Assembly (NCBI RefSeq): GCF_002844555.1 | Contig: NZ_PJNI01000005.1 | Coordinates: 1-64,000, forward strand | Source of the DNA: Brumimicrobium salinarum | GTDB lineage: Bacteria > Bacteroidota > Bacteroidia > Flavobacteriales_D > Crocinitomicaceae | Length of the DNA stretch: 64,000 nucleotides | Direction: 5' to 3' | In this document: positions 1 to 64,000 of the stretch, in pieces | How positions within the stretch are numbered: the stretch's first letter is position 1 | Layout of the letters: every line of letters begins with the position of its first letter | Notes under the pieces: generated by a model | The model's input: only the letters and a program-made list of their open reading frames with translations | Databases searched by the model: none | Told to the model about the DNA's origin: nothing | Translations under genes and position numbers: made by a program

Positions 1-1652
1 TCTGACTACTTGTATAAGTTGTTCCGTTAATTACGATTGATTCACACGCTTCAACTGATTCGGAGTGATTTACAGGTTGATTTATCGTTAAATTAAGTGT
101 TACCAAAGAATCGCAACCTTCAGCATTGAGAAGTGTATAAGTTGCTGTACTATTTGAAGAGGTATAAGTAACACCATCCATCCAAGTAAAGCTTTCACAA
201 GCAGTCTGGGTGTCTGTACCTGTATTACTACAATCTCCTAATTTAATAACAAATCCATCTGTTCCAGTAGCAGTTAAATTATTCACTCCTACTCTAGGAT
301 CAAAATCAACTGTTTCCTGAAAATCTCCTCCAACATAAACAAAACCATTGACATCCACATCAACAGTAAACCCAATATCAGAACCAGTTGATGACCCAAA
401 GCCATTCACATCTACAAAAACACCATTATCATCATATTGCGCAATAAACACATCATTTTGGCCATTAGAGGTGACCGAGTTTGGTGTTCCTCCCATATTA
501 AAATCTACAGTCCCCTTAAAGTATCCTGTGACATAAACTTGATCATTTGCACTTAAAGCAATATCTCTGGCAGCTGACCGATCTGTTCCTCCCAACTGAT
601 TGACCCAAACTAAGTTTCCATCATTATCATATTTAGCGAGGTACGCATCATTATTCCCTAAAGAATTTAAATTCGTTGTTCCTGCATTAGGGTCGAAATC
701 AGCAGTACTTTTGAATTCTCCAGCGAGATATAAATCACCTAAAGCACTGATGCTAATCGATAAGGTATTTGCATTTCCAGAACCTCCAATTTGCTTTGCC
801 CAAACAAAATCGCCCAAATTATCCAATTTCATGAAAAACGCATCAACAAATCCAACACTAGAAGTCATTGAGAAATTCGAAGCATTTGGATCGAAATCGA
901 TTGTTTCATGAAAGTATCCTACCACAAAAGCATTATCATTATTATCAAGTTGAATATCTACTGCAGAAATTTCTGAATTTCCCTTTAATTGTCTCACCCA
1001 AATAAAATCACCATTGTTATCTAATTTTAAAACAAATGCGTCAAAAGCGTTTTGTGCCGATAGATTTTCCACACCAGCACCGGGATCAAAATCCACAGTT
1101 CCATAAAAAGAACCTGTCGTATAAACATTACCTGCATTATCAACTGTGACTGAATAAGCATCCTGTTGGGAAGTACCTCCAATTTGTCTAACCCAAATTA
1201 AAGCCCCATTAGCATCATATTTGGCAACAAAGCCGTCCTGCGAATCTACTGCCGTAAGGCTCACTGTATTGACGCTCGGATCAAAATCCACAGTGTTTTG
1301 AAAAGCTCCTGACACATACAGGTTACCACCATTATCGACTGCTACATCATACACATAATCAGCTGACGTACCTCCTAATTTAAAAGCCCATTGAAAGTTT
1401 CCATCAACATCCAACTTAGAAACGAATCCTTCATAACCTCCATCAGAAACAAGGTTAAAATTTGATCCAGCGGGGTCAAAATCGGCTGTTCCAGCAAATA
1501 CTCCTCCAGTAAATACATTTCCAGATAAATCTGTGGCCATAGCTCTAACATTACCGTCTTGTTGTTTCGCCCATTTCAAACTAGCTATTTGTGCATAGCT
1601 CATTTGCATACACAAGAAGAAAGATATAAAAAGTAGTAATTGTTTTTTCATT
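1..1652 (-). CDS. Secreted beta-propeller-like repeat protein (partial, C-terminus beyond window)
   Basis: Open from an ATG at 1652 to the left edge, so about 550 N-terminal residues are visible and the C-terminus is missing. It begins with a signal peptide (MKKQLLLFISFFLCMQMSYA). About eight repeats of roughly 55-60 residues follow, each carrying a version of 'G.F..TVDFDP' and 'D.F..K.D..G...W..Q.GG', the pattern of SBBP/delta-60-type beta-propeller proteins of Bacteroidota. After the repeats comes a 'C.SF.W..G..YT.S....Y.L.N..GCDS..TL.LTI' module, a motif that repeats in large T9SS-exported surface proteins. By inference it is exported by T9SS, with the sorting domain outside the window. 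It lies downstream of the DUF4956/VTC pair on the same strand but 112 bp away. The ligand is unknown. Confidence 0.85.
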
Positions 1653-1763
1653 TGTTGTAGTTTTATTTTGGTGACAAAGGTATGCAATTTATTATCCTAA
1701 ATAAAAAACATTTAAGATTTAGAAATAATCTAAACAACCTAAAATTGAATAACCAGTTTCTTA

Positions 1764-2384
1764 TTACTTATAATAGACCTTTACCTCGGCTGTATCATTC
1801 AAAAAATTAGTATTACCAACTTCAAAACGGATTATAGTTAGTCCTGTTCTTTGCTCCAAATCATGTTTCATTTCATTGTAATTTTCGGGTCTAATTAGAT
1901 CAATTTTCTCATAAATTACTATTTTCATTTGTTCATTGTCCTTCCACCAAAAATATTCTAACCCTGATATAATGATAATCACAGTTCCATTTAGCAATAA
2001 AACTTCCAATAAACTAATTTCCTCTGTTGCCATTGCGTTTATTACCGAAAGTCCTATCACAACAAATAGATAAGTCATCTCCTTTATTTCAATGGTTTGT
2101 GTTCGGTAACGGATAATTCCAAAAATAGCAAAGAGACCCAAGCCCATACCTATGCCAATATCAAACTTTTTAAGTGCGAAGGACAGAAAAAACGTAACCA
2201 ATCCTATCAACAAATAAGTAAAAACATAATCCTTCCTTTTAGTTTTTGGATAGTAAACCCATCTAACAATAATCGTTAAGAAGAAAAAATTGAGTAACAA
2301 ACGAAAAAGTAAACTAAATATTGCTGGATTATAAATCTGAATATTTAGCATTTCGGTAAATTGAGTAGACATTTCAAGAAGCAT
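1764..2384 (-). CDS. DUF4956 domain membrane protein
   Basis: A 206-residue integral membrane protein with about five hydrophobic segments (roughly residues 28-42, 54-70, 78-90, 104-118 and 126-144). A conserved 'G.GLGLFAIFGIIRYRT..I..KEMTYLF' core is typical of the DUF4956 family, and a soluble C-terminal tail follows. The start overlaps the end of the VTC-domain gene upstream by 11 bp, so the two are probably co-translated. In many bacteria DUF4956 proteins sit beside a VTC/CYTH-type polyphosphate polymerase domain protein, which suggests that the two act together at the membrane, but the reaction is not established. An ATG at 2369 would give a slightly shorter protein. Confidence 0.85.
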   Translation of the reverse strand: MLLEMSTQFTEMLNIQIYNPAIFSLLFRLLLNFFFLTIIVRWVYYPKTKRKDYVFTYLLIGLVTFFLSFALKKFDIGIGMGLGLFAIFGIIRYRTQTIEIKEMTYLFVVIGLSVINAMATEEISLLEVLLLNGTVIIIISGLEYFWWKDNEQMKIVIYEKIDLIRPENYNEMKHDLEQRTGLTIIRFEVGNTNFLNDTAEVKVYYK

Positions 2385-3126
2385 TATTTAAGGCTTTTAA
2401 TTTATTGAAAGAATATTTAAAGTTATTGTATTTAATGGGTTGGTCAAAAGTAAACAATGTTCCCAAGCAATATTTACTCAATTTTGATGGACGTAACTGC
2501 TGCTTTTTCATATATTGATATGCGAAAGAATTGCGATTTACATAAGCCTGTTTTAGTTCAGCAATCACGATATTTTCAAAATATACTGACTTGCCTTCGA
2601 ACTGGAAACTAATATTCAGATCTAAAGTAAATCTTTCCATTAATTCTTCATTAACTAAAGTTATGCGTTGATAAGTGTTTAAAAGTTGAGGGTCCAAATG
2701 GGGTAATTCAGGAAACTTCTCAATTAAAAATGTAGTCGCCTTCACACCAAGATTATGCTGAAACTTATCCACTTGAATCCTACGTTTTATAGTTCTATTT
2801 TGACACCTTTCCTTTACTTCAAAAAAGGTGTTATCCGAATTCCCATATTTACGGTAACGCACTTTATATCTATGATCTTTACCATTATGATGATCCAAGT
2901 AAAATGTTTTACTTGGTGTGTCGAAGTAAATGTTTTCATAATTCGCTATTCGTTGTTGATTAACGACTAAGACGTGGTACTTATCTTGCAATTCGATTAA
3001 AAGTTCCGGTAAATCCTCCACACGAAAAACAAACTTTGTATCCACACGATTCATTAATTGAGCATCAATTAACGCTGGCAAGCTAATCGATTGAAAATGT
3101 GAAAGTAATTCCGTATAATTTTCCAT
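2374..3126 (-). CDS. VTC-domain (polyphosphate polymerase-like) protein
   Basis: A 250-residue soluble protein with the VTC tunnel-fold signatures: 'NRVDTKFVF' near residue 26, 'YFDT' near 68, a basic 'HRYKVRYRKY' near 85, 'FEVKER' near 103, 'KRRI' and a late 'IAELKQ'. These are the positions that bind triphosphate or polyphosphate in VTC4, so phosphate-polymer chemistry is plausible. The protein lacks the SPX domain of eukaryotic VTC and has no membrane segment of its own. It is the first gene of a minus-strand pair with the DUF4956 membrane protein (11-bp overlap). Family membership is seen; polyphosphate synthesis is inferred only. Confidence 0.85.
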   Translation of the reverse strand: MENYTELLSHFQSISLPALIDAQLMNRVDTKFVFRVEDLPELLIELQDKYHVLVVNQQRIANYENIYFDTPSKTFYLDHHNGKDHRYKVRYRKYGNSDNTFFEVKERCQNRTIKRRIQVDKFQHNLGVKATTFLIEKFPELPHLDPQLLNTYQRITLVNEELMERFTLDLNISFQFEGKSVYFENIVIAELKQAYVNRNSFAYQYMKKQQLRPSKLSKYCLGTLFTFDQPIKYNNFKYSFNKLKALNNAS

Positions 3127-3271
3127 GTGCGCATAAAAATATAAATTGCCTTTCGAATGATGCGTATATTTCGAGAAAAATAGTCAAAAAAATATCATCC
3201 CTTTGAATAATCCTTATATTTTAGCCTTCCATATAAGGAATTGCATTCTTTTATGGATAATAGAATAAATT

Positions 3272-3742
3272 ATGAAGAAAGAATTCAAATTTTCCTATCA
3301 ATATGTTAATTCGGTTGATGAATTAACAGCCGAACAGCAAAAAACTGTTTCAGCAGCAGAAAAAGCAGCAAAAAATGCCTATGCTCCTTATTCAAGATTT
3401 AAAGTTGGCGCTGCGTTACTGCTCAAAGACGACACGATTGTTATTGGCAGTAATCAAGAGAATAAAGCCTATCCAACAGGACTGTGTGCAGAGCGCGTTG
3501 CATTATTTTCCTATGGTGCACAACAGAAAAAACAAGGAATAAAATCAATTGCAATAGTTGGAGACGGTGACCTATTAAAAGCTGGGGATATTTTTTCACC
3601 CTGTGGTGCTTGTCGCCAAGCCATGGCTGAATACACTGATATGCAAGGCGAATCATTTGAAATCATACTTAAAAACGGTGATGGTAGTTTCACTATTTTT
3701 GAAGGAATACGCCATTTACTTCCTTTTATTTTTGGTAGTTAA
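3272..3742 (+). CDS. cdd: Cytidine deaminase
   Basis: A 156-residue enzyme hydrolysing cytidine/deoxycytidine to uridine/deoxyuridine in pyrimidine salvage. The zinc site is complete: 'CAER' (Cys72 ligand, Glu74 proton shuttle) and 'PCGACRQ' (Cys111 and Cys114 ligands), and the substrate-binding 'NAYAPYSRFKVGAAL' segment is present near residues 35-49. The length fits the homotetrameric family, with about 20 extra N-terminal residues as often seen in Bacteroidota. It stands alone, on the plus strand, divergent from the VTC gene and 90 bp upstream of pdhA. Confidence 0.95.
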   Translation: MKKEFKFSYQYVNSVDELTAEQQKTVSAAEKAAKNAYAPYSRFKVGAALLLKDDTIVIGSNQENKAYPTGLCAERVALFSYGAQQKKQGIKSIAIVGDGDLLKAGDIFSPCGACRQAMAEYTDMQGESFEIILKNGDGSFTIFEGIRHLLPFIFGS

Positions 3743-3797
3743 CAACTATTTTCACTAATTCTAATGTTAGATAGTTATTTTAAAAAAATATATATTC

Positions 3798-3805
3798 TAT
3801 ATTTG
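3798..3805 (+). promoter_or_regulatory. Putative -7 box (TAnnTTTG) of pdhA
   Basis: TATATTTG matches the Bacteroidota sigma-A -7 consensus and lies 27 bp before the pdhA ATG. I see no clear TTG at the -33 position, so this is a partial match. Confidence 0.45.
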
Positions 3806-3832
3806 TCACATCGTATTAAACTGTATTAAACT

Positions 3833-4885
3833 ATGGCAGCAAAATCATCAGAAAAACCCAAGAAAACAACGAAAAAGGAAAGTGCTTCGAAAAAGCAAAA
3901 ATTCTCAAAGGAAACTTACATCAAATGGTATAAGGATATGCTATTGATGCGGAAATTTGAAGAAAAGGCCGGACAACTTTATATCCAACAGAAATTTGGT
4001 GGATTTTGTCACTTATACATTGGTCAAGAAGCAGTAGTTGCTGGAACAGTAAGCGCTACCCGACCAAGTGATTTCCACATGACGGCCTATCGTGATCATG
4101 CGCATCCAATAGGTTTAGGAACGGATGTCCGCAAATTAATGGCTGAATTGTACGGACGTAAAACTGGTATTTCAAAGGGTAAAGGTGGTTCAATGCACTT
4201 TTTCGATAAGGAAAAAAACTTTTTGGGAGGTCATGGAATTGTTGGCGCACAAATACCTATGGGAGCTGGTGTTGCATTTGCAGAAAAATACAAAGGTACG
4301 GACAACGTAACTATGGTTTCGTTTGGTGATGGTGCGGCAAGACAAGGTGCACTTCACGAAACATTCAACATGGCAATGCTATGGAAGCTTCCTGTTATAT
4401 TTATTGTGGAAAACAATAATTATGCAATGGGAACTTCTGTCGAAAGAACCACGAATGTTATGGATTTATCAAAGCTCGGTTCTTCTTATGAAATGCCATC
4501 TTTTGTGGTAAATGGTATGTCACCTGAAGAGGTTCATGAGGCTGTTGCAATGGCTGCAGATCGTGCAAGAAAAGGAGATGGACCAACTTTATTAGACATT
4601 AAAACCTATAGATACAAAGGTCATTCAATGTCAGATCCTCAAAAATACAGAACAAAAGACGAGGTTAAGGAATACCAATCAAAAGACCCAATTGAGCATT
4701 GCTTGAAGGTAATTAAAGAAAATAAATACCTTAAAGAAGATGAAATTAAAGAAATTCAGGATTGGGTAGCTAATGAGGTGAAAGAAGCGATCGAATTCGC
4801 TGAAAATTCAGATTATCCAACTAAAGATGAACTCTACAAGGACGTTTATAAATCTGAAGATTATCCATTTATTATTGAATACTAA
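3833..4885 (+). CDS. pdhA: Pyruvate dehydrogenase E1 component, alpha subunit
   Basis: 350 residues. The thiamine diphosphate motif runs from 'GDGAARQG' (about 165-172) to 'VENNNYAMGT' (about 192-201), and the phosphorylation-loop-like 'YRYKGHSMSDP' follows. Together with the beta subunit it decarboxylates pyruvate and reductively acetylates the E2 lipoyl group. The N-terminus carries a Lys/Ser-rich leader of about 25 residues before the catalytic domain. The E2 gene follows after 14 bp, but no E1 beta gene is in the window; in Bacteroidota pdhB is often elsewhere. The branched-chain 2-oxoacid E1 alpha family is close, but the sequence reads as the pyruvate type. Confidence 0.93.
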   Translation: MAAKSSEKPKKTTKKESASKKQKFSKETYIKWYKDMLLMRKFEEKAGQLYIQQKFGGFCHLYIGQEAVVAGTVSATRPSDFHMTAYRDHAHPIGLGTDVRKLMAELYGRKTGISKGKGGSMHFFDKEKNFLGGHGIVGAQIPMGAGVAFAEKYKGTDNVTMVSFGDGAARQGALHETFNMAMLWKLPVIFIVENNNYAMGTSVERTTNVMDLSKLGSSYEMPSFVVNGMSPEEVHEAVAMAADRARKGDGPTLLDIKTYRYKGHSMSDPQKYRTKDEVKEYQSKDPIEHCLKVIKENKYLKEDEIKEIQDWVANEVKEAIEFAENSDYPTKDELYKDVYKSEDYPFIIEY

Positions 4886-4899
4886 AAAATTAGAAAACA

Positions 4900-6204
4900 A
4901 TGGCTGAAGTTATTTTAATGCCCAAACTATCAGATACAATGACCGAAGGTGTCGTTGCTGAATGGCATAAAAAAATTGGAGATGATGTAGAATCAGGTGA
5001 ATTACTCGCTGAAATTGAAACAGATAAAGCGACTATGGAGTTTGAATCATTTTATGATGGAAAACTTTTATACATCGGGGTTGAAAAAGGCCAGGGAGCT
5101 CCTGTAAATGATATCCTTGCCATAATTGGTGATGAAGGTGAAGATGTTGATCAATTAATTGAAGAAAACAAAGCTAAAGATTCTTCAAACGATGAATCTG
5201 CTGAGGAAACACCTGAACCTGATACAGAAGATTTAAAAACAAAGAAAGAAGAGCCTAAAGAAAATGAGAAGAATGTTAAAACAAGTTCATCTTCTAATCA
5301 AGATAAAACAAGTAGCAGTTCTTCCGACAATGGAACACGTATTTTTGCCTCTCCGCTAGCTAAAAAATTAGCAGAAGAGAAGAATATTGACCTTAATGAT
5401 GTTGAAGGTTCTGGAGAAAATGGCAGAATTGTAAAAAGAGATATAGAAAGCTATAAACCAGAGGACAGACCTAAAAATAGCGCAAAAAGTAAGTCTTCAT
5501 CAAACGGAGGAAATGTATTAACAGAGTCTTACACAGATGAGAACATTTCTCAAATGCGAAAAACCATTGCTAAGCGTTTAGCAGAGAGCAAGTTTTCAGC
5601 ACCACATTTCTACTTAACCTTAGAAATTGACATGGACAATGCGATAACTGCCAGAAAAGCAGTAAACGCAAACGATGGAGTTAGAATTTCATTTAACGAC
5701 ATGGTTATTAAAGCATGTGCTGTTGCCCTTAAAAAGCATCCAAATGTTAATAGTGCATGGATGGGTGATAAAATTAGAAGATATGACCATGTGAATATTG
5801 GTGTTGCTGTAGCTGTTGAAGAAGGTTTACTTGTTCCAGTTGTTCGTTTTGCTGACTCGAAAGGTTTAATGGAAATTGGTTCAGAAGTAAAAGAATATGC
5901 TCAAAAGGCAAAAGATAAAAAATTACAACCAGAAGATTGGGAAGGAAATACATTTACCATCTCTAACTTAGGAATGTATAATATTGAAGAATTTACAGCA
6001 ATTATAAATCCACCTGACAGCTGTATTTTAGCTATCGGAGGAATCAAACAAGTTCCAGTAGTAAAAGATGGGCAAGTGGTTCCAGGAAATATTATGAAAG
6101 TAACTTTATCGTGTGATCATAGAGTCGTTGATGGGGTTACAGGAGCAGAATTCTTAAATACATTTAAGTCATACATGGAGAATCCAATGATGATGCTTGT
6201 GTAA
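4900..6204 (+). CDS. pdhC: Pyruvate dehydrogenase E2, dihydrolipoamide acetyltransferase
   Basis: 434 residues with the E2 order: an N-terminal lipoyl domain with the lipoylated lysine in 'ETDKATMEFES' (Lys43), an acidic Ser/Lys-rich linker (about 110-145), a peripheral-subunit-binding domain ('ASPLAKKLAEEKNIDL', about 149-185), a second Ser/Lys/Asn linker, and a catalytic acetyltransferase core ending in 'DHRVVDG' (His407 active site). It carries the acetyl group from E1 to coenzyme A. There is only one lipoyl domain. It is co-oriented with pdhA (14-bp gap) and followed by a hairpin terminator, so the two form a short operon. Confidence 0.95.
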   Translation: MAEVILMPKLSDTMTEGVVAEWHKKIGDDVESGELLAEIETDKATMEFESFYDGKLLYIGVEKGQGAPVNDILAIIGDEGEDVDQLIEENKAKDSSNDESAEETPEPDTEDLKTKKEEPKENEKNVKTSSSSNQDKTSSSSSDNGTRIFASPLAKKLAEEKNIDLNDVEGSGENGRIVKRDIESYKPEDRPKNSAKSKSSSNGGNVLTESYTDENISQMRKTIAKRLAESKFSAPHFYLTLEIDMDNAITARKAVNANDGVRISFNDMVIKACAVALKKHPNVNSAWMGDKIRRYDHVNIGVAVAVEEGLLVPVVRFADSKGLMEIGSEVKEYAQKAKDKKLQPEDWEGNTFTISNLGMYNIEEFTAIINPPDSCILAIGGIKQVPVVKDGQVVPGNIMKVTLSCDHRVVDGVTGAEFLNTFKSYMENPMMMLV

Positions 6205-6225
6205 TTTTAATGAACAATAATATAT

Positions 6226-6260
6226 AAAGCGTCCATTCAATTCTGTTTGGGCGCTTTTTT
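6226..6260 (+). terminator. Rho-independent terminator after the pdh operon
   Basis: A stem of AAAGCG(T)CC paired with GGGCGCTTT is followed by a T run, 21 bp after the E2 stop. Confidence 0.8.
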
Positions 6261-6405
6261 TATACCTTATATCTCATCAACAAAATAAACTAACCATTTG
6301 CAAACAAATCCTTATCCACATAGAATATTTAAAATAAAACTGAACAAACGGTATTTAAACTATTTAAGTTTATTTAGAATGAATAAAAATACCAACAACT
6401 AGGTA

Positions 6406-6436
6406 TTGTAAAATCTCGTGCCCTACTCTATTTTTG
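6406..6436 (+). promoter_or_regulatory. Promoter of feoA, predicted leaderless
   Basis: TTG (6406-6408), 20 bp, then TATTTTTG (6429-6436) is a good match to the Bacteroidota TTG/TAnnTTTG promoter. The ATG at 6442 is only 5 bp past the -7 box, so transcription should start at or next to the start codon. Confidence 0.6.
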
Positions 6437-6441
6437 TAAGT

Positions 6442-6675
6442 ATGGAAAAGACAAGCATTGCAACGTTAAAGAAAGGAGCACGGGGAATCATTACTGAGAT
6501 TAAGCAAAGTGAAGTTTCACAAAGATTAATAGAAATGGGCTTAACACCTGGAACATCTTTTCAAATTCGTTCAATCTCTCCATTTGGTGATCCAATCGCG
6601 ATTCGCTTAAATGATTTCGCTGTAAGCTTGAGACTAATTGATGCTTTGAATATTATTGTGATGCCTAAATCTTAA
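6442..6675 (+). CDS. feoA: FeoA-domain protein, stand-alone
   Basis: A 77-residue SH3-like FeoA protein with the signature 'ISQRLIEMGLTPGT'-type core (here VSQRLIEMGLTPGTSF), 'PFGDPIAIRL' and 'LRLIDALNIIV'. FeoA supports ferrous iron uptake by FeoB, but no feoB is in the window; single FeoA proteins may act as accessory or regulatory factors. I chose the ATG at 6442 over the in-frame GTG at 6418 because a strong promoter ends at 6436, between the two, so the GTG would not be in the transcript. Confidence 0.85.
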   Translation: MEKTSIATLKKGARGIITEIKQSEVSQRLIEMGLTPGTSFQIRSISPFGDPIAIRLNDFAVSLRLIDALNIIVMPKS

Positions 6676-7201
6676 TTAATTTTCACCACAAATTACCACA
6701 TTCGTCAGAAAGCTGTTAGATTTTGCTTTATAAATCTTTTTATGCTTTGATTTGAAGAAATCATTTTTCAAAAAGCAAGAAAGAAAATCTCTCAAAAAAC
6801 AAATATTTTATGTTTGATTGTCATTAGTAACAATTGAAGTAAAATAATTGATTTCCTATATTTATGCTAGGATAGATTTAATATGATTTCTCCAGCTATA
6901 AAATCAAGAACTTCATAGATACCACACATAACAGTCGGTTAAGTTTGGGACGCCTCTAAAATTGTTAGTGATATTATAGCGGGGAATCAATAAAGAAATC
7001 ATGTTTTTTGTTTTTAAAAGACAACTCTATTAATTTTAACACAAAATAGTATATCAGGGAAAACCCTATAAATCAAAATTATTTATTGCAGTTATTAAAA
7101 TTAAATTAATTTTACTGTCAAATTTTAATGGAGTTCAGAAACCATCAAAAACGGGGCGAAGCCGAAAAGCCATACGAGTAGGCAAACAAAAAAACTATTT
7201 T
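6676..7201. other. Gene-free stretch upstream of the TRL-like gene
   Basis: 526 bp with no credible coding sequence in either strand. It contains a small palindrome (7056-7067) and a run of short A/T-rich repeats. A moderately GC-rich patch (7150-7185) lies just before the TRL-like gene and could be a leader RNA, but I cannot fold it convincingly. Confidence 0.5.
7056..7067. promoter_or_regulatory. Palindrome AGGG-AAAA-CCCT
   Basis: A perfect 4-bp inverted repeat around four A, in an AT-rich setting about 135 bp upstream of the TRL-like gene. It is shaped like a dimeric regulator site, but the arms are short and no regulator is nearby. Confidence 0.25.
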
Positions 7202-7485
7202 ATGTTAAAAAAATCAAACCAATCGTCGCAATGCTAGCGATAACCGCAATGTTGGCAAGTTGTTCATTAACTATGCCTGTTAACGCAACAAGTAACCCTG
7301 TTGGGGATAAAGTTGGAACAGCTAAAGCAACAGGATTCTTAGGGATTCTTTTCTTTGATGCTGATGCTAGTATCAGTACTGCTGCTAAAAACGGAGGAAT
7401 TACTGAAATTTCTACAGTAGACATTAAGCACACGAGTATTTTAAACATCGTTGTTACCTACGAAACAATCGTAACAGGTAAATAA
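7202..7485 (+). CDS. TRL-like family lipoprotein, start disrupted by a 1-nt frameshift
   Basis: The body reads as a TRL-like protein (PF13146-type): a lipobox in 'ITAMLASC', then 'NPVGDKVGTAKATGFLGILFFDADASISTAAKNGG' split by short turns, ending 'YETIVTGK'. The ATG at 7202 is one frame off: it is followed by TT and seven A (7207-7213). One more A would give MLKKIKPIVAMLAITAMLASC, a normal lipoprotein signal. As written, the only in-frame starts are ATG 7231 or 7246, which remove the positively charged n-region. Either the A run is under-called or the start is rescued by slippage. Function is unknown. A hairpin terminator follows. Confidence 0.65.
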
Positions 7486-7494
7486 ACATGAACT

Positions 7495-7530
7495 TAGGAG
7501 AGTCGATCTATGGTCTTCTCTCCTATTTTA
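7495..7530 (+). terminator. Terminator after the TRL-like gene
   Basis: An 8-bp perfect stem (TAGGAGAG / CTCTCCTA) is followed by TTTTA. It ends just before the next gene and argues that the lipoprotein gene starts at 7543 rather than at an in-frame ATG at 7510. Confidence 0.65.
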
Positions 7531-7542
7531 CTGAATCTATTT

Positions 7543-8037
7543 ATGAAAAAATCCATCTATTTGTTGCTTTTCTTTGCATTAACAGCCTGTACCACAAGCA
7601 ATCAATCAAATGAAGAAATCATACTCTTTAATAATATTGGTTTTAAAATTAATAACCATGAAAAAGAGATAAAACCATCGATCCAAATAAAAGAGAATTA
7701 TCTCGCTAAAATCTCTAACAAAAAGAATCAAATTCCACTATTTAAAATAATAAAGGGAAAAAATCATCATATCTTTATTGGTCTACCCGTTGCAACATCG
7801 CTTGAAAATCTGCATAAAAACAACCTTATGGAAGATGCAATTAAATTAGAAAACAAGTTTGATAAACACCACTATGATTTTAATCAATTTCAGAATCAAG
7901 ATACTCTGTTGACAGAATATACACGTTTATTGAATAATAATTTGATTTATATCTTAGCTGTTACAACAAACAAGGAATTATCAGATAGTTTATTTACTTT
8001 TGAAAAATTATCAGATCGAATAAAGAAAATAGAATGA
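7543..8037 (+). CDS. Hypothetical lipoprotein
   Basis: 164 residues from the ATG at 7543: MKKSIYLLLFFALTAC gives a classic lipoprotein signal with the lipidated Cys at residue 16. An in-frame ATG at 7510 would place 11 extra residues before the signal and lies inside the upstream terminator, so I reject it. The mature part is Lys/Asn/Ile-rich with no domain I recognise. Its last 4 bp overlap the start of the next lipoprotein gene (ATGA), so the two are an operon. I do not know the function. Confidence 0.7.
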   Translation: MKKSIYLLLFFALTACTTSNQSNEEIILFNNIGFKINNHEKEIKPSIQIKENYLAKISNKKNQIPLFKIIKGKNHHIFIGLPVATSLENLHKNNLMEDAIKLENKFDKHHYDFNQFQNQDTLLTEYTRLLNNNLIYILAVTTNKELSDSLFTFEKLSDRIKKIE

Positions 8038-8603
8038 ATTTAACATCTCAAAACAAACAATTAAGTAAAACTAAACATTTGATTGTTTTCCTCATAATTA
8101 CATTTTTTATTTCTAGTTGTATGTCCCTAAAGCCTGGCTCTTCAAAATCAGGGAAGAAATATTATCAAACCTTCTATGTGGGTGATAAGGGCAATCAATA
8201 TTTCATAAAACCAATGGAGTTTGAAAATAAAAAGTTAAAAAACGAATTATTTATGGACTTCACCATTCGTTACAAAGATGATATAAACACCACAACCACA
8301 CTCAATTACAGCGCTAAAATAGAAGATATAATAAGAGAAGTAGACAGTCTAGTCATTTCAAATTCTATTCATAGCGTGAAACAAACACAAAATGACTTGC
8401 TCTTTAATGCAAGGGAGGATGATAAATTTGAATCGAGATTTTCAACAGAAATTATTTTAAAAGAATTGAAATTGATATTTAATGATCCTAACTGGAAAGT
8501 GGAATTATACGCAAATTCAAAAAAATACTCTTTTACGCCAAAAAGAAAAACATCAAAAAAGATAATTACACTTTACAATAACGTATTTGTTTTATTTGAA
8601 TGA
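8034..8603 (+). CDS. Hypothetical lipoprotein
   Basis: 189 residues. After about 14 polar residues a hydrophobic stretch ends in 'FFISSC', a lipobox (Cys29). The mature region is mixed alpha/beta with no recognisable family. It overlaps the previous lipoprotein gene by 4 bp, which suggests that the two proteins work together at the outer membrane or periplasm. A shorter start is not available, and the long n-region is unusual but tolerated in Bacteroidota. Confidence 0.65.
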   Translation: MNLTSQNKQLSKTKHLIVFLIITFFISSCMSLKPGSSKSGKKYYQTFYVGDKGNQYFIKPMEFENKKLKNELFMDFTIRYKDDINTTTTLNYSAKIEDIIREVDSLVISNSIHSVKQTQNDLLFNAREDDKFESRFSTEIILKELKLIFNDPNWKVELYANSKKYSFTPKRKTSKKIITLYNNVFVLFE

Positions 8604-8655
8604 ATGCTCACGGTTGAAGAGACTATAAAAGCAATTGTTAAAAATTATAAGTAAC

Positions 8656-8880
8656 CTACTTATTGATATAGAATAAGTTTGATTTATCAAATAAGACGTT
8701 TTCTTTTTCTTTGAAGATTATCTTTATGATGACAACTTCCTCTGATAGCTCAAAATAGTCAAAACCTCTTCTTTTTTTCATTATTGTAACCTACAACAAG
8801 CTCATATAGAAGTACTGAATCATCTTCTTCAATAATGTTCTTGTAAAAATTTTTGAGAAATTGTAATTTAACGGGATGTT
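8656..8880 (-). pseudogene. Possible short gene remnant, frameshifted
   Basis: The minus strand encodes a protein-like segment (FLKNFYKNIIEEDDSVLLYE then LVVGYNNEK) that leaves frame at an A run near 8778. It continues in the next frame as 'GFDYFELSEEVVIIK' and on to a stop at 8656. The second part alone is a 41-codon ORF starting MKKRRGFDYF. The upstream end runs into the ZIP gene start. It may be a decayed gene or chance; I recognise no family. Confidence 0.25.
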
Positions 8881-9583
8881 ACAACAAATCATTCTTTTCT
8901 CTGGATTTGCAGGAATTACTGTATTTATAGGTGGACTTTTAGCCAATTTGTTTAATCATCACATTAAAGAAACACCCGTTAAGTACGAAATTACGCATAC
9001 AATGATGTCTTTTGGTGCAGGAATAATCCTCTCTGCTTTAGCATTGGTTTTAATTCCGAAAGCCATGGACGAATTGAATTTATTTCCCATGATAATATCG
9101 TTTTCAATTGGTGCATTTGTCTTTTTTTTAATCGATCAATATTTAGCTAAAAAAGGAGGTCAGACCGCTACCCTACTTGCCATGATGATGGATTTCGTTC
9201 CTGAAGCAATTGCATTGGGAGCTGTGTTTGCAATCGAACCAAATACGGCCATTTTGTTGGCTATTTTTATTGGTTTACAAAACTTACCCGAAGCATTTAA
9301 TTCGTTTCGAGACTTAGTACAAAGTGGATTTACACCTCAAAAAACACTCATTATTTTCTTTTTCTTAAGCTTTTTTGGAATTGGGGGAGCGTTAATTGGT
9401 CATTTTTTCTTGAGTGATCAACCACAACTCACAGCATTATTGATGAGTTTTGCCAGCGGAGGAATTCTTTACCTGCTGATTCAAGACATAATTCCAGAAA
9501 GTAAACTCCAAAAGAATTACTTAATTTCTCTCGGTGCTGCTGTAGGATTTTTAGTTGGAATTATTGGAGAAAAGATTGTTTAA
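8876..9583 (+). CDS. ZIP family metal transporter
   Basis: A 235-residue inner-membrane protein with about seven to eight hydrophobic segments. The family motif is seen in 'MMDFVPEAIALGAV' (about 103-116) and 'GLQNLPEAFNSF' (about 133-144), the paired helices that form the metal site in ZIP transporters. It should import divalent metal such as zinc, iron or manganese; the usual first His of the HxxPE motif is Asp here, as in several bacterial relatives, so specificity is uncertain. Its stop codon coincides with the TTAA target duplication of a MITE-like element. Confidence 0.85.
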   Translation: MLQQIILFSGFAGITVFIGGLLANLFNHHIKETPVKYEITHTMMSFGAGIILSALALVLIPKAMDELNLFPMIISFSIGAFVFFLIDQYLAKKGGQTATLLAMMMDFVPEAIALGAVFAIEPNTAILLAIFIGLQNLPEAFNSFRDLVQSGFTPQKTLIIFFFLSFFGIGGALIGHFFLSDQPQLTALLMSFASGGILYLLIQDIIPESKLQKNYLISLGAAVGFLVGIIGEKIV

Positions 9584-9847
9584 CCCGGATTATTAACTCC
9601 TTTAGTCGTTGAGCTCGCAGGCTCGGTTCATGCATTTAATTTTAAATCTATTCTAGGCACAAGACCTAAAGTAATATATGTATATTTCGCAGGGCTTGTA
9701 ACGACGAATAGATCAAAATTAAATCAAAATCTTACAAATACACAAATACCCAAAAATGGGTTTCTCAAATTTTACAGGAAATACAGTTAAAATACTGACT
9801 TACAGATGTTAATATTCTTAAACTTTAAGATTGGTGAATAATTCGGG
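9584..9847. mobile_element. MITE-like element, copy 1 (rearranged)
   Basis: 264 bp, flanked by direct TTAA at 9580-9583 and 9848-9851. The left 47 bp are identical to the left terminal inverted repeat of the copy at 42119-42333. The right terminal repeat has lost 34 bp, leaving '..GGTGAA/TAATTCGGG'. Relative to copy 2 it carries 83 extra bp at 9650-9732, which form inverted repeats (TCTATTC / GAATAGA with flanking A/T arms). No coding sequence. It would need a transposase supplied from elsewhere. Confidence 0.8.
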
Positions 9848-9905
9848 TTAAGACAACAAACATTGAACAAGATCCTATTTTGAGTGTTTTCTTAAAAAAA
9901 CAACA

Positions 9906-10493
9906 ATGAAAATATTCTTTATCATTTTAGGAGTCATTATTTCCGCTTTTATTGCTGTTCAAATTTATGCTATGAGCATTAGAAAAGACTCTGAAACTTA
10001 TCCCTACGAAGTTGTAAAAAAATATGAAAACTTCGAAATTCGAGAATATGAATCACGCTTATTTTCAACCGTAAAGCTCGATACTAAAGATTATGACCAA
10101 GCTTCTCGTGAAGGATTTTCAATTTTGGCAGCTTATATTTTTGGAGGGAATGACAAAAACGAAAAAATAGCCATGACCTCTCCAGTTAAAATGTCATTAG
10201 AAGATTCCATGACCGTAATGTTTATGGTTCCTGAAGACAAAAAGCAGGAGGATTTACCAAATCCAAACACCTCTAAAATTGAATTCCAGACAGCACCTCA
10301 TAAAAAAGTAGCAGCCATTACATTTGCTGGTTGGGCAAGTGCGGAAAAGATTGAAAAATATAAAAATCAACTCATTAAATTATTAAAAGAAGAGAACATT
10401 GCCCACACCCAAAACTTTTTCTTTTTAGGGTATAATCCTCCTTTTGATGTGGTAAATCGTAGGAATGAAGTGATTGTTGAGTTATCTCAATAG
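9906..10493 (+). CDS. SOUL family heme-binding protein
   Basis: 195 residues with an N-terminal membrane anchor (about residues 2-22) and a SOUL/HBP domain: 'YPYEVVKKYENFEIREYES' at the start of the domain, 'GGNDKNEKIAMTSPVKM' in the middle and 'FLGYNPPFDVVNRRNEV' at the end. SOUL proteins bind tetrapyrroles, but the bacterial role is unclear. The MITE-like element ends 54 bp before the start. It stands as a single gene, 60 bp from the outer-membrane protein downstream, and may share its transcript. Confidence 0.9.
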   Translation: MKIFFIILGVIISAFIAVQIYAMSIRKDSETYPYEVVKKYENFEIREYESRLFSTVKLDTKDYDQASREGFSILAAYIFGGNDKNEKIAMTSPVKMSLEDSMTVMFMVPEDKKQEDLPNPNTSKIEFQTAPHKKVAAITFAGWASAEKIEKYKNQLIKLLKEENIAHTQNFFFLGYNPPFDVVNRRNEVIVELSQ

Positions 10494-10553
10494 ATTTTCA
10501 TAGTGCTGGATTTATTTAATTATATTTATGATTGTTTTTATAAATTCAATTTG

Positions 10554-11450
10554 ATGAATAAACTATTAAAAGCCTCATTCCTTTGCATCATTTTTTGCCT
10601 TTTCATTCCTGCTATTCAGGCGCAAGACAACTTAAGTAGAGATTCTATTTCGACATATAATTTCTATACAAAATTCGGTTCTGGATTAACTCTCCCCACT
10701 TACCGAGACTTTGCCACCTCTCCTCTATTTTACAGCGGAATTGGACTTCACCTGAGTTCGGCATGGCTTAAAAAATCGGAAGAAAGAGAACGCATCTTTA
10801 AAATTGGGATGAATATTAGTGCGCTCACTGCTCGCATTTCTCAAAGTGATCTAATTCAGCCTTCAACGCTCGGATTTATGGGGAATTTCAATTTATTTTA
10901 TCAACAATTATGGAAAATTGAATATTTGTCTAACCAAAAAAACAATACGAAAGTTGGTGGTGCATTACAATTAACACAAAACGTTCGTGGGAATCCGGCT
11001 TTACAGAACAATGCGATGGGTTTAGAAAACCTTTCAAATTTATCAGCAGCTGCGCAATGGACACGAGACATTTCAAGAGTTCAAGAGAAACAGCTGAATT
11101 TATGGATTTGGAAACCGACTTTAAAACCTATAAAGAGAGATTTGCGCGTTTTACTTAATGTAGGGATTTTAAATTTTAATTATCGACCTGGATATGCTTA
11201 TTCTTATGATGGCGAATTAAAAGGAACAGAGACAAATCCTGTGGAGTGGGCTTTCGAAAACTACAAATGGTCGCTTAATGGATGGCGATTACAAACTCAA
11301 ATTGAATACATCAAATATTTACCTAATGGAAATGCCCGAAGTTTATCTTATGTGTGGCAAGCAGCCCATGCCCCTGGAAAATTCGAAGACTTCCAAATGG
11401 CTAGTCATCGTTTGCAATACACCATTTATTTTCACACCAAAAAACGCTAA
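10554..11450 (+). CDS. Putative outer-membrane beta-barrel protein
   Basis: 298 residues from ATG 10554, giving a signal peptide ending 'FIPAIQAQ'; an upstream TTG or GTG would add 17 residues in front of the signal and is unlikely. The mature sequence alternates aromatic and polar residues in strand-like stretches and ends in 'HRLQYTIYFHTKKR', consistent with a barrel. No specific family recognised. It is 3 bp upstream of the S41 peptidase gene, so they are probably one operon. Confidence 0.65.
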   Translation: MNKLLKASFLCIIFCLFIPAIQAQDNLSRDSISTYNFYTKFGSGLTLPTYRDFATSPLFYSGIGLHLSSAWLKKSEERERIFKIGMNISALTARISQSDLIQPSTLGFMGNFNLFYQQLWKIEYLSNQKNNTKVGGALQLTQNVRGNPALQNNAMGLENLSNLSAAAQWTRDISRVQEKQLNLWIWKPTLKPIKRDLRVLLNVGILNFNYRPGYAYSYDGELKGTETNPVEWAFENYKWSLNGWRLQTQIEYIKYLPNGNARSLSYVWQAAHAPGKFEDFQMASHRLQYTIYFHTKKR

Positions 11451-11453
11451 ATC

Positions 11454-12449
11454 ATGAAAAAACTTATTTTTATTTTATCCATTTTGGTCTTTTCCTCTTG
11501 TGAGAAAGCACTTTTCAGACCTGATGAAGGTTCTACCGACGCTCTAAAAAACTTCGACTATTTATGGAACGAAGTAGACAAAAAGTATAGTTACTTTGAA
11601 CTAAAAGATATAGATTGGGATGCAGTTAAGAGCACATATCGCCCACAATTGAATGAAAACTCAAGTGTAATTGAGTTATTTGAAGTCATGGCAGACATGA
11701 TGAACGAGTTGCGAGATGATCACTCAAATTTGATTTCTCCTTTCAATGTTTCTCGTTATAATGTAGCCTTAAATAGTCCAAAAAACTATCGCGCAAGAAC
11801 CATCAACGAGCATTATCTAACTGATCCGTGGAGCACTGGCGCCTTAAAACATGATTTTTTAAGCAATAAAGAAATCGGCTACATTCGTTATGGTAGTTTT
11901 TTATCGAATTTTAGCGCTTCTCAAATGGATTTAGTGCTTTCACGATACGAAAACACCAAAGGAATCATTTTAGATTTAAGAGAAAACGGAGGTGGTAGTA
12001 TTTTTAATGTTCCTCTTTTATTGGGGCGTTTTACAGACAAAGAAACTTTGGTTGGATACAGTATCACCAGGAACGGACCTAAACCCAATGATTTTGGTGA
12101 AAAAGAAGATTTCTACGTTACGCCTTCAGCTAATAAAAAGTATACAAAACCAGTTGTAGTCTTAATCGACCGTGGTTCATATAGCGCAACAACGTTCTTT
12201 GCAATGGCGACAAAAGCTTTTGCTAACATTACTTTAATTGGTGACACTACTGGTGGTGGCGGCGGATTACCCAACGGTGGACAATTACCCAATGGTTGGA
12301 CATATCGATTTAGCATTAGTCAATTACTAGACATTAATGAAAACAATTATGCTGAAAACGGTGTTCCAGCAGATATAAACGTTGCTTTTGACTGGAATGA
12401 CTTAACGAAAGATGAAATTTTGGATAGAGCAATTTTAGAGTTGGATTAA
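11454..12449 (+). CDS. S41 family peptidase, lipoprotein
   Basis: 331 residues. A lipoprotein signal (MKKLIFILSILVFSSC, Cys16) is followed by a helical cap and the C-terminal-processing peptidase fold. 'GIILDLRENGGGSIFNVPLL' (about 168-187) is the substrate-binding strand, and 'LIDRGSYSATTFFAMATKA' carries the catalytic Ser. There is no PDZ domain between cap and catalytic domain, so this resembles the tricorn-like or interphotoreceptor-retinoid-type S41 members rather than CtpA. It follows the outer-membrane protein gene by 3 bp and is probably anchored in the periplasm. Substrate unknown. Confidence 0.85.
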   Translation: MKKLIFILSILVFSSCEKALFRPDEGSTDALKNFDYLWNEVDKKYSYFELKDIDWDAVKSTYRPQLNENSSVIELFEVMADMMNELRDDHSNLISPFNVSRYNVALNSPKNYRARTINEHYLTDPWSTGALKHDFLSNKEIGYIRYGSFLSNFSASQMDLVLSRYENTKGIILDLRENGGGSIFNVPLLLGRFTDKETLVGYSITRNGPKPNDFGEKEDFYVTPSANKKYTKPVVVLIDRGSYSATTFFAMATKAFANITLIGDTTGGGGGLPNGGQLPNGWTYRFSISQLLDINENNYAENGVPADINVAFDWNDLTKDEILDRAILELD

Positions 12450-12758
12450 AAACAAATCAATTGATAATCAAATAAAAATCGAAAACATGGGGTTGAAACC
12501 CCATGACCCATGGTTATTTATTTTAATTAGGTTAGTACTGATGGAACTTTTCCACCGTTTATATATGCCATTTGATTTAGATTTTGACATAACTCTACAT
12601 TAAGATAGAAAAATAATTAGAATAAAAATTAAGATTCTGATATGTTTCTTTGAAAAGAAATATTCATTAAATAAAGATTCTAAGTTTAAATCTCCTTGCA
12701 AATGATAAACAATCCTTGTATCTTCATCAATCGAAAACCATTAGAATAAATCCAGAAT
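12450..12758. other. Intergenic region before the YhaO/YhaN pair
   Basis: 309 bp, AT-rich and without coding sequence. A short GC-containing hairpin (CATGGGGT / ACCCCATG, 12486-12504) lies 36 bp after the S41 peptidase and may terminate it, but it lacks a T run. Nothing else stands out. Confidence 0.5.
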
Positions 12759-14051
12759 ATGGCACTAAAAATACTTGTCACCGGCGATATACATATCGGA
12801 AAAAAATCATCAAGCACACCTGAAAACACTCCAATCAGCGCAACGAAAACAACTTGGTTGAAATTGGTTGATTACGCGATTCAAAATAAGATTGATGCCG
12901 TGGCCCTAACGGGAGATGTAGTAGATCAAAACAACAGGTATTTTGAAGCGATTGGTCCTTTGCAATCAGGATTTGAACGTTTGCTAAAAGCCAATATCGA
13001 AGTTTTTATGGTGTCTGGAAATCATGATTACAAGGTTTTATCTCAATTGGTAGACAATGAGAAATATCCTAACATTCATTTACTTGGAAAAGGTGGAACC
13101 TGGGAAATGAAAACTTTTGAGAAAGGCTCAGATAAACTGCAATTTGTTGGTTGGTCATTTCCATCAAACCATTTTCATGATAGTCCCTTACTTTCATTTA
13201 ATCTTCCAGCTTTAAACAAAGCTATTCCATCTATCGGTTTATTGCACGGAGATGTTGATGTTCCCGACAGTCGATACGCTCCAATAAACTCCAATCAGTT
13301 TTTAAATCTCCCCGTAAATGCATGGATGCTTGGACATATTCACAAACCGCAAATCATTAATAACGCAGAACCTTTGGTGCTCTATCCTGGCTCTCCTCAT
13401 GCTTTAAGTGCAAAAGAAACAGGAGCGCACGGACCAGTTTTGCTTACCATTCAATCTCCGACTTCTATTGAAAAAACGAATATTTCACTTTCTCCTGTTC
13501 GATATGAATCAGTTGATATTGACTTATCTGATTTGAATACGCAAGAATGGGTTAGAAATAAAGTAACGCAAACATTAATCGATTTTGCAGAAAATATGGT
13601 TGATGAATTGGAACATGTTGCATTTTTGATATTTGACATTCATTTAATCGGTCGAAACAGCAACATTGAACAAGCGATAAATTGGGTAAGACCAATCATC
13701 GATGATTTTTCAAATGAAGTGAGTACAACTGAAACATTATGTACGGTTCGAAAAGTAAAAAACTTTCTAAAATCAAAGGTAGACAACTTAGAAGAACTTG
13801 CTAAAGTAGCATCTCCAACAGGAGTTTTGGCACAAACTATTCTTGCATTAGAAAAAGGAGAAAGCACTGCTTTTGCTGACCAATTATTAGAAAAATGGGA
13901 GCAGAAACAAGAACAGATTCGTCAATTACCCGTTTATCAACCCATTCAACAAAGTGAACGCTTCGACATTGAAAACCATGAAAACAGAACTTCTTTTTTG
14001 ATGAATGAATGCAACAAAATACTCACCGAATTAATCGAACAACAAAAATGA
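12759..14051 (+). CDS. Metallophosphoesterase, YhaO/SbcD/Mre11-like nuclease subunit
   Basis: 430 residues with all calcineurin-like phosphoesterase motifs in order: 'GDIHIG' (9-14), 'GDVVD' (about 51-55), 'GNHDY' (about 87-91), 'LLHGDVDV' (about 163) and 'GHIHKP' (about 192), followed by a C-terminal capping region. By family it is a Mn-dependent DNA nuclease acting in a complex with a Rad50-like ATPase. The partner gene overlaps its stop by 4 bp (ATGA), as in the B. subtilis yhaO-yhaN arrangement. A role in DNA end processing is inferred. Confidence 0.88.
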   Translation: MALKILVTGDIHIGKKSSSTPENTPISATKTTWLKLVDYAIQNKIDAVALTGDVVDQNNRYFEAIGPLQSGFERLLKANIEVFMVSGNHDYKVLSQLVDNEKYPNIHLLGKGGTWEMKTFEKGSDKLQFVGWSFPSNHFHDSPLLSFNLPALNKAIPSIGLLHGDVDVPDSRYAPINSNQFLNLPVNAWMLGHIHKPQIINNAEPLVLYPGSPHALSAKETGAHGPVLLTIQSPTSIEKTNISLSPVRYESVDIDLSDLNTQEWVRNKVTQTLIDFAENMVDELEHVAFLIFDIHLIGRNSNIEQAINWVRPIIDDFSNEVSTTETLCTVRKVKNFLKSKVDNLEELAKVASPTGVLAQTILALEKGESTAFADQLLEKWEQKQEQIRQLPVYQPIQQSERFDIENHENRTSFLMNECNKILTELIEQQK

Positions 14052-17000
14052 AAAAGTCACCTTACACTATACATTCACTTTCTATTAGAAAAGCACCAGG
14101 TTTTATACATGGACTTCAAAACATTGATGAACTTGCGCCAAATGTGAACATTATAGCGGGGCCAAATGCTTCTGGAAAAAGCACAACTGCAAGAGCGATT
14201 CAAGAATTGATTTGGAAAAATGAGATTGAAAACCTAAGCTTACACGGTACAGTTAAAATTGATGCATCCCAATGGGAAGTAGATATTGATGCCGGCCACA
14301 TAAGAAGTGAAAGAAACGGAATTAATGAAGAAATCACAGGACTTCCTCCAAAAGAAGGACACCAGAAGTACCTGCTGGCTTTACATAATTTTGTGGAAGG
14401 AAATGAAAATGATCTTGCCAAAGAAATTGTAAAACAATCAATTGGAGGTTATGATTTAGAAGCTGCCAAAAACAAGTTAGAATATTCTGGTTCTATAAAT
14501 AAAAGGAAGTCTAAAGAGTTTAAAAACCTGAGTGAAATTGAGAATAAATTCCGAGAAGTTCGAAATCAACATAAAGCCTTAAAAAGTGAGGAAGAAAAAC
14601 TAGCTCAACTCAACAAGGATAAAGACAAAGCAATAGAAGCAGATAAATTAAGTCAGTTCTATTTAAAAGTAAAAACCTATTTAACTGCAAAAAGTGAATA
14701 CACTCAATTAACGCGTGAACTCAACTCATTTCCAAAAGAATTAGAAAAAATCAATGGAGATGAACCTGAACAGATTCAGAATTTAAAAACAGATGTAAAC
14801 GCTTGTCAGGCCAAGATTAATACAGCTCAAAAACAGATTAAAGCGAGTGAAAATCAATTAAAATCTTTGAAATTAAATCCTGAAGAAATAGACCAATCAA
14901 AGATTCAAGAGCTTGAAGAAAGAATTAAAGTTTTAGCCGAAAATCATCGTGAGGTTAATCAATTAAAAGTAGAAATTGAAAAAGCGAAAACTGTTGAAAA
15001 AAATTCGATTTCTGCCATTGATGAGAACATAAACCCGGATGATTGGCAAGGTGTAAACCTAGAGAACGTTAAGGGACTCGACACTTTATACCGTGAAGCG
15101 CAACAAGTCTTGGGAGAAAAATATTGGCTTGAAGCTGAAATAATAGATTTAGAGCAAGAGCTTAATCAGCAAAAAGATTTAAGTCACGATGAAAACACTT
15201 ACAATTTAGGAATTAACGCCTTATCAGCTTGGTTAAAAGAGCCTGTTCAATTTGAACAAGCAGGAATTTCACTGAGTAAAGTAATGCTCATCGCGAGTTT
15301 TGCAGTATTGACATCAATTCTAGGTTTTTTTCTAGGTTGGATTGGTATTGCAGCTTCAGTTATTTTTGTTGGAATTGCTTATTTCATGGCTAAAAATACT
15401 TCATCCAATTCGGCTCCTCAGTCGAGCACTTTAAAGATTAGACGTGAAGATTTTTTAAAAACTGGTTTGACTCCTCCTGAAAGTTGGGAAACTGACAAAA
15501 TCATTGAAAGACTCGAAGAATTATTTGTTGCATTGTCAAAATCGAAAGAAAATGAAGAACTTGAAAGACGATTAAACACTTGTAAAACCAAGCTAGATAA
15601 ATTAGAAGATAAGATTAACAGCGTAAACACGGAACGTGAAAAGTGGCTCACAAAACTTCAAAGTGTACCTAGTTTTCCTACAATAGATCAAACTGATTTC
15701 AGTAGTTTGTATTTTTATCTTGTTCAGGTTCAGAAATGGCAAGAAGCTAATGTAAATCGTAAGTCTCTGGAATCAGCATTCGAGATAGCAAATAAAAATA
15801 TCCAAGAAATTTTAGACATTATAAACACAATTTTTGTCAAGGCTAATTTTGAAAAAGCTTCAGATTTAATTTCTGCGGAATCTTTGGCACGCGAATTAAA
15901 AGAGGAAAGTCAAATTTTTAAAAATGAGAATGACGAAATAGACAGAAATAGAAGTATTGAAGAAGAACAGCAAAAGGCATTAGACACTTACAATCAGCGT
16001 TTGCAAACCATTTATGACAAAATTGGAATCCAAGAACATCAACAAAATGAGTTGGAAGAATTGATTCAACAAAAAGGAAATTACAATGCTACAAAGGACA
16101 AACATTTTGCTGCAAAACAAAATTTCAACAAGCTAGATCACGCGTTACAAGAGCATTCTCTTTTTAATGAATATAAGAACGAAATATCAACACTCGCCAT
16201 AGATGAAGCAGCTGAAAAGCAGCAATTTTTCACCGAAGCGGCTAAAGAATTAGATGAAATAAAAGAAGAGATTACTCAAATTAAAACAAGAATTGAGGAA
16301 AAAAAGAAAGGCCATGAATTAGAAGATGTACTTATTCAAAAAGACGAAGCATTGGAAGTGCTTTATCAAGATTACGAAAATCATTTAACCAGTGTTACGG
16401 GAAGCTTAATTATTGAAGCTTTAAAAGAAGAAACGCAACACAAAAACAGACCTGAGGTTTTCAACAAAGCAAATAAGTTGTTCAATCAAATTACATTAGG
16501 AAGGTATGAATTGATATTAAACGAAGGTAACGACGTGCAGTTCCAGGCTTTCGACACCAATTTGAAACGCAGCTTTAGGTTGACAGAACTTTCTACAGGA
16601 ACACGCGTTCAACTTTTACTTGCCGTTCGCTTAGCCTATATTGAAACTGTTGAATCTGTTGTGAGGCTGCCTATTTTAGCGGATGAATTATTGGCCAACA
16701 GTGATGATGAAAGAGCGCAAGCCATAATTGAAGCATTGATTGAAATCAGCCGAAAAGGTCGTCAAGTTTTTTATTTTACAGCACAAGAAGATGAAGTAAA
16801 AAAATGGCAAACTTATTTATCAAAAACGAATCTTGAAAGCAAAGTCATTCGATTAAACAGCGAAGGAAATGAAGTTATTTCATCTGATCAATTTAAAACT
16901 GAATTCAGCGGTTTTCAGTTAACACATAAAATCCCTTCGCCATCAGGTAAGACACATCAAGAATATAAAGATTTTATTGCTGTTCCATCATTTAATGTTT

Positions 17001-17536
17001 TGACCCAAAACCTTGGTAAAATGTCACTTTGGTACCTTGTAGAAGATTTAGATTTACTTCATTCAGCCTTAGAGAAAGGAATAAAAACATGGGGGCAATT
17101 AGAAAGTTATCACAAAAATAAAGGAAAGATTGAAAATTTAGATGAAGCTACTTTCACTCAACTTTCAAATCAAATCAATGTCTTAAAACGATTCCAAGAA
17201 CTGTATAAAACAGGGCGCAGTCTTCCAATTGACAGAAGTATTTTACAAAATTCAGATGCTGTTAGTTCTTCTTTTATTGACAAAGTCAGCGAAAAACTCA
17301 ATGATCTTAACGGAGATCCAAAAGCGCTTCTACAGGCATTAAATAATGGAGACGTTTCACGATTCAGAACAGATAACATCGAAGAATTAGAGAATTATTT
17401 GCTCACGCATCAATATATTGACAACAATGAAGTCCTCGATAATGAAGAGATCATGATTCGCTTACAGGCAGTGATTTCGAATAGTAATTTAAGCGTTGAA
17501 GATATTGAGCGTTTTTTAGAAAGGGTGGTAAGTTAG
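14048..17536 (+). CDS. YhaN/SbcC-like AAA ATPase with a membrane hairpin and long C-terminal extension
   Basis: 1162 residues from ATG 14048 (an in-frame ATG at 14009 lies inside the nuclease gene). The N-terminal ABC-type head has Walker A 'GPNASGKS' (38-45). Long coiled coils follow, interrupted at about 411-447 by a double hydrophobic hairpin (SKVMLIASFAVLTSILGFFL then a glycine turn) where Rad50/SbcC would have a CxxC zinc hook. The head resumes with the signature 'LSTGTRVQLLLAVRLAY' (about 846) and Walker B 'LPILADELL' (about 875). About 225 further residues past the ATPase match nothing I know. It should partner the upstream nuclease, perhaps tethered at the membrane like YhaN. Confidence 0.85.
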   Translation: MKKSPYTIHSLSIRKAPGFIHGLQNIDELAPNVNIIAGPNASGKSTTARAIQELIWKNEIENLSLHGTVKIDASQWEVDIDAGHIRSERNGINEEITGLPPKEGHQKYLLALHNFVEGNENDLAKEIVKQSIGGYDLEAAKNKLEYSGSINKRKSKEFKNLSEIENKFREVRNQHKALKSEEEKLAQLNKDKDKAIEADKLSQFYLKVKTYLTAKSEYTQLTRELNSFPKELEKINGDEPEQIQNLKTDVNACQAKINTAQKQIKASENQLKSLKLNPEEIDQSKIQELEERIKVLAENHREVNQLKVEIEKAKTVEKNSISAIDENINPDDWQGVNLENVKGLDTLYREAQQVLGEKYWLEAEIIDLEQELNQQKDLSHDENTYNLGINALSAWLKEPVQFEQAGISLSKVMLIASFAVLTSILGFFLGWIGIAASVIFVGIAYFMAKNTSSNSAPQSSTLKIRREDFLKTGLTPPESWETDKIIERLEELFVALSKSKENEELERRLNTCKTKLDKLEDKINSVNTEREKWLTKLQSVPSFPTIDQTDFSSLYFYLVQVQKWQEANVNRKSLESAFEIANKNIQEILDIINTIFVKANFEKASDLISAESLARELKEESQIFKNENDEIDRNRSIEEEQQKALDTYNQRLQTIYDKIGIQEHQQNELEELIQQKGNYNATKDKHFAAKQNFNKLDHALQEHSLFNEYKNEISTLAIDEAAEKQQFFTEAAKELDEIKEEITQIKTRIEEKKKGHELEDVLIQKDEALEVLYQDYENHLTSVTGSLIIEALKEETQHKNRPEVFNKANKLFNQITLGRYELILNEGNDVQFQAFDTNLKRSFRLTELSTGTRVQLLLAVRLAYIETVESVVRLPILADELLANSDDERAQAIIEALIEISRKGRQVFYFTAQEDEVKKWQTYLSKTNLESKVIRLNSEGNEVISSDQFKTEFSGFQLTHKIPSPSGKTHQEYKDFIAVPSFNVLTQNLGKMSLWYLVEDLDLLHSALEKGIKTWGQLESYHKNKGKIENLDEATFTQLSNQINVLKRFQELYKTGRSLPIDRSILQNSDAVSSSFIDKVSEKLNDLNGDPKALLQALNNGDVSRFRTDNIEELENYLLTHQYIDNNEVLDNEEIMIRLQAVISNSNLSVEDIERFLERVVS

Positions 17537-17566
17537 AAATAAAACTATTATTTGTAAACAATATTG

Positions 17567-17598
17567 ATAAATATTATTTATATTTACATTTTATAAAT
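17567..17598. promoter_or_regulatory. Candidate operator/promoter of the toxin-antitoxin pair
   Basis: A perfect inverted repeat ATAAATA-T-TATTTAT (17567-17581) is followed by TATTTA..TAAATA (17582-17598), ending 11 bp before the antitoxin ATG. CopG-type antitoxins usually repress their own promoter through such sites. The A/T-only content lowers confidence. Confidence 0.4.
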
Positions 17599-17608
17599 AC
17601 AAAGTATC

Positions 17609-17857
17609 ATGGCAACATTCACAAGTTCACTTCCAGATCACCTGCTTCAGCTTCTTGAAAAAAAAGCTAAAGCACTTGGTATGCCTAAAAACAAACTCAT
17701 TGAGAAAGCACTTACAATTTATTTGGATCAGCTGAATAAAAATGCTTATGCACAATCATTCAAACGTATGGCCAACGATAAAAACTTACTAACAATGGCC
17801 GAAGAAGGAATGGAGGATTATCTTTCTCAACTAGAAGCCGAAGATGAAAAAGATTAA
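17609..17857 (+). CDS. Ribbon-helix-helix (CopG family) antitoxin
   Basis: 82 residues. The N-terminus has an RHH pattern (beta strand 'MATFTSSLP', then two helices 'DHLLQLLEKKAKALGM' and 'PKNKLIEKALTIYLDQL'), followed by an acidic tail that would cover the toxin. It overlaps the PemK/MazF toxin gene by 14 bp, the usual antitoxin-first order. It should bind the A/T palindromes just upstream and neutralise the toxin. Confidence 0.85.
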   Translation: MATFTSSLPDHLLQLLEKKAKALGMPKNKLIEKALTIYLDQLNKNAYAQSFKRMANDKNLLTMAEEGMEDYLSQLEAEDEKD

Positions 17858-18185
17858 ACAACGTGACATTTGGCTCACTGATCTTGATCCAACAAAAGGT
17901 AGTGAACAGGCTGAGATTCGACCTGTAGTTATTATTAGTGGGGATTTAATGAACAAACATTTGAACGTCGTCATCACTTGTCCTTTAACAACTAAAATTA
18001 AAAACTACCAAGGAAATGTTGTTCTCTTACCCGATGATAAGAACCAACTTAAGCAAACATCAGAGATTTTAACTTTTCATTTGCGCTCAATGTCAAAAGA
18101 CCGACTTCTTAAAAAAGTGGGAGTTATTTCCAATGAAGAGCTTCAGCAAATTAAGAACTGTTTGGATGATATTTTAAGGTATTAA
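17844..18185 (+). CDS. MazF/PemK family toxin (endoribonuclease)
   Basis: 113 residues with the PemK/MazF opening 'QRDIWLTDLDPTKGSEQAEIRPVVIIS' read in pieces: the RxDIW strand, the 'GSE' loop and 'RPVVI'. 'VVITCPLTTKI' and 'HLRSMSKDRL' follow, matching the TCP-LT and R-S-R positions that form the RNase site. It should cleave mRNA when freed from the antitoxin. It is translationally coupled to the antitoxin by a 14-bp overlap. The pair sits between the YhaN-like gene and fabD; base composition does not differ visibly from the neighbours. Confidence 0.9.
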   Translation: MKKIKQRDIWLTDLDPTKGSEQAEIRPVVIISGDLMNKHLNVVITCPLTTKIKNYQGNVVLLPDDKNQLKQTSEILTFHLRSMSKDRLLKKVGVISNEELQQIKNCLDDILRY

Positions 18186-18306
18186 ATTAATGTGGTAGAA
18201 TAATATTGCTTAATACTACTATTTAAAAACCATTGAAAAATATCAAAAGAGAAGACATCGGTTGATTAGACAAAAAATTTTTAAATTCGCATAAAAATAG
18301 AAAAAT

Positions 18307-19191
18307 ATGAAAGCATACGTATTTCCAGGTCAAGGAGCTCAATTTATAGGAATGGGAAAAGACCTTTATGAAACGTCACCGATAGCCAAAGATCTTTTTG
18401 AAAAAGCGAATGAGATTTTAGGGTTTAACATCACAGAAATTATGTTTAACGGGACAAATGAGGAGCTAAAAGAAACGAAAGTAACACAGCCTGCAATTTT
18501 TTTACATTCGGTAATTTTAGCTAAAGTCCTTGGAACTTCGTTTAAGCCAGATATGGTTGCGGGTCATTCCTTGGGTGAGTTTTCTGCATTGGTGGCCAAT
18601 GGTGTTCTGTCTTTTGAAGATGGTTTAAAATTAGTTTACCAGCGTGCTTTAGCAATGCAAGAGGCATGTGATGCTGAACCTTCAACAATGGCTGCCATTT
18701 TAGGACTTGAAGATACGAAGGTTGAAGAAATTTGCGCAAATATTGACGAAGTTGTAGTAGCAGCTAATTACAATTGTCCAGGTCAGCTTGTTATTTCAGG
18801 ATCTAAAAAAGGTATAGAAATAGCTTGTGAGAAAGCAAAAGAAGCAGGTGCAAAAAGGGCTTTACCCTTACCCGTTGGTGGAGCTTTTCATTCTCCTTTA
18901 ATGGAACCTGCGCGTGAGAAGCTGGAGATGGCAATACAAGAAACTCCGTTTGCTAATGGTATTTGTCCTGTTTATCAGAATGTAACTGCAAGAGCTGTTT
19001 CTGATATTAATGAAATAAAAAACAATTTAATTGCACAGTTAACAGCTCCTGTAAAATGGACACAAACGATGCAGCAAATGATTGCTGATGGATGCGAAGA
19101 AGTAATCGAGGTAGGTCCTGGAAAGGTCTTACAAGGACTTTTCAAAAAAGTTGATCGTAAGTTCCCCACATCTAGCGCGGGAATTGAATAA
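18307..19191 (+). CDS. fabD: Malonyl-CoA:ACP transacylase
   Basis: 294 residues. 'GHSLGEFSAL' carries the catalytic Ser88 and 'GGAFHSPLM' the catalytic His195; 'GQGAQ' at the N-terminus forms the oxyanion site. It moves malonyl from CoA to acyl carrier protein to start fatty-acid elongation. It is a lone gene here, not in a fab cluster, and ends at a bidirectional terminator shared with the convergent polysaccharide operon. Confidence 0.95.
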   Translation: MKAYVFPGQGAQFIGMGKDLYETSPIAKDLFEKANEILGFNITEIMFNGTNEELKETKVTQPAIFLHSVILAKVLGTSFKPDMVAGHSLGEFSALVANGVLSFEDGLKLVYQRALAMQEACDAEPSTMAAILGLEDTKVEEICANIDEVVVAANYNCPGQLVISGSKKGIEIACEKAKEAGAKRALPLPVGGAFHSPLMEPAREKLEMAIQETPFANGICPVYQNVTARAVSDINEIKNNLIAQLTAPVKWTQTMQQMIADGCEEVIEVGPGKVLQGLFKKVDRKFPTSSAGIE

Positions 19192-19206
19192 AATACACAT
19201 AGATCT

Positions 19207-19245
19207 ATTGTAAGGTTGTTAAAATAATAACCTTACAATATTTTT
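19207..19245. terminator. Bidirectional terminator between fabD and the nucleotide-sugar operon
   Basis: A perfect 11-bp stem (ATTGTAAGGTT / AACCTTACAAT) around an 11-nt loop, with a T run on the plus side and A/T on the other. It separates two convergent transcription units. Confidence 0.85.
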
Positions 19246-19984
19246 AATATAGATCTGCATTTTTAAAAGTCATTTCATTAAGCTTTCTAAAGTATTTACT
19301 ATCCAAATTTGCCTTTATCATTTCTAAATGTACTAATCTGTGACAATCTGTACCTAGATAATCAATTAAGTTAGCGTCTACAAGAAGCTCAGCTTGACGC
19401 TTTACTTTTTGTCCATAATACCCCGTTAATGAATTTAGATTCATCTGAATTTCAACGCCTTTAGATTTTAATTTTTCAGCTGGCTTAACTCCATCTGAAA
19501 GAAAGAACAAATACCTCTCATAATGTGCCAAAATAGGTTGATATCCTTTCGATTTCAATTCAAAAACAACTTCATCTACACCATTTGGTTTAGTTCTAAA
19601 GGAAAACTCAAACAATAAATGACGATTTCCAAAAGTCAGAAGTTCGTCCTTATCAATAAGAGATAAAAAATGTTCATCAAAATAATATTCAGCAGCAGCT
19701 TCTAGCGTGATTGGAATTTGTTGATTACGTATTTCATTTTGTACATCTGCTAATCCATCACGAATAATTTTTGGCGTATTTTTATAGAAATCAAACATAA
19801 TGTGTGGCGTAGTAATCACCTTTTCATATCCTAAATCTACAAAACCCTTTAACATTTCTATAGTTGCCTGCATTGAAGGTGAACCATCGTCAATTCCTGG
19901 AATCAAATGGCTATGCATATCCACCTTTAGTTGATTGAGATCAAAAGGATGCTTCTTTCTACCTCTAAAAAGAGTGTTAAACAT
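19244..19984 (-). CDS. CpsB/CapC-type PHP-domain tyrosine phosphatase
   Basis: 246 residues. PHP metal ligands are visible: 'DMHSHLIPGIDDGS' (His24, His26), 'TTPHIM' (about 58-63), 'FEFSFRT', 'LAHYERY' and a closing 'GTDCHRL'. The family comprises Mn-dependent protein-tyrosine phosphatases that control capsule or exopolysaccharide export by acting on a Wzc-like kinase. Here it is the last gene of the seven-gene minus-strand sugar-nucleotide operon, consistent with that job, although no kinase, flippase or polymerase gene is in the window. Confidence 0.85.
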   Translation of the reverse strand: MFNTLFRGRKKHPFDLNQLKVDMHSHLIPGIDDGSPSMQATIEMLKGFVDLGYEKVITTPHIMFDFYKNTPKIIRDGLADVQNEIRNQQIPITLEAAAEYYFDEHFLSLIDKDELLTFGNRHLLFEFSFRTKPNGVDEVVFELKSKGYQPILAHYERYLFFLSDGVKPAEKLKSKGVEIQMNLNSLTGYYGQKVKRQAELLVDANLIDYLGTDCHRLVHLEMIKANLDSKYFRKLNEMTFKNADLY

Positions 19985-19993
19985 TTTTGTTTT

Positions 19994-21043
19994 TTATTTT
20001 TGATATTGCTTTTGGTAATATTCTTGATATTCTCCAGAAATAACGTCTTTTACCCATTCTTGATTAGATAGATACCAGTCAACTGTTTTGTCGAGACCTT
20101 CTTCAAAAGTAATAGAAGGTTTCCAGTCTAGTTCCCTTTCTAATTTTGAAGCATCAATTGCGTATCGTCGGTCATGTCCAGCTCTATCTTTTATAAAAGT
20201 AATCTGTTTGGCGGTAGTTCCTTCTTTTCTTTCTAATTTTTGATCAATAATACTAGCTAAACGCTTTACTAAATCAATATTAGTCCACTCATTTAACCCA
20301 CCAATGTTATATGTCTCTCCAACTCTACCTTCGTGAAAAATCAAATCAATGGCAGCCGCATGATCTTCCACCCATAACCAATCACGAATGTTTAATCCAT
20401 CACCATAAATAGGTAAATCTTTTCCTTCAACTGCATTATGAATCATTAAAGGAATTAACTTTTCGGGAAATTGGTGGCTTCCGTAATTGTTTGAACAATT
20501 AGATATTTTAATGTTTATGTTATAAGTATGGTAGTAAGCTCTTACAAAATGATCTGCACTAGCTTTTGAGGCAGAATATGGACTTCTGGGATCATAAGGA
20601 GTCGTTTCTTCAAACAAACCCTCTTTTCCTAAACTACCATATACCTCATCAGTTGAAATGTGATAAAAAACATGCTTTGAGAAGTCTGACCAATGATTTC
20701 TACAGCTATTCAATAAGTTTACTGTTCCAACAACATTTGACAAAACAAATTCCATGGGACCTGATATAGAGCGATCAACATGCGACTCTGCTGCAAGGTG
20801 AATAACATCTGTAATATCATGGGTAGAAAACACCTTGTTTAAATCCGCTGGATTACAAATATCTCCTTTTACAAACGTATAATTGGATTTACTTTCAATA
20901 TCGGCAAGTGTTTTTAAATTCCCTGCGTAAGTCAATTTGTCAAAATTCACAAAATGATAGTCAGGATAACGGTTCACCATTCGTCTTACGACATGTGATC
21001 CAATAAATCCAGCGCCTCCAGTAATCAAGATATTCTTTTCCAT
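19994..21043 (-). CDS. rfbB: dTDP-glucose 4,6-dehydratase
   Basis: 349 residues, extended short-chain dehydrogenase fold: 'GGAGFIGSHV' NAD site near residue 8, 'HLAAESHVDRSI' near 82, 'STDEVYG' near 130 (the DE pair of dehydratases), and the catalytic 'YSASKAS' YxxxK near 155. It converts dTDP-glucose to the 4-keto-6-deoxy sugar. The usual rfbA, rfbC and rfbD partners are not in this window, so the final sugar cannot be named. It overlaps the upstream dehydrogenase gene by 1 bp. Confidence 0.93.
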   Translation of the reverse strand: MEKNILITGGAGFIGSHVVRRMVNRYPDYHFVNFDKLTYAGNLKTLADIESKSNYTFVKGDICNPADLNKVFSTHDITDVIHLAAESHVDRSISGPMEFVLSNVVGTVNLLNSCRNHWSDFSKHVFYHISTDEVYGSLGKEGLFEETTPYDPRSPYSASKASADHFVRAYYHTYNINIKISNCSNNYGSHQFPEKLIPLMIHNAVEGKDLPIYGDGLNIRDWLWVEDHAAAIDLIFHEGRVGETYNIGGLNEWTNIDLVKRLASIIDQKLERKEGTTAKQITFIKDRAGHDRRYAIDASKLERELDWKPSITFEEGLDKTVDWYLSNQEWVKDVISGEYQEYYQKQYQK

Positions 21044-22347
21044 TATAAACTCCAGTATTCTAATTCCAAAATTTTGTTTTTAAACACACCTTTAATATCC
21101 ACAAAAACACCGTTTCCATCTTTTAAATAAGCTTTAAAGTCCTTTTCTTCAAGGTTAAGGTACTCCTGATGATTAACCGCAACAATCACAGCATCATAAT
21201 CTTCAGCTGTAGATTTTGCTAATTCAACACCGTATTCCTTTTTCATTTCTTCAGAGGAAGCGTGTGGATCAATTACATCAACAGCAACAGAGAAAGATTT
21301 CAATTCATTGATTAAGTCAATAACTTTTGAATTTCTAATATCACTCACATTTTCTTTAAATGTCGCCCCCATGATCAGTACCTTAGACTCATTCATATTT
21401 TTGCCTTGTCCAATCATGCGTTTTACAGTTTGTTTACCAATGTAAAAGCCCATTGAGTCATTTACAGAACGACCACTATTGATTATCTCAGCATGATACC
21501 CCAATTGTTTGGCTTTATAGGTTAAATAGTAAGGATCAACTCCAATACAATGTCCACCTACAAGTCCTGGTTTAAAATTAAGAAAATTCCATTTTGTTCC
21601 AGCAGCCTCCAACACTTCATAAGTATTGATATCTAGCTTATTAAATATTTTTGAGAGCTCATTAATTAATGAAATATTTACATCTCTTTGCGTATTCTCA
21701 ATAATTTTTGCCGCCTCTGCAACTTTAATAGAAGAAGCACGATGAACACCAGCACCAACTACCTCTTCATAAACCTTAGCAATTTGATCCAATGAAGTCT
21801 CTGTGTCTCCAGAAACAACTTTTACTACATTTTGTAATGTATGAACTTTATCACCTGGATTGATCCGTTCTGGTGAATAGCCTACGTGAAAATCTTTACC
21901 CGCCTTAAGCCCTGATTCTTTTTCTAATACAGGTATACAATCCTCTTCTGTACATCCTGGATATACTGTAGATTCAAAAACCACATAATCTCCAGACTTT
22001 AGGACTTTTCCTACTGTTTTGGAAGCCGCTAAAAGTGGAGTTAAATCTGGACGGTTTGATTCGTCTATCGGTGTTGGAACAGCCACAACAAAAAATTTGG
22101 CTGCCTTTAAATCTTGCAAATTCGAAGTAAACTTAATTGTTTTACCTTCAAAATCTGATGATTCCAATTCATTACTCGGGTCTACATTATTATTCATCAT
22201 CTCAACACGTGATTGATTGATATCAAACCCAATAACATCCATCTTTCGTGCAAACTCTAAGGCTATAGGTAATCCAACATATCCTAAGCCAATTACGGCT
22301 AATTTTTCTTTCTTTTCAATTAGGTTACTGTGCATTGTATTGTTCAT
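21043..22347 (-). CDS. Nucleotide-sugar 6-dehydrogenase (TviB/WbpO-type UDP-HexNAc dehydrogenase)
   Basis: 434 residues with an NAD site 'GLGYVGLP' (about 20-27), a central helix, the catalytic cysteine in 'GGHCIGVDPYYL' (about 269-280) and a C-terminal UDP-binding domain 'GATFKENVSDIRNSK'. It oxidises C6 of a UDP-N-acetylhexosamine to a uronic acid. The active-site context reads more like TviB/WbpO than UDP-glucose dehydrogenase. Its start overlaps the oxidoreductase gene upstream by 23 bp. With the WbpB/D/E-like neighbours it should supply UDP-GlcNAcA for a 2,3-diacetamido-uronic acid. The first ATG was kept; an ATG at 22335 is possible. Confidence 0.88.
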   Translation of the reverse strand: MNNTMHSNLIEKKEKLAVIGLGYVGLPIALEFARKMDVIGFDINQSRVEMMNNNVDPSNELESSDFEGKTIKFTSNLQDLKAAKFFVVAVPTPIDESNRPDLTPLLAASKTVGKVLKSGDYVVFESTVYPGCTEEDCIPVLEKESGLKAGKDFHVGYSPERINPGDKVHTLQNVVKVVSGDTETSLDQIAKVYEEVVGAGVHRASSIKVAEAAKIIENTQRDVNISLINELSKIFNKLDINTYEVLEAAGTKWNFLNFKPGLVGGHCIGVDPYYLTYKAKQLGYHAEIINSGRSVNDSMGFYIGKQTVKRMIGQGKNMNESKVLIMGATFKENVSDIRNSKVIDLINELKSFSVAVDVIDPHASSEEMKKEYGVELAKSTAEDYDAVIVAVNHQEYLNLEEKDFKAYLKDGNGVFVDIKGVFKNKILELEYWSL

Positions 22348-23356
22348 CTCTTATTTTATAAATTCGTTCAATTATTTCAACTACTTTTAATCCTTCAAGG
22401 GCATTAGTTGTAGCTGTGTTTTTTCCTTTCAAAGTATCAACAACATTTTGAATAACAAAATGATGGTTCGCTGCAGATCCTTTATAACTCCCATAATCAT
22501 TTCCTGGATTCGTTGGAGCTAGATCAGGCATTTCATAGTTTTCAATCTCGCAAATCTCCACTTCATTCATGTATTGCCCTCCTATTTTAACAGAACCTTT
22601 CTCTCCAATAATCGTCATCGAGGATTCTAAATTTCGATTAGCAATGGCTGTTGAGTAATTTAAACTTCCCATTCCACCTTGAACAAAATCAAAATTTACA
22701 AACCCTGAATCTTCAAAGTCTGTTGTATCTTTATGATTGAAATCTGCAAATTTCCCTTGGATATTTTTAATATCACCAAACAACCAATACATGATATCAA
22801 TAAAGTGAGAAAACTGTGTAAACAATGTTCCTCCGTCTAAACCTTTTGTTCCTTTCCAATTTCCATCCTTGTAATAGCGGTCATCACGGTTCCAATAGCA
22901 ATTAATTTGAACCATATAAATCTCTCCTAAAATTTGATCTTCAACAACGCTTTTGATCCATGTTGAAGGCGGAGAATATCTATTTTGCATCACACAAAAG
23001 ACATGTTTTGACATTTGCAAAGATTTAAAGATAACACGTTCGCAATTATCTTTTGAGAGTCCCATCGGTTTTTCGCATACCACATGTTTATTTTCCGATA
23101 AAATTTGAATGCTTTGTTCAGCATGTAAACCATTTGGGGTACATATACTTGCAATATCAAATTCAATATTAGACGCTAAGAGATCTGCAATCGAATTAAA
23201 AAAAGGGACTTCAAAATGTTCAATTGATAATTTTTCTTGCGGTAAAATATCAATTAACGCGACCAATTCCGCCTCTTGATTCTCTTGAATCATAGTTGCG
23301 TGCCTTTTTCCAATGTGTCCAGCTCCAATTATTACAAACTTTATTTTGTTCTCCAT
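22325..23356 (-). CDS. wbpB: Gfo/Idh/MocA oxidoreductase, WbpB-like
   Basis: 343 residues. A Rossmann motif 'GAGHIGKRHA' (about 10-19) and the family 'EKPMGLS' segment (about 95-101) mark it as Gfo/Idh/MocA. Aromatic-rich 'QNRYSPPSTWIK' and 'LDGGTLFTQFSHFIDIMYWL' are typical of the WbpB group, which oxidises C3 of UDP-N-acetylglucosaminuronic acid. Gene order (dehydrogenase, oxidoreductase, acetyltransferase, then aminotransferase further up) matches a wbpA-B-D-E pathway, so I assign it by context. It lies 4 bp from the acetyltransferase gene. Confidence 0.85.
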   Translation of the reverse strand: MENKIKFVIIGAGHIGKRHATMIQENQEAELVALIDILPQEKLSIEHFEVPFFNSIADLLASNIEFDIASICTPNGLHAEQSIQILSENKHVVCEKPMGLSKDNCERVIFKSLQMSKHVFCVMQNRYSPPSTWIKSVVEDQILGEIYMVQINCYWNRDDRYYKDGNWKGTKGLDGGTLFTQFSHFIDIMYWLFGDIKNIQGKFADFNHKDTTDFEDSGFVNFDFVQGGMGSLNYSTAIANRNLESSMTIIGEKGSVKIGGQYMNEVEICEIENYEMPDLAPTNPGNDYGSYKGSAANHHFVIQNVVDTLKGKNTATTNALEGLKVVEIIERIYKIRDEQYNAQ

Positions 23357-23360
23357 AAAC

Positions 23361-23942
23361 TTATCGCTTAGTCACTTTTCCATCTTTTATCATATACACC
23401 TCTTTACTCTCTGGACAAATAGCTTCACTTTTTTCGTTAAAATGAAGTCGATGCCCATACTCACTCATCCAACCTATTTGTTGGGCTGGATTCCCTACAA
23501 CCAAGGCATAAGGCTTAACTGTTTTGGTGATTACCGCTCCTGCACCGATAAACGCGTATTCTCCAATATCATGACCGCAAACAATTGTTGCATTCGCACC
23601 GATAGAAGCTCCTTTTTTTACCAGGGTTTTGCTATATTGATCCCTTCTAACAATGGCACTTCTCGGATTTATAACATTTGTAAAAACCATTGATGGGCCT
23701 AAAAAAACATCATCTTCACATTCAACCCCCGTATAAATAGAAACATTATTTTGAACCTTCACATTGTTGCCTAAAACTACCTCAGGTGAAATTACCACAT
23801 TTTGTCCTACATTGCAATTTTCTCCTAATCGGCAATTAGGCATTAAATGGGAAAAGTGCCAGATTTTGGTTCCTTTTCCAATGGTACAACCTTCATCTAT
23901 TACAGCTGTTTGGTGTGCAAAAAAGTCCTCGTTCTTACTCAT
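23361..23942 (-). CDS. wbpD: WbpD-like N-acetyltransferase (left-handed beta-helix)
   Basis: 193 residues built of hexapeptide repeats from about residue 12 to 160 ('[19 protein letters not shown]', '[19 protein letters not shown]', '[20 protein letters not shown]'), with the WbpD-type '[10 protein letters not shown]' loop. It should acetylate the 3-amino group of UDP-GlcNAc3NA using acetyl-CoA. It is flanked by the WbpB-like gene and the decarboxylase (1-bp gap). The C-terminal 30 residues form a zinc-free tail. Confidence 0.88.
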
Positions 23943-23943
23943 A

Positions 23944-24933
23944 TTACTTTATATATGCGTCAAACTTATTATGTTCTTTCAAAAATAGCTCGTCTTTCGA
24001 CAACCCTTTGAAATATTTATAAGTTAATTTAAGTCCATCTGATCGTTTTACTTTAGGCGACCAATCCAAAATGCTTTTTGCTCTAGAAATATCAGGTTGC
24101 CTTTGCTTTGGATCATTCACTGGTAAATCCTTGTATATTACTTTCTGCGTTGTTCCCGTAAGTTTTATAATTTCTTCTGCAAAATCACGAATTGATATCT
24201 CGTCTGGATTTCCAATATTTACAGGTTCAACATAATCCGAAAATAACAACCGTACGATTCCGTCTATCAAATCATCTACATAACAAAAAGATCGAGTTTG
24301 GCTGCCATCTCCAAAAATAGTTAGATCTTCACCACGTAAAGACTGACCAATAAAAGCAGGTAAAACACGTCCGTCATTCAATCGCATTCGCGGTCCATAA
24401 GTATTAAAAATGCGAACAATCCTTGTCTCTAAACCGTGGTAAGTATGGTAAGCCATAGTCATTGCCTCCTGGAACCTTTTTGCTTCGTCATAAACACCTC
24501 TAGGCCCTATCGGATTAACATTCCCCCAATAATCTTCTGTTTGAGGATGCACCTCAGGATCTCCATAGACCTCCGATGTAGAAGCAATCAGCACACGAGC
24601 TTTCTTAACACGTGCTAATCCTAAACAATTATGGATTCCTAAAGAACCCACCTTTAATGTTTGGATAGGGATTTTCAAATAATCAATCGGACTTGCAGGC
24701 GAAGCAAAATGTAAAATATAATCTAGTTTTCCAGGAACATGTATAAATTGAGAAACATCTTGGTGATAAAATTCAAAATGTTCATTCGGAAACAAATGTT
24801 CAATATTAGACAATCTTCCTGTAATCAAATTGTCCATTCCAATTACATGAAATCCATCTTTTACAAAACGATCACATAAATGTGAACCTAAAAATCCAGC
24901 CGCACCTGTTATTAAAACTCTTTTTCTTGACAT
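23944..24933 (-). CDS. UDP-glucuronate decarboxylase (UXS-type)
   Basis: 329 residues from ATG 24933; an in-frame TTG at 24960 would add 9 residues and is less likely. '[16 protein letters not shown]' NAD motif at the start, '[18 protein letters not shown]' near 74, '[13 protein letters not shown]' near 115 and catalytic 'YDEAKRFQE' (YxxxK) near 143 are diagnostic of UXS enzymes. It makes UDP-xylose from UDP-glucuronate via a 4-keto intermediate. No UDP-glucose 6-dehydrogenase is certain in the cluster, so substrate supply must come from elsewhere or from the neighbouring dehydrogenase. Confidence 0.9.
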
Positions 24934-25008
24934 CTTTAAAGATTTATATGGAGTTATCAATTAAACTGTTAGTCACATTATATCTCCATTTTAAAACAAA
25001 CAGTTTCA

Positions 25009-26142
25009 TTATTGCTCAATAAACTCAATTACAGCATCGCATATATATTGCAACTGATCTTTTTCTAATTCTGTATGCATTGGTAATGAAAAAACACGAC
25101 TCGTTAACCAATCTGTATTTTCTAATTTTCCGCTTGAAGTTTCAATTGTAGCAAACATTTTTTGGGCATGAGCTGGCACGGGGTAGTAAATCATAGCCGG
25201 AATATCCTTTTTTCCTAAAAAGGCAACTAATTCATCTCGATTTACATCATCTGTCAACTGTAAAGTATATTGGTGAAAAACATGTTTCGTGTTTTGCGCT
25301 CTATAAGGAATTGTTAAGGCGTCGATATTTTTAAACCTTGAATCATAATAATCTGCTGCTTCTCGTCGAGCATCGATATATTCATCCAATAAATTCAATT
25401 TAATTCTAAGCACTGCAGCTTGAATAGAATCTAATCGTGAGTTACAGCCAACCATATCATGATAATAACGCTTACTCTGTCCGTGATTAGCAACCATGGC
25501 CAATTTTTCGGCTAATTGCTCGTCTTGTGTACACAATGCACCTCCGTCACCATAACATCCTAGGTTTTTAGAAGGAAAAAAGCTCGTACACCCAACATGT
25601 CCGATGGTTCCTGTTTTCTTTTTTGTTCCATCAGAAAAGGTATAATCGGATCCTATCGCTTGTGCATTATCTTCAATCACTTTCAGGTCATACTTTTCAG
25701 CAATTGCCATTATCGCCTCCATATCACAAGATTGACCATATAAATGAACGGGCACAATCGCTTTAGTCTTTGAAGTTATTGCAGCCTCTATTGCTTTTGG
25801 AGAGATGTTAAAAGTATCTTTTTCACAATCTACAAAAACAGGCTTTAATCCCAGCAGACCAATCACTTCCGTGGTTGCAATATAAGTATACGAAGGCGTA
25901 ATCACTTCATCACCTGGCTTTAACCCTAAAGCCATCATTGCAATTTGTAAAGCATCTGTTCCATTGGCACATGGTACAACATGTGCTGCCCCTAAGTAAT
26001 CACCCAGTTCAGTTTTAAATGACTCCACATCAGGTCCATTAATGAACTGTGCTTTATCTAAAATTGTATTAATTGCTGATTGTACTTGTGGTTTTATTTT
26101 TTCATATTGACTTACTAAGTCAACCATTTGAATCTTTTTCAT
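25009..26142 (-). CDS. wbpE: DegT/DnrJ/EryC1 aminotransferase, WbpE-like
   Basis: 377 residues from ATG 26142 (MKKIQMVDL); an ATG at 26157 adds five residues and cannot be excluded. PLP-dependent sugar aminotransferase: 'CANGTDALQIAMMALGLKPGDEVI' (about 61), 'VIEDNAQAIG' (about 159) and the PLP lysine in 'SFFPSKNLGCYGDGG' (about 187). WbpE transaminates UDP-3-keto-GlcNAcA with glutamate, and the operon supplies the other steps. It is the promoter-proximal gene, with a TATTTTTG box upstream on the minus strand (26175-26182). Confidence 0.87.
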   Translation of the reverse strand: MKKIQMVDLVSQYEKIKPQVQSAINTILDKAQFINGPDVESFKTELGDYLGAAHVVPCANGTDALQIAMMALGLKPGDEVITPSYTYIATTEVIGLLGLKPVFVDCEKDTFNISPKAIEAAITSKTKAIVPVHLYGQSCDMEAIMAIAEKYDLKVIEDNAQAIGSDYTFSDGTKKKTGTIGHVGCTSFFPSKNLGCYGDGGALCTQDEQLAEKLAMVANHGQSKRYYHDMVGCNSRLDSIQAAVLRIKLNLLDEYIDARREAADYYDSRFKNIDALTIPYRAQNTKHVFHQYTLQLTDDVNRDELVAFLGKKDIPAMIYYPVPAHAQKMFATIETSSGKLENTDWLTSRVFSLPMHTELEKDQLQYICDAVIEFIEQ

Positions 26143-26174
26143 AAAATGTATTTTCACCTTTAAATTCGGTCAGA

Positions 26175-26182
26175 CAAAAATA
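26175..26182 (-). promoter_or_regulatory. Putative -7 box of the nucleotide-sugar operon
   Basis: TATTTTTG on the minus strand, 32 bp before the aminotransferase ATG at 26142. The -33 element is not clear. Confidence 0.45.
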
Positions 26183-26479
26183 ACAAAAAGAAAAGATATT
26201 TAGATGGATACATTCAAAAAAGACAAGGGGTTAAGATTTTAATTGATTAAAAGAAGAGCTTAAATTAAACGTACACTTGAGTCCAACTAATTTGTTTTAC
26301 AAAAACCATTACACCATCGCAATAAATAACTACTCTTCTAAAAAGCGAAAAACCAAATCACCGATAAAAATTATTTAGCTAAAAAAACAGAAAATCGAAT
26401 AGCCTTCTGAAGATCAAAATAAAAATATAGGCGTAAAAACCATTAATTTACAGGAAAAAAGAAGTAGAAAAAATAATTC

Positions 26480-26510
26480 TTGATTAGTGTATGTGTTTTT
26501 ATTAAATTTG
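26480..26510 (+). promoter_or_regulatory. Promoter of ffh
   Basis: TTG (26480-26482), 20 bp, TAAATTTG (26503-26510), ending 22 bp before the ffh ATG. This is a close match to the Bacteroidota consensus. Confidence 0.6.
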
Positions 26511-26532
26511 CATTTCAACAAAATTTATAAGC

Positions 26533-27876
26533 ATGTTCGAGAATTTAACAGATAAGTTTGAAAAAGCGTTTAAAGTCCTCAAAGGACAAGGACAAATTTC
26601 TGAGGTCAATGTTGCAGAAACACTCAAAGAGGTTCGCCGAGCGTTATTGGATGCGGATGTTAATTTCAAGACAGCTAAAAATTTCACAAAAACAGTAAAA
26701 GAAAAAGCGTTAGGTCGCGATGTTTTAACAGCTGTTTCTCCTGGTCAATTAATGACAAAAATTTGCCATGAACAATTGGTAGAGTTAATGGGTGGAAATG
26801 AAACAGAGGTTAATTACCAAGGAAACCCTGCTGTTATATTAATGTCGGGACTACAAGGCTCTGGAAAAACTACATTTTCTGGAAAATTAGCTAATTTTTT
26901 AAAATCAAAAAAAGGTAAAAACCCATTGCTCGTTGCTTGTGATGTTTACCGTCCAGCTGCGATTGATCAGCTGCATGTTTTAGGTGAACAAATTGGTGTT
27001 GAAGTATATTCGAATAAAGAAGAAAAAAATCCTGTTAAAATTGCTGAAGCTGCGGTACAACATGCCAAAAGTAACAGTCATAATGTTGTAATCATCGATA
27101 CCGCTGGTCGTTTAGCTATAGATCAAGAGATGATGAACGAAATAGCATCTGTAAAAGAAGCTATTCAGCCAACCGAAACACTTTTTGTGGTTGACGCCAT
27201 GACAGGACAAGATGCAGTGAACACCGCTAAAGCATTTAACGAGAAGATTAATTTTGATGGAGTTATTCTTACAAAACTTGACGGTGACACAAGAGGTGGT
27301 GCGGCCATTTCTATTAAAGCAGTTGTAGACAAGCCCATTAAGTTTGTTGGAACAGGTGAAAAAATGGATGCCATTGACATTTTCTATCCGAAGAGAATGG
27401 CTGACCGTATCCTAGGGATGGGTGATGTTGTTTCTTTAGTTGAAAGAGCTCAAGAGCAATATGATGAAAAGGAAGCACAGAAACTTCAAAAGAAAATTAA
27501 GAAAAATCAATTTGATTTCAATGATTTCTTAAGTCAATTGCACCAAGTTAAAAAAATGGGTAACGTTAAAGATCTTATGGGGATGATTCCTGGAATGGGT
27601 AAAGCCATGAAAGGCGTTGAAATTGAAGATGATGCTTTTAAACACATTGAAGCCATCATTTATTCTATGAGTCCGTATGAACGTGAAAACCCAAAAGCAA
27701 TTGATGTAAGTAGAAAGAAAAGAATTGCAAAAGGAAGTGGGCAAAGTTTACAAGAGGTTAATAAACTATTGAAACAATTCAACGACACCAAGAAAATGAT
27801 GAAAATGATGAGCAATAAGAAAAATATGGCCAGCATGATGAAACAAATGAAAGGTGGCGGTATCCCAGGAATGTAA
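26533..27876 (+). CDS. ffh: Signal recognition particle protein Ffh
   Basis: 447 residues: N-terminal helical bundle, SRP GTPase (G domain with 'GLQGSGKTT' about 102-110, 'DTAGR' about 188, 'TKLDGDTRGG' about 245) and a methionine-rich M domain from about residue 320 ending 'MKQMKGGGIPGM'. It binds SRP RNA and signal sequences to target inner-membrane proteins. The 4.5S RNA gene is not in the neighbouring gap as far as I can see. Confidence 0.96.
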   Translation: MFENLTDKFEKAFKVLKGQGQISEVNVAETLKEVRRALLDADVNFKTAKNFTKTVKEKALGRDVLTAVSPGQLMTKICHEQLVELMGGNETEVNYQGNPAVILMSGLQGSGKTTFSGKLANFLKSKKGKNPLLVACDVYRPAAIDQLHVLGEQIGVEVYSNKEEKNPVKIAEAAVQHAKSNSHNVVIIDTAGRLAIDQEMMNEIASVKEAIQPTETLFVVDAMTGQDAVNTAKAFNEKINFDGVILTKLDGDTRGGAAISIKAVVDKPIKFVGTGEKMDAIDIFYPKRMADRILGMGDVVSLVERAQEQYDEKEAQKLQKKIKKNQFDFNDFLSQLHQVKKMGNVKDLMGMIPGMGKAMKGVEIEDDAFKHIEAIIYSMSPYERENPKAIDVSRKKRIAKGSGQSLQEVNKLLKQFNDTKKMMKMMSNKKNMASMMKQMKGGGIPGM

Positions 27877-28021
27877 GCTTCTAACCCGTTTTACCAACTG
27901 CTTTTCAATGTTGTATCAATCCTACTGAATTAAGTTCAACAAGGTAGTTCAACGCATCTAACCATTTGGGATATGGTTATTTAATTAACTATCTCATGAT
28001 TGACAACGAATCGGTGGTTGG

Positions 28022-28064
28022 ACTGATATCGTGTAAGTCCTTTCAATAAAATCAATGCGATCAT
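28022..28064. repeat. 43-bp direct repeat, copy A
   Basis: Matches 28415-28457 in 42 of 43 positions (ACTGAT, then A versus C, TCGTGTAAGTCC, on to CGATCAT). The spacing between starts is 393 bp. Confidence 0.85.
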
Positions 28065-28414
28065 GCATCAAAGATAATTGTTGGAGAAAAGTAAATATAT
28101 TTGTTAATCTGTTTGTACCCTAGACAAATTAACTTAAACATGTTATTTTAAGGGTTTATTTTTCAACTTGCTGTGATGTAGAGTGTTTGCTAAAATGTCA
28201 CCACGGCAAAGCCGGGTTTGTGTAACTTTTCTATTTATTTGTTTTTATAAACATGCCATCCCTTCGGGATTAATTATAAGAAAACGGTTTGATAAACAAT
28301 ATCGTTATAAAACATTAATCACTTATCTCTCCTCAGCCACTGAGATTCAGATCGTTTACGGAAACATCATCACATCAAAGCCAGGCTTTTGCAAATTCAC
28401 TACTCGTATTTTTT

Positions 28415-28457
28415 ACTGATCTCGTGTAAGTCCTTTCAATAAAATCAATGCGATCAT
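28415..28457. repeat. 43-bp direct repeat, copy B
   Basis: Second copy of the repeat at 28022-28064, same orientation, one mismatch. No matching sequence was noticed elsewhere in the window. Confidence 0.85.
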
Positions 28458-28540
28458 TATAATTTTATAGCAAAGACAACATCGCTTTGCGCGTTGTGTT
28501 TTTCATTTTCTTATTGAATATTCGGGTTTCACTGAGAAAA

Positions 28541-29572
28541 TCAACCTTCGTTATAAAGTTTCATTAATTTTTCAGCACCTTCAAAGGGTGATATCTGTCC
28601 AGCGACAACTCTTTGTTCAATGCGCTTAATTGCATCTTTCAAACGACTATTTTCATAAAAATCAGTTATTAACCCGTCAGCAATTGTTTCGTGCAACCAA
28701 TACCTGTCTTGCTCCTTTCTTTTATGCGCAAAAAAACCATTTGTTTTTGTATGATTTTCATAGCTTTTGACAATATCGAAAGCTTTTTCAATGTTATAGG
28801 ACTCCAGAGCAGAAGCAACTAAGGTTTTAGCTATCCACTCACTTTTACTTGGAGGAAAAAGGTGCATTGCATTTTCATATTCTTTTTTTGCTCTTCTTGC
28901 TTTAAGCAAGTTATCTCCATCTGCTTTGGTAATAATTAGCGCATCGGCCATTTCCATTATCCCTCTTTTAATACCTTGCAACTCATCTCCAGCACCAGCC
29001 AACATCAACAACATGAAAAAATCAACCATGGAATGAACCATCGTTTCAGACTGCCCTACTCCAACGGTTTCAATCAGTATAAAATCAAAACCTGCTGCCT
29101 CACATAAAACAATAGACTCTCGTGTTTTTCTAGCAACTCCACCTAAGGACTTCCCTGCAGCAGAAGGCCGAATAAAGGCATTCTCTAGAACAGAAAGCTT
29201 ATTCATCCTTGTTTTATCCCCTAAAATGCTACCACCGCTTTTTTCTGAAGATGGATCGACAGCTAAAACAGCAATCTTATATCCATTTTTCACGACAACC
29301 TGACCGAACGATTCTATAAAAGTACTCTTACCAACTCCTGGCACACCAGTTATCCCGACTCTTATTGAATGACCGGCATAATTAAGACAGCTGGTTACCA
29401 ATTGCTGTGCGATTTTTTGATCCTCCAACCGATTACTCTCTAATAAAGTAATTCCACTGCTCAACGCTTGAAGACTCCCATTGCGAATACCCGTTAATAA
29501 ATCATCATGATTTAGTGACTGCTTTCGCTTCTCTCGTTGCGCTTTCCATTTTTTTAATCGGTCTTCATTCAT
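28541..29572 (-). CDS. meaB: MeaB, methylmalonyl-CoA mutase-associated GTPase
   Basis: 343 residues, SIMIBI-class GTPase: 'GVPGVGKSTFIESFG' P-loop (about 77-91), 'AVDPSSEKSGGSILGDKTRM' (about 103), 'ETVGVGQSE' (about 166) and 'NKADG'-like 'TKADGDN' (about 215). It loads and protects the cobalamin of methylmalonyl-CoA mutase, so the organism probably uses a propionate/methylmalonyl pathway; the mutase genes are outside the window. It lies 15 bp downstream of dapD on the same strand, possibly co-transcribed without a functional link. Confidence 0.93.
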   Translation of the reverse strand: MNEDRLKKWKAQREKRKQSLNHDDLLTGIRNGSLQALSSGITLLESNRLEDQKIAQQLVTSCLNYAGHSIRVGITGVPGVGKSTFIESFGQVVVKNGYKIAVLAVDPSSEKSGGSILGDKTRMNKLSVLENAFIRPSAAGKSLGGVARKTRESIVLCEAAGFDFILIETVGVGQSETMVHSMVDFFMLLMLAGAGDELQGIKRGIMEMADALIITKADGDNLLKARRAKKEYENAMHLFPPSKSEWIAKTLVASALESYNIEKAFDIVKSYENHTKTNGFFAHKRKEQDRYWLHETIADGLITDFYENSRLKDAIKRIEQRVVAGQISPFEGAEKLMKLYNEG

Positions 29573-29587
29573 TGATGTAGTTTTTAT

Positions 29588-30394
29588 TTAAACCGCCACA
29601 TTATGCGTTCTCAAAGCATCATTTAAAGAAGTCTTTAAATCTGTACTCGCTTTTCTTTTTCCAATAATTAAAGCACACGGAACCTGGAAATCACCTGCTG
29701 CAAAACTCTTGGTATATGAACCTGGAATGACAACACTTCTCTCAGGCACTTCACCTTTAATCTCCTGAGGCTCTTCACCAGTTACATCAATAATTTTTGT
29801 GGATTTCGTCAATACTACATTTGCACCGAGGACAGCTTCCTTCCTAACCCTTACTCCCTCAACAACAATACATCGAGAACCAATAAAAGCTCCATCTTCA
29901 ATAATAACGGGAGCAGCTTGCAACGGCTCAAGCACACCTCCAATACCAACACCTCCGCTCAAATGAACATTTTTACCAATTTGAGCGCAAGAACCTACAG
30001 TAGCCCAAGTATCAACCATCGTTCCTTCATCCACATAAGCTCCAATATTTACGTAAGAAGGCATCATAATAACACCTTTTGAAATATACGCTCCATAACG
30101 TGCTACTGCATGAGGGACAACACGAACTCCGAGTTCCTTGTAATTCTTTTTTAAAGCCATTTTATCATGAAACTCAAAAGGTCCCACTTCAATTGTTTCC
30201 ATTTCTCGAATAGGAAAATACATGACTACTGCTTTCTTAATCCATTCATTAACCTCCCAACCTCCATCAATTGGAGTTGCCACACGGTACTCACCTTTAT
30301 CTAAACCTTCAACAACAGTATTTATAGCATTTAAGGTTTCTTCATTTTTCAATAGAGAACGATCCTCCCATGCTTTTTCAATGATATCTTTCAT
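29588..30394 (-). CDS. dapD: Tetrahydrodipicolinate N-succinyltransferase
   Basis: 268 residues. An N-terminal helical domain precedes the left-handed beta-helix ('MMPSYVNIGAYVDEGTMVDTWATVGSCAQIG', read in segments, about 107-137) and a C-terminal 'VVIPGSYTKSFAAGDFQVPCALIIGKR' segment. It uses succinyl-CoA to make N-succinyl-2-amino-6-oxopimelate in lysine and meso-diaminopimelate synthesis. The length and motifs fit the DapD family. Confidence 0.95.
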   Translation of the reverse strand: MKDIIEKAWEDRSLLKNEETLNAINTVVEGLDKGEYRVATPIDGGWEVNEWIKKAVVMYFPIREMETIEVGPFEFHDKMALKKNYKELGVRVVPHAVARYGAYISKGVIMMPSYVNIGAYVDEGTMVDTWATVGSCAQIGKNVHLSGGVGIGGVLEPLQAAPVIIEDGAFIGSRCIVVEGVRVRKEAVLGANVVLTKSTKIIDVTGEEPQEIKGEVPERSVVIPGSYTKSFAAGDFQVPCALIIGKRKASTDLKTSLNDALRTHNVAV

Positions 30395-30646
30395 TTAATT
30401 TTCGTTTTTAACAAATATAACAGAGTTCTATCAATGAACGAAAGAATAAACACGAACTTTAGATAAACCAGCGCCCACTCCCCCGTTAATCGGTCGAAAA
30501 TGAGACAAAAACTGTTAAAATCGGGCTTTTATTAATAAAAATATTTTAAAAAACCAACTTTTATCAAATTTAAACGTTATATTAAGTGAGATAGTGAAAA
30601 ATGTAGGTTATTAAACTTACAACATCACCCAAAAAAGAATAAAAAT

Positions 30647-31516
30647 ATGAGACAATTAAAAATTAGTAAGCAAGTTACCAATCGCGAAACAGCGTCGTTG
30701 GATAAATACCTAGTTGAGATTGGTCGGGTTGACTTAATTACTGCGCAAGAGGAAGTAGAATTAGCCCAAAGAATCAAAGCTGGTGACCAACGTGCTTTAG
30801 ATCGTTTGACACGCGCTAACCTCAGGTTTGTTGTTTCTGTTGCCAAACAATATCAAAATCAAGGTTTAACACTTCCTGACTTAATCAATGAAGGAAATCT
30901 TGGTTTAATAAAAGCTGCCAAGAGATTTGACGAAACAAGAGGTTTTAAATTTATTTCTTATGCAGTTTGGTGGATTAGACAATCCATTCTTCAAGCGCTA
31001 GCAGAGCAAGCAAGAGTGGTAAGATTACCACTTAATAAAATTGGTTCAATTGGAAAGGTGAATCGTGCTTTTTCGGAATTAGAGCAAAAGTATGAGCGAC
31101 CACCAAGCAATCAAGAGCTATCAGAATATCTCGACATACCTGTGAAAGACATCAAACAAGCACTTTCATCTAATGGTAGACATATTTCGATGGATGCGCC
31201 ATTAACAGAAGGCGACAGTTCAAGTTCAAATATGTACGATTTATTGGACAATGACAGTTTAGATACACCGGAAACAAGTCTACTACACCAATCTCTTCAA
31301 AAAGAAATTAATCGTTCTTTAAAAACCTTAACCACGAGAGAGGCTGATGTAGTGAAACTATATTATGGATTAGATGGAAATAGGCAAATGAGCCTAGATG
31401 AAATTGGTTATCGTTTCGATTTAACCAGAGAACGCGTGCGTCAAATTAAGGAAAAGGCGGTTAGAAGATTAAGACATACTTCAAGAAGTAAGTTGTTAAA
31501 ATCGTATTTAGGTTAA
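30647..31516 (+). CDS. rpoD: Primary sigma factor RpoD/SigA
   Basis: 289 residues, the short Bacteroidota form without the long N-terminal region 1.1 of E. coli sigma-70. Region 1.2 '[20 protein letters not shown]' near residue 13, region 2 '[18 protein letters not shown]' and '[16 protein letters not shown]' (about 100), region 3, and region 4 '[25 protein letters not shown]' near 248 are all present. It recognises the TTG/TAnnTTTG promoters listed elsewhere. It is a single gene with its own terminator. Confidence 0.95.
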
Positions 31517-31553
31517 TTCCTAAACCTAAAAACTTTAACCCAACCTTAGACCC

Positions 31554-31604
31554 AAAAAAGAGAGAAGGAAATTGACATTTACATCATTCCCTTTTCTCTT
31601 TTTT
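31554..31604 (+). terminator. Terminator of rpoD
   Basis: An A-rich/T-rich stem (AAAAAGAGAGAAGG with CCTTTTCTCTTTTTT, imperfect) ends in a T tract 38 bp after the rpoD stop. Confidence 0.65.
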
Positions 31605-31662
31605 ATTTTATCAATAAATAACTTTCTCTTTGTATATTTGAGGAAAAGATTTTAAATTCTCT

Positions 31663-31670
31663 TATTTTTG
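31663..31670 (+). promoter_or_regulatory. Putative -7 box of dnaX, predicted leaderless
   Basis: TATTTTTG ends 5 bp before the dnaX ATG (31676), so transcription would start at or beside the start codon. A TTG lies 22 bp upstream (31638-31640), slightly wide for the consensus. Confidence 0.45.
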
Positions 31671-31675
31671 TATTT

Positions 31676-33407
31676 ATGAGTGATTACATTGTTTCGGCAA
31701 GAAAATACAGACCACAAACCTTTGATACTTTAGTGGGTCAAGGCAATATTGCAACTACCTTAAAAAATGCAATAAAAAATGATCAATTGGCCCAGGCCTT
31801 TTTATTTTGTGGTTCAAGAGGGGTCGGAAAAACCTCAACTGCAAGAATTTTAGCCAAAACAATTAACTGTTCCAACCGAACAGAAAACATTGAAGCTTGT
31901 GGCGAATGTGATTCGTGTCTGTCATTTGATGAAGGACAGTCTTTAAATGTTTACGAACTCGATGCGGCATCGAACAACAGCGTAGACGACATAAGAAACT
32001 TGATAGATCAAGTACGAATAGCACCACAACTTGGAGATTTTAAAGTATATATTATTGACGAGGTTCACATGCTTTCAACAGCAGCCTTCAATGCATTTCT
32101 TAAAACATTAGAAGAGCCTCCAAAACATGCAATTTTTATTTTAGCAACAACTGAGAAGCACAAAATCATTCCCACAATACTTTCTCGCTGTCAGATTTTT
32201 GATTTTAACCGAATACAAGTTGCTGATATCGCAGAGCATTTAAAGAAAATTGCTGTTAACGAAGGTATAGATGCAGAAAGTGAAGGTTTACATCTTATTG
32301 CACAAAAAGCAGATGGTGCTTTAAGAGATGCCCTCTCAATTTTTGATCAAATAGTAAGTTTTGCTGGAAAAACAATAACCTATCAATCGGTTTTAGCAAA
32401 CTTAAACGTACTTGATTACGATTATTTCTTTAGACTTGTTGATTATGCACTTGAAGAAGACATTACCAACAGTTTATTATTATATCATGAAATAGTCAAC
32501 CATGGTTTTGATGGACATCAATTTTTAATAGGTTTATCAGAACACTACAGGGGATTATTGGTTGCGAAAGACCCTAAAACATTGGATCTTCTTGAAGTAG
32601 GAGAAAGTATAAAAAAACGATACAAAGAGCAAGCAGCAACAATTGAGGCAAGGCATATTATGCGTGCGCTAGGCGTGATTAGCACAGCTGATACAAATTA
32701 TAAATCCGCTAAAAACCAAAGGTTACTTGTGGAATTAGTACTCATGCAGTTGTGTTCATTAAAAAATGAGCTTGAAAAAAAAAGCCTTAACTGATCCAGT
32801 ACACATAATCCCATTTAAAGGTCAGAAAAAATCTAAGTCTGAAAGAGATAATAAAAAAAGTGTCACTCCTCAAAAAAAGACAAAGCCAGCAAGTATTACC
32901 TTAAACAAAGAGGCAAAAAAACTAGATGCTCCAACACGAAAACTGAATCAATCCTATTTAGGAATTAACGATCTTATCTCTGAAGCTTCAAAGAAAAAAG
33001 AGAAAGTTCAGCAAAAAGAAGAAAAGGGAAGCCGAGCTACAGATCCGTTTTCTATTGATGAATTAAGAATGAGTTGGAGAAAATTCGCTTTTAAAGCAAA
33101 AGAAGAAGGGATTGGTACACTTTACACTGCAATGATTGCACATGACCCAGTTTTAACAGAGAATTTTACTGTAAACCATACCGTTGACAACGATGTTCAA
33201 TTAGGGTTTATAAAATCCCATGAAACGAATTTAGTAAGTTATTTAAGAAAGGAATTAAACAATTACGCAATTCAATTAACCATAAAAGAAGAAGCATCGG
33301 AAAGTGGAAAATTATATTCAAGTAAAGCAAAATTTGAAGATATGGCCGAACGCAATCCCCATTTAAAAACGCTACGTCAAAAATTCAAACTAGACATTGA
33401 TATTTAA
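31676..33407 (+). CDS. dnaX: DNA polymerase III subunit gamma/tau, split at an A9 run
   Basis: The first 372 codons (31676-32794) form the clamp-loader AAA+ module: 'GSRGVGKTSTARIL' P-loop (about 46-59), four zinc-binding Cys in 'CSNRTENIEACGECDSC', 'IIDEVHM' Walker B, 'LSRCQIF' (SRC) arginine finger. Reading in frame ends at TGA 32792-32794 just after nine A (32775-32783). In the +1 frame the sequence runs on for about 205 residues to 33407: a basic linker (KSKSERDNKK, KKTKPAS) and the folded tail 'IDELRMSWRKFAFKAKEEG', like Bacteroidota tau C-termini. Removing one A gives a 576-residue tau. Two products, gamma (372) and tau (576), are therefore plausible. Confidence 0.85.
32775..32783 (+). 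promoter_or_regulatory. A9 recoding/slippage site in dnaX
   Basis: Nine A between CTTG and GCC. In frame zero the codons are GAA AAA AAA AGC; the tau frame reads AAA AAA AAA GCC. A -1 base slip in RNA (A8) or +2 (A11) restores tau; a -1 ribosomal slip would reach a TAA at once, so the classic E. coli-type -1 translational shift does not fit. Thermus dnaX uses transcriptional slippage at a similar A9. Confidence 0.5.
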
Positions 33408-33564
33408 ATAGTTAATTCATTTCGTAGGCATCAAACTAAAGATAAAAAAATGCATTTTTTACATTCCGAAATCTTTTTTGTAAATAAATCAGCTTTAGAA
33501 TGGTTTAATTCATAAATTATATGTAATATTGCACCCCAATTTCGGAGAAGATAAAATAAAAGTC

Positions 33565-33915
33565 ATGGATTTAATAAAAGAAGTTCAAAACGAATTTTCA
33601 ACAGCAGTAGAAGCCCCAAATTTTGGAGCTGGAGATACCGTTGCTGTTTCATATAAAATTAAGGAAGGCGACAAAGAGCGTATCCAGCAATTTACTGGAG
33701 TTGTTCTTCAACGTCGTGGTACAGGTTCAACAGAAACATTTACTGTTCGTAAGGTATCTGGAGGAATAGGTGTAGAAAGAATTTTCCCTCTTCACACACC
33801 ATTTATCGAAGAGATAAAAGTATTGAAACAAGGTGCAGTAAGAAGAGCACGTATTTTCTACTTCCGTGAAAGAACTGGTAAGTCTGCTCGTATTAGAGAG
33901 AAAAGAAGATTCTAA
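33565..33915 (+). CDS. rplS: 50S ribosomal protein L19
   Basis: 116 residues from ATG 33565 (MDLIKEVQNEF); an in-frame ATG at 33529 would add 12 residues that are not part of the family. 'GDTVAVSYKIKEGDKERIQQFTGVVL' (SH3-like fold, about 19-44), 'RRGTGSTETFTVRK' and a basic tail 'RARIFYFRERTGKSARIREKRR' are characteristic. It sits at the 30S-50S interface. It is a single gene with a clear terminator. Confidence 0.95.
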   Translation: MDLIKEVQNEFSTAVEAPNFGAGDTVAVSYKIKEGDKERIQQFTGVVLQRRGTGSTETFTVRKVSGGIGVERIFPLHTPFIEEIKVLKQGAVRRARIFYFRERTGKSARIREKRRF

Positions 33916-33941
33916 AACAGTCTTAACCATTAAAATATTCG

Positions 33942-33974
33942 AAGGACTTTCTAAAATTAGGAAGTCCTTTTTTT
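33942..33974 (+). terminator. Terminator of rplS
   Basis: Stem AAGGACTT..CTAA paired with TTAG..AAGTCCTT, loop of a few bases, then a T run. Confidence 0.85.
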
Positions 33975-34138
33975 CATGAATCGTATTTGATTCTTGTTTC
34001 AACAAATAGTTAGTCAACCTCAAAACAATCCCCTTGTTTGTAAAGGTATACACTCAACCTAATCTGGTTAACAGCATTTAAAGCTTGGATTCTTTTGATT
34101 TTATATTTTATTTGTAGTTTTTTTGACCTAGAATAAAC

Positions 34139-34843
34139 ATGAAAAAATCGACACACCTGATTCTTCACCTCATAGTACTATCATTTTTTGGATACCTACT
34201 TTGGAGTTCTGTTGTTCTAAAATTTAAAAACGATTTCAACTTTGTTATACCTAGCAACTACGCCAGTTTTGGAATCGATGTCTCACATCATCAAGGAAAA
34301 ATAGATTGGGAAGCTCTATTACAAGAGGATATTCAACCTCAAATACAATTCATTTACGCTAAAGCAACTGAAGGAAGAGACCACCTAGATTCACAATGGG
34401 AGTACAATCGTCAAAAACTAATAAAGCTCAAAGCCAAACATGGCGCTTATCATTTCTTCAGACCAAAAACAGATTCTCGGGAACAAGCAATATTTTTCTT
34501 AAAACATTACAATCCACTCCCTACGGATCTTGCACCAGTATTAGATGTTGAACTTGAAGGAAGCTCTGATGAGCAATTAATTAAAGACGTATATACGTTT
34601 CTCAAAACCGTTGAACAAGAAACAGGAAAACGCCCCATTATCTACACTTCATATCATTTCTATCAAACAAAATTTAAAAATGAATTTCAGGATTACAAAT
34701 TTTGGATTGCAGCCTATTCCCTACCATTTATCCTACCAAAAGACAAACGCATTTTATACTGGCAATTTACAGATCAAGCTCAATTACCTCATCATGAAGG
34801 GATAAAAATAGATTTAAATGTTGGGCGTGTCCAATTTAATTAA
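34139..34843 (+). CDS. Glycoside hydrolase family 25 lysozyme
   Basis: 234 residues with an N-terminal membrane anchor or uncleaved signal (residues about 6-26), then the GH25 barrel: 'FGIDVSHHQGKIDW' (about 41-54, the catalytic-site Asp), 'FIYAKATEGRDHLD', 'HGAYHFFRP', 'LAPVLDVELEG' (catalytic Glu region) and 'ILYWQFTD'. It should cut the N-acetylmuramic acid to N-acetylglucosamine link in peptidoglycan, acting in the periplasm. Its last 8 bp overlap the convergent menF-like gene. Confidence 0.9.
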   Translation: MKKSTHLILHLIVLSFFGYLLWSSVVLKFKNDFNFVIPSNYASFGIDVSHHQGKIDWEALLQEDIQPQIQFIYAKATEGRDHLDSQWEYNRQKLIKLKAKHGAYHFFRPKTDSREQAIFFLKHYNPLPTDLAPVLDVELEGSSDEQLIKDVYTFLKTVEQETGKRPIIYTSYHFYQTKFKNEFQDYKFWIAAYSLPFILPKDKRILYWQFTDQAQLPHHEGIKIDLNVGRVQFN

Positions 34844-35813
34844 CAATCGCTTTTAGCAAAGTTTCACTTTTATCTTCAGTTTCTTGCAATTCACTTACAA
34901 TGTCAGAAGACTGCGTAATACCACCACCCAAATACAGTGCAAACGCATCTGAGACAACCTGCATACATCGTAAATTCACATAAACAGAAAGCGATTCTTT
35001 ACCACGCCATCCAATGAGCCCCGTATAAAACATCCGATCATGTGGCTCATTTTCTAAAATATACTTTTGTGCTGCCTCTTGCGGCGTACCGCAAACAGCG
35101 GGTGTCGGATGCAAACTTCGCATTAATGTATTCCATTTTATCGGGGCTATCGAAAACTCAAACCGAGTTTCTAAATGATATACCGCTCCTTTTTTAACGG
35201 TTTCAGTTGGTAAAACTTGCAAGCGCAATGGAGCTTGTGAAGCGATCTTAGTTTTAACGAAATCTACTACATACTGATGCTCTTCTTCTTCTTTTTTGGT
35301 CCATTCATCCTCTTTTTCACGCTTTGTTCCAGCCAAAGCAACAGATTTCATCAATTCTTGATTTCCAGAAAGTAAAATTTCTGGCGTTGCTCCCATCCAA
35401 GTCCCGAATTTCTCATCACTTACCAAGTACACCAAAGCTTCATGCTTATACCGGTCTGTTAAACTATGGAAAATTCCATCAATATTATCCTCCTTATGCT
35501 TTTCAACCAGTTTAATGCGTGAAAAAATTGCTTTTTGAATTCCTTCGTGTTCAAAACCATCAATAAAATACTGCAACCCATTCAGATAAGCTTTTGGATG
35601 CACAACGAAAATTGAATCCGAAGAATTAAAGTATAATGATTGATTAACGATTTTTTCAATTACTTGCTCCGCAACAAAATAAAAGACTTCAGATTTTGTG
35701 AAATTGGAAATAAAAAAATGATCTAATGGTAAATCCTCAATTGATGACTTTACCCATCTCCCACTCATCTTTTTAATGTCTCCATCTGGAAACTGATATG
35801 CCAATACTGCCAT
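34836..35813 (-). CDS. menF: Isochorismate synthase (MenF-type)
   Basis: 325 residues of the chorismate-binding fold, without the long N-terminus of some relatives. Markers: 'LAGTKRE' (about 175-181), 'ETRFEFSIAPIKWN', 'LHPTPAVCGTPQEAAQKYILENEPHDR' in segments (about 230-256) and 'LYLGGGITQSSD' (about 300). It converts chorismate to isochorismate for menaquinone. The next gene upstream on the same strand is a hotdog thioesterase, which fits the DHNA-CoA hydrolase step, so the pair looks like part of a menaquinone set. A salicylate or enterobactin role is less likely without siderophore genes. Confidence 0.88.
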   Translation of the reverse strand: MAVLAYQFPDGDIKKMSGRWVKSSIEDLPLDHFFISNFTKSEVFYFVAEQVIEKIVNQSLYFNSSDSIFVVHPKAYLNGLQYFIDGFEHEGIQKAIFSRIKLVEKHKEDNIDGIFHSLTDRYKHEALVYLVSDEKFGTWMGATPEILLSGNQELMKSVALAGTKREKEDEWTKKEEEEHQYVVDFVKTKIASQAPLRLQVLPTETVKKGAVYHLETRFEFSIAPIKWNTLMRSLHPTPAVCGTPQEAAQKYILENEPHDRMFYTGLIGWRGKESLSVYVNLRCMQVVSDAFALYLGGGITQSSDIVSELQETEDKSETLLKAIVN

Positions 35814-35821
35814 TTTGTAAT

Positions 35822-36241
35822 TTATTTACGAGGTACGACCATAACTGTTAAACGTCCAGTGCATATCAATTCTTCAGTTTCATTATCCGTTAAATCAACC
35901 TGCCAAACATGAGTTCTCCGACCAGCATGAACAATTTTCCCGATAGCTTTTACCATACCATTATGCATTCCTCCTACATGATTTGCATTAATTTCGATTC
36001 CTACAGGAACTTCTTTTTCAAGATCGAGCAACAAAGTAGACCCCATTGATCCAACACTTTCAATCAGGGCAGCACTCGCGCCACCATGTAATAATTTCAT
36101 GGGTTGATGAGTTTTTGAATTAACAGGCATCGTAGCAACTACATAGTCTTCACCAATCTCTATACATTTAATATCAAGGACTTCCATCAATGTATCTTTA
36201 TTAAAAGAATTGATGAAATCTAAATCAACTTGCTTTAACAT
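35822..36241 (-). CDS. PaaI-family hotdog thioesterase, probable DHNA-CoA thioesterase
   Basis: 139 residues, hotdog fold: 'QPMKLLHGGASAALIESVGSMGS' (about 46-68; 'LHGG' plus the catalytic acid Glu), then 'VGIEINANHVGGMHNGMVKAIGKIVHAGRRTHVWQVDL' split by turns. It lies 8 bp upstream of menF on the same strand. PaaI-like members next to menF usually hydrolyse 1,4-dihydroxy-2-naphthoyl-CoA; that assignment is from context. Confidence 0.78.
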   Translation of the reverse strand: MLKQVDLDFINSFNKDTLMEVLDIKCIEIGEDYVVATMPVNSKTHQPMKLLHGGASAALIESVGSMGSTLLLDLEKEVPVGIEINANHVGGMHNGMVKAIGKIVHAGRRTHVWQVDLTDNETEELICTGRLTVMVVPRK

Positions 36242-36345
36242 ATTCTATAAATTAAAAGTTTTTAAATACCAATTGCTCATAAAACAATTATAAAATGTAT
36301 TTGTGCACCCTAAAAGTAATTACATTCGCATAAAACTAAGTCAAA

Positions 36346-37356
36346 ATGCTAAAAGAAAACGTAAGTCTTAAAAATTTCAACACCTTTGGAATGGATGTTC
36401 AAGCCAAATTATACGCGCCTTTTACTGACGTATATGAACTTCAAGAACTTTTAAAGTCAACATCTGAACAGCCTTTATTAATTCTTGGTGGCGGAAGCAA
36501 TGTACTTTTTCAATCGGATTTCGATGGTATTGTTTTACACAATAAAATAAAAGGCATCGAAGTGATTAGCGAAGACGACAAAACTGTACTCATCAAGGTA
36601 GGTGCAGGTGAAATATGGCATGATTTAGTTATGCATACAATTACACAAAATTGGGCAGGAATCGAAAATCTCTCCCTCATTCCTGGTAGTGTTGGCGCTA
36701 GTCCAATGCAAAATATTGGTGCTTATGGCGTTGAAATCAAAGATGTGTTCGAATCTTTAGAAGCAGTTGAAATTAAGACAGGTAAACTTAGAGAATTTAC
36801 GCATGCTGAATGTCAATTTGGTTACCGAGAAAGCGTTTTCAAAAAAGCATTAAAAGACCAATACGTCATTACATCTGTAAGCTACAGACTTTCAAAAAAC
36901 CCAAAACTCAACACCAGTTACGGCGCAATTGAAACCGAATTACAAAAGAAGGGCATCGATCAGCCGACAATTAAAGACGTTAGTAACGCGGTCATTTCCA
37001 TTCGAAAATCTAAGCTTCCCAACCCAAAAGAAATTGGGAACGCTGGAAGTTTTTTCAAAAATCCAGTGATCTTAAAAACGCACCACGAAGAATTACGCAA
37101 AGTACATCCTGAAATCCCCGCATATCCTGTAAGTAAAACAGAAGTAAAAGTTCCCGCTGGATGGTTAATTGACCAAGCAGGTTGGAAAGGAAAAACGTTC
37201 AACAATTATGGTGTTCACAAAAAACAAGCTTTGGTTTTGGTTAACTACAAAGACGCTAAAGGAGCAGATATTGTAGCGCTTTCTAATGAAATCATTGCCG
37301 ACATCATAACTAAATTCAACATCAAATTAGAACGTGAGGTGAATATAATAGACTAA
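36346..37356 (+). CDS. murB: UDP-N-acetylmuramate dehydrogenase (type I MurB)
   Basis: 336 residues. The FAD domain has 'PLLILGGGSNVLF' (about 44-56), 'GIENLSLIPGSVGASPMQNIGAYGVEI' in segments (about 106-132), and 'YRESVFK'. The substrate domain has 'GNAGSFFKNP' with the catalytic Ser and closes with 'GVHKKQALVLVN', the type I signature. It makes UDP-MurNAc for peptidoglycan. Transcribed divergently from the menF pair. Confidence 0.95.
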   Translation: MLKENVSLKNFNTFGMDVQAKLYAPFTDVYELQELLKSTSEQPLLILGGGSNVLFQSDFDGIVLHNKIKGIEVISEDDKTVLIKVGAGEIWHDLVMHTITQNWAGIENLSLIPGSVGASPMQNIGAYGVEIKDVFESLEAVEIKTGKLREFTHAECQFGYRESVFKKALKDQYVITSVSYRLSKNPKLNTSYGAIETELQKKGIDQPTIKDVSNAVISIRKSKLPNPKEIGNAGSFFKNPVILKTHHEELRKVHPEIPAYPVSKTEVKVPAGWLIDQAGWKGKTFNNYGVHKKQALVLVNYKDAKGADIVALSNEIIADIITKFNIKLEREVNIID

Positions 37357-37727
37357 AAGCTTGCGGAGTACTTCTCTCACTTTTCTGTTAAATCAAAACT
37401 TCCCAATGATTCGCGATAATGAGCTGAACCATTATTATATATTGAGCGCATCTCCAATCCCACATGTTTAAAGGTATTGTTTTATAAAAAGTAGATAGAT
37501 AAACACGATAAAGCACATCAATTTTGACTTCAAAAAAGATTTTTTCAATTACATTTGGTTTCATATTTACACGACGTGTAAGAAGTCAAACCTTTGAAAA
37601 GAATATCCAAAAACCTATCTTCAATTTAATAATTCGCCGTTTTAAATATGTAAATCTCTAAAAATCGGCTATCTTTGCATTCGTATTAAAAATCTGTTTT
37701 CGTTTGAACAGATAAAAAAACACATCT
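37357..37727. other. Intergenic region before the SPT-like gene
   Basis: 371 bp without coding sequence. It contains a 15-bp palindrome TTACACG-A-CGTGTAA (37567-37581) about 89 bp upstream of the -7 box of the next gene. The distance is large for an operator. Otherwise unremarkable AT-rich DNA. Confidence 0.5.
37670..37677 (+). promoter_or_regulatory. Putative -7 box of the SPT-like gene
   Basis: TATCTTTG ends 50 bp before the ATG at 37728. The -33 element is weak. Confidence 0.45.
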
Positions 37728-38993
37728 ATGGCTAAAGACATATTTGAAAAAATAAAAGGAAATAGAGGTCCAATAGGACAATTTGCAAAAGGAGTACACG
37801 GGTATTTTACCTTTCCAAAATTAGAAGGGGAAATCGGAAACAAAATGATGTTTCGTGGAAAAGAATGCTTGGTTTGGTCGGTAAATAACTATTTAGGTTT
37901 GGCCAACCAACCAGAGGTGCGTAAGGCAGATGCCGATGCAGCTGCAAAGTGGGGAATGGCTTATCCGATGGGATCAAGAATGATGACAGGTCAAACCAGT
38001 GAGCATGAAGCCTTGGAAAATGAGCTATCAGATTTCATGAAATCAGAAGACACTATTTTATTGAACTTCGGTTATCAAGGAATGGTTTCTGCGATTGATT
38101 GTTTAGTGGATAGAAACGATGTTATTGTTTACGACAGTGAATCACATGCTTGTATTCTTGATGGAATGAGATTACACTCAGGAAAGCGTTTCGTTTTTAA
38201 GCACAACGATATGGAAAGCTTTGATAAGCAAATGGAACGTGCGACAAAACTCGTTGAAAATACCGATGGTGGAATTTTAGTAATTACTGAAGGTGTTTTC
38301 GGAATGGCTGGCGATCAAGGAGATTTAAAAGGCATTGTTGAGTTTAGAAAATCTGGCAAATATGACTTTAGACTCTTTGTAGACGACGCTCATGGCTTTG
38401 GTACAATAGGAGAAAAAGGAATGGGTGCAGGTGAACACCAAGGTGTACATGAAGAAATAGACGTGCTATTTGGAACTTTTGCTAAATCAATGGCCTCAAT
38501 TGGAGCATTTATATGTGCAAAAGAGCAAATCGTTGAATATATGCGCTACAATATGCGTTCTCAAATGTTTGCAAAATCTCTTCCAATGCCATTGGTTGTG
38601 GGTGCACGTAAACGTTTGGAATTACTAAGAACACAACCAGAGCACAAAGCCAATTTATGGAAAATTGCAACTGCATTACAAGAAGGATTGAAAGAAAATG
38701 GTTTTAATATCGGTGACACTAATTCAGCGGTGACTCCTGTATTCCTACAAGGAAATCTTGCAGAAGCCACTAATTTAACATTCGATTTACGTGAAAATTA
38801 CAGCATTTTCTGTTCTATTGTTATCTATCCAGTTGTTCCTAAAGGCACAATCATGTTGCGTTTAATTCCAACAGCTGCACATACGCTAGACGATGTACAA
38901 CACACCATTGATACTTTTAAAATTGTTAAAGAAAAACTAGATAAAGGCGAATACAAAGCAGAAGAACTTGCCGATGTAGAAGTTGACAAATAA
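37728..38993 (+). CDS. Alpha-oxoamine synthase, serine palmitoyltransferase/CFAT-like
   Basis: 421 residues, PLP fold type I: 'NNYLGLANQPEVRKA' (about 49-63), 'GSRMMTGQTSEHEALE' (about 83-98), 'VDDAHGFGTIGEKGMG' (about 211-226) and the PLP lysine in 'FGTFAKSMASIGAF' (about 247-260). The family joins an amino acid to an acyl-CoA. Bacteroidota use such enzymes for sphingolipid (serine) or sulfonolipid (cysteate) bases, and the sequence reads closer to these than to glycine C-acetyltransferase or BioF. The choice between serine and cysteate cannot be made here. Single gene with its own promoter and terminator. Confidence 0.85.
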   Translation: MAKDIFEKIKGNRGPIGQFAKGVHGYFTFPKLEGEIGNKMMFRGKECLVWSVNNYLGLANQPEVRKADADAAAKWGMAYPMGSRMMTGQTSEHEALENELSDFMKSEDTILLNFGYQGMVSAIDCLVDRNDVIVYDSESHACILDGMRLHSGKRFVFKHNDMESFDKQMERATKLVENTDGGILVITEGVFGMAGDQGDLKGIVEFRKSGKYDFRLFVDDAHGFGTIGEKGMGAGEHQGVHEEIDVLFGTFAKSMASIGAFICAKEQIVEYMRYNMRSQMFAKSLPMPLVVGARKRLELLRTQPEHKANLWKIATALQEGLKENGFNIGDTNSAVTPVFLQGNLAEATNLTFDLRENYSIFCSIVIYPVVPKGTIMLRLIPTAAHTLDDVQHTIDTFKIVKEKLDKGEYKAEELADVEVDK

Positions 38994-39032
38994 AATTTAA
39001 TTTTTTATTTGTTTACCCTCGTTAATATAATT

Positions 39033-39067
39033 AAATACCACTCGCAATTTGCGAGTGGTATTTTTTT
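39033..39067 (+). terminator. Terminator of the SPT-like gene
   Basis: A long perfect stem AATACCACTCGCAA / TTGCGAGTGGTATT with a tiny loop, followed by seven T. Confidence 0.9.
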
Positions 39068-39204
39068 AGAGCTGTAGATTGCTGTAAATAAATATTGATT
39101 GATTAATCAACAACTAATTTCTTATCGCGTTTAAGCCGACAATCGTTGATGAGCCTTACAACATAATAACCATTGTAAAGTAGACTAACATCTAATTCAA
39201 TTTT

Positions 39205-39433
39205 TCATTTTATCAATATTTTAGTGATAGAATGTGTATTAGAAGTCGAATGTACTTTAAGTAGATATAGTCCTTTTTGAATAGGAGAAATAATTTTTTT
39301 TATTTTTTATCTCTCCTGTTTAAATAATCTTCCCATTAAGGTCTGTAATTTCAAAATTACCATTAGGATTGTCATGCAAATATTCGTGATTACTGACAGG
39401 GTTAGGGTATACTTCTCTTTGATGTAAACTCAT
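39205..39433 (-). pseudogene. Remnant of a T9SS type A C-terminal sorting domain
   Basis: The minus strand reads 'VYPNPVSNHEYLHDNPNG', 'NFEITDLNGKII', then a stop where Lys is expected. An A8 run later shifts the frame, after which 'ISPIQKGLYLLKVHSTS' and 'ITKILIK' lead to a stop. This is the conserved order of a T9SS sorting domain (YPNP, GxxxxxDxxG, GxYxxxV, KxxIxK). The rest of the gene is absent: a stop lies just upstream, so only the last 75 or so codons survive. Confidence 0.75.
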
Positions 39434-39435
39434 AA

Positions 39436-40256
39436 CACAAATTTAAAGTTATTACTAAACTTTGTGTCCAAGAATTAATTACGCTATTAGGCATTGATAC
39501 AGTTGAGGCATTCATTCAATATCAAAATAAATCTATAGTATTGCAAGATGCAATTTTAGCATATAAGAACGCCAACGCCGAGTTAGAAGTTTATTTATGG
39601 AATCAAGATGGAGTTCCTCTAGAGTTAACCGATGACATTGCTCCTCCAAGTTCAAATCAATTCGAAAACAAGTTGGACTTAGCATCAATGAAACTACATT
39701 TAGACTCCTTAATTGAAAACCATCCAAAATTAGCAAAAAAACAAATGTATTTAGAGCAACTTCATATACAACGACAATTAGATTTAGAACGTTTAAAGCC
39801 AAAATTTGATTTAAAATATAACGCATTAAACGAACCCATTGATGGAGATATCATTCAAGGCTATTCCATAAACAATTATAATTGGGGATTATCATTCAAA
39901 ATGCCAGTTTTTCTGAGAAAAGAAAGAGGGCAACTACAAAAAACAAACATTACCATATTAGAAAACAATATGAGATTGATCAAACTGAACGTTCACTTAA
40001 CCAGAACCTAAAAGTTGCTATAAACACTTGGGAAACTACACAACAACAATTATCAGGTTATACAACAATTATGAATGGAACAAATCGTTTATTGCAAGCG
40101 GAACAACAAAAGTTTGAAGCGGGAGAAAGTTCACTCTTTCTTGTTAATGCTAGAGAATGGAGCAACATCAACACACAAATCAAATTTATTGATTTATTGA
40201 TTAAATCTCAAATAGCTTTCATGAATATTGAGTATGAATTGGGGAGATTGAATTGA
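39436..40256 (+). pseudogene. TolC-family outer-membrane efflux protein remnant, truncated and frameshifted
   Basis: The sequence is open from 39436 without an ATG and reads 'IDTVEAFIQYQNKSI', 'DAILAYKNANAELEVYLWNQDGVPLEL', 'LKPKFDLKYNALNEPI', 'YNWGLSFKMPVFLRKERG', a typical TolC second-half pattern. It leaves frame near 39975, and 'SLNQNLKVAINTWETTQQQLSGY' and 'LLQAEQQKFEAGESSLFLVNARE' continue in another frame to 40256. The N-terminal half is missing; the start abuts the T9SS-domain remnant. No long homopolymer lies at the frameshift, so this is likely true decay. Confidence 0.8.
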
Positions 40257-40466
40257 ATTAATTTAATATAAAAAAGAAATGACACAGAACTAATAGTCTA
40301 TAAAAATTTATGTTGCATCTTAATGATCTATTCTCTATTTTATTTTTGACGCTTAATATTCATTTTTATAGTTTAATGCAATTGGACATTCATAGGTTAT
40401 ACTAAATTTGTGAACAGAACATATTTTCGAGAAAATAAGAAATTGAATTTCTGAATCATAAAATAA

Positions 40467-41234
40467 ATGTCAAAACTTCCCGCTTCCGCTAAATTTATTG
40501 ATATTTCAGATTACGGTAGAATTCCAGGTCGGTGGATTGCACGTTCATTAGCAATAACATCTGCAACCCCCATCCACGTAACTACTGCATTCATTATAAC
40601 AGGATTATTGGCCGTTTTCTGTATACTGAATAATTTTTATTACGCCGCCGCAGCACTTATTGTTCTAAAGTCAATTTTAGATGCCGCTGATGGTGAATTA
40701 TCCCGATTAAAGAAAACACCCTCACATACAGGAAGATACTATGATTCTATTGCCGATTTACTTCTAAATTTTTTACTATTAGGGGCAATTGCTTTCATTA
40801 CTGATACTGCTTTTGGACTCATGTTGCTGGCATTTTTCGGCATACAATTACAAGGCACACTTTATAATTTTTATTATGTAATCTTAAGAAACAATTCCAA
40901 TGGCGATACAACAAGTAGGGTTTTTGAACATGAACCTCCCACGGCTTTTCCAATAGAAAAACAAAGCACTGTCAATAAAATGTTTGCTATTTATAGCGCA
41001 CTTTATGGCCCTTTTGATAAAATCATTTATGGGCTAGATCGTCGTGCCAAAGATTGTAAACCTTTTCCTAAATGGTTTATGACTTTTCTATCAATGTATG
41101 GATTAGGTTTTCAACTACTTATCATTGCGGTTTTATTAGCTATTCAGCAACATCATTATATAATTCCATTTTTTATTGGATATTCACTGCTAATTGTCGT
41201 TATGATATTAATTCGAAAATTATTTTTGAAATAA
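40467..41234 (+). CDS. CDP-alcohol phosphatidyltransferase family protein
   Basis: A 255-residue membrane protein with about six hydrophobic segments. The CDP-alcohol motif is complete: 'DAADGELSRLKKTPSHTGRYYDSIAD', reading D-x2-D-G-x2-S-R-...-G-x3-D-x3-D (about 74-99). These enzymes transfer a phosphoalcohol group from CDP-linked lipid to an alcohol or the reverse. The substrate cannot be named from the sequence. Single gene, after the TolC remnant. Confidence 0.88.
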   Translation: MSKLPASAKFIDISDYGRIPGRWIARSLAITSATPIHVTTAFIITGLLAVFCILNNFYYAAAALIVLKSILDAADGELSRLKKTPSHTGRYYDSIADLLLNFLLLGAIAFITDTAFGLMLLAFFGIQLQGTLYNFYYVILRNNSNGDTTSRVFEHEPPTAFPIEKQSTVNKMFAIYSALYGPFDKIIYGLDRRAKDCKPFPKWFMTFLSMYGLGFQLLIIAVLLAIQQHHYIIPFFIGYSLLIVVMILIRKLFLK

Positions 41235-41332
41235 TCACACTTGCTGTCCAAGTTTTGATTAGCCGTCTACTGATATTTTAGTGAATTTATTGCTTGTCAA
41301 ATCGAACACAAGATAAATATTAGATTAAAACC

Positions 41333-41845
41333 ATGCATTTACAATTTAGAAAAGCTAGAACAGCAGATCAAAATAAGATATGGAAAGTGCTTCAAGATGG
41401 AATTGCACAGCGCAAAAAAGAAGGTAGTACTCAATGGCAAAACGGCTACCCTAATCTTGAAATTATAAAAAAGGATATTCTTCAAGGGCATGGTTTCGTT
41501 CTTACAAAAAAAGAACAAGTTATTGGTTACTGTGCCATCCTCATCAATGATGAACCTGACTATAAACATATAAATGGCGCTTGGCTGAGCAATAAAGATT
41601 ATGTGGTTTTTCACCGTATGGCAATCAGCCAAAATGAAATAGGCAATGGATATGCCACACTCCTATTTAAAGAAATCGAGGCGTATGCGCGTAAATTAAG
41701 AATTGAAAGCATAAAAGCCGATACAAATTTTGACAATTATGCCATGCTGTATTTATTCAAAAAAATGGGTTACCAATTGTGCGGCGAAGTCATGTTAAAA
41801 GGAAGTCCACGAAAAGCTTTTGAAAAGGTTATTCATCTTTATTAG
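41333..41845 (+). CDS. GNAT family N-acetyltransferase
   Basis: 170 residues. The acetyl-CoA-binding motif A is seen as 'HRMAISQNEIGNGYATLLFKEIEAYARKLRIESIKADTN' in segments (about 96-133), followed by the 'NYAMLYLFKKMGYQLCGE' motif B. Substrate unknown. Its end overlaps the convergent small-protein gene by 17 bp. Confidence 0.85.
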   Translation: MHLQFRKARTADQNKIWKVLQDGIAQRKKEGSTQWQNGYPNLEIIKKDILQGHGFVLTKKEQVIGYCAILINDEPDYKHINGAWLSNKDYVVFHRMAISQNEIGNGYATLLFKEIEAYARKLRIESIKADTNFDNYAMLYLFKKMGYQLCGEVMLKGSPRKAFEKVIHLY

Positions 41846-42032
41846 TGGTTGAACGATTGGCTTTATCTTTCTTCTCATGATTCTTTTGATTATGTTTAAT
41901 TTCAAACGAATCATCTTTTTTAGACCGTTTTTTACCCATGGGCGTTACATTTTCGCCCATTACGTCTTTCTCTTGTATCGGTCCTTTTTTATCATTCTGT
42001 TTGTTTCGTTCTTTAAACTTATCTCGTGACAT
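41829..42032 (-). CDS. Small charged, probably disordered protein
   Basis: 67 residues, nearly all Lys, Asp, Glu, Asn and Gln, with no hydrophobic core and no recognised domain. It begins MSRDKFKERN and is convergent with the GNAT gene (17-bp overlap). The second MITE-like element lies 86 bp upstream of its start. It may be a real small gene, since the composition is consistent and a start and stop are present, but coding potential is hard to judge. Confidence 0.45.
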   Translation of the reverse strand: MSRDKFKERNKQNDKKGPIQEKDVMGENVTPMGKKRSKKDDSFEIKHNQKNHEKKDKANRSTTNKDE

Positions 42033-42118
42033 AATATTTATTTTTAGTTACAATCAATATAGAAAACATCCACTCTAACTAAAAATAATAACTATTAAAA
42101 AAACAAAAAAGACGATAA

Positions 42119-42333
42119 CCCGGATTATTAACTCCTTTAGTCGTTGAGCTCGCAGGCTCGGTTCATGCATTTAATTTTAAATCTTACAAATACACAAATA
42201 CCCAAAAATGGGTTTCTCAAATTTCACAGGAAACACAGTTAAAATACTGACTTACAGATGTTAATACTCTTAAACTTTAAGATTGGTGAACCGAGCCTGC
42301 GAGCTCAACGACTAAAGGAGTTAATAATTCGGG
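42119..42333. mobile_element. MITE-like element, copy 2 (intact termini)
   Basis: 215 bp with terminal inverted repeats of 47 bp (42119-42165 and 42287-42333) that match in 46 of 47 positions, flanked by direct ATAA (42115-42118, 42334-42337). An inner ACCCA-AAAA-TGGGT hairpin is shared with copy 1. No coding sequence, so it is a non-autonomous element. It lies between two minus-strand genes, upstream of the small charged protein gene. Confidence 0.88.
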
Positions 42334-42383
42334 ATAAACAAATGCCTACCGTCTTTAAATTTAAACTTAGTTTTTAATCTTTA

Positions 42384-43595
42384 TTAAACCCTTTCGATAA
42401 TTGCTGCATATCCTTGTCCGACACCAATACAAAGTGTAACCAAAGCATATTTCCCTTTGGTTTTTTGGAGTTCAATCGCTGCAGTCTGAAGAATTCTTGC
42501 ACCAGTCATTCCTAAAGGATGCCCTAATGCAATTGCTCCTCCATTTCTATTTAAACGTGAATCATCATCTGCTATTCCCCAAGCTCTAGTGCAAGACAAC
42601 GCTTGTGCAGCGAAAGCTTCATTTAATTCGATTACATCCATATCTTCCATGGTTAATCCAGTGCGTTTAAACAATTTGTTACTTGCATGAACAGGCCCTA
42701 TCCCCATTATACGTGGCTCTACACCAGCTACAGCTGCGCCAACAAATCTTGCCATTGGTTTTAACTGATGGTCTTTTACACCTTGTTCGCTTGCCAAAAG
42801 TAAAGCTCCTGCTCCATCGTTTAAACCTGAAGAGTTTCCAGCAGTAACTGAACCACCATCTTTTTTGAATGCAGGTCTCAACTTACTCAAAGTCTCAACA
42901 GTCGTTCCTGGTCTAAAAAACTCATCTTTATCAAAAATAAGGTCTTCTTTTTTTCTACGTGGAATATGCACAGGAACAATCTCTTCGGCTAAGCGCCCAT
43001 TTTCCCATGCGCGTTCAGCTTTCTGCTGAGACCATGCTGCAAATTGATCTTGGTCTGCGCGCGAAATATCGTATTTTTCAACTAAATTTTCTGCCGTTCG
43101 TCCCATTCCGTCAGTTCCATAAACCTCATGAAGTTTTGGATTTATAAATCTCCATCCAAACGAAGAATCATAAAGCTTTGCATCGCTACCAAAAGGCATT
43201 GCCGATTTACTCATCACCCACGGTCCACGGGTCATATTTTCTACACCACCAGCTAAATAAACATCACCCGCACCATCTTTTATTGCGCGCGCTGCACTTA
43301 CGGCCGACGACAATCCTGATGAACACAAACGATTCACGGTTTCTCCACCAATTGTATGCGGTAATCCGGCCAAAAGCAAGGACATTCTTGCAACATTTCT
43401 ATTGTCTTCACCTGCCTGATTAGCACAACCAAAAATAACATCTTCTATAGCTTTTGGATTGAGTGTTTCATTGCGTTCCACTACAGTTTTCATAACCAAT
43501 GCAGCCATATCATCTGGTCTAACTGTTGATAATGAACCTCTAAAACTTCCGATTGGTGTTCTTACACCGTCTATAATATATACTTCTTTACTCAT
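42384..43595 (-). CDS. Acetyl-CoA acyltransferase (thiolase)
   Basis: 403 residues, complete thiolase: nucleophile Cys in '[18 protein letters not shown]' (about 84-101), '[12 protein letters not shown]' (about 320), the His in '[17 protein letters not shown]' (about 350-366) and the second Cys in 'TLCIGVGQG' (about 387). It could act in beta-oxidation (FadA-like) or ketoadipate/aromatic breakdown; the sequence reads like the 3-ketoacyl-CoA thiolase/PcaF group. No other beta-oxidation gene is adjacent. The MITE-like element ends 50 bp downstream of its stop. Confidence 0.92.
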
Positions 43596-43773
43596 GTATT
43601 TGAAATTCTATTGAACTGCTAAAATAATAACAATTTTAGAGAACAATCATAATAAAGACTATCAGTAAGTTGCGTAAATCAAATAATTAAAATAAGGTCT
43701 TTGTGTATAACTTGTTATTCGCTCTTTCAAATATTTATTCTATTTTAGAGGGAGTTTAATAAAAAAAACGAAA

Positions 43774-44868
43774 ATGAAACGAAACCTATTGCTTTGTGGA
43801 CTTTGTATTTGCTTCTTAGGAAGTATGTCAATTGCACAAGAATTAACAGAGAAAGAACAAGCTTATCGTGATTCCATAGCGGCTTTAAATGAGGAAAATG
43901 CAACCATCGCTGCTAGTCAAGAAGCCTATAATCAAGGAATTGAATTGTTTAACAAAAAATCTTATAAACAATCCATTAAATCCTTTTCAAAATCAATAGA
44001 AGCTGATCCAAACTTTACAGCTGCATATTACAATAAAGGTGTTGCCGAAAATGAAACAAATTTATATGCTGCAGCAGCTAAGACTTTATCAACTTTAATC
44101 AATAAAGACCCGGAATACGCTAAGGCATATTTTCAGCGCGCACGAGCTTACCAAGGTACAGGTGATTATACGAAAGCCGAAAAAGATTACAAGAAAGCCA
44201 TTCAGTTAGCGCCTAAAAATCCGAAAGCACATTATAATTATGGAACATTGAAATTTTTACAACAAGATTATGATGGTGCAATTACTTCTTTTACAACAAC
44301 CATAGATTTAAAAGGAAATTTAGCTTATGCTTTTAACGACAGAGGAAGTGCTTACCGAATGAAAGGTGAGTACAAAAGAGCACTTGCCGACTATGAAGAA
44401 GCCGCTAGAAAAAATCCAAATTTAGCTTTTGTATTAAATAATATTGGTACAACAAAATTAAAAATGGAGAATTATGATGGTGCTATCGCATCCTTCAACC
44501 GTGCAATTTCTGTCGATAAAAACTTCTATTTAGCATATAATAATCGCGGGGCAACACAAATTGAAAAAAATAGACTTGATGAAGCGCTATCGGATTTCAA
44601 TAAGTGTATTTCCATAAAAGATGATTATGCACCTGCTTACGCAAATATTGCTGCCGTAAAGTTTAAGAAAGAGGATTATAAAGGAGCTAAAAAAGCTGCT
44701 GATAAAGCAATACAACTTGACAATGAATACGCTACGGCTTATGTAAATAGAGGCATGATTAAAGAAATGCTTAGGGATATGAATGGTGCATGCGAGGACT
44801 GGAATAAAGCAAATGAGCTGGGGGCAGAATCTGGTGGAAAATATGCAGCTCAAAATTGTGGATACTAA
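43774..44868 (+). CDS. Secreted TPR-repeat protein
   Basis: 364 residues. A signal peptide (cleavage after 'GSMSIAQ') is followed by about eight tetratricopeptide repeats from residue 48 to 350, each with the 'A..YNKG....N...YDGAI.....AI..' pattern, for example 'AYYNKGVAENETNLYAAAAK' and 'AYNNRGATQIEKNRLDEALS'. It ends with 'NGACEDWNKANELGAE', a SEL1/TPR-like cap. It should be periplasmic or surface protein-protein scaffolding. The PorE-like gene starts 4 bp after it, so the two are an operon and may act together. Confidence 0.88.
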   Translation: MKRNLLLCGLCICFLGSMSIAQELTEKEQAYRDSIAALNEENATIAASQEAYNQGIELFNKKSYKQSIKSFSKSIEADPNFTAAYYNKGVAENETNLYAAAAKTLSTLINKDPEYAKAYFQRARAYQGTGDYTKAEKDYKKAIQLAPKNPKAHYNYGTLKFLQQDYDGAITSFTTTIDLKGNLAYAFNDRGSAYRMKGEYKRALADYEEAARKNPNLAFVLNNIGTTKLKMENYDGAIASFNRAISVDKNFYLAYNNRGATQIEKNRLDEALSDFNKCISIKDDYAPAYANIAAVKFKKEDYKGAKKAADKAIQLDNEYATAYVNRGMIKEMLRDMNGACEDWNKANELGAESGGKYAAQNCGY

Positions 44869-44872
44869 AAAG

Positions 44873-46957
44873 ATGATGAAAATGAAAACAATAAATATAT
44901 ACATACTGCTTTCTTTTATGTTTGTTAGCGGAATTATTTCTGCTCAAAATGTAGAATTTAAGCGTGGTAACTTTAAAGATGACATAGATGGATACAAAGC
45001 TGCTACTGATGCCATAGACAGAGGAGTTCCCTTTTTTGAAGAGGGTTCATTAGCAATTTTTGAGGTAAGACCTCCAGGGTTAGCGTTTAAAAAAGCCCTT
45101 AAAAACTTTGAAGAAGCACAAGCTTTTAATCCAGATAATGCGTTAAATAATTTTAGAATAGGCGTTTGTTACATCCATTCAACTTCGCCTTATAAAGCGA
45201 TTCCTTATTTAAAAAAGGCGTATGAACTAGATCCTGAATGTGATCCTTTCCTATACTACTATTACGGAAATGCAATGCAATTGGAAAACGAATACGACAA
45301 AGCCTTAAAAGCGTATCAAAAATTTGAAGATAACTATAGAAAATCTGATAATTTTAACAAATTCGTTTCGATGCATAAACGAGAAGTAAGAGCTGCTAAA
45401 AAGTTTAACAACGATCCTGTTCGCTGTTGGGTAGATAATGTGAGCGCAATCAATTCAGAATACGATGAAATAGCGCCTGCAATAACTACCGATGGAGCAG
45501 ACATCATCTTCAGTTCAAATCGTCCAAATGACCACCAACCAAATGAGGTCGGTGAATACGATCATGACATTTACAGCTCATACAATGACAACGGTGAATG
45601 GCAGAAAGTAAAATCAATACCTGGAAATGTGAATTCAAGTCTCGACGATATCGTTAACAACCTTTCTTATGATGGAACACGGATGTTACTTCATAAGGAT
45701 AATGAAGGGCAAACTGATATTTATGAAACTGAACTGAAAGGTGCCCATTGGGGTGCTCCTGAAATATTGCCATTTCAAATTAGCTCTAAAAAGACCAACG
45801 ATATGTATGCTTCATACAGCCACGATGGATACAACATTACGTTTGCCAGAGGTAATGAAAACAATAGTAAAGGAACAAATATTATGTTTTCAGGGATGCA
45901 AAGTAAAATGCAAAAAAATTATGGAACAGCTTCTTTAATTAGCTCTGTAAGTAGCCCTTTCAACGATGGTCCTGTTTACATGCATATCGATGGAAAAACA
46001 ATGTATATTGCATCACAAGGACATGAATCTATTGGAGGGTATGACATTTTTGTTTCCCATAGAACACAAGGAAGCTGGTCAAAACCAGAAAACATGGGTT
46101 ACCCAATCAACACGCCTTATGATGATTTCTTTTTTGCTTCAACGGCAAACGGTAAATTTGCATATATTTCTTCAAATAGACCTGGAGGAGCAGGAGGGTT
46201 TGACATATATAAAGTTACATTTTGGGGAGCACCAAAACAACCAATTGTAGATATTGAAGATTATTTATTGGCTTCAGTTGCTAATCCAATAAAAGATCCA
46301 CAAATAGAAGATGTTGTAAGTATAAATAAGGTTTCACTTACCGTATTTAAAGGTAAAACAATAGATGCACTAACCAATAAACCTGTGGAAGCTTCAATAG
46401 AAATTACAGATAATAAGTCTGGTCAAATTATTGAACGATTTACAACGAACAGTGCTTCTGGAAAGTTTTTACTTTCGTTAACGGCAGGAAAAAACTATGG
46501 TATTGCTGTTAAAGCCGATGGATATCTTTTTCATTCAGAGAATTTTGATATTCCAGACGGCAGTGAATACAACTTAATTAATAAGACAATTGAGTTAAAG
46601 AACATTGCTGTTGGTAGTAAAATCGCATTGCGTAACATATTCTTTGATGTTGGAAAAGCAAGTCTCCGAAGTGAATCTAATGCTGAGCTTGATCGTTTGG
46701 TAAAATTACTAAAAGATGTTCCTTCATTAAAGGTTGAAATTTCTGGTCATACAGACAACACAGGCTCGGCGTCTATCAATAATCAACTTTCTCAGGAGCG
46801 TGCTGAAGCAGTTGTTGTATATTTAAAAGGTAAAGGAATTGCGGCCAATCGACTTACAGCAAAAGGATATGGATCGACCCATCCTGTGGCAAGTAACAAA
46901 AGCGCGCAAGGACGACAAGAGAACAGAAGAACAGAGTTTGAAATAATAGAAAATTAA
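44873..46957 (+). CDS. PorE-like OmpA-family protein (TPR, PD40 propeller, carboxypeptidase-like, OmpA)
   Basis: 694 residues from ATG 44873 (the alternatives 44876 and 44882 differ by 1-3 residues). Domain order: signal peptide ending 'FVSGIISAQ', TPR (about 55-130), PD40/WD40-like blades ('ITTDGADIIFSSNRP', 'NLSYDGTRMLLHKD', 'YISSNRPGGAGGFDIYK', about 200-430), a carboxypeptidase-regulatory-like domain ('GKTIDALTNKPVEASIEI', about 470-545) and OmpA_C ('FDVGKASLRSESNAEL' to 'SGHTDNTGS', about 580-690) that binds peptidoglycan. That order matches T9SS protein PorE of Porphyromonas, which is a lipoprotein; this one has a type I signal. Flavobacteria have many such paralogues, so a T9SS role is inferred. 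Confidence 0.85.
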   Translation: MMKMKTINIYILLSFMFVSGIISAQNVEFKRGNFKDDIDGYKAATDAIDRGVPFFEEGSLAIFEVRPPGLAFKKALKNFEEAQAFNPDNALNNFRIGVCYIHSTSPYKAIPYLKKAYELDPECDPFLYYYYGNAMQLENEYDKALKAYQKFEDNYRKSDNFNKFVSMHKREVRAAKKFNNDPVRCWVDNVSAINSEYDEIAPAITTDGADIIFSSNRPNDHQPNEVGEYDHDIYSSYNDNGEWQKVKSIPGNVNSSLDDIVNNLSYDGTRMLLHKDNEGQTDIYETELKGAHWGAPEILPFQISSKKTNDMYASYSHDGYNITFARGNENNSKGTNIMFSGMQSKMQKNYGTASLISSVSSPFNDGPVYMHIDGKTMYIASQGHESIGGYDIFVSHRTQGSWSKPENMGYPINTPYDDFFFASTANGKFAYISSNRPGGAGGFDIYKVTFWGAPKQPIVDIEDYLLASVANPIKDPQIEDVVSINKVSLTVFKGKTIDALTNKPVEASIEITDNKSGQIIERFTTNSASGKFLLSLTAGKNYGIAVKADGYLFHSENFDIPDGSEYNLINKTIELKNIAVGSKIALRNIFFDVGKASLRSESNAELDRLVKLLKDVPSLKVEISGHTDNTGSASINNQLSQERAEAVVVYLKGKGIAANRLTAKGYGSTHPVASNKSAQGRQENRRTEFEIIEN

Positions 46958-46980
46958 TTTTAAATATAAAATTCATTGAA

Positions 46981-47005
46981 AACCCTTAGTTTTGCTAAGG
47001 GTTTT
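46981..47005 (+). terminator. Terminator after the PorE-like gene
   Basis: Stem AACCCTTAG / CTAAGGGTT with a 5-nt loop and a T run. Confidence 0.85.
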
Positions 47006-47025
47006 TCATTTATAATTGGTTTACT

Positions 47026-48408
47026 ATGGAAAAAGAGAACATAAAAACGTTGCTCGACAAATTTAAGGCTATCGCAACAAATTCACCAGATGATTTGAAG
47101 CGATATGGCAGTGACGAAACAGAAGATTTAAACTTCCCTCCCGATCTTGTCCTAAAGCCTAGCACAACAAAAGAGGTTGCGGAGATTATGCGATATTGCA
47201 ATGAACACAACATTCCAGTAACACCGTCAGGTGCGAGAACAGGTTTAAGTGGCGGCGCACTTCCTGTTCAAGGTGGCGTAGCATTAAGCACGGAAAAAAT
47301 GAACCGTATTATTTCCATAGATGAAAACAATGCGCAAGTAACAACTCAACCTGGTGTTATTACACAAGTGCTCCAAGAATCTGTAAAAGAAAAAGGCTTG
47401 TTTTATCCGCCTGACCCAGCCTCAAAAGGAAGTTGTTTCATCGGTGGGAACATTGCTGAAAATAGTGGTGGTCCAAAAGCAGTTAAATACGGTGTTACTG
47501 CTGATTACGTTCTGAATTTGGAGGTGGTTTTGCCCTCGGGTGAAATAATTTGGACCGGCGCAAATGTACTCAAAAACGCTACAGGATATAATTTAACTCA
47601 ATTAATCGTTGGTAGCGAAGGAACCTTGGGCATTGTAACTCAAATTGTATTGCGTTTAATTCCCCACCCAAGCCATGACATGCTAATGCTTGTTCCGTTC
47701 TTTGCTGCCAAAGATGCTTGTGAAGCCGTTGCTGCGATCATGAAAACAGGAGTTACACCGAGTGGACTTGAGTTTATGGAACGAGACGCTATCGTATGGA
47801 CGCTAGAAAAACACCCCAACATACAAATGGAGATTCGAGAAAGCCATGCCGCTCATTTACTCATAGAAGTTGATGGTTTCGATGAAACTAAACTTATGGA
47901 AGACTGTGAAATAATAGCTAACGAACTCTCTAATTTCAAAACAGGAGAAATTCTTTTTGCAGACAACCAAGCTCAAAAAGATAAACTTTGGGAAATACGA
48001 AGAAAAGTAGGTGAAGCGGTTAAATCACATTCGATATATAAAGAGGAAGACACAGTGGTTCCACGTTTTGCGTTACCTAACTTACTTTTAGGTGTAAAAA
48101 ATATAGGACAAAAATATGGTTTTCAATCTGTTTGTTACGGTCACGCCGGCGATGGAAACCTTCACGTAAATATCATAAAAGGAACACTAACTGATCAGCA
48201 ATGGAATAATGAATTGCCAAAAGCTATTCGAGAAATTTTCAAACTCACTGTTGATTTGGGAGGAACAATTTCAGGCGAGCATGGAATTGGATGGGTTCAA
48301 AAAGAATATATGGACATACCATTTTCATCAACTTCACTTCACCTTATGAAACAAATAAAATCTATATTTGACCCAAAAAATATTTTGAATCCAGAAAAAA
48401 TCATTTGA
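47026..48408 (+). CDS. FAD-binding oxidase, GlcD/D-lactate dehydrogenase type
   Basis: 460 residues of the vanillyl-alcohol oxidase-like fold. FAD domain: 'PVTPSGARTGLSGGALPVQGGVALS' in segments (about 64-88), 'PPDPASKGSCFIGGNIAENSGGPKA' (about 130-154) and 'LIVGSEGTLGIVTQ'. C-terminal lid: 'CYGHAGDGNLHVNI' (about 371-384) and 'ISGEHGIGWVQKEY'. It oxidises a 2-hydroxy acid such as glycolate or D-lactate; the usual partner subunits (GlcE/GlcF) are not adjacent, so the acceptor is unclear. Single gene. Confidence 0.9.
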   Translation: MEKENIKTLLDKFKAIATNSPDDLKRYGSDETEDLNFPPDLVLKPSTTKEVAEIMRYCNEHNIPVTPSGARTGLSGGALPVQGGVALSTEKMNRIISIDENNAQVTTQPGVITQVLQESVKEKGLFYPPDPASKGSCFIGGNIAENSGGPKAVKYGVTADYVLNLEVVLPSGEIIWTGANVLKNATGYNLTQLIVGSEGTLGIVTQIVLRLIPHPSHDMLMLVPFFAAKDACEAVAAIMKTGVTPSGLEFMERDAIVWTLEKHPNIQMEIRESHAAHLLIEVDGFDETKLMEDCEIIANELSNFKTGEILFADNQAQKDKLWEIRRKVGEAVKSHSIYKEEDTVVPRFALPNLLLGVKNIGQKYGFQSVCYGHAGDGNLHVNIIKGTLTDQQWNNELPKAIREIFKLTVDLGGTISGEHGIGWVQKEYMDIPFSSTSLHLMKQIKSIFDPKNILNPEKII

Positions 48409-48426
48409 ATTGAACTGCGAGATTGA

Positions 48427-48894
48427 TTATTCCCAAAACACATCTTTTGTGTTTTCTTCGAATTTCAATTCATCGTGTAATGATTCAATTTTCTTTAATT
48501 CATCGGATGTTGCTACCTCTTGAATAGCCATAAACAATTCTCTTTCTTCAAATCGAATATGTCGTTCAAGTTCTTCCTCAATGTGATGTAAAGATTTTTC
48601 GATTTCATCCGTTTCTTCAAACAATCGCGTTAGCCTTCTGTGTTCTGCCAGAGCTTTTTTAATCAGTTCATGCTCTTCACCTAAAATAGGGAAGATATAC
48701 TTTTCCTCATCCTCAAAGTGTTTTTTGACATGATTTTTATAGAACCAATCGGTGTATTTTTTTATTCTCTTAATCTCCACTCCATTTGCTATTCCTTTTC
48801 GAATTTTCCATCCCAAAAGAAGACTATGGTGATGTTCTCTACTAAAAGGAATTAATGCAGAGTCGCGTTTTAAAGGTTTATTTTTAGTACTCAT
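48427..48894 (-). CDS. Hemerythrin-domain protein
   Basis: 155 residues, a four-helix hemerythrin-like protein with ligands seen as 'FSREHHHSLLL' (His cluster near 20), 'KHFEDEEKYIFP' (HxxxE near 57), 'LAEHRRLTRLF' near 80 and 'HIRFEERELF' (HxxxE near 111). It should bind a di-iron centre and sense or scavenge O2 or NO. Last gene of a five-gene minus-strand operon with cupin, truncated haemoglobin, Tpx and a small protein, a typical nitrosative/oxidative stress set. Confidence 0.85.
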   Translation of the reverse strand: MSTKNKPLKRDSALIPFSREHHHSLLLGWKIRKGIANGVEIKRIKKYTDWFYKNHVKKHFEDEEKYIFPILGEEHELIKKALAEHRRLTRLFEETDEIEKSLHHIEEELERHIRFEERELFMAIQEVATSDELKKIESLHDELKFEENTKDVFWE

Positions 48895-48895
48895 T

Positions 48896-49222
48896 TTATT
48901 TTTTTAATTGTTTTTCCAAATGGGCTACGATTGCAGAAGTTGTTCCGTCAGCATAAACACCATAGGCATTCATTAAAACACCTTTTACATCATGCGTATT
49001 AGAGGATATTGCATATACTATCATCGAATCACCTGGGTCTGTCTCTCCTTCAAACCGATGAACCTCATCTATTTTAAATTCATCTGCGGATAAGGCCAAT
49101 TCCGATTTCCTGCAAACAATACAATCTTTAGTTGCCTCTATATAAAAATCAGTGGTATATCCTCTTTTAATTAAATCATTAATTGCACCTGAAACAGTTT
49201 CGTAAGTTGGTTTTTTAGCCAT
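48896..49222 (-). CDS. Conserved small protein in the stress operon
   Basis: 108 residues. No domain I can name with confidence; I recall similar flavobacterial proteins ('VHRFEG.TDP.DS..VYAISS', 'GVL..AYGVYAD') being labelled phosphoribosylpyrophosphate synthetase, which is not supported by any PRPP motif here. Soluble, alpha/beta, with Cys in 'KDCIVCRK' that could be a redox or metal pair. It is 1 bp from the hemerythrin gene and 125 bp downstream of Tpx. Role unknown; context suggests stress. Confidence 0.75.
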   Translation of the reverse strand: MAKKPTYETVSGAINDLIKRGYTTDFYIEATKDCIVCRKSELALSADEFKIDEVHRFEGETDPGDSMIVYAISSNTHDVKGVLMNAYGVYADGTTSAIVAHLEKQLKK

Positions 49223-49347
49223 AACATTTTATTTATATAAATTAATCCATACTTTTCACCTTCTACCTAAAGTAAAATACTCAATATAAGCGTTTTAATT
49301 AACATTCAAGAGTTTAGCAGCTAATAAATTAAAAGACAAGACAAAGT

Positions 49348-49839
49348 TTATACTTTAGCGAGTGCAGCCTCATAATTTGGCTCATCGGTAACCTCCTCAA
49401 CTAATTCAGCATATTGTATAATTAAATCCTCATCAGTTACAATAACTCCGCGCGCATGTAAACCTTGTAAAGGACCGCCCTCCATTACAGCGCCTAACTT
49501 ATTAGCATCTCTGTGTCTAAAATCTGAGGTTGTAATTGCATTATCAATACCTTCATCTGTACAAAACCGCTTAAAAGCAAATGGTAAATCAAGTGAAGCA
49601 AATACCAATGCTACATCAGAGCGGTCTTTCAATTGCGCCGCAAACTTATTCAATTGCAAAGCGCAAACCGCTGTATCAACACTCGGAAAAATATTAAAAA
49701 CAACTTTTTTTCCTTTTAACTCATCTGTATTCAGCTCTGATAAGTCCGTTTTTACCAACTGCATACCAGGCAACTTATCCCCTACTTTTGGAAAGTTTCC
49801 ATTCGTTTTAATTTCTTTACCTTTAAATTTTAAATTCAT
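49348..49839 (-). CDS. tpx: Thiol peroxidase
   Basis: 163 residues from ATG 49839. An upstream in-frame ATG at 49965 would overlap the haemoglobin gene by 113 bp and add no family sequence, so I reject it. The atypical 2-Cys peroxiredoxin signature is present: 'VFNIFPSVDTAVCALQLNKF' with the peroxidatic Cys, and the resolving Cys in 'FAFKRFCTDEGI'; 'TSDFRHRDA' follows. It reduces hydrogen peroxide and alkyl peroxides with thioredoxin. Position in the stress operon fits. Confidence 0.93.
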   Translation of the reverse strand: MNLKFKGKEIKTNGNFPKVGDKLPGMQLVKTDLSELNTDELKGKKVVFNIFPSVDTAVCALQLNKFAAQLKDRSDVALVFASLDLPFAFKRFCTDEGIDNAITTSDFRHRDANKLGAVMEGGPLQGLHARGVIVTDEDLIIQYAELVEEVTDEPNYEAALAKV

Positions 49840-49852
49840 CTTTTTCTTTTTT

Positions 49853-50254
49853 TTAATGTAAGTTATTTTCAGGTCTTGAATTCCAAATTGCGAGAAACAA
49901 ACCTGTTGACATTCTTCTCGCAGCATTTTTTGCTCTTTCTGCTCGTTCACCAATGAACAACTCATCTATTGTTTCAAACCAAAGGCGAATCCACTGTGCA
50001 AAATGCTCCTGTGTAACACCATGATTCAGATTACGATCAACTTCGGCGTGCACACGCGGTGGATTACCTTTAAATTTGCGAATTCCAAATAAATTGGTTT
50101 CCCAAAAATCTGTAAGCTTCTCTAAGTGAGGCGGCCATTCTTCATCAGATAAATGCGCATTAAATATGGGACCTAATACTTCATCTGCTCTAATCTTGTC
50201 GTAAAAAGAATGAACCAAATGACTCACGTCACTTCTATTTTCTATTTCCTTCAT
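49853..50254 (-). CDS. Group III truncated haemoglobin
   Basis: 133 residues, 2-over-2 globin. 'SHLVHSFYDKIRADEVLGPIFN' (helices A/B), 'WPPHLEKLTDFWETNLFG' with 'VHAEVDRNLNHGVTQEHFAQW' carrying the proximal His region, and 'WFETIDELF'. It binds O2 and NO and often supports NO detoxification. Its start overlaps the cupin gene stop by 1 bp, and tpx follows 13 bp after its stop. Confidence 0.9.
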   Translation of the reverse strand: MKEIENRSDVSHLVHSFYDKIRADEVLGPIFNAHLSDEEWPPHLEKLTDFWETNLFGIRKFKGNPPRVHAEVDRNLNHGVTQEHFAQWIRLWFETIDELFIGERAERAKNAARRMSTGLFLAIWNSRPENNLH

Positions 50255-50601
50255 TATTTAGAATCTTTTGCCACTTGCTCTACTCTACTAGAAACATCCT
50301 GCTTGGAAAGTGTTAATCGTACCACACTTTCAGTTTTGGCTTTTAAGTCGTGAGGAATTCCACCTTCTAAGGTTAAAATATCTCCAGCCTCCAACTGATG
50401 CTGTTCTCCATTGACACCAAAATCAATCGCCCCTTTTAATAAGTGAACTATGATTGGGAATGGTGTTTGGTGCTCTTTCATGACTTGGCCAGCCTTAAAA
50501 GCGATACGAATTTCCTTAGAAAAAAGGGTCTCTAAAATTAAAGACACCTTTACTTTGTCATCGGAAAATTCTAAATCCTTGGTATACGAATTACTCTTCA
50601 T
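50254..50601 (-). CDS. Cupin-domain protein, first gene of the stress operon
   Basis: 115 residues. A single cupin barrel: 'IRIAFKAGQVMKEHQTPFPIIVHLLKGAIDFGVNGEQHQLEAGDILTLEGGIPHDLKAK' in segments, with His at the usual metal positions ('KEHQTPF', 'IPHDL'). Such small cupins occur next to globins and hemerythrins. It is 1 bp from the haemoglobin gene and preceded by a palindrome. The enzymatic or sensor role is unknown. Confidence 0.82.
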   Translation of the reverse strand: MKSNSYTKDLEFSDDKVKVSLILETLFSKEIRIAFKAGQVMKEHQTPFPIIVHLLKGAIDFGVNGEQHQLEAGDILTLEGGIPHDLKAKTESVVRLTLSKQDVSSRVEQVAKDSK

Positions 50602-50628
50602 CTCTTCTATATTTTTCTAATTACAATC

Positions 50629-50644
50629 GAATGCTTGTGCATTC
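50629..50644. promoter_or_regulatory. Palindrome upstream of the stress operon
   Basis: GAATGC-TTGT-GCATTC, a perfect 6-bp inverted repeat with a 4-bp spacer, 28 bp before the cupin ATG, so in the expected promoter zone of the operon. It looks like a dimer operator (half-site resembling ATGC-type sites of NsrR/Rrf2 regulators), but the regulator is not in the window. Confidence 0.45.
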
Positions 50645-51035
50645 TAATCAAAGATAGTTAGAAATACATATAAAGACAAATTTATCCGTTATAAGTTGTT
50701 AAAGTTTTCATTTACTTTTTGACGTTAATGTTAATTGTTGGTTATTAAGAATAAATAGCTCTATATGATTTAATACCTTTTGAATACTTTACCAGTATAT
50801 AAATCTAAGTCGTCGATCATGTTAATAAACGGTTAGCTGACAAGATTCTGCGCAAGTTTCACTCTCTATTCAGTTGAAAAGAGAAATTCACTTCAAGATG
50901 ACATTAAAATAAGGGCATATTTCAATCGAGAGGAGAGAAGTAATGGAGAGAAGTAATAATGATTTTATAATTTAGACTCTTGCGAATTCATTTAGCGATT
51001 TTTCATCGACAAAATAAAAAAGAATAGTTCAAAAA

Positions 51036-51063
51036 AAAACCACCTCAAATAAGAGGTGGTTTT
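51036..51063 (-). terminator. Terminator of the lipocalin-like lipoprotein gene
   Basis: Minus-strand stem AAAACCACCTC / GAGGTGGTTTT with a 6-nt loop, followed on the minus strand by a U9 tract (A9 at 51031-51039 on the plus strand). Confidence 0.85.
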
Positions 51064-51087
51064 GCCAAAAAAATGCAGTGCTTTATT

Positions 51088-51495
51088 TTATTTAGCCACG
51101 TATTGAGTAACAGTATTGTCCTCATCTTTAAGCCACAGTTCTTTGTTCTTTAAACGCAGAATCTGATACTCTTGAACTGTTTTTTCTCCAAAAAAACTAA
51201 AAGTCATTTTGATATTTTCTTTGTCGTTGGTAAATTCCCAATCTCCATTGATTCCAAAACCTTCAGTTTTCAATGTTATCGAACCACTTTTATCAATAAC
51301 AATTTCACCATCTCCTGCTTCGGCATTGGTTTCTACACCTTCACTTGTAACAATTTTATCTGGAACCCAAGTTCCTGTTATTCTCATTTTCTTTGTCAAC
51401 AAAGAAAATTTTGGACCTTCCTCATACTTATTACATGATCCCAAAACGAACAAAAGCCCTAAAGCTAGTGTTAAAAACTTCATAGTATTTTTCAT
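51088..51495 (-). CDS. Lipocalin-like lipoprotein
   Basis: 135 residues from ATG 51495; ATG 51519 and 51483 are alternatives. A lipoprotein signal ends 'LLFVLGSC'. The mature part has an 'ITGTWVPDKIVTSEG' start and strands ('ITLKTEGFGINGDWEF', 'NIKMTFSFFGE', 'EYQILRLKNKELWLKDED') with the beta-hairpin pattern of the lipocalin-like domain common in Bacteroidota. The ligand is unknown. Single gene with a strong terminator. Confidence 0.78.
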   Translation of the reverse strand: MKNTMKFLTLALGLLFVLGSCNKYEEGPKFSLLTKKMRITGTWVPDKIVTSEGVETNAEAGDGEIVIDKSGSITLKTEGFGINGDWEFTNDKENIKMTFSFFGEKTVQEYQILRLKNKELWLKDEDNTVTQYVAK

Positions 51496-51659
51496 ATTTT
51501 TAATTTTATTTTGATTCAAAAATATATCTAAAATGTTTAATAAACAACTTTATAGCGTTTATTAGTTGATTCTGAATACGTTTATAAATAGTTTTGATCG
51601 ACAAACATAATAATCTCATAGATGTTTCACAATCAAAAAGCTATACATCCACCCGACAA

Positions 51660-54443
51660 CTATATGAGTTTCTCTTTAAGATAACTCCCCGTGTAACTTC
51701 CTTTTACTTTGGCTACCTCTTCTGGTGTTCCTTGAGCTACTAATCGGCCTCCATTTACACCTCCGTCGGGTCCTAAATCAATGACCCAATCAGCATTTTT
51801 CACTACATCCATATCGTGTTCTATAATTACAACAGAATGTCCAATTTCAATTAAACGATTCAGTGAGATCAATAATTTATTAACATCATCAAAGTGCAGG
51901 CCTGTTGTTGGTTCGTCGAAGATAAATAAGGTTTGTGTTGGATTCTTAGCTTTCACTAAAAAAGAGGCGAGTTTTATACGCTGAGCCTCACCTCCTGACA
52001 AAGTTGAAGATGCTTGACCCATCGTTAGATACCCCAAACCGACATCCACCAACGGTTGTATTTTATCAACAATTTTCTGCTCTAAATTTCCATCTTTACT
52101 TTTAAAAAAGTCTAAAGCTTCTTGAATATCCATGGATAGTATGTCTGCAATAGAACGATCTTCGTACTTGATTTCTAAAGCATCATCCTTATACCTTGAT
52201 CCTTGACATGCTTCACAAGTAAGTTGAATGTCTGCCATGAACTGCATAGAAACATTGATAAGACCCTCTCCTTCACACACTTCACAGCGACCTCCAGGCA
52301 CATTAAAGCTAAAAAAGCCTGGTTTTAGATTTCTCATCTTAGCCAATTTCAATCTTGAAAATAAAGTTCGTATTTCATCGAAGGCCTTAACATAAGTCAC
52401 TGGATTACTTCGAGAGGAGCGTCCTATGGGATTTTGATCAACAAACTCTATCGCTTCAACCTCTGCAAAATCCCCTGTGAGCTCTGAATGTTTTCCAATA
52501 TTGTTTCCGTGAATGTCTAACTTTTTAGCCAGTGCAGGGTACAAAATATCCTTAATCAATGTTGATTTTCCAGAGCCACTGACTCCAGTCACACAGACCA
52601 TTCCGTGTAATGGAATTTTTACACTAATTTTTTTGAGATTATTCTCTGCTGCCTCAATTAGATGTAAAGCATGTTTGAGTTTACGCCTATTTTTAGGTAC
52701 AGCAATTTCTTTTCTTCCTGTTAAATAATCAGCTGTTAAACTATTTTTCGCTTGAATAAGTTTTTTATGGTCACCTTGAAACACCAATTCTCCACCATTC
52801 ACTCCAGCAAGTGGTCCTATATCTAATATTTCATCGGCAGCTTGCATAATTGCTTCTTCGTGCTCAACAATAATTACGGTATTCCCTAGTTCTTTTAACT
52901 CCTGAAGCACGCTAACTAAACGCTCTATATCTTTCGGATGCAAACCTATACTTGGTTCATCTAAAATATACATAGACCCTACAAGACTACTTCCCAAAGA
53001 AGTAGCGAGGTTAATTCTTTGAGATTCACCCCCCGATAATGTGTTAGCTTGTCGATTTAGCGTTAAATACCCCAACCCAACCTGACTTAACCAATTTAAT
53101 CGGTTTGAAATTTCAGTAAGCACACGTTTTCCTATCTCTTTTTGTTGTTTATCAAGTTCGATTTTTTCAAAAAAAGCAAGGTTTTCTTCAATAGAATTTA
53201 GAACAAGTTCAGAAATACTCTTTCCACCAACTTTGACATAATTAGCATCTTTCCTGAGTCGTGTTCCTTTACAATCTGGACATAAAGTTTTCCCACGGTA
53301 GCGTGCAAGCATAACACGAACGTGAATTTTATACTTTTTGGTGTTCAGGTAATCAAAAAAGTCGTTAATTCCATTAATATTCTTGGTTCCATTCCAAAGA
53401 ATAGCGTATTCTTCATCCGTCAAATCACGTATAGGTCGATGAATAGGAAAGTCGATTTCAGCAGATTGAACAATAAAATCGTCAAGGTATTGACTCATTT
53501 TATTCCCTTTCCATGGGACAACCGCTTGATCATACAAAGAACGTGAGCGATCCGGAATAACTAAATCTTCATCTACACCGATTACTGAACCAAAACCTTC
53601 ACAAGTATCACAGGCTCCATAGGGATTGTTAAATGTAAAGAAATGTAAATTCGGTTCCGTAAATGTTATTCCATCCAATTCAAAGCGATTAGAAAATTCT
53701 GCGATCTCCTCTGATGTCGGAAAGGATATCCAACAAGAACCGCCTCCTTCCGCAAAGGCCAATTGAACTGAATCAGCTAAGCGTGATTGATGATCTTCAT
53801 CATTATGCCTAACAGCCATTCTATCAACAACAAGTTCAAGTGTTTCAAGGTTTTTTAAAGACTGACCTATAGCATCGTCAACACGTTGTACTTTTCCATT
53901 AATACGCACACGAGAAAATCCTTGTTCTTTAAAAATATTTAACTGACGTTCTATACCATATTTTGAATAATTTAAAATTGGAGCAAGCACCATAAAACGA
54001 ACTCCCTCCTCTTTTTCCTGTACAAAATTCACCACGTCGGTTACTCCATGTTTTTTTACCTCATCTCCACTTTTTGGGGAATACGTTTTACCAACACGGG
54101 CAAATAAAACTTTTAAGTAATCATAAATTTCAGTTACTGTTCCAACAGTTGATCTTGGATTTGTAGAAGATACCTTTTGTTGAATAGCAATCGCTGGTGC
54201 TACGCCTCTAATGAATTCTACACTCGGCTTATCGAGCTTACCTAAAAATTGACGTGCATAAGCCGAAAGACTCTCAATATATCGTCGTTGTCCTTCTGCA
54301 TACAAAGTATCAAAAGCAAGAGAAGATTTACCAGATCCAGACAAACCAGTTATCACAGTCATTTTACCATGTGGTATTTTAACCTCAAGGTTTTTTAGGT
54401 TATGTTCTTTTGCGCCTTTTATGTGAATATATTCAGTCCTCAT
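51660..54443 (-). CDS. uvrA: Excinuclease ABC subunit A
   Basis: 927 residues with two ABC modules: first Walker A 'GLSGSGKSS' (about 33-41), zinc finger 'CPDCKGTRLRKDANY' and 'CDTCEGFG', first signature 'LSGGESQRINLA' (about 469) with 'DEPSIGLHPKD'; second Walker A 'GVSGSGKST', the zinc module 'CEVCEGEGLI..C..C', and second signature 'LSGGEAQRIKLA' with 'DEPTTGLHFDD'. It finds DNA damage for UvrB in nucleotide excision repair. Length is normal for Bacteroidota. The ABC exporter gene lies 74 bp upstream on the same strand, separated by short A/T-rich repeats. Confidence 0.97.
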   Translation of the reverse strand: MRTEYIHIKGAKEHNLKNLEVKIPHGKMTVITGLSGSGKSSLAFDTLYAEGQRRYIESLSAYARQFLGKLDKPSVEFIRGVAPAIAIQQKVSSTNPRSTVGTVTEIYDYLKVLFARVGKTYSPKSGDEVKKHGVTDVVNFVQEKEEGVRFMVLAPILNYSKYGIERQLNIFKEQGFSRVRINGKVQRVDDAIGQSLKNLETLELVVDRMAVRHNDEDHQSRLADSVQLAFAEGGGSCWISFPTSEEIAEFSNRFELDGITFTEPNLHFFTFNNPYGACDTCEGFGSVIGVDEDLVIPDRSRSLYDQAVVPWKGNKMSQYLDDFIVQSAEIDFPIHRPIRDLTDEEYAILWNGTKNINGINDFFDYLNTKKYKIHVRVMLARYRGKTLCPDCKGTRLRKDANYVKVGGKSISELVLNSIEENLAFFEKIELDKQQKEIGKRVLTEISNRLNWLSQVGLGYLTLNRQANTLSGGESQRINLATSLGSSLVGSMYILDEPSIGLHPKDIERLVSVLQELKELGNTVIIVEHEEAIMQAADEILDIGPLAGVNGGELVFQGDHKKLIQAKNSLTADYLTGRKEIAVPKNRRKLKHALHLIEAAENNLKKISVKIPLHGMVCVTGVSGSGKSTLIKDILYPALAKKLDIHGNNIGKHSELTGDFAEVEAIEFVDQNPIGRSSRSNPVTYVKAFDEIRTLFSRLKLAKMRNLKPGFFSFNVPGGRCEVCEGEGLINVSMQFMADIQLTCEACQGSRYKDDALEIKYEDRSIADILSMDIQEALDFFKSKDGNLEQKIVDKIQPLVDVGLGYLTMGQASSTLSGGEAQRIKLASFLVKAKNPTQTLFIFDEPTTGLHFDDVNKLLISLNRLIEIGHSVVIIEHDMDVVKNADWVIDLGPDGGVNGGRLVAQGTPEEVAKVKGSYTGSYLKEKLI

Positions 54444-54517
54444 CTGTTTAATTACGAATTAGTCAATTATCAATTATCAATTACGAATTAGTCAATTACG
54501 AATTACGACTTAGTCAA
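54444..54517. repeat. Short tandem repeats of AATTACGAATTAGTC type
   Basis: Between uvrA and the ABC exporter gene, about 74 bp are built from repeats of AATTACGAATTAGTC and AATTATC variants. They start at the exporter stop codon and end near the uvrA start. A related AATTGATAAT pair lies at 62551-62582. They look like short A/T-rich intergenic repeats, without a known role. Confidence 0.7.
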
Positions 54518-56281
54518 TTACGAATTATCCTCTTGTTCTTCTAGTAATTGTTTATTGTACATTTCGTAGTAAACACCGCCTATTGCTAAAAGTTCATCAT
54601 GTGTTCCTTCTTCAATTTTACTTCCCTCAGCTAACACCAAAATACGATCTGCATTTCGTATGGAAGAAACACGGTGACTTACAATAAGAGTCGTATTGTT
54701 TTCGATGGTGTTTTTTAAATTATTCAATATTATTTCTTCGGTTTCTGTATCAACTGCAGACAAACAATCATCAAAAATCATGAGCTTTGGCTTTCGAATT
54801 AGTGCCCGAGCGATACTTAATCGTTGTTTTTGTCCACCACTTAAATTCACACCTCTTTCACCCAAAACTGTATCCAAGCCTTCTTTAAAATCTTTAATAT
54901 TGTGCCAAACATGTGTCGTTTTAAGCACCTCTATTAACTCCTCATCATTAGCATTCTGATCTGCTGCTAATCCAAACTTAACATTATTCCGAATAGAATC
55001 TGAAAATAAGAAAACACCCTGCGGAACAACTCCCGCTTGTTTTCTAAAATCATTAATATTAATTGTTTTAATATCTTGTCCATCAACCTCTACAACACCT
55101 TCTGTTGGATCAAATTGCCTCATCAACAAATTGATTACTGAAGTTTTTCCTGAACCGGTTCTTCCAATAATGGCCAGTGTTTCTCCTTTATTGATGGAAA
55201 AACTTAAGTTTTTTACAGCTTGGATTCCAGAAGATGGAAAAGTATAACTCACATTTTTAAACGCAATATTTCCTTTAAAGTCAAAAGGCTCTGTATTGAT
55301 ATTCTTAATCTCTGGTTTTTCTCTCAAAAACTCATTAATTCTTTCCTGACTTGCTGCAGCTCTTTGAATCATAGAAGTTACCCAACCTACACTGGCAAAA
55401 GGCCAAGTTAGCATGTTTACATAGAATATAAACGCTACAATATCACCAGATGAAATTTGATTCTGCGTCTCAAAAGATAGTACACCACCGTAATAGATGG
55501 TCAAAATAGTACTAATTCCAATCAAAAAAGTGATTGTTGGTAAGAAAAAAGCATTTGTTCTAACTAATGCCATGTGTCTTTTAAGGTATTCCTTTACATT
55601 GCCATTAAATTCACGTTCAAACCTCCCTTCACTTCCGTAGGCTTTTAGCACAGTAATTCCTGAGAAAGACTCTTGAACTTGTGTAGATATTTTAGATTGC
55701 TGTTGTTGTACTTGAACACTTTGTTTATTCACAATACTCGACACTTTATAAATAATAAACGTCATGATAGGCAATGGAACCAAGGTGTACAAAGTCAACT
55801 CAACACTAATATTGAGCATATAAGTAAGTGTGAAAGCAAACAGAAAAGTAGTGCTGATGGTATACATTACACCTGGCCCCAAATACTGTCTAACGTAAGA
55901 AACATCTTCTGCAATTCTGTTCATCAGATCCCCCGTATTATTTCTTTTGTAAAAATTATAATTTAAGCTTTGATACTGTTCATAAATTTCATTTTTCAAA
56001 TCATACTCAATTAATCGAGACACGATAATTACGGTTTGTCTTTGCATAAAAAGAAAAATTCCTTTTCCAATAGACAATAAGACATACATTCCTCCTAAAT
56101 AAAATGCAAATTGGAACCAATTTTCTGCATCAAATCCTGTTTGAAATTGATTCACTGCATCCTTGACTATGAGTGGCATGTTAACATACAAAAAGTTAGA
56201 TCCAATAATAAAGATCACACCCAATAGTAACCTCCATTTGTATTTAAGAAAATATTTGTTGAGATAGCTTAGAGACTTCAT
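54518..56281 (-). CDS. ABC exporter, MsbA-like (permease fused to ATPase)
   Basis: 587 residues: six transmembrane helices (about 17-300) and a C-terminal ATPase with Walker A 'GRTGSGKTSV' (about 369-378), 'LSGGQKQRLSIARAL' (about 482) and Walker B 'LMIFDDCLSAVDTETE' (about 502-517). The residue after the Walker B Asp is Asp rather than the usual catalytic Glu. The protein should act as a homodimer or heterodimer exporting a lipid or drug. No partner half-transporter is next to it. Related proteins in this phylum carry the same 'DD', so it may be a functional variant. Confidence 0.9.
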   Translation of the reverse strand: MKSLSYLNKYFLKYKWRLLLGVIFIIGSNFLYVNMPLIVKDAVNQFQTGFDAENWFQFAFYLGGMYVLLSIGKGIFLFMQRQTVIIVSRLIEYDLKNEIYEQYQSLNYNFYKRNNTGDLMNRIAEDVSYVRQYLGPGVMYTISTTFLFAFTLTYMLNISVELTLYTLVPLPIMTFIIYKVSSIVNKQSVQVQQQQSKISTQVQESFSGITVLKAYGSEGRFEREFNGNVKEYLKRHMALVRTNAFFLPTITFLIGISTILTIYYGGVLSFETQNQISSGDIVAFIFYVNMLTWPFASVGWVTSMIQRAAASQERINEFLREKPEIKNINTEPFDFKGNIAFKNVSYTFPSSGIQAVKNLSFSINKGETLAIIGRTGSGKTSVINLLMRQFDPTEGVVEVDGQDIKTININDFRKQAGVVPQGVFLFSDSIRNNVKFGLAADQNANDEELIEVLKTTHVWHNIKDFKEGLDTVLGERGVNLSGGQKQRLSIARALIRKPKLMIFDDCLSAVDTETEEIILNNLKNTIENNTTLIVSHRVSSIRNADRILVLAEGSKIEEGTHDELLAIGGVYYEMYNKQLLEEQEDNS

Positions 56282-56293
56282 CTATTAATTTCC

Positions 56294-56314
56294 TATTTTT
56301 GCACAGAAATGTGC
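56294..56314 (+). promoter_or_regulatory. Promoter with overlapping palindrome before the dehydrogenase operon
   Basis: TATTTTTG (56294-56301) resembles a -7 box and is directly followed by GCACA-GAAA-TGTGC (56301-56314), a perfect inverted repeat that would cover the expected transcription start. The ATG at 56381 is 66 bp further on. Confidence 0.4.
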
Positions 56315-56380
56315 GTTCTTTTGATTATAGTACAAAAGTAGCCATTTGATTTTAATGAATGTGTAAAAAATCTTAATACA

Positions 56381-57477
56381 ATGATAGAAACAAGAAAATT
56401 AAGTGCTGAAGACCTGAAAAACAATCCTGTGATTGGAGCGATGGGTGAGTACGATCATGAGCAAATCTTATTTTGTAACGATAATGCAACAGGTTTAAAA
56501 GCTATTATTGCAATGCACAACACCACACTTGGACCAGCTTTAGGTGGAACAAGAATGTGGGTTTACAACAATGAGCTAGAAGCTTTAAACGATGTAATGC
56601 GTTTATCTAGAGGTATGACCTACAAGAATTCAATCTCTGGATTAAATTTAGGTGGAGGAAAAGCTGTTATCATTGGCGATTCAAAAAAATGAAATCAGAA
56701 GCACTCTTCCGTCGATTTGGAAAGTTTGTTGATAGTTTAGCTGGAAGATACATCACAGCTGAGGATGTAGGAATTTCTCCAATTGACATGACGTGGGTAA
56801 ATATGGAAACTGACCATGTAGTTGGACTACCAGGTAAAAGTGGTGACCCCTCTCCTATCACGGCGTTAGGAACGTATGTTGGTATGAAAGCATGTGCAAA
56901 AAAGCAATTTGGCAATGACAGTCTTTCAGGAAAAAAAGTAGCTGTTCAAGGTGTTGGTCACGTTGGTGAATACCTAGTAAAACATTTACGTGAAGAGAAT
57001 GCTGAAGTTTACATCTCAGATATTGATGAGGAAAGCTTAAAACATGTTTCTGATAAATATGGTGCAAAAGTAGTTGGCTTAGATGAGATTTATGATATTG
57101 ACATGGATATTTACGCTCCATGTGCGCTCGGTGCAACAGTAAATGATGATACGCTTTCACGTTTGAAATGTTCAATTATTGCTGGATCTGCAAATAACCA
57201 ATTAGAAGATGAAGTAAAACACGGTCAGGCTGTTTTGGACAAAGGCATTATTTACGCACCCGATTTTGCATTAAATGCTGGTGGAGTTATTAATGTATAT
57301 GCTGAATTGACAGATAACACTGCAGAATGGGCGCTACAAAAAGCTGAAGGAATTTATGATACAATTTATCAAATAATTGAACGTTCATCAAATGAAAATA
57401 TTCCTGCTTACGCCATTGCAAACAAGGTTGCTGAAGAAAGAATTGAAGCAGTAGGTAAAGTAAAATTATCTTATTAA
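56381..57477 (+). CDS. Glu/Leu/Phe/Val dehydrogenase, split by a frameshift at an A7 run
   Basis: Codons from 56381 to the stop TGA at 56690-56692 give the substrate-domain N-terminus ('[23 protein letters not shown]', '[12 protein letters not shown]'). The rest ('[26 protein letters not shown]', Rossmann '[17 protein letters not shown]', '[14 protein letters not shown]') continues in the -1 frame from 56689 to 57477. One extra A in the A7 run (56683-56689) joins them into a 365-residue enzyme, the family length. It would oxidatively deaminate leucine, valine or glutamate with NAD. The order dehydrogenase-nusB-DUF1573-yajC is typical of Flavobacteriales. Catalytic residues look intact, so the gene is unlikely to be old and dead. 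Confidence 0.85.
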
Positions 57478-57482
57478 AATCA

Positions 57483-58451
57483 ATGTTAAACAGAAGACAT
57501 CTAAGGATAAAGGTATTACAAACGCTTTACGCCTTTTCACAACGAGAAGACAAAGATTTCTTGTGGGCAAAAAAGGAATTGTTCAAAGCCATCGATCAAA
57601 TGTATGAGCTTTACGTCTCTTTACTTTTGTTGTTACCCGAATTAAAAGACAAGGCAGAGCACAGAATTGAGGAGAATAAAAAGAAAATGCTCCCCAAAGA
57701 TGAGGATATCAATCCTAATATGAAATTTTTCGATAATCAAATCATAAAGATTCTCGAAGAGAGTGCTGAGCTGCGTCACCAATCGGAAAATCTGAAAGCC
57801 AATTGGATGGGAGACGAAAAGCAGGAGCTAATTCGCAAAATGTACAATCACATTCGGGAATCTGAAGTGTATTTTGAATTCATGAACAATGAAAAATCTG
57901 GATTTGAAGAAGACAAAGCGTTTATGGTTCAGTTATTCAAAACTGAGATAGCGAATTTCCCACTTCTATATGATTTCTTAGAGGAGAAAAGCGTGTATTG
58001 GATTGACGATATTGATTTGGCTTGCGCCATGGTAATCAAAACGATAAAAAGCTTTCAGCCTGTGGATGAATCGGAGGAAGAAACGCAACAAAATAGTATT
58101 CTTCCGCTTTATAAACCACATGATGATGAGAAAGAATTCATCACTGATCTTTTAAGGCAGACCATTGGGTTACGTGATGAAAACTTGCAAATAATTGATG
58201 AGTTAACACAGAACTGGGAGTTAGATCGTATCGCAAAGATGGATGTTTTATTAATGGAGTTAGCCATTACAGAAATGGTTACTTTTAGCAATATCCCTAC
58301 AAAAGTTACACTGAATGAGTATATAGAGATTTCAAAATTTTATAGTACGCCGAAAAGTAACGTTTTTATTAACGGTGTTCTTGATAAAGCGATCTCTAAA
58401 CTTGAATCTCAAGGAAAAATTAACAAGATGGGACGCGGTCTCATGCAATAA
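57483..58451 (+). CDS. nusB: Transcription antitermination factor NusB (extended Bacteroidota form)
   Basis: 322 residues, versus about 140 in E. coli: a 'NRRHLRIKVLQTLYAFSQRE' start and the NusB core 'DRIAKMDVLLMELAITEMVTFSNIPTKVTLNEYIEISKFYSTPKSNVFINGVLDK' in segments at the C-terminus, with a long helical insertion between. It binds boxA RNA with S10. It lies 5 bp after the dehydrogenase and 9 bp before the DUF1573 gene, in one operon. Confidence 0.92.
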   Translation: MLNRRHLRIKVLQTLYAFSQREDKDFLWAKKELFKAIDQMYELYVSLLLLLPELKDKAEHRIEENKKKMLPKDEDINPNMKFFDNQIIKILEESAELRHQSENLKANWMGDEKQELIRKMYNHIRESEVYFEFMNNEKSGFEEDKAFMVQLFKTEIANFPLLYDFLEEKSVYWIDDIDLACAMVIKTIKSFQPVDESEEETQQNSILPLYKPHDDEKEFITDLLRQTIGLRDENLQIIDELTQNWELDRIAKMDVLLMELAITEMVTFSNIPTKVTLNEYIEISKFYSTPKSNVFINGVLDKAISKLESQGKINKMGRGLMQ

Positions 58452-58460
58452 ATAAAAAAT

Positions 58461-58862
58461 ATGAAAAGTATAATCATTTTATTATCGTTCTCACTTTTCC
58501 TTTTAGCATCTTGTGGAGAAGAGGAGAAAACCGAGGCTCAAATTGGTCAACACACTACTATTGAAGTAGAAGAAATGGTAAATGCTGGGTCGGTAGCAAA
58601 AGGAGAAGTTGTTGATTTTAAAATAGCGGTAAAAAACACGGGGGATTATCCATTAGTTATTGCCGATATTAAGCCAGCATGCAATTGTACAGTTTCAGAA
58701 TATGATCAAGCGCCAATTGCTGCGGGAGAAACAACGATTATAAAAGCATCAATCGACACGGATGCAATAGGAAAAGGTGTTGTCAAAAAACCAATCACAA
58801 TCTCTGCAAACACACGTCCATCAACTACGACGGTGATGCTGAAGGCAACAGTGATTGATTAA
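58461..58862 (+). CDS. DUF1573 domain lipoprotein
   Basis: 133 residues. A lipoprotein signal (lipobox 'LLASC', Cys18) and one DUF1573 domain ('[45 protein letters not shown]', about 49-93), an immunoglobulin-like fold common in Bacteroidota. The 'CNC' pair could be a disulphide or metal site. Function unknown. Co-transcribed with nusB and yajC. Confidence 0.9.
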
Positions 58863-58891
58863 TTAATAATAAAAATTTAAAAAGTAAAGTT

Positions 58892-59179
58892 ATGGGTGAA
58901 GGAGGAATGCAATTAGTTATGTTATTACTCATCTTGGGTGTGTTTTATTTCTTTATGATTAGACCACAGATGAAAAAACAAAAAGAATTAAAAAAGTTTC
59001 GTGAGAGTTTAGCAGTAGGTGACAAGGTTGTAACAATCGGTGGAATACATGGAAAAGTATTAGAAATCAATGACACTAATATTTTGTTAAACTGTGAAGG
59101 AGGTTCAAAAATCCGCGTTGAAAAATCAGCGGTTTCTACGGGTATGGATGCGCAGCAAATCGCTCAAACCAACAAGTAA
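58892..59179 (+). CDS. yajC: Preprotein translocase subunit YajC
   Basis: 95 residues: one transmembrane helix (about 5-23, '[19 protein letters not shown]'), then the conserved '[32 protein letters not shown]' and '[13 protein letters not shown]'. It associates with SecDF to aid secretion. Last gene of the dehydrogenase-nusB operon, 29 bp after the DUF1573 gene. Confidence 0.93.
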
Positions 59180-59315
59180 GAACCGAGTGATGTCTTATTA
59201 GGTAATTACTACCATTTAATTAGACAAAATAAAATTGAGGTCTCAAAAAAAGATTTTGATGTGGGAATTTGGTAACAGAAGATGATTTAATTTCTGTTTC
59301 ATTCTTATTCAAAAT

Positions 59316-60001
59316 TTATTTTTGAGACTTTCTTTTTTCCCGTTTTTCTTTTCTCTTTTCACGTTTTTGTTTTCTCAAGCGTTTACGGGTTTTCTTTTTT
59401 TGTGCTCTATATTCTTTTTGATTTATTTTGTGCTGTTCCTTATCGATTTTTTCAAAGTCGGGGTCGAAATCGACATTTCCTTGAAGAATATCTTGAACGA
59501 CGCATTCTAAGACAAAATCATCTGTATTGGGCTTATATTTTACATCTAATTCTTGGTCAAAAAAACCAGCCAATCCTGTATAAAGAGAAGATTGAAATCC
59601 GTTTTTATATTTTTTAATGATTTCTGCAACGGTCATTCCAGTTTCGCGATGTATTAATTTGGTGAGTACCTTACCTTCAGAAATATATAAGTCTTTCAAT
59701 AAATATTTAAAATCATCTTTTAGCGCCTTATGTGTTTTACGCATTAGTTTCTTTTTCTTTCTATTTTTTTCAATACTTTCTAATTCTTGATCTAAAGAAT
59801 CAATAATTCTGGCGGCTTCTAAAACCAAAGGATATACGCGTCTCACCCTTCTTAAAGCAATTCTATATTGACGGTTAAAATCCTGAGGCATATTAAACTC
59901 CTCGTATACCTGAAGTCTTTGAATTGTGGTATCTTTTTCATCCTTTTGTGTATGTGCAAAAGTGACAAAAAGTAAAAAAAGAAAATTAATAACTTATTCA
60001 T
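59316..60001 (-). CDS. DUF4294 protein, signal-peptide region frameshifted
   Basis: From ATG 59891 the sequence is a 191-residue DUF4294 domain ('RQYRIALRRVRRVYPLVLEAARIIDSL', 'DLYISEGKVLTKLIHRETGMTVAEII', 'FDQELDVKYKPNTDDFVLECVVQDI' in segments) with a Lys/Arg-rich tail. In-frame sequence continues upstream to 'FVTFAHTQKDEKDTTIQRLQ', a signal-cleavage region. It has no start in that frame: the ATG at 60001 (MNKLLIFFF) meets it only if a run of seven T (minus strand, 59974-59980) were eight. That gives a 228-residue secreted protein. Role unknown. Confidence 0.7.
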
Positions 60002-60064
60002 TTGGAATATATTGAAATTTTGAGGTATATTTATTTATAATTATTAATTTACAAATACTCTGCC

Positions 60065-60544
60065 ATGAAAACAAAACATACCTATTTTTTATTGGTTTTA
60101 TCTTTCATTTTTGTTTTTACATCTTGTAAAAGTGAAGAGCCTCCTATTGAAAAAGAAGTAGAACAAGAAACTGAGGTGGCTGAAAAAAGTACAGCTATTG
60201 AAGAAACCCAAACAATTGATTCAGTAGATACAGATGCAGATATAGACACCATTACACAAGTTTATAAAGATCCTGAAATTCAGGAAGCACATGTTGAAAT
60301 CGTTAAAAAGTATGGTGAACAATGGGACTTTTGTACATGTATTGTAAAAAGCGACTCAGTCAACACGGCGCTCATGGAAGCATCTGATGATGATTTTGAT
60401 AAAGTCATGGAGCGCTCTGATTTTATTGATAATAAATGTAAAGGTCTATTGATTCAGCCTAATGCGACGCCTGAAGATCGATATAAACACGAAAAGAAAG
60501 TTAAAGGATGTTTAGATTCAGCAAAACAAAAATTGAACACATAA
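60065..60544 (+). CDS. Hypothetical lipoprotein
   Basis: 159 residues. Lipoprotein signal ending 'FVFTSC' (Cys20), an acidic Glu/Thr-rich linker (about 24-70), and a helical region 'EAHVEIVKKYGEQWDFCTCIVKSDSVNTAL' with paired Cys ('CTC'), then further Cys in 'NKCKGLL' and 'VKGCLDS', suggesting two disulphides. No known family recognised. Convergent with the DsrE-like gene, separated by an inverted-repeat stretch. Confidence 0.7.
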   Translation: MKTKHTYFLLVLSFIFVFTSCKSEEPPIEKEVEQETEVAEKSTAIEETQTIDSVDTDADIDTITQVYKDPEIQEAHVEIVKKYGEQWDFCTCIVKSDSVNTALMEASDDDFDKVMERSDFIDNKCKGLLIQPNATPEDRYKHEKKVKGCLDSAKQKLNT

Positions 60545-60564
60545 AATTTATGTTTAACAGCTAA

Positions 60565-60720
60565 ATTTAAAGGCCCAGGCGGAAATGGAAAGCTTGCTGA
60601 ACGCGTTGGTTTATTGACCACCGCAAAAATAAAGCGACTTTAGAAGCTCTTATTTTTACGTAGGGTCAAAACCAACGAGAAAGCAACTTGAAATTGGAGA
60701 CAGATTAAAGGCCCCCAAAA
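60565..60720. repeat. Large imperfect inverted repeat between convergent genes
   Basis: CGTTGGTTTATTGACC with CGCAAAAATAA on the left pairs with TTATTTTTACG and GGTCAAAACCAACG on the right, around GCGACTTTAGAAGC. Weaker matches extend outward (AAGCTTGCT / AGCAAC region, AAAGGCCC on both ends). It could be a bidirectional terminator, a decayed element or a structured RNA. Confidence 0.6.
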
Positions 60721-60724
60721 AATC

Positions 60725-61174
60725 TTAAGGAATCACCAAATTATATCCTAAAGCTTGTAATTCAAAAATCCTAACATAAGCGTCATCTACCTCTTTAAAG
60801 CCTTTAGGTAAATCTGATGCTTTTACGCCTAATTTATCCATGGCAACAGAACATACTGTCACCGATAAATCTTCGTCCATATATTTGGATAGGAAGCTCG
60901 ATAACTCCTTGTTTTCAGCAATGTCTTTTACAACCATTCCCCAAATCACGATTTCGTAATTATCGAACTTTACTCCGTTAGCTTTCATTTGTTCGTACAT
61001 CATAAATGCAGAACGCAATGGTCGCTCTTGGGAAACGCCAAAACCTAGATTAGGTGTGGTATTTAAGGTTTCTACTACTGATTTTTCGATTTTCGGAACT
61101 TCATTTTGAGCTATTCCAAAAGTTGTAAACATCAATGCACCTGCTAAACTTAATAATTGAATTGTTTTTCTCAT
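60725..61174 (-). CDS. Exported DsrE-family protein
   Basis: 149 residues. A signal peptide ('LSLAGALMFTTFGIAQ') precedes a DsrE/F-like domain: 'RPLRSAFMMYEQMKANGVKFDNYEIVIWGMVVKDIAENKELSSFL' and 'SVTVCSVAMDKLGVKASDLPKGF', with the Cys of the sulfur-relay family ('TVCSVAMD', about 107). Family members carry sulfur or act as redox proteins; the export signal suggests a periplasmic role. Single gene. Confidence 0.85.
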   Translation of the reverse strand: MRKTIQLLSLAGALMFTTFGIAQNEVPKIEKSVVETLNTTPNLGFGVSQERPLRSAFMMYEQMKANGVKFDNYEIVIWGMVVKDIAENKELSSFLSKYMDEDLSVTVCSVAMDKLGVKASDLPKGFKEVDDAYVRIFELQALGYNLVIP

Positions 61175-61296
61175 CGTCTCTTATTTATTTTGTTAAAAAA
61201 TAAAGAAAGCCAATAAACAAAGCTTAAACGGTAACAAATGTTACCTATTAATCCGTATGAATGACAGCGAGGTTATTTTTAAATAAAGTTCCTCTC

Positions 61297-62517
61297 TTAC
61301 TTCAATGCAAAATGCTTTTCTGCTTTTTCGGCAATCTGCCCTCCAATTGCTAAGGAAGCTGTTGCGGCGGGCGAAGGGGCATTTAACACGTGAATAGAAT
61401 GTCCGTGGTATTCAATTCTAAAATCGTCTCTGGTGTCTCCGTCTTGTCCTAACAACAATGCTCTAACTCCTGATCTTCCTGGACGTAAATCATCCATTTC
61501 TAAAGTTGGAATTAAGCCTTGTAATGTTTTTAAGAATAGCTTTTTAGAAAACGCTCTACGGTATTCGTTGATTCCGAATTTCATGTTGTTGAAGAATAAT
61601 TTCCAAGTTCCTCCATAAGCCAAAGCATCAAATGAATCTTTTAAATTGAAATCGGTCTTTCCATACCCTTCTCTTTTAAAAGTGAAAACTGCATTTGGAC
61701 CACACTCTGTTTCTCCGTCTGTCATTCTTGTAAAGTGAACGCCTAAGAATGGAAAATCTGGATTGGGAACAGGATAAATTAAGTTCTTAACTTTATGTTT
61801 CGCTTGGTCGGTGAGTTCATAATAATCCCCCCTAAACCCAACGACTTGTTCTTTCAGTTTCACACCATCTTTACGCGCCAGACGGTCGGCTTGCAATCCA
61901 GCACAGAAAATTAAATGTTTAGCTTTAAACTTTTGTGTTGCTCCAACAACTGTGGAGTAATCATCATGTTTTTCAACGCCAATCACTTCTTGACCTAAAA
62001 CAGTTTTGGAATTACTGTTCATTCCTTCCGCATTGGCAATCATTTTTTCTGTGGCATCACGGTAATCAATAATTCCGGTACATGGAACCCAAATTCCGCC
62101 GATACCTTCTACGAAAGGTTCATGTTCCTTAATTTGGTCGGCATTAATTTTCTCAATTCCTTCGGTATTATTGGCAATTCCATTATCGAAAATCTTGTCC
62201 ATAAATGGCAGTTCACTTTGCTTTGTTGCCACTACAACTTTCCCACATACATCATGCGGCACCTTGTTTTCTTTGGCAAAATCAACCAATTCATGTCGAC
62301 CTTTTACGCAGTTTTCCGCTTTTAAAGAACCAGGTTTGTAGTACAATCCCGAGTGAATCACACCAGAATTGTTTCCTGTTTGGTGATCTGCAAAACGCTT
62401 TTCCTTTTCAATGAGAATGATGTTCAACTCAGGATTGCGTTTTTGAAGCTTATAAAATGTTGCGGCTCCAACGATTCCTCCTCCAATTATTGCGATGTCG
62501 TAAACTTGATTTTCCAC
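61297..62517 (-). CDS. lhgO: L-2-hydroxyglutarate oxidase
   Basis: 406 residues of the FAD-dependent DadA-like family: 'AIIGGGIVGAATFYKLQKR' (9-27), 'HQTGNNSGVIHSGLYYKPGSLKA' (about 46-68, the LhgO/L2HGDH hallmark), 'CAGLQADRLAR' and the C-terminal 'HVLNAPSPAATASLAIGGQIAEK'. It oxidises L-2-hydroxyglutarate to 2-oxoglutarate with O2 or quinone, a metabolite repair step. Transcribed divergently from the AtoE-like gene, 267 bp away. Confidence 0.93.
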   Translation of the reverse strand: MENQVYDIAIIGGGIVGAATFYKLQKRNPELNIILIEKEKRFADHQTGNNSGVIHSGLYYKPGSLKAENCVKGRHELVDFAKENKVPHDVCGKVVVATKQSELPFMDKIFDNGIANNTEGIEKINADQIKEHEPFVEGIGGIWVPCTGIIDYRDATEKMIANAEGMNSNSKTVLGQEVIGVEKHDDYSTVVGATQKFKAKHLIFCAGLQADRLARKDGVKLKEQVVGFRGDYYELTDQAKHKVKNLIYPVPNPDFPFLGVHFTRMTDGETECGPNAVFTFKREGYGKTDFNLKDSFDALAYGGTWKLFFNNMKFGINEYRRAFSKKLFLKTLQGLIPTLEMDDLRPGRSGVRALLLGQDGDTRDDFRIEYHGHSIHVLNAPSPAATASLAIGGQIAEKAEKHFALK

Positions 62518-62784
62518 GTAAATGATTTTTTACAAAAGTAACTATTTCGCAATTGATAATCGTTAATTAGCAATTGATAATTGGAGTTTGTCTGGAATGT
62601 GGCTGGATTTCCGATTAGTTTAGAATATGTTATTGGACTGTTGTTGTTCATTCCTCTCCCAACTACGCTCTATTCGCTAAAATCAGACTAGAACAAAAAT
62701 AATAATAATCAAAGCATCTAACTCGCCTATAAATCCACATTTTTTTCAGTACTTTCACCTCACTTTTACTTCGAAATCAAAGGC

Positions 62785-64000
62785 ATGAATAATTCAGAAA
62801 AACAATCACATAAAGCTGTGGAAATTTTTAAACGGATTTTACCAAGTCCATTTACCATTGCAATTTTATTGACGATTCTCACCTTGTTGATTGCTCAGGT
62901 TTTCACTAAACCAAGCGAGACTTCTCATGGTCAATATTTTATGCAATTGATGCTCGATTGGGAGCAAGGACTTTGGGATGATTCGGGTGGTGGATTGTAT
63001 TTTGCTTTTCAAATGATGCTGATCTTGGTTTTGGGTCATATTTTGGCCTTGACTCCAGCTGTTGATGGACTGATTCAGCGATTAATTAAATACTGTACTT
63101 CTACCTCATCAAGTGTGGTTATCGTTTCTCTGGGTGCTATCACCATGGGATTATTGAACTGGGGATTAGGCTTAATTTTCGGGGCAATTATCGCACGAAA
63201 AGTTGGAGAAAAATTTGCCTTCGAAAACAAGGCGATTAATTATGGTTTGGTGGGTGCTGCAGGATATGCAACAATGATGGTTTGGCATGCTGGATTATCG
63301 GGAAGCGCCACCACGAAGTCTATGGAGGAAGGTTACATTCCTGCGTTGATGCAAGAAATGGATATCGCCGGAGACTTTCCCAACAGTATTCCTTTTGAAG
63401 CCACAATTGGATCTGGATTAAACATTACGATGATTGTCAGTTGTCTGATTGTGATTCCTTTGTTTTTATATTGGTTGTCAAAAAAAGTAAAATCTGAAGC
63501 TGTCCCACAATTCAATACAACAACTCAAAAAGAAGAGAAAACTGCCAAAAACACATTAAAAGGAGCTGAAAAACTAGATTTCAGTAAGATTTTAGGAATG
63601 GGACTAGGGATTGGTATTTTGCTAGTCGGTGTTTTTAAAGCTTTTACTTATACTGGACAAAGCTCCTTGGGTTTTATTCAGCTGAATTTCATCAACTTGA
63701 TGTTTTTGGGATTGGCCTTAACTCTGCATCAAACGATTAGCAATTTTAGTAAAGCATTGCAGGAAGCCATTGGAGATATTTCTGGAATTTTAATTCAATT
63801 TCCATTCTATTTTGGAATTCTCGCCTTGATGAAAAGCAGCGGATTAATCGTACTTTTTTCTGATGGAATAACGTCTGTTGCCAACGCTTATACTTTGCCT
63901 CTGTTTACTTTTATCAGTGCCGGAGTAGTCAACTTCTTTGTTCCTAGCGGTGGCGGACAATGGGCAATTCAAGGACCAATCATTATTGAAACGGTTCAAC
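62785..64000 (+). CDS. atoE: Short-chain fatty acid transporter, AtoE/TIGR00366 type (partial)
   Basis: Starts ATG 62785 and runs open to the right edge, giving 405 residues of a longer protein. About nine hydrophobic segments; family-specific 'FKRILPSPFTIAILLTILT' at the start, 'LTPAVDGLIQRLIKYCTS', 'LLNWGLGLIFGAIIARKVG', 'HAGLSGSATT', and 'FFVPSGGGQWAIQGPII' near the end, matching short-chain fatty acid (acetoacetate/butyrate) permeases. It should import short-chain fatty acids across the inner membrane. It lies outside the usual ORF listing because the stop is beyond the window. Confidence 0.85.
   Translation, partial: MNNSEKQSHKAVEIFKRILPSPFTIAILLTILTLLIAQVFTKPSETSHGQYFMQLMLDWEQGLWDDSGGGLYFAFQMMLILVLGHILALTPAVDGLIQRLIKYCTSTSSSVVIVSLGAITMGLLNWGLGLIFGAIIARKVGEKFAFENKAINYGLVGAAGYATMMVWHAGLSGSATTKSMEEGYIPALMQEMDIAGDFPNSIPFEATIGSGLNITMIVSCLIVIPLFLYWLSKKVKSEAVPQFNTTTQKEEKTAKNTLKGAEKLDFSKILGMGLGIGILLVGVFKAFTYTGQSSLGFIQLNFINLMFLGLALTLHQTISNFSKALQEAIGDISGILIQFPFYFGILALMKSSGLIVLFSDGITSVANAYTLPLFTFISAGVVNFFVPSGGGQWAIQGPIIIETVQ

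Follow-up and report, generated by a model that had tools for sequence, protein, structure and literature searches.

The dnaX gene of Brumimicrobium salinarum (31676-33407, plus strand) raises the question of how two clamp-loader proteins, gamma and tau, could be produced from a gene whose reading frame is broken at a run of nine A. The window, that is, the whole stretch of 64,000 nucleotides that was analysed, was examined together with dnaX loci from the same genus, the same family and other Bacteroidota.

The frame break in dnaX

Frame 0 (31676-32794, plus strand) consists of 372 codons and encodes the gamma form, which matches the models TIGR02397 (E 1.7e-131 for the gamma part) and NF011531. 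The A9 run (32775-32783, plus strand) has a G on either side, G-AAAAAAAAA-G, and the TGA that ends frame 0 (32792-32794) is found eight bases past it. Two stops are packed in the segment TTAACTGA (32787-32794, plus strand), where a TAA at 32788-32790 closes the -1 frame and the TGA closes frame 0. The +1 frame continues on the same strand (32784-33407) as a tau-specific tail of 207 codons and a stop, with 71% identity to the tail of the congener G009. The initial annotation had described a 372-codon gamma ending just past the A run, a +1-frame tail representing the C-terminus of tau, and a -1 ribosomal route that meets a TAA at once. The ORF and the sequence agree with the first statement, the length of the tail and its NF011531 match with the second, and the position of the TAA with the third.

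Across the run, frame 0 reads GAA AAA AAA AGC, so there is no in-frame A_AAA_AAG in the window, and one added A, or a -1 shift, leads immediately to the TAA at 32788-32790. Upstream of the run, a TAA in the tail frame (32760-32762, plus strand), read from the sequence, limits any +1 shift to 32763-32791. The tail frame also includes an ATG (32766-32768, plus strand), the sole ATG near the run among 147 family loci that need a shift. The computed products are a gamma of 41.6 kDa and, via A8, a tau of 576 residues and 64.9 kDa. On one side of dnaX there is an ORF (30647-31516) that presumably resembles a primary sigma factor, and the ORF on the other side (33529-33915) resembles what we take to be ribosomal protein L19.

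The tail matches positions 424-614 of the 614 of the DnaX model NF011531/PRK14971 in a model search (E 1.9e-21) and, because this is the C-terminal third of the model, it belongs to dnaX. It is under purifying selection, with dN/dS of 0.05-0.13 in pairs with estimable dS, an estimate that is qualitative because most synonymous distances are saturated. A tail that is open by chance or non-coding was ruled out by the DnaX-specific match and the purifying selection. The predicted fold of the tail has a mean pLDDT of 77.5 and is of high confidence at about residues 91-170. Comparison of this fold with the PDB gave no match at E 0.001 or below; the best was a DciA-DnaB complex entry (E 0.046), followed by a SirA-DnaA domain I entry that was also above E 0.001. 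A PDB sequence search with the tail returned two chance-level globin matches and nothing else.

We consider it probable that two clamp-loader proteins are made from dnaX through stuttering of the RNA polymerase on the A run. Faithful transcripts with A9, as well as those with A10 and A12, would end a few codons past the run and yield gamma, and transcripts shrunk to A8 or grown to A11 would join gamma to the tail and yield tau.

Relatives in the genus and the family

The tail is present in the 10/10 genomes of the genus and never lies in the gamma frame. The tail of all nine congeners is at -1 and follows an A10; that of the window is at +1 and follows an A9. None of the congeners has an uninterrupted dnaX, the condition that the initial annotation had named as contrary to its reading. 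A tail match was detected in 192/200 family genomes. Among the 150 highest-scoring family loci the tail is off the gamma frame in 149, and the genomic frame encodes the short form in the window and in the 148 loci that carry the tail at -1. Classification by run and tail frame gave A10/-1 in 129 loci, A11/-1 in 16, A12/-1 and A13/-1 in one each, A9/+1 in one (the window), A11 with the tail in frame in one (L150), and no run with the tail at -1 in one (L224, with a longest run of A5). Runs of at least nine A are therefore found in 149/150 loci (129 A10, 17 A11, and A9, A12 and A13 one each). The tau-frame class was defined by an open tail of at least 120 codons upon adding or removing one A, a definition that left one A10 family locus unassigned. 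Of the two features that the initial annotation had proposed to follow in relatives, the frame break is kept in 149/150 family loci and the exact A9 is not, the congeners having A10.

In terms of the proposed slippage, relatives with A10 would make tau from transcripts that gained one A. The window has one A fewer, and the correction therefore flips from the gain of one A to the loss of one (or the gain of two). The window lineage would have lost one A, with the direction of the correction reversed and the design intact; this loss would be harmless, given that each non-tau frame was already closed by a stop.

An additional 22 lower-scoring family loci comprised one that repeats G053, six with A10 or A11, and 15 without the run. 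In total, the run is absent and dnaX is split in 16 of 171 distinct family genomes, indicating that other solutions exist. The idea that the run is conserved throughout the family was weakened by these 16/171 genomes, of which 15 came from the lower-scoring loci. The locus L352 (G012) has a TAA after 260 frame-0 gamma codons, far from its A10 junction, and may reflect an assembly error or a pseudogene.

The split dnaX genes without an A run (L342-L350, L353-L355, L357 and L360-L362) belong to the genera g5, g8, g11, g20 and g23, with 9/9 g11 genomes and 4/4 g5 genomes examined. Their tail is in the -1 frame and starts at the gamma stop. There is an ATGA overlap in L342, a GTGA in L348 and a TAATG in L355; by eye, the other 13 show an ATC in the tail frame at the stop, as in ATCTTAA, and three of these 13 have AGGAGG 4 nt ahead of the ATC. 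Possibly, a separate tail protein is made from an AUC start at the latter loci.

Translation of the tail as a separate protein, from the ATG at 32766 or by reinitiation after gamma, could also be conceived for the window. It is very unlikely in our estimation: the window does have an ATG in the tail frame, and in some run-less genera of the family the two ORFs meet or overlap at an ATGA, GTGA or TAATG, but such an ATG occurs in 1/147 family shift loci, the window alone, and no ribosome-binding site was seen by eye ahead of it.

Length of the run in the window

Being a singleton, the A9 may have arisen by error or by mutation in the strain. A pattern for the A9 junction, which misses junctions bearing another downstream motif, matched 10/240 family genomes, and by contig and position the other nine matches are away from the dnaX junction; by this pattern the window has the sole A9 at a dnaX junction among the 240. 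A pattern for the usual run matched 174/240 family genomes, an undercount because the A10 congener G007 was missed, and two of the matches (G057 and G167) have one extra A. These two, L150 (G057) and G167:C15:22179-22201, have an A11 that would put tau in the genomic frame, with G167 known as a pattern match only. L150 (A11, in frame) and its nearest relative L141 (A10, -1) are 99% identical over gamma, and the extra A of L150 and G167 is either a real switch or an assembly error.

A true genomic run of A10, shortened by one base through a sequencing or assembly error, would place the window with its congeners, and tau would then be obtained through an inserted A or a -1 shift. We regard this as unlikely, although several observations point to it: A10 is present in 9/9 congeners, an A9 junction was found by pattern in no other of the 240 family genomes, G057 and G167 deviate oppositely by one extra A, single-base deviations at the 1-2% level could be errors, and the A10:A9 ratio of the window's genome is narrowly the lowest of ten in the genus. 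That ratio corresponds to 11 exact A10 runs versus 103 exact A9 runs (0.107) and practically matches those of the congeners G001, G003 and G004 (14:128, 21:179 and 14:128, respectively). No A or T run longer than nine exists in 330 kb of this genome, yet there are 11 exact A10 runs genome-wide. Systematic truncation of homopolymers was considered and found unsupported by the A10:A9 counts, which gave no clear sign of it. The comparison of 26 orthologues with G009, small and thus a weak test of quality, showed 0 split in either direction. Five contigs of 218-572 bases suggest a short-read assembly, in which such errors would be rare. Because the congeners have A10, and not A8 or A11, an error of one base in the count would still mean a broken gene in which tau depends on recoding.

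If nine is the true count, the deletion could also be a recent disabling event in a lineage that is losing tau, a scenario to which we give hardly any weight. Although A9 is unique in the family sample and the branch of the window exceeds that of its sister (0.12 vs 0.08 for the tail and 0.045 vs 0.014 for gamma, from pairwise distances), the tail is intact through 207 codons and, by the same branch arithmetic, shows no acceleration compared with gamma. A further point against the loss is that tau should be essential.

Transcriptional slippage as the candidate mechanism

The choice between slippage of the ribosome and of the RNA polymerase at dnaX is difficult to make from sequence. The base after the run is free to vary within the family (G in 72, T in 47 and C in 30 of 149 loci), so the conserved element is not the E. 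coli heptamer A_AAA_AAG. The sequence downstream of the run gave no conserved RNA structure, with mean z values of -0.18 and -0.28 for two stretches at 149 loci, and 60 aligned family loci yielded an empty consensus fold. A tail-frame stop is located within 14 nt upstream of the run in 74/147 family shift loci; between such a stop and the gamma stop shortly past the run, many relatives leave no room for the shift except in the run itself. Transcriptional slippage is favoured because the run is conserved, its phase varies, both directions occur and there is no conserved RNA structure downstream. The argument from phase rests on lineages outside the family, since within it the run starts at codon position 2 in 149/149 loci having the run; a ribosomal site that acts in codon phase would not be expected to vary as the run does outside the family. 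Against the slippage reading, the 60 nt preceding the run have a slightly stronger fold than shuffled sequences (mean z -0.97).

Ribosomal frameshifting would take place by -1 at A_AAA_AAG or A_AAA_AAA in the relatives and by +1 (AAA to AAA before AGC) in the window. It appears quite unlikely to us that this is the mechanism, because the base after the run is free, the run phase varies among lineages, both directions occur and the downstream structure is not conserved, even though many relatives carry the E. coli dnaX heptamer A_AAA_AAG in frame, the A9 of the window would allow +1 re-pairing on AAA and the run phase is constant in the family. In the window a -1 shift meets the TAA and leaves the tail unreached. 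Bacteroidota ribosomes largely mask the anti-Shine-Dalgarno, the stimulator of E. coli dnaX shifting, and this weighs against the ribosomal route as well. The explanation given in the initial annotation, gamma in the genomic frame and tau through slippage at the A run, is still the best reading. The occurrence of both directions in orthologues is, according to PMC3711429, a sign of transcriptional realignment.

Frame switching across Bacteroidota

A gamma match was obtained in 392/392 Bacteroidota genomes. The gamma open frame is at most 430 aa long in at least 48 of the matches listed, the window included; a further short one, G294, begins 14 bases from a contig end and was kept outside the 48. 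All 45 short-gamma phylum loci examined (40 plus five) have the A run. Given that 40/69 phylum loci were chosen for a short gamma frame, the proportions of the phylum classes are biased, and only the presence of a class was used. The named and phylum sets also contain some members of the window's own family. Among 81 uninterrupted dnaX genes (at least 480 codons), 64 have a run of at least eight A, mostly A10, near the gamma/tau junction, and 17 have none. Thus, many lineages retain the run irrespective of the tau frame, be it the genomic one (Thermus type), -1 or +1. Several Bacteroidota loci with an intact dnaX lack the run (longest A3-A4), e.g., L063, L069, L086 and L102-L104, several of them labelled Bacteroidales or Bacteroidaceae; in these the switch was lost or never present.

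The first A of the run falls on codon position 1, 2 or 3 in 21, 66 and 40, respectively, of 127 named and phylum loci having a run of at least eight A and one tau frame. Depending on the lineage, tau needs 0, +1 or -1 A; the -1 A class consists of the window, L097, L271 and L272, and the +1 direction of the tail was observed here in three lineages. On gene trees built by FastTree, which have many weak forks, the minimum number of changes was 19 for the tau frame (17 leaving out the window and L150) and 21 for the run phase. The starred branches alone give 8-9 changes for the two common tau-frame states and at least 3 for the -1 A (+1 tail) class. Each of the two non-tau frames is closed by a stop within five codons in 148/148 family loci and in 82% of the 127 others, compared with about 10% of the random gamma positions used as control. 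L245 has A9 and a split gene, and its near relatives L045, L249, L243 and L247 combine A10 with an intact frame; this is the pattern expected from the loss of a single base in a slippage gene, and it could also be an assembly error.

Outside the family set, A9 was found in 2/60 genes needing an inserted A versus 10/64 genes with tau in frame (Fisher p 0.03, with non-independent rows). The scarcity of A9 in insertion-needing genes suggests that the tau yield in the window may be low.

We give even chances to a more general proposal in which dnaX of Bacteroidota is "frame-free": slippage at A10 would supply all three frames, stops would guard two of them, the genomic frame of tau would be nearly free to drift, and the window would be a recent switch by one base, which a -1 ribosomal mechanism could not survive. 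If the run and the guard stops persist while the frame switches, the genomic reading frame of a gene can be nearly selectively neutral. The window, with one A fewer than its congeners and an intact tail, is a natural experiment on the mechanism. A confirmed A9 together with the production of tau would decide the mechanism for this lineage because a -1 ribosomal shift cannot make tau there, and the decision would argue for the same mechanism in the relatives. In genomes of this kind, tau is probably split or truncated by automated annotation.

Comparison with known dnaX systems

A 2012 review stated that most other bacteria are without kept frameshift signatures in dnaX (PMC3290774), a statement with which the Bacteroidota loci of the present analysis are at odds. 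The initial annotation had set a genomic frame encoding the short form in contrast to E. coli and Thermus. The contrast holds, but the arrangement is neither unique nor new, being present in 9/9 congeners and already published in 2013 as a type of dnaX (PMC3711429).

The E. coli dnaX is the same gene with the same two products, gamma and tau. It has tau in frame and makes gamma by a -1 ribosomal frameshift at A_AAA_AAG with Shine-Dalgarno-like and hairpin stimulators (PMC3711429, PMC1088944/PMC5009743). In contrast, tau is out of frame in the window, and the family has a free base after the run and no conserved hairpin. The dnaX of Thermus thermophilus resembles that of the window in its A9, the nearby stops in both non-tau frames and the two products (PMC1088944, PMC5009743). 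They differ in that the genomic frame of Thermus is tau and its transcriptional slippage is established, whereas in the window the genomic frame is gamma and slippage is proposed from the sequence. In Blochmannia vafer, dnaX has an indel in a homopolymer tract that is possibly corrected by transcriptional slippage (PMC3017870). This indel is located farther downstream, in the region specific to tau, in the reduced genome of an endosymbiont, and it was proposed as a rescued frameshift rather than as a switch between two products.

The closest precedents are the two-ORF dnaX genes that need recoding for tau, of which 17, all with -1 frameshifts and nine with A10, were described by Antonov et al. 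2013 (PMC3711429). The consulted text of that paper names no members of the window's family. Literature searches on dnaX frameshifting and slippage, Bacteroidota included, brought up no earlier description of the +1 direction or of a frame that switched repeatedly. As in the genes of Antonov et al., gamma in the window stops just past a poly-A run, the tail is in another frame and the C-terminus of tau is conserved; transcriptional realignment was suggested for the two-ORF dnaX genes, as proposed here. Those genes require -1, whereas the correction has the opposite sign in the window, L097, L271 and L272. The dnaX of the window is, then, a variant of the two-ORF poly-A dnaX and not a plain member, with +1 in place of the published -1.
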